A DNA stretch of 20,070 nucleotides, taken from the IMG/VR virus record IMGVR_UViG_3300047551_003107, positions 1-20,070 of that record. One strand, 5' to 3'. Below, one piece after another: positions 1 to 20,070 of this stretch. The position numbers and the translations under genes were made by a program. The notes beneath the pieces were generated by a model. It was not told where the DNA came from. It made no database searches and saw nothing but the letters and a program-made list of their open reading frames with translations. Source of the DNA: a virus. Within the stretch, counting starts at the first letter, position 1, and every line of letters begins with the position of its first letter.

Positions 1-1
1 T

Positions 2-3000
2 TCAACTCAAGGAAAAAATGCCCAAGTTAAATTGATTAGTAATTCTATTGGACAAATTTTAGAAAATAAAATTAGTAATAGGGGATTTTCTTACCCATCA
101 GATTTAACATTAAAACCAAAAGCACAGATTCCTCAATTTTTATATTTAAAAAATAATACAGAAATTTCGAAAATTGAAATTACTTCTTCTGGAAACAATT
201 ATTTTTATCAACCATCATTAGTTTTAGTTAATTCTGAGACAAGAGAAAAAATTGATTCAGGATCATTAAGTCCAATTTTGTCAAATAATTCAATTGTGGG
301 TGTTGATATTATCAGTTCTCCGAAGGGACTAAGTTTTTCCCAGCATGAAATATACACACTAAACAATACTAATGGTATTGGAATAAATTCAGTATCATAT
401 TCAACGGCGGGAATTGTTACATGTGTACTATACACTCCTTTAAGTGGATTTTCTACACCACCTTTTTCTGAAGGAGATAAAATTTTTGTTGAAGGTATTG
501 AAAAAATTAGCGGTAATGGATTTAATTCTGAAGATTATGGATTTAGATTTTTTACTGTTAAAACTTATTATAATACCAATCCAGCAGTCATTGAATTTGA
601 TTTATCAGAATTTACATCTAATGCCGGTATTGCAAAAACAATACAGAATTATGCATCAGCAATAAATTACAATAATTATGCACAATTTAAAGTTTATCAG
701 AAAAATAGTTCATTTATAACTGATGAAAGTATATTAATTAATATTAATAATACTTATACAAAATCTGATCTTAGGGTGGTTGATTCAACTTCAAATTACA
801 TATCTTTAAAAGGGAGGGATTTATTAAAACAAAATTATATTATTAAAGGATTAAGATCTGGAACTATAGCACAAATAGAATCCATACAAAAAAATAATGG
901 ATTTTATAAAGTTGGTTCGACATATAACTTCTCAAAAGATTGGTCTAATGATACTGGAAAATTGAATTTTGACCTTCAAGTTACTCCAGATAATGATTAT
1001 TATCAAAACTTATCATACAGTGTTCAAAGTCCAGTAACATTTGAAGAGATGATAGATCCTGTAAATAATCTGTTACACACTGCAGGACTTAAGAACTTTG
1101 CCGACGTTGGCATATCTTCTATTGTAAATGCTTCTATAGCATCCACATCAGAATCTACTTTAATAGTTGATATTTTGAGTGAAAGAAGAGTTGATACTAT
1201 AAATCAATATGATTTAGTAAAAGATTATGATACATTTAACAAAAAATCAAAATATATTAAATTTAACTCTAAGAAATTATCAGATTACTTTTTATGTAGT
1301 ACTAATAGAGTTCTTGAGATTGATAATATTAAAAATCAATTTTTGTCCAAAGATACTGAAAAATCAGAATACTTGGACATAATCAGTTATCCCAAATATT
1401 TGAATTATTCAAGATTTTTAGTTCAAACTGTAGGAATTGAAACAAGTCAATATCAATTAGATGATGTTATTGTTATAAATGATGATAATGATGTTTATAC
1501 TGTAAACAGAGGTTCTGTATTTAATGGTGTTGGTGAAAATAATTATGCAAATATTTCCGGAAATATTGATGAATTTGGCAATTTAAGTTTGAGATTTAAT
1601 CCATCAAATACAAATAATGGATATAAAATAAAATCTTTTAGGAATAATTTCAATACGTCAACATCTGGAATTGGAACAAAATCTGTTGGATATGCTTCAT
1701 TAACTTCAAAAACACAAATTTGCTCTTCTGGTATCACTACAACAATTGTTGGGGTATCAACACTATCGTGCGAATCGTTTATTTCTGAAGTAGTTGTTTA
1801 CGATTCTTTAAATAATATTAATTTTTATGAGGTAGTAGTTGATCATGATGGCATTAATTCATATAATTCTCAATATTACTTTGACAATTCAAAGACTTTT
1901 CAATCCTCAGAATCAATAGGGTCTCTTGAGACAGTAATTAATGATAATAAATTATATTTAACTTTTACCAATAATGGAGAAACTTCTGTAACTATTAAAT
2001 CAAAAACTATTAATTTCTCAAATACTTCTTCAGGAATTAATACATTTAGATTTAAGTCTCCTGGACAACCGGATGGATCTGAAAGATCTGTAAGATTGCA
2101 ATCTGATTACTCTATAGTTTCTACTGCTTCTACTATAATTTCTGTTGATTCATCATCCGTATCATCGTTTAAGTCCTTAATTAGAATTAAGAATAATGAT
2201 TCATCATCATTACATCAAGTTTTATTTGTAAAAGACGAATCGTCAACTTACACTTTACCAAAATATTATCTTTCTGTGGGTAGTACTACTGGTCTTGGAA
2301 CTTTTGGATCTGAAATAAGTGGTTCAAATGCAATTTTAAAATTCTATCCAGACCAATCGCTTATGGGAACATTTGAAATATTATCATATAGTGAAATTAT
2401 GTATAGTGATTTAGATTATGATAACGACGAAACTACATTAAATTATGGGACAATAATAGAATCTATTCAAAGTGACGTTTTTAATAGTAAATTTGATCTT
2501 TTAGAATTTGATTTAAACTATAATAATACTCCAATTTTCCAAAAAACATTTAATCCTTCTATAGAAACTGTTCTTAATAAGCAAACTGGAGAATTTTTTA
2601 TAGAAAATCATTTCTTTAGTAACAATGAAGAACTTTTCTATGATCCAAAATCTACATTTATTGGCGTTGGAGCATCTGCAATTGGAATTGGAACTACGAT
2701 TGCGGGAGGAATAGAATTTGATGGTGATATTATTTCTGGATTTTCAACTATTACTGGAGTAAATTCTTCAGATTTTATTGAATATGGTCAACTTGTATTT
2801 GGACCCAATATTCCAGCAAATACAACAGTTGTCAGTGTAGGTCAAACCTATCAATATTTTAAAGGAGATGTTGTGGGTGGAGGATCAACGGTTATTACTG
2901 GAATTGCAAATACAATCATCTTTAGTATTGGTTCTGGAATCTTTTCTGGAGATGGAACTTCATTAGGAACTGTTCAAAGTATAGGAATATCATCAATCAC

Positions 3001-6000
3001 ATCAACCCTTACAATATCTGCAGGTAATGATAGATTATACTATACGGATAGATTAGGTATTGGAGTTTCTTTATCTAATGTAAGCGTAGGAACTACGTTT
3101 AGAGAATCATTTTCTTGCGGAATACTGACTGATAAATGTCCATCAACAGTATATGCAATTAAATTAAATAATAATAAATTTAAGATTACTGGTACAAAAA
3201 ATAGTGGTATTGGATTTACATTTACCGATAGTGGTGAAGGAAATTCTCACACATTAACCATGGTTAAGAGAAATGAAAAATCTTTAATTTCTATAGATGG
3301 CATTACTCAATACCCAATATTATATACCCCATTATCATATAATTTAAATAACTCAATATCTTTAACCGATGATCATTTTAGCTTAAGTGGTATCGCTTCA
3401 ATTAGACCAAATGATTTACTAAAGATAGATGAAGAATATTGTAGAGTTATAAATGTTGGATTGGGAACTACAACATCTGGACCAATAACTGGAATTGGCA
3501 CATTTTTAGTTGCAAATGTATCTCGTGGATTTGTTGGATCTTCTGCATCAACACATACATCTGGAACAGAATCTAAAATTTATAGAGGATCTTATAATAT
3601 AGTTGGTAATAAGATATTTTTCACAGAAGCTCCAAAAGGAAATTCTAAAAATACTGGATTAAATAATTCAAATTTAGATTATCCAAAATCTGAATTTTCT
3701 GGAAGAGTATTTTTAAGAAAAGATTATTCCCAAAATATAATTTATGATGATTTTTCTGATTCCTTTAATGGAATTGGCAAAACGTATTCTATAAAATATC
3801 TTGGAGATGATGTATCAAATATTGAACCTGGTAGTGGTTTATTATTTGTCAATGAAATTTTCCAAACTCCAAGCACAGAAAATAATGAAGGGAATAACTA
3901 TGAATTAGTCAGCATTGGAAATACTACAAATGTTGAATTTACAGGAATTTTAAATTCTAATTATGTATCTGATGAAGATATTAATCAAAATGAATTGCCA
4001 AGAGGTGGAATTATTATTTCTTTAGGTTCCACATCTGGTCTTGGATTTGCGCCATTAGTTGGCGCTTCTGTTACTGCAGTTGTTGGCGCTGGTGGATCAA
4101 TTGTTTCTGTTGGATTGGGAACAACTGATATTTTAGGATCTGGTTATAGAGGAATTGTTTCTATCGGATTAAGTGAAACTTCTCACGCTGTCGGAATGGG
4201 ATCTACGGCAATTATAATTGCTTCTGTTGGTGCTGGTGGAACATTATCCTTCACAGTTAGTTATGGTGGAACAGGGTACACTAATCCAAAAGTAACCATT
4301 CCGTCACCATCTTATGAAAATTTGCCAATCACAGGAGTATCTAGAATTGGAATTGGCACAACAACTAAAACTGGAATAGGGTTATCTATAACAGTTGATG
4401 TTAAAGAGTCTGTTGGTGTAGTAAGTGCATTTACATCAACTTATAGAGATTCTACAAGTTTAGATGATTCATTTATATCTGGATTAATTACAGGATCATC
4501 AACTAGAACAACCAAAACTCAAATATATGATCATATTTGGAATAATTATAGTAAATTTGATGTTGACGGTGACGGAATTGTTAGCTCAACAGATGCTTTA
4601 ATCCTAACAAGATATTTGCAAAAAACTTATATTGAAGATAATATTTTAAATGGAATATTTATCCCAATAACGGCAAAAAGAAAAACAGGGTATGAAGTGT
4701 TTAGACACATGGAAAAATATGATATTGGTCCTTATGGTCCAGAGCAATCTGAAGGTGATGGAACATATGATGTTAATGGCGATGAAACAACAGCAAACGA
4801 TTCTGAATTTTTAGTCAGATTTACTTATAATCCAAATAATGTCAATATTAATACTTATGGTATACCTGTTCCAAAATTATTAAATACTACATTCTTTGAA
4901 GTTGAATCCTTTAATATAGTGAAGAGTGGTTATTCTTTCCAAAAGGGAGATGTTTTCAAACCAGTTGGATTAGTCACAGATTATAGGCTTTCATCACCAA
5001 TTAGTGAATTTGAGATCACAGTTTTAGAAACATTTACAGATTCTTCTGCTTTATTGCAATTTGGAGAATTGGATTACATAGATTCTATTTCTAACTTACA
5101 AGACGGTGTTAAAAATAGATTCCCATTATATAGAAATAATCAATTATTAAGTTTTGAAATTGATCCGCTAAATGAAGATTCAAAATTAATAGATTTTGAT
5201 TCTCTATTAGTTATTTTTGTAAATGGAATTTTACAAAAACCAAAAGATTCGTATAGTTTTAGTGGAGGAACATCATTTATTTTTAATACTCCGCCAAAAC
5301 CAGAGGATAAAATTGATATTTTCTTCTATAGAGGAACTAGAGGTATTGATAGTGATTTAGAAAATGTGTTTGAAACAATAAAAATTGGAGATAATGTCTC
5401 TTTATTACATAATTCAAATTATCCAAAAACAATAGATCAGGACAATAGGGTTATTTTTGAAATACTAACATCAGATTTAGTTGAAACTAATCTTTATAGT
5501 GGGGTAGGTATTGATGATGAAATTTTTAAACCGATAGATATCATTCCACAAAAATCAGATAAAATTATAAATTCAACTTATGTGAGCAAATCTAGAGATT
5601 CTTTATCATCTCTTGTTTTTCCAACATCAAAAATTATTAAGAATGTATTATCATCGGATACAGAAATATTTGTTGATGATGCTAGTTCATTTAATTATGA
5701 AGAAAATACTGATCCAGAAAATAATAGTATAATTTCATTTGATGCATTATTAACAGTTTCAATTGATCCAGTAATTGCCTCATTGAAAGCAAATGTTCTT
5801 AATGATTCGTCAATATCAATATCAATTCTTGATGGTGGATCCGGATACATACCATCCAGCACTGTTACTTTAGATATATCTACACCATCTTCAGGAATAG
5901 GTGTTGGTATAGGGACAACTGCTCAAGCAACAGCATTAGTTTCTGTAGCTGGAACTATTTCATCGATTAATATAATTAATTCTGGATTTGGATATACGTC

Positions 6001-6559
6001 AATTCCTCAAGTTATATCTCCTCTACCAAGTAGTAAAATTGAAACTATATCAGAAATTAAATTTGTTCAAGGATTTTCTGGAATTATAACAGGTATAACA
6101 ACAACAAGTGGAACTAATTCAAATCCTCTTGCACTTAAGTTTTTCCTGAAAAAAGAGAGTGGAAATTTTAATACTTTACTCACATCATATCCAATTTTTA
6201 TTTCAAACACACAAAATCAAAATGGTGTCATTTCTATCAATAATGATGACAATGACGTTGTTGGTATTGGAACAACATTTTTAGACAATATTTATTATGT
6301 GCATAGTATTAATAGGAATGGTCTTGATGCAGAAATAGTTACAAACATTAAATCTGATAGTATCATTTCTTCTGGATTTTCTACCTCTGGTCCAAATCTT
6401 GGAAGATTTTCGTGGGGAAGATTAAGTTCTTTTGAAAGATCTAATCCAAATAATTTTGATGTCTCCGGAAATATTGTTTCTGGATTATCTTCATATCCAC
6501 AAATTCAAAGAAGAGGATATGGATTGAGAAATACAGGATCATTTAAAAACCAGTTATAA
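2..6559 (+). CDS. Giant T4-like baseplate/tail structural protein, gp7 position (5' end outside window)
   Basis: The reading frame is open from base 2, so the gene starts upstream; the TTG at 32 is not a credible start. At least 2,185 residues are visible. The gene lies directly before gp8, where T4 has gene 7 (wedge protein, 1,032 residues), so a baseplate wedge or peripheral baseplate role is inferred from position; I see no clear T4 gp7 sequence match. The protein is a string of Gly/Ser/Asn/Ile-rich beta modules: an N-terminal GxGY-like segment (110-335), a tandem duplicated domain (1706-2410), a stop-and-go module with NIPANT (2723-2938), an RG/H module (3353-3589), GxGY repeats (4061-4408 and 5804-6036), a dockerin-like segment (4523-4834), and two copies of a 'NGILQ-P' type module (near 3824-3955 and 5209-5340). 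The C-terminus contains GRFSWGRLSSF and QRRGYGLRNTG, a tail I recall from the large structural proteins of marine T4-like cyanophages. No signal peptide or membrane segment is evident in the visible part. Its stop codon overlaps the gp8 late promoter. Confidence 0.85.
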   Translation, partial: STQGKNAQVKLISNSIGQILENKISNRGFSYPSDLTLKPKAQIPQFLYLKNNTEISKIEITSSGNNYFYQPSLVLVNSETREKIDSGSLSPILSNNSIVGVDIISSPKGLSFSQHEIYTLNNTNGIGINSVSYSTAGIVTCVLYTPLSGFSTPPFSEGDKIFVEGIEKISGNGFNSEDYGFRFFTVKTYYNTNPAVIEFDLSEFTSNAGIAKTIQNYASAINYNNYAQFKVYQKNSSFITDESILININNTYTKSDLRVVDSTSNYISLKGRDLLKQNYIIKGLRSGTIAQIESIQKNNGFYKVGSTYNFSKDWSNDTGKLNFDLQVTPDNDYYQNLSYSVQSPVTFEEMIDPVNNLLHTAGLKNFADVGISSIVNASIASTSESTLIVDILSERRVDTINQYDLVKDYDTFNKKSKYIKFNSKKLSDYFLCSTNRVLEIDNIKNQFLSKDTEKSEYLDIISYPKYLNYSRFLVQTVGIETSQYQLDDVIVINDDNDVYTVNRGSVFNGVGENNYANISGNIDEFGNLSLRFNPSNTNNGYKIKSFRNNFNTSTSGIGTKSVGYASLTSKTQICSSGITTTIVGVSTLSCESFISEVVVYDSLNNINFYEVVVDHDGINSYNSQYYFDNSKTFQSSESIGSLETVINDNKLYLTFTNNGETSVTIKSKTINFSNTSSGINTFRFKSPGQPDGSERSVRLQSDYSIVSTASTIISVDSSSVSSFKSLIRIKNNDSSSLHQVLFVKDESSTYTLPKYYLSVGSTTGLGTFGSEISGSNAILKFYPDQSLMGTFEILSYSEIMYSDLDYDNDETTLNYGTIIESIQSDVFNSKFDLLEFDLNYNNTPIFQKTFNPSIETVLNKQTGEFFIENHFFSNNEELFYDPKSTFIGVGASAIGIGTTIAGGIEFDGDIISGFSTITGVNSSDFIEYGQLVFGPNIPANTTVVSVGQTYQYFKGDVVGGGSTVITGIANTIIFSIGSGIFSGDGTSLGTVQSIGISSITSTLTISAGNDRLYYTDRLGIGVSLSNVSVGTTFRESFSCGILTDKCPSTVYAIKLNNNKFKITGTKNSGIGFTFTDSGEGNSHTLTMVKRNEKSLISIDGITQYPILYTPLSYNLNNSISLTDDHFSLSGIASIRPNDLLKIDEEYCRVINVGLGTTTSGPITGIGTFLVANVSRGFVGSSASTHTSGTESKIYRGSYNIVGNKIFFTEAPKGNSKNTGLNNSNLDYPKSEFSGRVFLRKDYSQNIIYDDFSDSFNGIGKTYSIKYLGDDVSNIEPGSGLLFVNEIFQTPSTENNEGNNYELVSIGNTTNVEFTGILNSNYVSDEDINQNELPRGGIIISLGSTSGLGFAPLVGASVTAVVGAGGSIVSVGLGTTDILGSGYRGIVSIGLSETSHAVGMGSTAIIIASVGAGGTLSFTVSYGGTGYTNPKVTIPSPSYENLPITGVSRIGIGTTTKTGIGLSITVDVKESVGVVSAFTSTYRDSTSLDDSFISGLITGSSTRTTKTQIYDHIWNNYSKFDVDGDGIVSSTDALILTRYLQKTYIEDNILNGIFIPITAKRKTGYEVFRHMEKYDIGPYGPEQSEGDGTYDVNGDETTANDSEFLVRFTYNPNNVNINTYGIPVPKLLNTTFFEVESFNIVKSGYSFQKGDVFKPVGLVTDYRLSSPISEFEITVLETFTDSSALLQFGELDYIDSISNLQDGVKNRFPLYRNNQLLSFEIDPLNEDSKLIDFDSLLVIFVNGILQKPKDSYSFSGGTSFIFNTPPKPEDKIDIFFYRGTRGIDSDLENVFETIKIGDNVSLLHNSNYPKTIDQDNRVIFEILTSDLVETNLYSGVGIDDEIFKPIDIIPQKSDKIINSTYVSKSRDSLSSLVFPTSKIIKNVLSSDTEIFVDDASSFNYEENTDPENNSIISFDALLTVSIDPVIASLKANVLNDSSISISILDGGSGYIPSSTVTLDISTPSSGIGVGIGTTAQATALVSVAGTISSINIINSGFGYTSIPQVISPLPSSKIETISEIKFVQGFSGIITGITTTSGTNSNPLALKFFLKKESGNFNTLLTSYPIFISNTQNQNGVISINNDDNDVVGIGTTFLDNIYYVHSINRNGLDAEIVTNIKSDSIISSGFSTSGPNLGRFSWGRLSSFERSNPNNFDVSGNIVSGLSSYPQIQRRGYGLRNTGSFKNQL
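1706..2410 (+). repeat. Tandem duplicated ~100-residue beta domain in the gp7-position protein
   Basis: Two consecutive segments share a pattern: a Ser/Thr-rich strand with 'I..V..SSVSSF', a 'VVVYD' or 'IRIKN' strand, an 'FYEVVVDHD' or 'HQVLFVKDE' strand, a Tyr-rich stretch, then 'SIGSLETVINDNKLYLTF' or 'GTFGSEISGSNAILKFYP'. Copy one covers about 1706-2018 and copy two about 2102-2410. The similarity is at the level of strand pattern and spacing, not near identity, so the duplication is old. The function is unknown; a beta-sandwich decoration domain is inferred. Confidence 0.55.
2723..2938 (+). repeat. 'NIPxNTxVxSI' module, copy in the gp7-position protein
   Basis: The translated segment contains GDIISGFSTITG, then GPNIPANTTVVSVGQ, then a strand ending IANTIIFSIGSG. 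The same order (strand, 'G-x-NIPxNTxVxSI', strand, GSG) recurs in the fibre-like protein at 17290-17478. This looks like a small beta domain used in more than one virion protein. Assignment is by visual pattern only. Confidence 0.5.
3353..3589 (+). repeat. 'RG-x-H-x-SG' beta module, copy in the gp7-position protein
   Basis: The segment reads as a small beta domain: SISLTDDHFSL, then RPNDLLKIDEEYCRVINV, then VANVSRGFVGSSASTHTSG, then KIYRG. The same arrangement (a 'dd..l....G' strand, 'I.NE.I.Y' strand, 'RG..GS...TH.SG', then a Tyr-containing strand) recurs in the giant protein at 13989-14201. Known marine phage structural proteins carry similar modules, to my recollection; function unknown. 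Confidence 0.55.
4061..4408 (+). repeat. GxGY beta repeats (two copies) in the gp7-position protein
   Basis: Two successive copies run as 'GGSIVSVGLGTTDILGSGYRG...' and 'GTLSFTVSYGGTGYTNPKVTI...'. Each has a short strand, a G-(S/T)-G-Y turn, and a following P-x-V-x-I-like or I-V-S-I strand, then an Ala/Gly-rich linker. The same signature is found in gp8 (7229-7411), the giant protein (13446-13740) and gp14 (19403-20070). Confidence 0.6.
4523..4834 (+). other. Dockerin-like calcium-loop pair inside the gp7-position protein
   Basis: The first loop begins at 4559 and reads DVDGDGIVSSTDA, with Asp at loop positions 1, 3, 5 and 12 and Gly at 6, as in EF-hand/dockerin calcium loops, followed by a helix-like LILTRYLQ. 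The second, at 4769, reads DVNGDETTANDSEF followed by LVRF; it keeps D1, N3 and D5 but lacks the usual Gly at position 6. The two loops are separated by about 57 residues, longer than in a typical type I dockerin. Calcium binding that stiffens the protein is inferred; cohesin binding is not implied, and no cohesin is visible. Confidence 0.6.
5804..6036 (+). repeat. GxGY beta repeats (two copies) near the C-terminus of the gp7-position protein
   Basis: The copies are 'ISISILDGGSGYIPSSTVTLDI' split by the GxGY turn and 'ISSINIINSGFGYTSIPQVI', joined by a Gly/Ala-rich GIGVGIGTTAQATALVSV linker. The spacing, turn and following strand match the tandem copies in gp14 most closely (for example SINVTNPGLGYTQPPSIIV there). 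Confidence 0.65.
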
Positions 6560-6562
6560 ATA
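6555..6562 (+). promoter_or_regulatory. T4-type late promoter (TATAAATA) upstream of gp8
   Basis: An exact match to the T4 late promoter core TATAAATA, recognised in T4 by the gp55 sigma factor with gp33/gp45 help. It overlaps the stop codon of the preceding gene (TAA at 6557-6559) and ends 18 bases before the gp8 ATG. Transcription would start a few bases downstream, giving a leader of roughly 12 bases. No Shine-Dalgarno sequence lies between it and the ATG. Confidence 0.8.
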
Positions 6563-6580
6563 GTAAAAAAATACAATAAC

Positions 6581-8131
6581 ATGTCTGGGGCAATAATAAC
6601 AAATCAATTTAGAATTTCTAACTCCAAAAGTTTTGTAGATTCTATAAAAAATGAGATAGATTCCTATTATTTGTTTTTAGGTCTACCTAATCCAATAGAC
6701 ACAGTTGGATTTGGTAGAACAGATACGTGGAATTCAAATCCACCATCACCCGTGGACAATTTAGATTACTTATCTCACACTAGAGACAATATTTTATTTG
6801 GTAAAAAAATAACTTCATTAAATGTCAGAAGATTGATTAGAAAAATATCATGGACTTCTGGAAAAACGTATGAAATGTATAGACATGATTATAATATAAA
6901 CAATCCCTCACCAACTAATAAAAATTTATTTGATATAGATTACTACGTTGTAAATTCAGATTATAGAGTTTATATATGCATAGATAACGGATCTTCTGTT
7001 GATAATCCAACAGGTAATCCATCTACGGATGAACCAGTATTTACATCTTTAGAACCATCAAAATCTGGAGAAGATGGATATGTTTGGAAATACTTATACA
7101 CTATTTCTCCAGGAGATATTATAAAATTTGATTCTACCGAATATATTCCAGTACCAAATGATTGGGAAACGAGTGAAAAAAGTGATATAAAAGAAATAAG
7201 AGATAATGGAAATTCCGATTTAAATAATAATCAATTAAAAAAGATTTATATTAATAATAAAGGATCCAATTACGTAAACGGTGGAAGATGTAAAATACTT
7301 GGAGATGGTGAGGGTGCAGAAGCAATTATTGAAGTTAATGATTTAGGTGAAATTACAAACGCCACAATTGTTACAGGAGGTAAAGGATATACTTATGGTA
7401 TCATAGATTTAGACGATTACAACAAATCATCTACTAGTTTTGCAGAATTAATTCCTATTATTCCCCCATCAAAAGGTCATGGTTATGACTTGTATAATGA
7501 ACTTGGTGCAGATAAGATTTTAATTTATATTAGATTTGACGATTCTTCTCCAGATTATCCAATTGATACTAAATTTGCCCAGATTGGGATAATTAAAAAT
7601 CCCCAAAAATATGATGGTACATCATTTACAGAATCGGAATTTTCTGGTCTTTATGCATTAAAACTTAAAGAAGATGATTTAAGTGTTGAAATTGGTGAGA
7701 AAATTACTCAAACATATGTTGATGACGATAACAGAACTGTAATTGCGAAAGGGTATGTTGCATCTTATGATTCAAGTACTAAAGTATTAAAGTATTTTAG
7801 AGATAGAAGTTTATATTATTCTAATTCATTTACACATATAGATAATAACTCTGTTGGTATCACAACTTATTCTAAAGTTGTAGATTTTAAATCGACTGAA
7901 ACTGATAGTATTGTTGGTGGAAGTTGGTCTGCAACAATTGATACTAGTTTTAATGAAGATTATGTTACAAAAGACTCTGGTATAATTAGTCTTGGAGTAG
8001 TTTTTGAAGGTGGTATTTCTAAACCAGAAATAAATAAAAAGATGGGAGATATAATTTACTTAGACAATCGTCCATTAATTTCTAGAAATTCTAGACAAAA
8101 AGAAGATATTAAAGTAATACTGGAATTTTAA
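6581..8131 (+). CDS. 8: gp8-like baseplate wedge subunit
   Basis: This is the counterpart of T4 gp8, a wedge subunit of the contractile tail baseplate. Matches recalled from T4 gp8 occur in the same order: an FGR-x-x-x-W motif near residues 44-50 (FGRTDTW), DGYVWKYLYTI near 165-175, EYIPVP near 187-192, an IGIIKNP strand near 335-341, MGDIIYLDNRPLI near 488-500, and a C-terminal EDIKVILEF. The protein has 516 residues against 334 in T4. The excess lies mainly in two inserts: a GxGY repeat module at about 217-277, and a second segment at about 345-475 containing GEKITQ and TVIAKGYVASYD. The ATG at 6581 is chosen because it follows the late promoter closely and the N-terminus (GAIITNQFRISNS) aligns with the start of T4 gp8. 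There is no Shine-Dalgarno. It ends 4 bases before the next gene. Confidence 0.93.
   Translation: MSGAIITNQFRISNSKSFVDSIKNEIDSYYLFLGLPNPIDTVGFGRTDTWNSNPPSPVDNLDYLSHTRDNILFGKKITSLNVRRLIRKISWTSGKTYEMYRHDYNINNPSPTNKNLFDIDYYVVNSDYRVYICIDNGSSVDNPTGNPSTDEPVFTSLEPSKSGEDGYVWKYLYTISPGDIIKFDSTEYIPVPNDWETSEKSDIKEIRDNGNSDLNNNQLKKIYINNKGSNYVNGGRCKILGDGEGAEAIIEVNDLGEITNATIVTGGKGYTYGIIDLDDYNKSSTSFAELIPIIPPSKGHGYDLYNELGADKILIYIRFDDSSPDYPIDTKFAQIGIIKNPQKYDGTSFTESEFSGLYALKLKEDDLSVEIGEKITQTYVDDDNRTVIAKGYVASYDSSTKVLKYFRDRSLYYSNSFTHIDNNSVGITTYSKVVDFKSTETDSIVGGSWSATIDTSFNEDYVTKDSGIISLGVVFEGGISKPEINKKMGDIIYLDNRPLISRNSRQKEDIKVILEF
7229..7411 (+). repeat. GxGY-type module inserted in gp8
   Basis: Residues about 217-277 of gp8 read as 'LKKIYINNKGSNYVNGGRCKI', then GDGEGAEAIIEVND, then ITNATIVTGGKGYTYGIIDL. 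That is two successive strand-turn-strand units with G-S-N-Y and G-K-G-Y turns and an Ala/Gly-rich connector. They match the repeats in gp14 and the two giant proteins. T4 gp8 has nothing like this at the corresponding place between the EYIVVP and ISIITNP motifs. Confidence 0.65.
8029..8036 (+). promoter_or_regulatory. Possible weak late promoter (AATAAATA) within the end of gp8
   Basis: An 8-base match to the looser late motif NATAAATA described for T4-like cyanophages, located 99 bases before the ATG at 8136 and inside the gp8 coding sequence. It could give extra transcription of the giant gene. In DNA this AT-rich such a match can arise by chance (it encodes an EINKK stretch), so confidence is low. 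Confidence 0.25.
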
Positions 8132-8135
8132 AGCA

Positions 8136-11100
8136 ATGCCACAAAAAACTAATTTAAACATTAATCCATACTATGATGACTTTGATGCGGATAAAAACTT
8201 TTACAAAGTATTATTTAAACCTGGATATCCAATACAGTCTAGAGAATTAACAACATTACAATCAATTTTACAGAATCAAATAGAATCTTTTGGCAATCAT
8301 GTTTTTAAAAATGGTTCTGTAGTAGTTCCAGGAAACGTAACATATGATTCCCAATTCTATGCTGTAAAGTTAAATTCTACACATTTGGGCATAAACGTAT
8401 CTTTATACGCTAGTCAACTTGTAGGAAAGAAAATTAGAGGTCAAACCTCTCAAGTTACAGCAACGGTAAAGCATTTTATAACAGAATCCGAATCTGAAGA
8501 GGGTTATCTTACTTTATATGTAAATTACAATAAAGGTAATGATAATTTTGAGTTTCAACCATTTTCTGATGGAGAAACTTTAATAATTGATGAGTCTATT
8601 CAATATGAAAATACTATTATTTCATCAGGAGAAACTATTGCATCACTAATAGATTTTGATTCTACTTCCATTGGATCTGCAGTTTTTATATCAGAAGGAA
8701 TATATTTTATTAGAGGAGTTTTTGTTCAAGTAAGTGAAGATATTTTAATTTTAGAACAGTACACCAATAAACCATCATATAGAGTTGGATTATCAATTTC
8801 TGAAGAAATTGTTTCTGCAAAAAATGATACTTCATTATATGACAATGCAAAAGGATTTTCAAATTACGCTGCTCCAGGAGCAGATAGATTTAAAATCTCA
8901 ACATCTTTAAGTAAAAAGTCTTTGGATGATTATGATGATAAAGACTTTTTAGAATTGCTTAAAGTTATAAATGGTGAGATTCAAGTAATCAAAGACAAAC
9001 CAGAATATTCTGATATAAAGAATTACTTAGCAAAAAGAACTTATGAAGAATCGGGAAATTATTCTGTAGTACCATTTGAAGTTGAAATTCAGAATTCTTT
9101 AAATGATAGGATAGGGTCTAATGGTTTATATTTGGAAGATCAATTAACTGCTGAAGGAAATATTCCAAATGATGATTTAATGTGTGTAAAAGTTTCTCCA
9201 GGAATTGCATACGTTAAAGGATTTGATATTGATAAAAATACTCTAACAATTATAGATTCTAAGAAACCAAGGACAATCGAAACAATTGATCAAACTTCAA
9301 TACCATTTGAAATGGGCAATTTATTGAAAGTTGATAATGTGACCGGAGTTCCTGTTATTGGATTAAACAACAATTATTATATCAATTTACAAAATCAAAG
9401 AAAGAATTCAACTACGGTTGGTACTGGTACGACAATAGGTCAAGCAAGAGTATACTCATTTAATCCATCAAATATAGTTTATGAAAATCAGTCATCAAAG
9501 TGGGATTTATACCTTTATGACATTCAAACATATACAGAATTGACCTTAAACACTTCCGTTTCCGGAATTGCAAATAAATCTTCTTATGTAAGGGGTAAGA
9601 GTAGTAATGCCAGTGGTTATCTAATATCGAGTTCAAGTTCCAATTTAATTACATTATCGCAGACATCTGGAAATTTTATAGTTGGAGAAGAATTGCAAAT
9701 TGATGGAAGAAATGATATAACTACATCAATCAAATCCGTAAAAGTTTATAACGTAGATGATATAAAATCAGTCTATCAATCTGTAAGTGGTATAACAGGA
9801 TTTAATACATCATTCATAGCAGATACTGTTTTAGAAAGATCAATACCAAATAATTTTAATATTACAGATAAAATTTATATTAGTTCTTCTGGAGTGGCAA
9901 CTTGTCCGGGAAGAAATTTTGTAGGAATTAAAAGTGATTCTATAATTAAATACCAGAGAACTGGTTTATCGACAGAAACTTATAATAGAGTTTTATCAGT
10001 TTCTTCAAATGGACTATCATTAACTTTATCTGGAGTTGCTACGGTTACTGGAGTTTGTGATGGTGGTTTGGTTTCACAAGATGGCGTAACATTTTCATTA
10101 GGTGTTCCATCAATTCAAAACGAAGAAAATTCCTTTATATACAGCAAATTAAATCATACAAATATTTCAAATGTAGATTTATCAGATTCTAGTATCTTTA
10201 TTGCAAAACAAGTTACTGGAAAAACAACTGATTCTAATGGATCATTAACTATTTCAATATCGGATGTTGGAATAACTAGCGCATTTTTTGAATCTTTTGA
10301 TACTGAAAGATATTCCGTTTTTTATGATGATGGACAGATTGAAAGTTTATCTCAAGATCAATTTACTTTAGCAAGTGGGGGGCAATCTTTTATAATTAAA
10401 GGATTGAGAAGCACAAAAAATGTTGTAGTTAATACAACATTGAGAAAAAATGTTATTAAAAATAAAAATAAGTTTTTTTCAAGAAGTAAAAAACTTTATG
10501 TTGATAGGACAAAATATAAATCATCTGAGCAATTTGGTTTAACATACAACACTTATTATGGTCTTAGAGTTGAAGATGAGGAAATATCTTTAAATGTCCC
10601 AGATGTCGTTAATATTTTGGGAATATATGAATCATTAGATTCATCAAATCCAATTTTTGATAAATTAACATTTGTATCATCATTAAATCTGAATTCAACC
10701 GCAATTCTTGGAGAAAAAATTCAAGGTAAAGTAAGTGGTGCTATTGGACAAATTATCACATTACTTTCAAATTCTAGTATAGAGTTTATATATTTAAATA
10801 CAAATAAATTTATCATTGGTGAAGAAGTTGTATTTGCAGAATCAAATATTAATGGAATTCTTCAAGATATTACTCTGGGTCAATATTTAAATAAAACTTC
10901 AAATTATATTTTAGATAAAGGTCAAAAGCAACAATATTATGATTACTCAAAAATAATTAGAACAGTATCTCAAGAACCTGTAAGAAAACTTGCAGTTGTA
11001 TTTAATTATTACACAATACCATCTGATGATATTGGAGATATTTACACAGTCAATAGTTATCCATCAGAAACATATGCTTCAAATATTCCATTTATTGATA

Positions 11101-14100
11101 CATCTACAAGATGCTCTGATATTTTAGATTTTAGACCAAGAGTGTCAGATTTTTCAGATACTTCATCGTCCCCATTTGCATTTACGAGTAGGAATTTTGC
11201 AGTTTCTGGAATAAACCCATCTATTGTTGTTTCTCCAAATGAAAGTTGTGTAATTGGATATTCTTATTATTTGCCAAGAATTGATAAATTAGTTTTAGAT
11301 AAGACGGGAGAATTTAAATTAATCTCAGGAACTCCAAGTTTAAATCCTAAAGAACCACAATTCAATGATGACATATTAAATGTTGCTTCTATATTTTTAC
11401 CAGCATATCTTTATAGTCCAGATGATGTGAAGATAACATTGATTGATAATAAGAGATATACTATGAGAGATATAGGAAAACTTGAAGATCGTATTGAAAG
11501 TTTAGAAACTACGACTTCTTTGTCGATATTAGAATTAGATACAAAAACACTACAAATACAAGATGCTGATGGTCTTTCCAGATTTAAGTGTGGATTTTTT
11601 GTTGATGATTTTAAATCTGTAGATTTGATGGATATTGAAAATCAAGATACAAAATGTTCTATATTAAATGATAGAGGTGAACTGAGTTCTAGAATAGATT
11701 TATTTTCATTAAAACCAGAGATTGCTCCAGCAAGTAATATAAATTTAGAAAATATTGATTATAATATTGATTATGATTTATTAGACAGTAATGTTCAGAA
11801 AACTGGAGATTTAATAACACTAAAATATAATCAGATTAAATGGAATAATTTACAGCAATTAATAGCAACAAGAGTTACGCCAGTAAATCCTTATGAAGTT
11901 GTAGAATACAATGGATCAGTATCTCTTTATCCTCCAAGTGATTTTTGGATTAGAGACGTTATTTTAGATAGAGGAACAACAAGAAGTATTACAGGCAGTC
12001 AAAATACATCATATACAGAAAATGTTTTGCTTAGCACAACTTCAGATTTGTATATGAGATCCAGAAATGTGAAATTCTTTGCCAATGGATTAGATCCTCT
12101 TACAAAATATTATTCATTTTTAGATGCTAATAAAGATATTGATATTATACCAAAACTTTTAGAAATAACAATGGTATCTGGTCAATTTACCGTTGGTGAA
12201 ACAGTTTATGGTTATTTAAACGAATCAAGTAAAAATAATTTTAGAAGCACAATATCTTTTAAAGTTGCTCAACAAAATCATAAAGAAGGAGCAATTGATA
12301 ATCCATCAAAAACATATAATTCAAACCCATATAATTCTTCATTAACTCTTTCTGGATATAATTCTTCATCTACAGTTTTAAACATTGATGTAACTTCACT
12401 ATCACAAGAAGCGAAGGGTCAATTTTTTGGATATGTTGAAAAAGGAATGACTTTGATTGGAGGTACTTCTAAAGCACAAGCAACAGTATCAGATATTAGA
12501 CTCATATCCGATACTTATGGAGATTTAGTCGGTTCTTTCTTTATAAGAGAACCAAATACTATTCCATCACCTTTGGTGAGAATTAAAACCGGAACAAAAG
12601 TATTTAAAGTGTCTTCTAGCTCTATAGATGCTTCCCTGTTGCCAAAAGGTTATGTAATTTCTTCTGCAGAAACTATATACTCCGCAACTGGAATTGTGCG
12701 TACTTTTGATAGAGTTACTGTAAATGTCATTAGAAGGCATGATCCCCTTGCACAATCGTTTACTACCGATCAAGATGGTGGATTTTTATCTTCAATAGAC
12801 CTTTGGTTCTATCAAGCAGATGAAGGTAAAAATGTAACAGTTGAAATTAGACCTGTTGATTTAGGTCTCCCTATGGGAAGACCGCTTTATGATTATGCGC
12901 GAGTTGAATTGACCTCAGATCAAATTATTACCTCACAAGATGCTTCTAAACCTACAAATATTAAGTTTCCATCACCAATTTATTTACAACCTAATACAGA
13001 ATATGCAATAGTTATACTTTCTCCAAAATCAAAGAAATACTATGTTCATACTGCGAAGAAAAATGAAAAAAATGTTTCCTTAACTGATTTGCCAGATGTA
13101 GAATCAGTTGTTTATAACATTCAATACACTGGAGGAAGTTTATTTAAATCACAGAATGGAACTGTTTGGACTCCTTATCAGGACGAAGATCTAAAATTCA
13201 GATGTTATAAGTGTAATTTTACATCTAATACTGGAACTTGCTACTTTTATAATCCAGATTTATCAAAAACTGCTTTATCTAAAGATACTAATGTTTATAA
13301 TACAATAAATGATCCAATCACAACTTTCCCAAGAAAAGTTATAATTGGTATTGACACTTCATCATCCTTAAATAATATTCTAACCCCTGGAGTAAAGGTT
13401 GAGGCAGGATCTGGATCTGGAGTTATTGGATACATTGAAAAAGTAGGAGGACCAGTTGCCATAACAACAACAGTTAATGTTGGTGCGGGTTATTCCTCCG
13501 CAACATCATTTACAAATGTTTCTCTTTATAGTGAAATTGGTTCTGGATTTGGGGCAAGAGCATCAGGAACCTTCAATTCTTCTGGACAATTAAATACAAT
13601 ATCGATTGCCAGCACTGGTAGTGGATATGTTGTTGGTGATGTTCTTGGAATAACTACTGCAGATGTTGGTGGTAAGGGAACTGGGATCAAAATTGGAATT
13701 TCTTCAATTGGAGGAATTGATAAACTCTACTTGACCAATGTTAAAGGTGAAAAATTTGATATATCTCCAACAACTACTTTAGTATATTATAACAACAACA
13801 GTCCAGTTTCTTTATCTGGAACTTATATTAAATCAAGTTCTCAATTTAGCGATTTGCATTCTGGAAAGGTAATTGAAATATATGACTATAGCCATGGGAT
13901 GCACGCTTCTAACAATTTAGTTAGTATTTCTAATGTATTTCCAACTACATTACCTGTAAAAATTGTAAATAGTATAACTTCATCCTCAAATTTAATTACT
14001 GTAGATAATGTGGGAATATTTACAACTTTTGAAGGACAACCTGTTGGAGCATCAAATACTGGATACGTATTAATTAATAATGAAATAATTGCATATAATA

Positions 14101-15206
14101 GTCCAGATTTAAATGCGAATACGATACTAATTGATTCTCGCGGTATTGATGGATCTTTATCAAGAACTCATGATTCAGGATCTCTGGCATACAAGTATGA
14201 ATTAAATGATATTTCTTTAAGAAGAATTAACACATCTCATAGTATGATTGTCAACTCATCTTCAATCAATAATAATAAAACAATTGATACTTATCAATTA
14301 GAAATTGATAGAGGAAGCAGAGAAACTGGAACAACTCAAATAAGTTTTGGCGATCAAAGATTTGTTGGAGGTTCGGATTGTGTTATTTCACAAAATATTC
14401 AATATAATTCGATTTCTCCATTGTTTAGTGTAATAACTCCAGGAAAAACTTCAGTTTCTGCAGAAATTAGAACTGTTTCTGCAACCAGTGCAAGTGGCAG
14501 CGAAGTTTCATTTATAGATCAACAATATGAGCAAGTACAAATTAATTCTCCAAATAATTTGAGTACTCCAAGAATAATTGCATCAAAAATAAATGAAACC
14601 ACAAGACTTACTGACTTACCTAACAACAAATCATTTACTTTGGGAATAACTTTAAACAATGATGGTAACTCCAATTATTCACCAGTTATCGACACTGGAG
14701 TATCTGGAATTATTGTTCTTGGTAGAAATAGAATTAATAAACCTGTTGCAAATTATGTTTCAAATTCTGGAGCAAATCTAAATGTAAACGATCCACATGC
14801 GTCAATTTACATTAGTAAAAAAGTAACTTTACAAAAACCCGCAACATCGTTGAAAGTTTTAATTTCATCTTATCGTGATAGTTCGGCAGATTTTAGAATT
14901 TTATATAAGTTATTTAAATCTGATAGTAGCGAAATAACACAGGCATATGTTCCATTTCCAGGATACAATAATTTAACAGATACTAATGGAGATGGGTTTG
15001 GAGATAAAATTATTGATGTTAATTTGAATGATGGATTACCAGACAAAAAAGTTAGATCAAGTGCAGAAAATGAATTTTTAGAATATGAATTCACTGCAGA
15101 TCAATTAGATCCATTCAATGCATTTGTCATTAAAATTGTTATGAGTGGATCCAATGAGGCAAAATCTCCATTGTTTAAAGATTTAAGAGTAATCGCATTG
15201 GCATAA
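8136..15206 (+). CDS. Giant DUF4815-type virion structural protein
   Basis: This 2,356-residue protein resembles the DUF4815 structural proteins of marine T4-like phages: the N-terminus carries NPYYDDFDADKNFYKVLFKP, SRELTTLQ, LQNQIESFGNHVFKNGSVV. A short coiled coil (residues about 1109-1145, DIGKLEDRIESLE...TSLSILE) precedes the DGLSRFKCGFFVDDF motif. About 1536-1700 is a beta-sandwich-like region beginning DPLAQSFTTDQDGGFL; 1765-1870 carries GxGY repeats; 1952-2022 an RG/H module. Repeated 'GEx(I/L)xG' or 'GxS(G/K)A' units occur near 485-524, 857-912, 1345-1360 and 1436-1450. The C-terminus ends FKDLRVIALA. It lies between gp8 and the fibre genes, where T4 has genes 9-12, so a peripheral baseplate or fibre-attachment role is inferred. 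The gene starts 4 bases after gp8 without a clear Shine-Dalgarno and overlaps the next ATG by one base. Confidence 0.85.
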   Translation: MPQKTNLNINPYYDDFDADKNFYKVLFKPGYPIQSRELTTLQSILQNQIESFGNHVFKNGSVVVPGNVTYDSQFYAVKLNSTHLGINVSLYASQLVGKKIRGQTSQVTATVKHFITESESEEGYLTLYVNYNKGNDNFEFQPFSDGETLIIDESIQYENTIISSGETIASLIDFDSTSIGSAVFISEGIYFIRGVFVQVSEDILILEQYTNKPSYRVGLSISEEIVSAKNDTSLYDNAKGFSNYAAPGADRFKISTSLSKKSLDDYDDKDFLELLKVINGEIQVIKDKPEYSDIKNYLAKRTYEESGNYSVVPFEVEIQNSLNDRIGSNGLYLEDQLTAEGNIPNDDLMCVKVSPGIAYVKGFDIDKNTLTIIDSKKPRTIETIDQTSIPFEMGNLLKVDNVTGVPVIGLNNNYYINLQNQRKNSTTVGTGTTIGQARVYSFNPSNIVYENQSSKWDLYLYDIQTYTELTLNTSVSGIANKSSYVRGKSSNASGYLISSSSSNLITLSQTSGNFIVGEELQIDGRNDITTSIKSVKVYNVDDIKSVYQSVSGITGFNTSFIADTVLERSIPNNFNITDKIYISSSGVATCPGRNFVGIKSDSIIKYQRTGLSTETYNRVLSVSSNGLSLTLSGVATVTGVCDGGLVSQDGVTFSLGVPSIQNEENSFIYSKLNHTNISNVDLSDSSIFIAKQVTGKTTDSNGSLTISISDVGITSAFFESFDTERYSVFYDDGQIESLSQDQFTLASGGQSFIIKGLRSTKNVVVNTTLRKNVIKNKNKFFSRSKKLYVDRTKYKSSEQFGLTYNTYYGLRVEDEEISLNVPDVVNILGIYESLDSSNPIFDKLTFVSSLNLNSTAILGEKIQGKVSGAIGQIITLLSNSSIEFIYLNTNKFIIGEEVVFAESNINGILQDITLGQYLNKTSNYILDKGQKQQYYDYSKIIRTVSQEPVRKLAVVFNYYTIPSDDIGDIYTVNSYPSETYASNIPFIDTSTRCSDILDFRPRVSDFSDTSSSPFAFTSRNFAVSGINPSIVVSPNESCVIGYSYYLPRIDKLVLDKTGEFKLISGTPSLNPKEPQFNDDILNVASIFLPAYLYSPDDVKITLIDNKRYTMRDIGKLEDRIESLETTTSLSILELDTKTLQIQDADGLSRFKCGFFVDDFKSVDLMDIENQDTKCSILNDRGELSSRIDLFSLKPEIAPASNINLENIDYNIDYDLLDSNVQKTGDLITLKYNQIKWNNLQQLIATRVTPVNPYEVVEYNGSVSLYPPSDFWIRDVILDRGTTRSITGSQNTSYTENVLLSTTSDLYMRSRNVKFFANGLDPLTKYYSFLDANKDIDIIPKLLEITMVSGQFTVGETVYGYLNESSKNNFRSTISFKVAQQNHKEGAIDNPSKTYNSNPYNSSLTLSGYNSSSTVLNIDVTSLSQEAKGQFFGYVEKGMTLIGGTSKAQATVSDIRLISDTYGDLVGSFFIREPNTIPSPLVRIKTGTKVFKVSSSSIDASLLPKGYVISSAETIYSATGIVRTFDRVTVNVIRRHDPLAQSFTTDQDGGFLSSIDLWFYQADEGKNVTVEIRPVDLGLPMGRPLYDYARVELTSDQIITSQDASKPTNIKFPSPIYLQPNTEYAIVILSPKSKKYYVHTAKKNEKNVSLTDLPDVESVVYNIQYTGGSLFKSQNGTVWTPYQDEDLKFRCYKCNFTSNTGTCYFYNPDLSKTALSKDTNVYNTINDPITTFPRKVIIGIDTSSSLNNILTPGVKVEAGSGSGVIGYIEKVGGPVAITTTVNVGAGYSSATSFTNVSLYSEIGSGFGARASGTFNSSGQLNTISIASTGSGYVVGDVLGITTADVGGKGTGIKIGISSIGGIDKLYLTNVKGEKFDISPTTTLVYYNNNSPVSLSGTYIKSSSQFSDLHSGKVIEIYDYSHGMHASNNLVSISNVFPTTLPVKIVNSITSSSNLITVDNVGIFTTFEGQPVGASNTGYVLINNEIIAYNSPDLNANTILIDSRGIDGSLSRTHDSGSLAYKYELNDISLRRINTSHSMIVNSSSINNNKTIDTYQLEIDRGSRETGTTQISFGDQRFVGGSDCVISQNIQYNSISPLFSVITPGKTSVSAEIRTVSATSASGSEVSFIDQQYEQVQINSPNNLSTPRIIASKINETTRLTDLPNNKSFTLGITLNNDGNSNYSPVIDTGVSGIIVLGRNRINKPVANYVSNSGANLNVNDPHASIYISKKVTLQKPATSLKVLISSYRDSSADFRILYKLFKSDSSEITQAYVPFPGYNNLTDTNGDGFGDKIIDVNLNDGLPDKKVRSSAENEFLEYEFTADQLDPFNAFVIKIVMSGSNEAKSPLFKDLRVIALA
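13446..13740 (+). repeat. GxGY repeats in the giant DUF4815-type protein
   Basis: The segment includes TTTVNVGAGYSSATSFTNVSL, split by a G-A-G-Y turn, then GARASGTFNSSGQLNTISI, then ASTGSGYVVGDVLGI. The pattern of strand, GxGY turn, strand, Ala/Gly-rich connector matches the module in gp8, gp14 and the gp7-position protein. Confidence 0.6.
13989..14201 (+). repeat. 'RG-x-H-x-SG' beta module, copy in the giant DUF4815-type protein
   Basis: The segment reads NLITVDNVGIFTTF, then GYVLINNEIIAYN, then TILIDSRGIDGSLSRTHDSGS followed by LAYKYE. It parallels 3353-3589 in the gp7-position protein, with the RG, the later H and the SG at equivalent spacing. It is probably a small independent beta fold used as a building block in both proteins. 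Confidence 0.55.
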
Positions 15207-15406
15207 TGATAAAAGTACAAGGACATAAAAATTTGTATAGAGATGAAAAAAGTAATGCTATTATAAATTGTAATGATGATGAGTATTCTCAATATTTGAA
15301 TTCAAAAAAGCAAAAAGAACTACAGAAAAAAGAAATTGAGGATATTAAAATTGAATTAAATGAAATTAAAACTTTACTAAAGGAGTTAATTAATGGAAAT
15401 AGATGA
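15206..15406 (+). CDS. Small conserved phage protein with C-terminal coiled coil
   Basis: A 66-residue protein. The first half (MIKVQGHKNLYRDEKSNAII) resembles small uncharacterised proteins I recall from the same place in T4-like cyanophage genomes. The second half, residues about 33-62, is a charged amphipathic helix (KQKELQKKEIEDIKIELNEIKTL split over heptads), likely a coiled coil. No signal peptide or membrane segment. Its ATG overlaps the stop codon of the giant gene by one base, and it overlaps the next gene by 14 bases, so it belongs to the gp8 transcription block and is probably translated by coupling. The function is unknown; a small virion or assembly factor that oligomerises through its helix is an inference. 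Confidence 0.75.
   Translation: MIKVQGHKNLYRDEKSNAIINCNDDEYSQYLNSKKQKELQKKEIEDIKIELNEIKTLLKELINGNR
15380..15385 (+). promoter_or_regulatory. Strong ribosome binding site for the 59-residue gene
   Basis: AAGGAG sits 7 bases upstream of the ATG at 15393. It is the clearest Shine-Dalgarno in the window and fixes the start of a gene lying partly inside the previous one. Confidence 0.7.
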
Positions 15407-15572
15407 CATCCAACTATCAAGTATTGATAAATTATTTGAATATGAGAAGCATTCCAGAGTTATAGATGATTTGGGAGAATCTGAATTAAAAAAATTTGCA
15501 AAATTATATTGTAAGTTGTATTTGAAGCAACAAGAAGTTTTAATTCAACTTGGATCTGTTGGTAATATTTAA
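15393..15572 (+). CDS. Small conserved phage protein, 59 residues
   Basis: The frame from the ATG at 15393 to the TAA at 15570-15572 encodes 59 residues beginning MEIDDIQLSSIDKLFEYEKH and ending LIQLGSVGNI. It is acidic in its first half and predicted largely helical (LKKFAKLYCKLYLKQQEVL). It overlaps the 66-residue gene by 14 bases in another frame and has a good AAGGAG site, so it is a real gene despite its length. Similar short proteins beginning MEID-x-IQLS occur next to the 66-residue protein in T4-like cyanophages, to my recollection. The function is unknown. It is the last gene of the gp8 block; a late promoter follows two bases after its stop codon begins the gap. Confidence 0.75.
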   Translation: MEIDDIQLSSIDKLFEYEKHSRVIDDLGESELKKFAKLYCKLYLKQQEVLIQLGSVGNI

Positions 15573-15573
15573 A

Positions 15574-15581
15574 TATAAATA
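15574..15581 (+). promoter_or_regulatory. T4-type late promoter (TATAAATA) upstream of the 113-residue gene
   Basis: An exact TATAAATA in the 35-base gap between 15572 and 15608, the largest gap in the window. It ends 26 bases before the ATG at 15608, so the leader would be about 20 bases. The leader has no Shine-Dalgarno. Confidence 0.8.
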
Positions 15582-15607
15582 TATTTTAGATGCCGAATTT
15601 TTAATAA

Positions 15608-15949
15608 ATGGCAGTATATGTATCCAATATAGTTGTAGATTGTGGGATAGATTTTTCCACTACTTTTGGTCTTGAAGACATTACAACAAATTCATATTTG
15701 AATTTAGTTGGATATGGAGTTTCTGCACAAATGCGAAAACATTATGGCAGTTCCTCAAGTGTTTCTTTTGCGTCAACAATTTCTGATCCTTTGGGTGGAA
15801 AAATTACAATATCGTTAACAGATACTGAAACTTCACAAATAAAACCTGGACGATATGTTTATGATGTTATATTAACTGCCAATGCAAATGATAAGAAATA
15901 TAAAGCTGTTGAAGGAATGGCCCTAGTACGAGCAGGAGTAACAAGGTAA
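15608..15949 (+). CDS. Small beta-rich virion structural protein
   Basis: A 113-residue protein with alternating short strands: MAVYVSNIVVDCGIDFSTTF at the N-terminus, GYGVSAQMRKHYGSSS, GKITISLTDTETSQIKPGRYV and YDVILTA. This layout, with 'QMRKHYGSSS' and 'IKPGRYVYDV', resembles small structural proteins of T4-like cyanophages and the N-terminal beta domain of some baseplate upper proteins; the second link is tentative. It is first in a late block of three genes ending with a fibre-like protein. A role as an adaptor or fibre-base component is inferred from context. The ATG follows the late promoter without a Shine-Dalgarno, and the stop overlaps the next ATG (TAATG), indicating coupled translation. 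Confidence 0.75.
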   Translation: MAVYVSNIVVDCGIDFSTTFGLEDITTNSYLNLVGYGVSAQMRKHYGSSSSVSFASTISDPLGGKITISLTDTETSQIKPGRYVYDVILTANANDKKYKAVEGMALVRAGVTR

Positions 15950-16167
15950 TGCCAATAGATAGAATAGGTTCTCAAAACGTAATTAGAGTTCTTTCTAATG
16001 CTGTAGCACCACCAGCAAGGATTGTAGATTTAACTGATGTTGACACCACATTATTAGAAAATGGTTCAGTTTTAGTTTATGATGCTAGTACTCAAACATT
16101 CGTAGTAACTTTAAGTCTTACTCCCACAGAAGAACAAAATTTATTCATAAATGGGGGAGTATTTTAA
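15949..16167 (+). CDS. Small fibre-linker-like protein, 72 residues
   Basis: The protein runs MPIDRIGSQNVIRVLSNAVA through RIVDLTDVDTTLLENGSVLV and YDASTQTFVV. The 'L-x-DVD-x-x-x-L-x-(N/D)G-x-VLVYD-x-x-T-x-x-F' segment (residues about 26-53) is a short repeat I recognise from N-terminal or linker regions of marine phage fibre proteins; here it is a separate gene. Its start overlaps the previous stop by one base, with AGGAG at 15934-15938, and it ends 3 bases before the fibre gene. No catalytic motif, signal peptide or membrane segment is visible. A structural role with the next gene product is inferred; it could also be an assembly helper for the fibre. Confidence 0.7.
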   Translation: MPIDRIGSQNVIRVLSNAVAPPARIVDLTDVDTTLLENGSVLVYDASTQTFVVTLSLTPTEEQNLFINGGVF

Positions 16168-16170
16168 AAA

Positions 16171-17877
16171 ATGGCTGCCATAATTCAAATTAAAAGAACT
16201 TTAGGTTCTTCTTTACCTCAATTATCTCCTGATGGGATTGGGGTTTATCAGGGTGAATTGGTATACGTGTATGATGCCAATGATGTTGGATCTGGAAAAA
16301 CATTTAAAAAATTATATATTGGAAATCCAAATGGAACTGCTTCACAACCTATAGCAGTTGGGGGAGAATACTACACAGATTTACTTCCAGAAAGTACATT
16401 TTATCATGGAATATTGCAGTCAAATAAAGCAATTGTAGTTGATGCCAATAAAAAAATAAATGAGTTAAGAGCTGATAATATTAGAATTGCTGTAGCATCA
16501 ACTGGAGAAATTGATACTGATTCTGGATACTTAACTTTAGATTCTGCAGGTGGAAAAGTAATCGTTGATGATAACTTAGAAGTATCTCAAAATATTAGTA
16601 TTGATGGGGGAAACTTAAATGCGACAACAGCATCTTTTAATCTATTAAATTCAACCGTAACATCATTAAATGCTTTTGGTAATGCAACATCTTTATCAAT
16701 TGGTTCTACGGGGGGAACTACTTTATTAAGAAGTTCTACATTAGTTGGCGAATCAGCAACTCAAAATTTATATAATACTGTAGCTAGCGTAATTAATTTT
16801 GGTGGGGGTGCATCAACCATCAATATTGGAAATTCTTCTTCATCATCGTATGTTTCAATTGCTGGCACAAATAATTCTGTAACTCAATATGATGGAGCTT
16901 TACGTGTTGCTGGTGGTGTTGGAATTTTAAAAGATGTAAATATTGGTGGACACTTAGATATAATAGGAGATTTATACTCCACAGGAAATACATATTTGGG
17001 TGATAATCAAAATCATGCTATTATAATTACTGGAATAACAACTATTACAGGTGAACTTAATGTAGATCAAATTAAAATCGACGGTAATGTAATATCATCG
17101 AAATCTTCGTCAAATAATACAATCTATATTGACCCATATCCAAATAGTTTAAGTTCATTAGGAACAGTAATCGTAAAAGGTAATTTGCAGGTTGATGGTC
17201 AAACTGTTATTGAAAATTCTTCAACACTTTCAATAAATGACCCAGTAATTGTATTGGGAAATGGTGATTCTGAAAAAATTCTTATGGTTTCAGTTGGAGC
17301 TGGGACCACTGAATTAATTTTAGATGATGTTTTAGGAATAAATCAAGATGATGTAATTACTGGATTTAATATTCCCCAAAATACAGTAATACAATCAATT
17401 AATCAAGGATTAAATAAAGTAATATTAACAAATGGTGTAGAGGGACCTGTTGGTAGTGGTCAAACAATATTTATTTCTCAATCAAGAGCAGATACTTACG
17501 ATAGAGGTATAGAATATCAATATATTTCATCGGGAATTGGATCTCAAGCAGTAAAGTCTATTGGATTTTTTGGACCATCTGCAAATGGTGGAAATATATC
17601 TACAGAATCAAAATGGACTTTTATTCCAAATGCAATTGGAAATAATAATACATTTACTGGAACAAAAGGATATTTAGATGTTTCTGGAATTTATTATCAA
17701 CCTATTGGAATTAATTCTTATAGTGGTCCAAATGGAGTTGGATATTTTGATAGTACTGGTCTATTAAAATCATCAACTTCTACAAATAGTGGAGTTAGCA
17801 CTTCTAACTATATTTTAACGACAAGTTCTAATAATATCCCAATTTGGACCGATACAATTGACGGCGGATCTTATTAA
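16171..17877 (+). CDS. Fibre-like virion protein with Mtd-N-type head and beta repeats
   Basis: A 568-residue protein. Residues about 1-72 carry IQIKRTLGSSLP, QGELVYVYD, KKLYIGNPNG and VGGEYYTDLL, the layout of the N-terminal domain that attaches many phage fibres and the major tropism determinant. Residues about 80-260 hold beta repeats, including two units of 'FNLLNSTVTSLNAFGNATSLSI'-type (split) with NFGGGASTINIG as the second. About 240-360 contain GALRVAGGVGILKDVNIGG and GNLQVDGQTV...LSINDPVIVLGNG. A NIPQNT module (371-436) follows, then DRGIEYQYI, KSIGFFG and WTFIPNA, and a C-terminus ending PIWTDTIDGGSY. These motifs are common in marine T4-like phage fibres. Located just before gp13, it takes the place of T4 wac (fibritin)/gp12, but I see no homology to either. 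A host-contact or collar-fibre role is inferred. GGGGGAG lies 11 bases before the ATG. Confidence 0.8.
   Translation: MAAIIQIKRTLGSSLPQLSPDGIGVYQGELVYVYDANDVGSGKTFKKLYIGNPNGTASQPIAVGGEYYTDLLPESTFYHGILQSNKAIVVDANKKINELRADNIRIAVASTGEIDTDSGYLTLDSAGGKVIVDDNLEVSQNISIDGGNLNATTASFNLLNSTVTSLNAFGNATSLSIGSTGGTTLLRSSTLVGESATQNLYNTVASVINFGGGASTINIGNSSSSSYVSIAGTNNSVTQYDGALRVAGGVGILKDVNIGGHLDIIGDLYSTGNTYLGDNQNHAIIITGITTITGELNVDQIKIDGNVISSKSSSNNTIYIDPYPNSLSSLGTVIVKGNLQVDGQTVIENSSTLSINDPVIVLGNGDSEKILMVSVGAGTTELILDDVLGINQDDVITGFNIPQNTVIQSINQGLNKVILTNGVEGPVGSGQTIFISQSRADTYDRGIEYQYISSGIGSQAVKSIGFFGPSANGGNISTESKWTFIPNAIGNNNTFTGTKGYLDVSGIYYQPIGINSYSGPNGVGYFDSTGLLKSSTSTNSGVSTSNYILTTSSNNIPIWTDTIDGGSY
17290..17478 (+). 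repeat. 'NIPxNTxVxSI' module, copy in the fibre-like protein
   Basis: The segment reads SVGAGTTELILDD, then ITGFNIPQNTVIQSINQ, then NKVILTNGVEGPVGSGQTIF. The NIPQNT turn and flanking strands match the NIPANT segment at 2723-2938. In the fibre it is inserted between the INDPVIVLGNG motif and the DRGIEYQYI motif. Confidence 0.5.
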
Positions 17878-17883
17878 TAAATA
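17876..17883 (+). promoter_or_regulatory. Late promoter variant (AATAAATA) upstream of gp13
   Basis: AATAAATA differs from the T4 core at the first base but fits the NATAAATA form reported for T4-like cyanophages. It overlaps the stop codon of the fibre-like gene (TAA at 17875-17877) and ends 20 bases before the gp13 ATG, the same geometry as the promoter upstream of gp8. No Shine-Dalgarno is present in the short leader. Confidence 0.65.
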
Positions 17884-17903
17884 TTTTAAACTGTACCTGA
17901 TAA

Positions 17904-18740
17904 ATGACAAAACCATCAACCAGGCAAGAATTAATTGATTATTGTTTAAGACGTTTGGGTGCTCCAGTTCTTGAAATTAATGTCGATGATGATCAAATTG
18001 ATGATCTTGTAGATGATGCTTTACAGTATTTTCAAGAACGTCATTTTGATGGTGTTGAAAGAATGTATTTGAAATATGAAATAACTCAAGAAGACATTGA
18101 TCGAGGTAGAGGTAAAAAAAATGGCGTTGGTATTGTAACAACTACCGGAACTTCAACAATTAATGGAGTCCAAAAAACTTTCAACTTTCAAGAATCTTCA
18201 AATTATATACAGGTTCCAGACGCAGTAATTGGTATCGAAAAAGTATTTAAATTTGATACTAGTTCAATTTCTGCGGGAATGTTTAGTATTAAATATCAAT
18301 TATTTTTGAATGACTTATATTACTTCAATTCTGTGGAATTATTACAGTATGCTATGGTTAAATCATATTTGGAGGATATAGACTTTTTATTATCTACCGA
18401 TAAGCAAATAAGATTTAATAAAAGGCAAAATAGGTTATATTTGGATTTAGATTGGACATCACAAAAAGCAGGTAGTTTTATCATTATCGATTGCTATAGA
18501 GCATTAGATCCTGTATCATTTAGCAAAGTTTATAATGATTCGTTTTTAAAAAAATATTTAACTTCTTTAATTAAAAGGCAATGGGGTCAAAATCTTATCA
18601 AATTTAGAGGAGTAAAACTTCCGGGAGGAGTTGAGTTAAATGGTAGAGAAATTTATGAAGATGCTGAAAAAGAATTAGAACAAATCAAACAATCTATGTC
18701 TTTAGAATACGAATTACCTCCTTACGATTTTATTGGATAA
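17904..18740 (+). CDS. 13: gp13-like neck (head completion) protein
   Basis: The 278-residue product resembles the gp13 neck proteins of T4-like cyanophages: the N-terminus has TRQELIDYCLRRLGAPVLEI, then NVDDDQIDDLVDDALQYFQE and RHFDGVERMYLKYEIT. Later motifs include YYFNSVELLQYAMVKSYLED, LYLDLDW and FLKKYLTSLIKRQWGQNL with KLPGGVELNGREIYEDAE. In T4, gp13 and gp14 form the neck that seals the packaged head and receives the tail. T4 gp13 is 309 residues, so this one is slightly shorter. The ATG at 17904 follows a late promoter and gives an N-terminus typical of the family. The stop codon overlaps the gp14 ATG by one base, as expected for two proteins made together in one complex. Confidence 0.92.
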   Translation: MTKPSTRQELIDYCLRRLGAPVLEINVDDDQIDDLVDDALQYFQERHFDGVERMYLKYEITQEDIDRGRGKKNGVGIVTTTGTSTINGVQKTFNFQESSNYIQVPDAVIGIEKVFKFDTSSISAGMFSIKYQLFLNDLYYFNSVELLQYAMVKSYLEDIDFLLSTDKQIRFNKRQNRLYLDLDWTSQKAGSFIIIDCYRALDPVSFSKVYNDSFLKKYLTSLIKRQWGQNLIKFRGVKLPGGVELNGREIYEDAEKELEQIKQSMSLEYELPPYDFIG

Positions 18741-20070
18741 TGGCACTAAATCCTTTTTTTCAACAAGGTTCTCCTAATGAACAATATCTGGTACAAGATT
18801 TGATAAACGAACATATTAGAATGTTCGGTATAGAAGTTTATTATATTCCAAGAAAATTAATAGATGTTGATAATATTTTAAGAGAAGTTAATTCTTCAAA
18901 ATTTGATGACAATTTTATTATTGAAGCATATCTTAATAACTATGATGGATATGGTGGGCAGGGCGATATTATGACAAAATTTGGTGTTTCTCTAAGAGAT
19001 GAGGTTGATTTAATTATTTCCAGAGAAAGATTTGAAGAATTTATATCTCCATTTTTAAATGCAAGACTATCAAATACCCAAAATCCTCTTGTAAGTGAAG
19101 ATTATGATGATGGTGGAGATTTATTTATTTCTTCCAGACCTAAAGAAGGAGATTTGATTTACTTTCCATTGGGCCAAAGATTATTTGAAATTAAGTTTGT
19201 AGAACACGAAAATCCATTTTATCAACTTGGTAAAAATTATGTTTATGAATTAAAATGTGAATTGTATGAGTATGAAGATGAAGTTCTTGACACTTCGATT
19301 GAAGAAATTGACACTGTTTTAGAAGATGAGGGGCAAATTACTACGCTCCAATTACAATCTTCAGGATCTTCTGCTCAGGCTTTTGCATATTTGGGTAGTG
19401 GAATTGTTCAGAAATTGAATATTATTACTGATGGATATGGATATAAAACTGCTCCAGATGTTATTATTTCTCCATCAGATTCTTTTGATGGCACTAATGC
19501 AACAGCATTTGCCGAAATATATAGAGGAAGTTTAAAAAATGTATATTTAACTAATACTGGAAGTGGGTACACAAAAGCACCTACAGTGTCAATAGTTGGT
19601 GGTGAGGGAAAAAATGCAAAGGTTACGGCATCATTAATAGATGATAATGAATTAATTGGAACCGGAATTAGAAAAATAGAAATTCAAAAATTTGGATCTG
19701 GATATGTTTTGCCACCAACAGTAACTATTAGTCCTCCAAATTCATACGGAGCAAAAGGTCTGGTTACAATAAATGGAATAGGATCTATAACTTCTACTCA
19801 AATACAAGATTCTGGTCAATTTTATGATCCAAATAAAAATCCAGAAATTTTAATAACTCCAAATACAAATACATCACAAACAGCATCTGCAATTTCAAGA
19901 ATTGGTGTTGGGGGGTCTATAACATCAATAAACGTAACTAATCCAGGTTTGGGTTATACTCAACCTCCATCTATTATTGTTGGAAATGGATCTGCCCCAA
20001 TCGGAGGATCATTAGGAATTGTGAGTGCAATTTTGTCACAAACAGATGGGTCTATATTATCCATTTCAGT
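18740..20070 (+). CDS. 14: gp14-like neck protein with long repeat extension (3' end outside window)
   Basis: The frame is open from the ATG at 18740 to the window end (443 complete residues). Residues about 20-195 match T4 gp14 (256 residues) as I recall it: INEHIRMFGIEVYYIPRKL against T4 AESIQMRGVECYYVPREY, then AYLNNYDGYGG, FGVSLRDEVDLIISRERFEE, PKEGDLIYFPLGQRLFEI and NPFYQLGKN. Gp14 works with gp13 in the neck at the portal vertex. After an acidic stretch (EEIDTVLEDEGQ), where the T4 protein is near its end, this protein continues with at least five beta repeats of GxGY type from residue about 222 to the window edge. The start overlaps the gp13 stop by one base. The total length is unknown. 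Confidence 0.92.
   Translation, partial: MALNPFFQQGSPNEQYLVQDLINEHIRMFGIEVYYIPRKLIDVDNILREVNSSKFDDNFIIEAYLNNYDGYGGQGDIMTKFGVSLRDEVDLIISRERFEEFISPFLNARLSNTQNPLVSEDYDDGGDLFISSRPKEGDLIYFPLGQRLFEIKFVEHENPFYQLGKNYVYELKCELYEYEDEVLDTSIEEIDTVLEDEGQITTLQLQSSGSSAQAFAYLGSGIVQKLNIITDGYGYKTAPDVIISPSDSFDGTNATAFAEIYRGSLKNVYLTNTGSGYTKAPTVSIVGGEGKNAKVTASLIDDNELIGTGIRKIEIQKFGSGYVLPPTVTISPPNSYGAKGLVTINGIGSITSTQIQDSGQFYDPNKNPEILITPNTNTSQTASAISRIGVGGSITSINVTNPGLGYTQPPSIIVGNGSAPIGGSLGIVSAILSQTDGSILSIS
19403..20070 (+). repeat. At least five tandem GxGY beta repeats forming the gp14 C-terminal extension
   Basis: Units of about 37-46 residues begin near residues 222, 264, 310, 347 and 392, and a sixth begins at 438. 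Signature pieces are KLNIITDGYGYKTAPDVII, NVYLTNTGSGYTKAPTVSI, KIEIQKFGSGYVLPPTVTI, STQIQDSGQFYDPNKNPEI (degenerate turn) and SINVTNPGLGYTQPPSIIV. Each unit has a strand, a G-x-G-Y turn, a P-x-V-x-I strand, then an Ala/Gly/Ser-rich connector. The repeats run off the window end, so the copy number is a minimum. Confidence 0.8.

Follow-up and report, generated by a model that had tools for sequence, protein, structure and literature searches.

In phage T4 the baseplate wedge protein gp8 has 334 residues, whereas the gp8 gene studied here encodes 516, which raises the question of what the extra residues are, how they came to be part of a core baseplate protein and what they may do there. The gene lies in a virus record of 20070 bases, called the window below. 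The original prediction was that two GxGY-type units interrupt gp8 and represent a decoration domain, shared with other virion proteins, that had been accepted by a surface loop. The features that bear on this question are collected in Table 1.

Table 1. Positions of gp8, the parts of its GxGY module and the other module copies in the window
Feature	Position	Strand	Evidence
gp8 baseplate wedge gene, 516 aa	6581..8131	+	ORF call; phrog_438 E 1.1e-150; AF2 model vs 1n7z
GxGY module of gp8, residues ~214-296, two tandem beta-beta-beta units	7220..7468	+	profile match; folds alone, AF2 pLDDT 90.2
First turn GSNY, residues 228-231, matches GSNY turn of T4 gp18	7262..7273	+	alignment
GDG turn, residues 241-243, whose two Gly are the same in all 97 gp8s compared	7301..7309	+	alignment
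Second turn GKGY, residues 267-270, with G267 and Y270 the same in all 97 gp8s compared	7379..7390	+	alignment
P-x-x-G-H-G motif at the end of the module, residues 296-301	7466..7483	+	alignment
Second extra segment compared with T4 gp8, ~residues 351-470	7631..7990	+	alignment; less conserved
GxGY module in gp7-like giant protein (ORF 2-6559)	5816..6001	+	E 3.3e-7
GxGY module in 2356-aa DUF4815 protein	13467..13679	+	E 4.7e-5
GxGY unit array in gp14 (head closure Hc2), C-terminal to the neck-protein part	19340..19963	+	profile

In the profile search the phrog_438 match spanned residues 4-516 of the protein, and Pfam Phage-Gp8 (PF09215) matched above its cut-off (E 2.7e-10). The AF2 model of the full-length protein (mean pLDDT 89.9) superimposed on the T4 gp8 structure 1n7z over 275 residues (Z 20.5, rmsd 3.4), demonstrating that the protein has the T4 gp8 fold and that the core is common to it and T4 gp8 (PF09215, phrog_977). 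Among the cyanophage-type gp8s (phrog_438) the window protein is an ordinary one that differs from none in kind, and the GxGY module is part of that family. The nearest gp8 of a named phage, Synechococcus phage S-SRM01, is at most 54% identical, and an identical gp8 was found in one IMG/VR contig (L001). T4 gp8, in contrast, is without the module: 57 residues separate the anchor columns that lie 95-179 residues apart in module-bearing gp8s. The alignment to the gp8 profile broke exactly at the module, and alignment with T4 and cyanophage gp8s placed it outside the core common with T4 gp8, so that the predicted difference between the two proteins, including their lengths, was borne out. Moreover, the gp8 model was matched over 167-172 residues (Z 12.3-13.9) by small proteins of the phi812 and A511 baseplates, and the module therefore lies outside the minimal gp8 core.

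The module accounts for about 83 of the 182 residues that the window gp8 has in excess of T4 gp8, and the second extra segment for most of the remainder. This second segment partly resembles small beta barrels, namely the N-terminal barrels of F1/V-type ATPases (weak Z, 4-5), and its likeness to the rest of the window is weak too, the best match being 9.7 bits in the 2356-aa protein. gp8 seems to tolerate several extra segments, since further long inserts were observed near residue 40, in the N-terminal part, in the gp8s of ACG-2014j, phiM9 and RHph_Y68. In IME-SM1 gp8 is annotated as two ORFs, perhaps reflecting a frameshift or an annotation split.

The two GxGY-type units proposed for gp8 proved to be real, with the turns G228-S-N-Y231 and G267-K-G-Y270 and the Ala/Gly link GDGEGAEA (residues 241-248) between them. 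A profile of other gp8s, from which the row of the window protein had been excluded, gave 89 bits on the module stretch, and the independent head-closure family phrog_460 matched the same stretch with E 3.5e-6; the motif is therefore not due to chance. With regard to its extent, the module is found where it had been placed (7229-7411), but that span ends too early: the domain continues as far as residue 296 or so, and the last strand of the AF2 model (residues 289-293) would be lost. The P-x-x-G-H-G motif that closes the module is at least 90% conserved in module-bearing gp8s and was not seen in T4 gp8 in the alignment.

The module is also widespread. When the gp8s of 13 named phages were aligned with that of the window, it was present in Kyanoviridae, pf16, phiM9, RHph_Y68 and Bhz51, while the gp8s of T4, Aeromonas phage 65 and phiWae14 had a short loop in its place. 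The same three were the only gp8s without it among the matches listed (328 of 331 proteins of at least 320 aa carried it), a set that is not a population estimate, as it includes near-identical contigs and leans towards module holders because the queries themselves carried the module. Four of 335 gp8s had been dropped from this set as shorter than 320 aa, and phiM9 is present in it twice (L085, L256). The module was also absent from six more Straboviridae-type gp8s (VH1, Acj9, Cronus, G5211, BHU20 and AB1I1P), in which the alignment to the gp8 profile skips from position 170-180 to 401 or beyond, and the module profile found no match anywhere in the records of these six phages. Campylobacter F375 gave no gp8 match with the gp8 profile.

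Conservation was assessed in 97 gp8s of less than 78% identity (98 representatives, less L332, whose 5' end is cut). Five of the 14 invariant columns fall in the module (G228, G241, G243, G267 and Y270), and the information content per column was 1.84 bits for the module as compared with 2.07-2.2 bits for the gp8 core and 1.23 bits for the second extra segment. The conserved module positions are mostly turn glycines and tyrosines and strand hydrophobics; a conserved polar surface set was not seen among the module columns. Pairwise distances in the module closely followed those in the gp8 core (Mantel r 0.888, a value reached by 0 of 999 permutations). These results show that the module is a fixed part of the gp8 family outside the Straboviridae type, inherited together with gp8, and not a loose decoration. 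The idea of a decoration domain accepted by a loop thus held in that the module folds alone in prediction and has copies in further virion proteins, but not in its decorative character, as the module is present in all gp8s tested outside the Straboviridae type, is about as conserved as the core and tracks it. A tree of module copies (11 from gp8 and 26 others) had good support for 3 of 34 inner branches, the module being too short to resolve them, and a single clade of gp8 copies was neither shown nor rejected (p-AU 0.071); in this poorly resolved tree the window gp8 copy pairs with that of P-SSM2 gp8, not with the window gp14.

Many PHROG virion families share the GxGY module. gp14/Hc2 (phrog_460) and the giant virion proteins (phrog_701, 2885 and 4406) have the same units as gp8 (E down to 1e-13), but there they often occur in arrays, whereas the GDG turn and the P-x-x-G-H-G junction are mostly of the gp8 type. 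A giant virion protein of S-RIM2, a 6378-aa open frame, contains a module copy very like that of gp8, including a strand similar to GYTTATVDIDAI, for which copying from gene to gene is possible. None of the 63 gp8 module copies scanned was covered by a Pfam or NCBIfam model, and the repeats, spread over many virion proteins annotated merely as "structural", hereby gain one common name. In the gp7-like giant protein of the window (phrog_2885, ORF 2-6559), Pfam Dockerin type I matched above cut-off (E 2.4e-6) at residues ~1519-1596 (nt ~4556-4789 of the window). Dockerin type I is a calcium-binding motif typical of cellulosomes.

To which known fold does the module belong? When the model of the module alone was compared with solved structures (VIA), all matches above background were T4-type tail sheath proteins: 3foa (Z 6.7, rmsd 2.6, 73 residues), 3fo8 (Z 6.5), 3j2m (Z 6.3) and 9ev2 (Z 5.7), the next unrelated structure having Z 2.6, with Z 6-7 for gp18 domain I being a range also reached by unrelated folds. 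Residues 220-294 of the full-length gp8 model gave the same gp18 match. The matched part of gp18, approximately residues 99-188, corresponds to domain I, delimited as residues 98-188 in PMC3004832. With Foldseek alone the gp18 chains also came first, at a best E of 0.28, which is not significant; against predicted viral structures Foldseek returned virion proteins, among them gp8s and a gp14 neck protein. T4 gp18 domain I (PF22639) and the gp8 module thus have in common a six-stranded beta fold over 73-75 residues, a GSNY first turn and their insertion in a tail protein. They differ in that domain I sits in domain II of the sheath protein and the module in the baseplate, and their sequences are barely alike.

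The link in sequence is accordingly faint in T4 itself. Counted from Met as residue 1, gp18 has GSNY at 107 and GKNY at 148, in the same order as the module turns, and gp18 102-155 ranked first of 646 T4 ORF segments against the gp8-module profile, at 8.2 bits (E 0.094). Aligning the module with Straboviridae domain I by hhalign gave a probability of 20.8% and a score of 22.8, against a maximum of 17.2 in 100 column shuffles, and along gp18 the windows over domain I ranked first. In six other Straboviridae sheaths that were aligned, the second GxNY turn of T4 gp18 was not kept, while the first was kept better. The Pfam model Gp18_dom_I (PF22639) reached 0 of 63 gp8 modules at E 0.1, which is why the module is not filed under it, and it gave no match to the window record at E 1. 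It did, however, hit 10 places below its cut-off in eight module-bearing phages, six of which overlap GxGY matches, where a chance overlap of about 1-4% is expected for each; among these six, two belong to nearly identical Menderavirus copies and another two come from one family, and sub-cut-off hits of the model also occurred in 2 of 14 control genomes.

Sheath proteins of other phages provide intermediates. The sheaths of phiM9 and RHph_Y68 (Pootjesviridae) have a two-turn GxGY domain (GTGYSIGD or GTGYTIGD in the first turn, GTGY again in the second) at residues ~91-173, which is the T4 domain I site, after the same conserved N-terminal part. By hhalign this domain matched the gp8 module with 89.5% probability (score 34.4, shuffled maximum 16.4); for T4-type domain I the probability was 42% (score 26.0, shuffled maximum 22.0). 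In Menderavirus, three models hit one and the same stretch of a 524/527-aa open frame adjoining gp8: the gp8-module profile at E 9.3e-6, Pfam Gp18_dom_I at E 2.6e-6 and the profile of Straboviridae domain I at E 9.7e-5. Across 22 sheath proteins, the domain was at the domain I site in nine of Straboviridae type and two of Pootjesviridae, and elsewhere in two of Menderavirus; the other nine (seven Kyanoviridae, pf16 and Campylobacter F375) had no domain match above 6 bits. The window's own sheath gene falls outside the record. In the sheaths of Stenotrophomonas phages YB07 and Bhz51 a strong two-unit GxGY module lies at residues ~232-321, not at the domain I site. That sheath domain I and the gp8 module are mutually exclusive could be ruled out, as phiM9 and RHph_Y68 carry both, and Bhz51 and YB07, with the module in gp8 and at another site in the sheath, contradict it as well.

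Taken together, the Pootjesviridae sheaths and the Menderavirus frames make it very probable that the module and gp18 domain I have a common ancestry. The competing explanation is convergence, in which GxGY beta hairpins arose independently and the match to domain I reflects a common arrangement of small barrels. The Z values below 8, the low hhalign probability with Straboviridae domain I and the failure of Gp18_dom_I to reach any gp8 module would agree with it, but the restriction of the above-background structure matches to gp18-type sheath proteins, the intermediates at the same sheath site and the overlap between Gp18_dom_I and GxGY places argue against it, and we regard convergence as very unlikely. 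Two histories are conceivable for gp8. The chances are about even that the T4-like gp8 ancestor already had the module and that the Straboviridae lost it, so that it would not be an insertion in this lineage; this agrees with its presence in gp8 of Kyanoviridae, Pootjesviridae, Chakrabartyvirus and Menderavirus and its absence from 9 of 9 Straboviridae-type gp8s. Against it stand the minimal gp8-like proteins of phi812 and A511 (173-194 aa), which for the greater part of their length match the core and leave no room for the module, and the module was therefore added at some point. This question concerns history and not function, and an ancestral module is compatible with the docking role considered next.

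In T4, according to PMC3004832, domain I protrudes from the sheath, binds the baseplate and the retracted long tail fibres, and makes no sheath-sheath contact, and the gp18 substitutions G106S, S175F and A178V block tail-fibre retraction. Counted from Met, gp18 residues 106 and 178 are Pro and Leu, while Gly, Ser and Ala are found at 107, 176 and 179; since the residues fit when shifted by one, G106 is the glycine of the GSNY turn (107 with Met) and matches G228 of gp8. The same source places T4 gp8 at the baseplate periphery, where with gp7 it forms a platform for gp6, and states that gp9, the fibre socket, can reach gp8 after the switch. By analogy, a self-folding six-stranded module, probably of the same domain family as gp18 domain I and the virion GxGY copies, could offer an outward docking surface of the domain I type on the baseplate wedge, and before triggering this surface might contact the first sheath ring or hold either fibre-like virion proteins or the folded tail fibres. 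We give somewhat less than an even chance to this tentative reading, in which the module acts in the manner of domain I and serves as a docking surface on the exterior of the tail.

A plainer role would be that of structural cement, in which the module just stabilises gp8 or wedge contacts (with gp6, gp7 or gp10) and docks nothing. The predominance of turn glycines, tyrosine and strand hydrophobics among the conserved positions, the close tracking of the gp8 core and the almost invariant P-x-x-G-H-G junction all speak for such a role, but related copies occur in unrelated virion proteins and the T4 relative, as described in PMC3004832, has no contacts between sheath subunits; we consider cement rather unlikely. 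Adhesion to the host, with the module binding cell-surface sugars weakly as an Ig-like phage ornament does, brings in domains already published: Ig-like extra domains in sheath proteins, with suggested roles (PMC9230969), and D3*, a domain inserted in the Carin-1 tailspike Dpo31 and called Ig-like (PMC13317679). D3* was the top match to the module of 177635 sequences, albeit with E 0.01; it has two GxGY turns in the same order and is likewise inserted in the core of another protein, but its host protein is a beta-helix depolymerase, and it is likened to the gp8 module by sequence and not by fold. Dpo31 entries are not among the fold matches listed for the module, an absence that is not read as evidence. 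The sugar binding of D3* is presented as speculation by its authors, and the lack of a conserved polar surface set among the module columns also argues against adhesion, which we hold to be unlikely.

Returning to docking, we find it rather probable overall that a domain of the gp18 domain I type, with docking as its putative role, has become fixed in the gp8 baseplate wedge. That one docking domain has served various partners, namely the sheath in the T4 lineage, the wedge in cyanophages and pelagiphages and both in Pootjesviridae, seems unlikely; the Kyanoviridae sheaths in which no domain I match was found fit a domain that moves between partners, the independent lineages being few. In the open-access literature searched, by title and start of abstract, no paper tied cyanophage gp8 to gp18 domain I, and none described where fibres dock on the tail of a marine T4-like phage. 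The apparent kinship in fold suggests where tail fibres or adjoining tail parts may dock on very common marine cyanophages, and the presence, in a core baseplate protein, of a relative of the T4 domain with a retraction-blocking turn mutation makes G228 a named candidate residue. If one docking domain has indeed served these different partners, cyanophages would hold and release their fibres from gp8 and not from the sheath.
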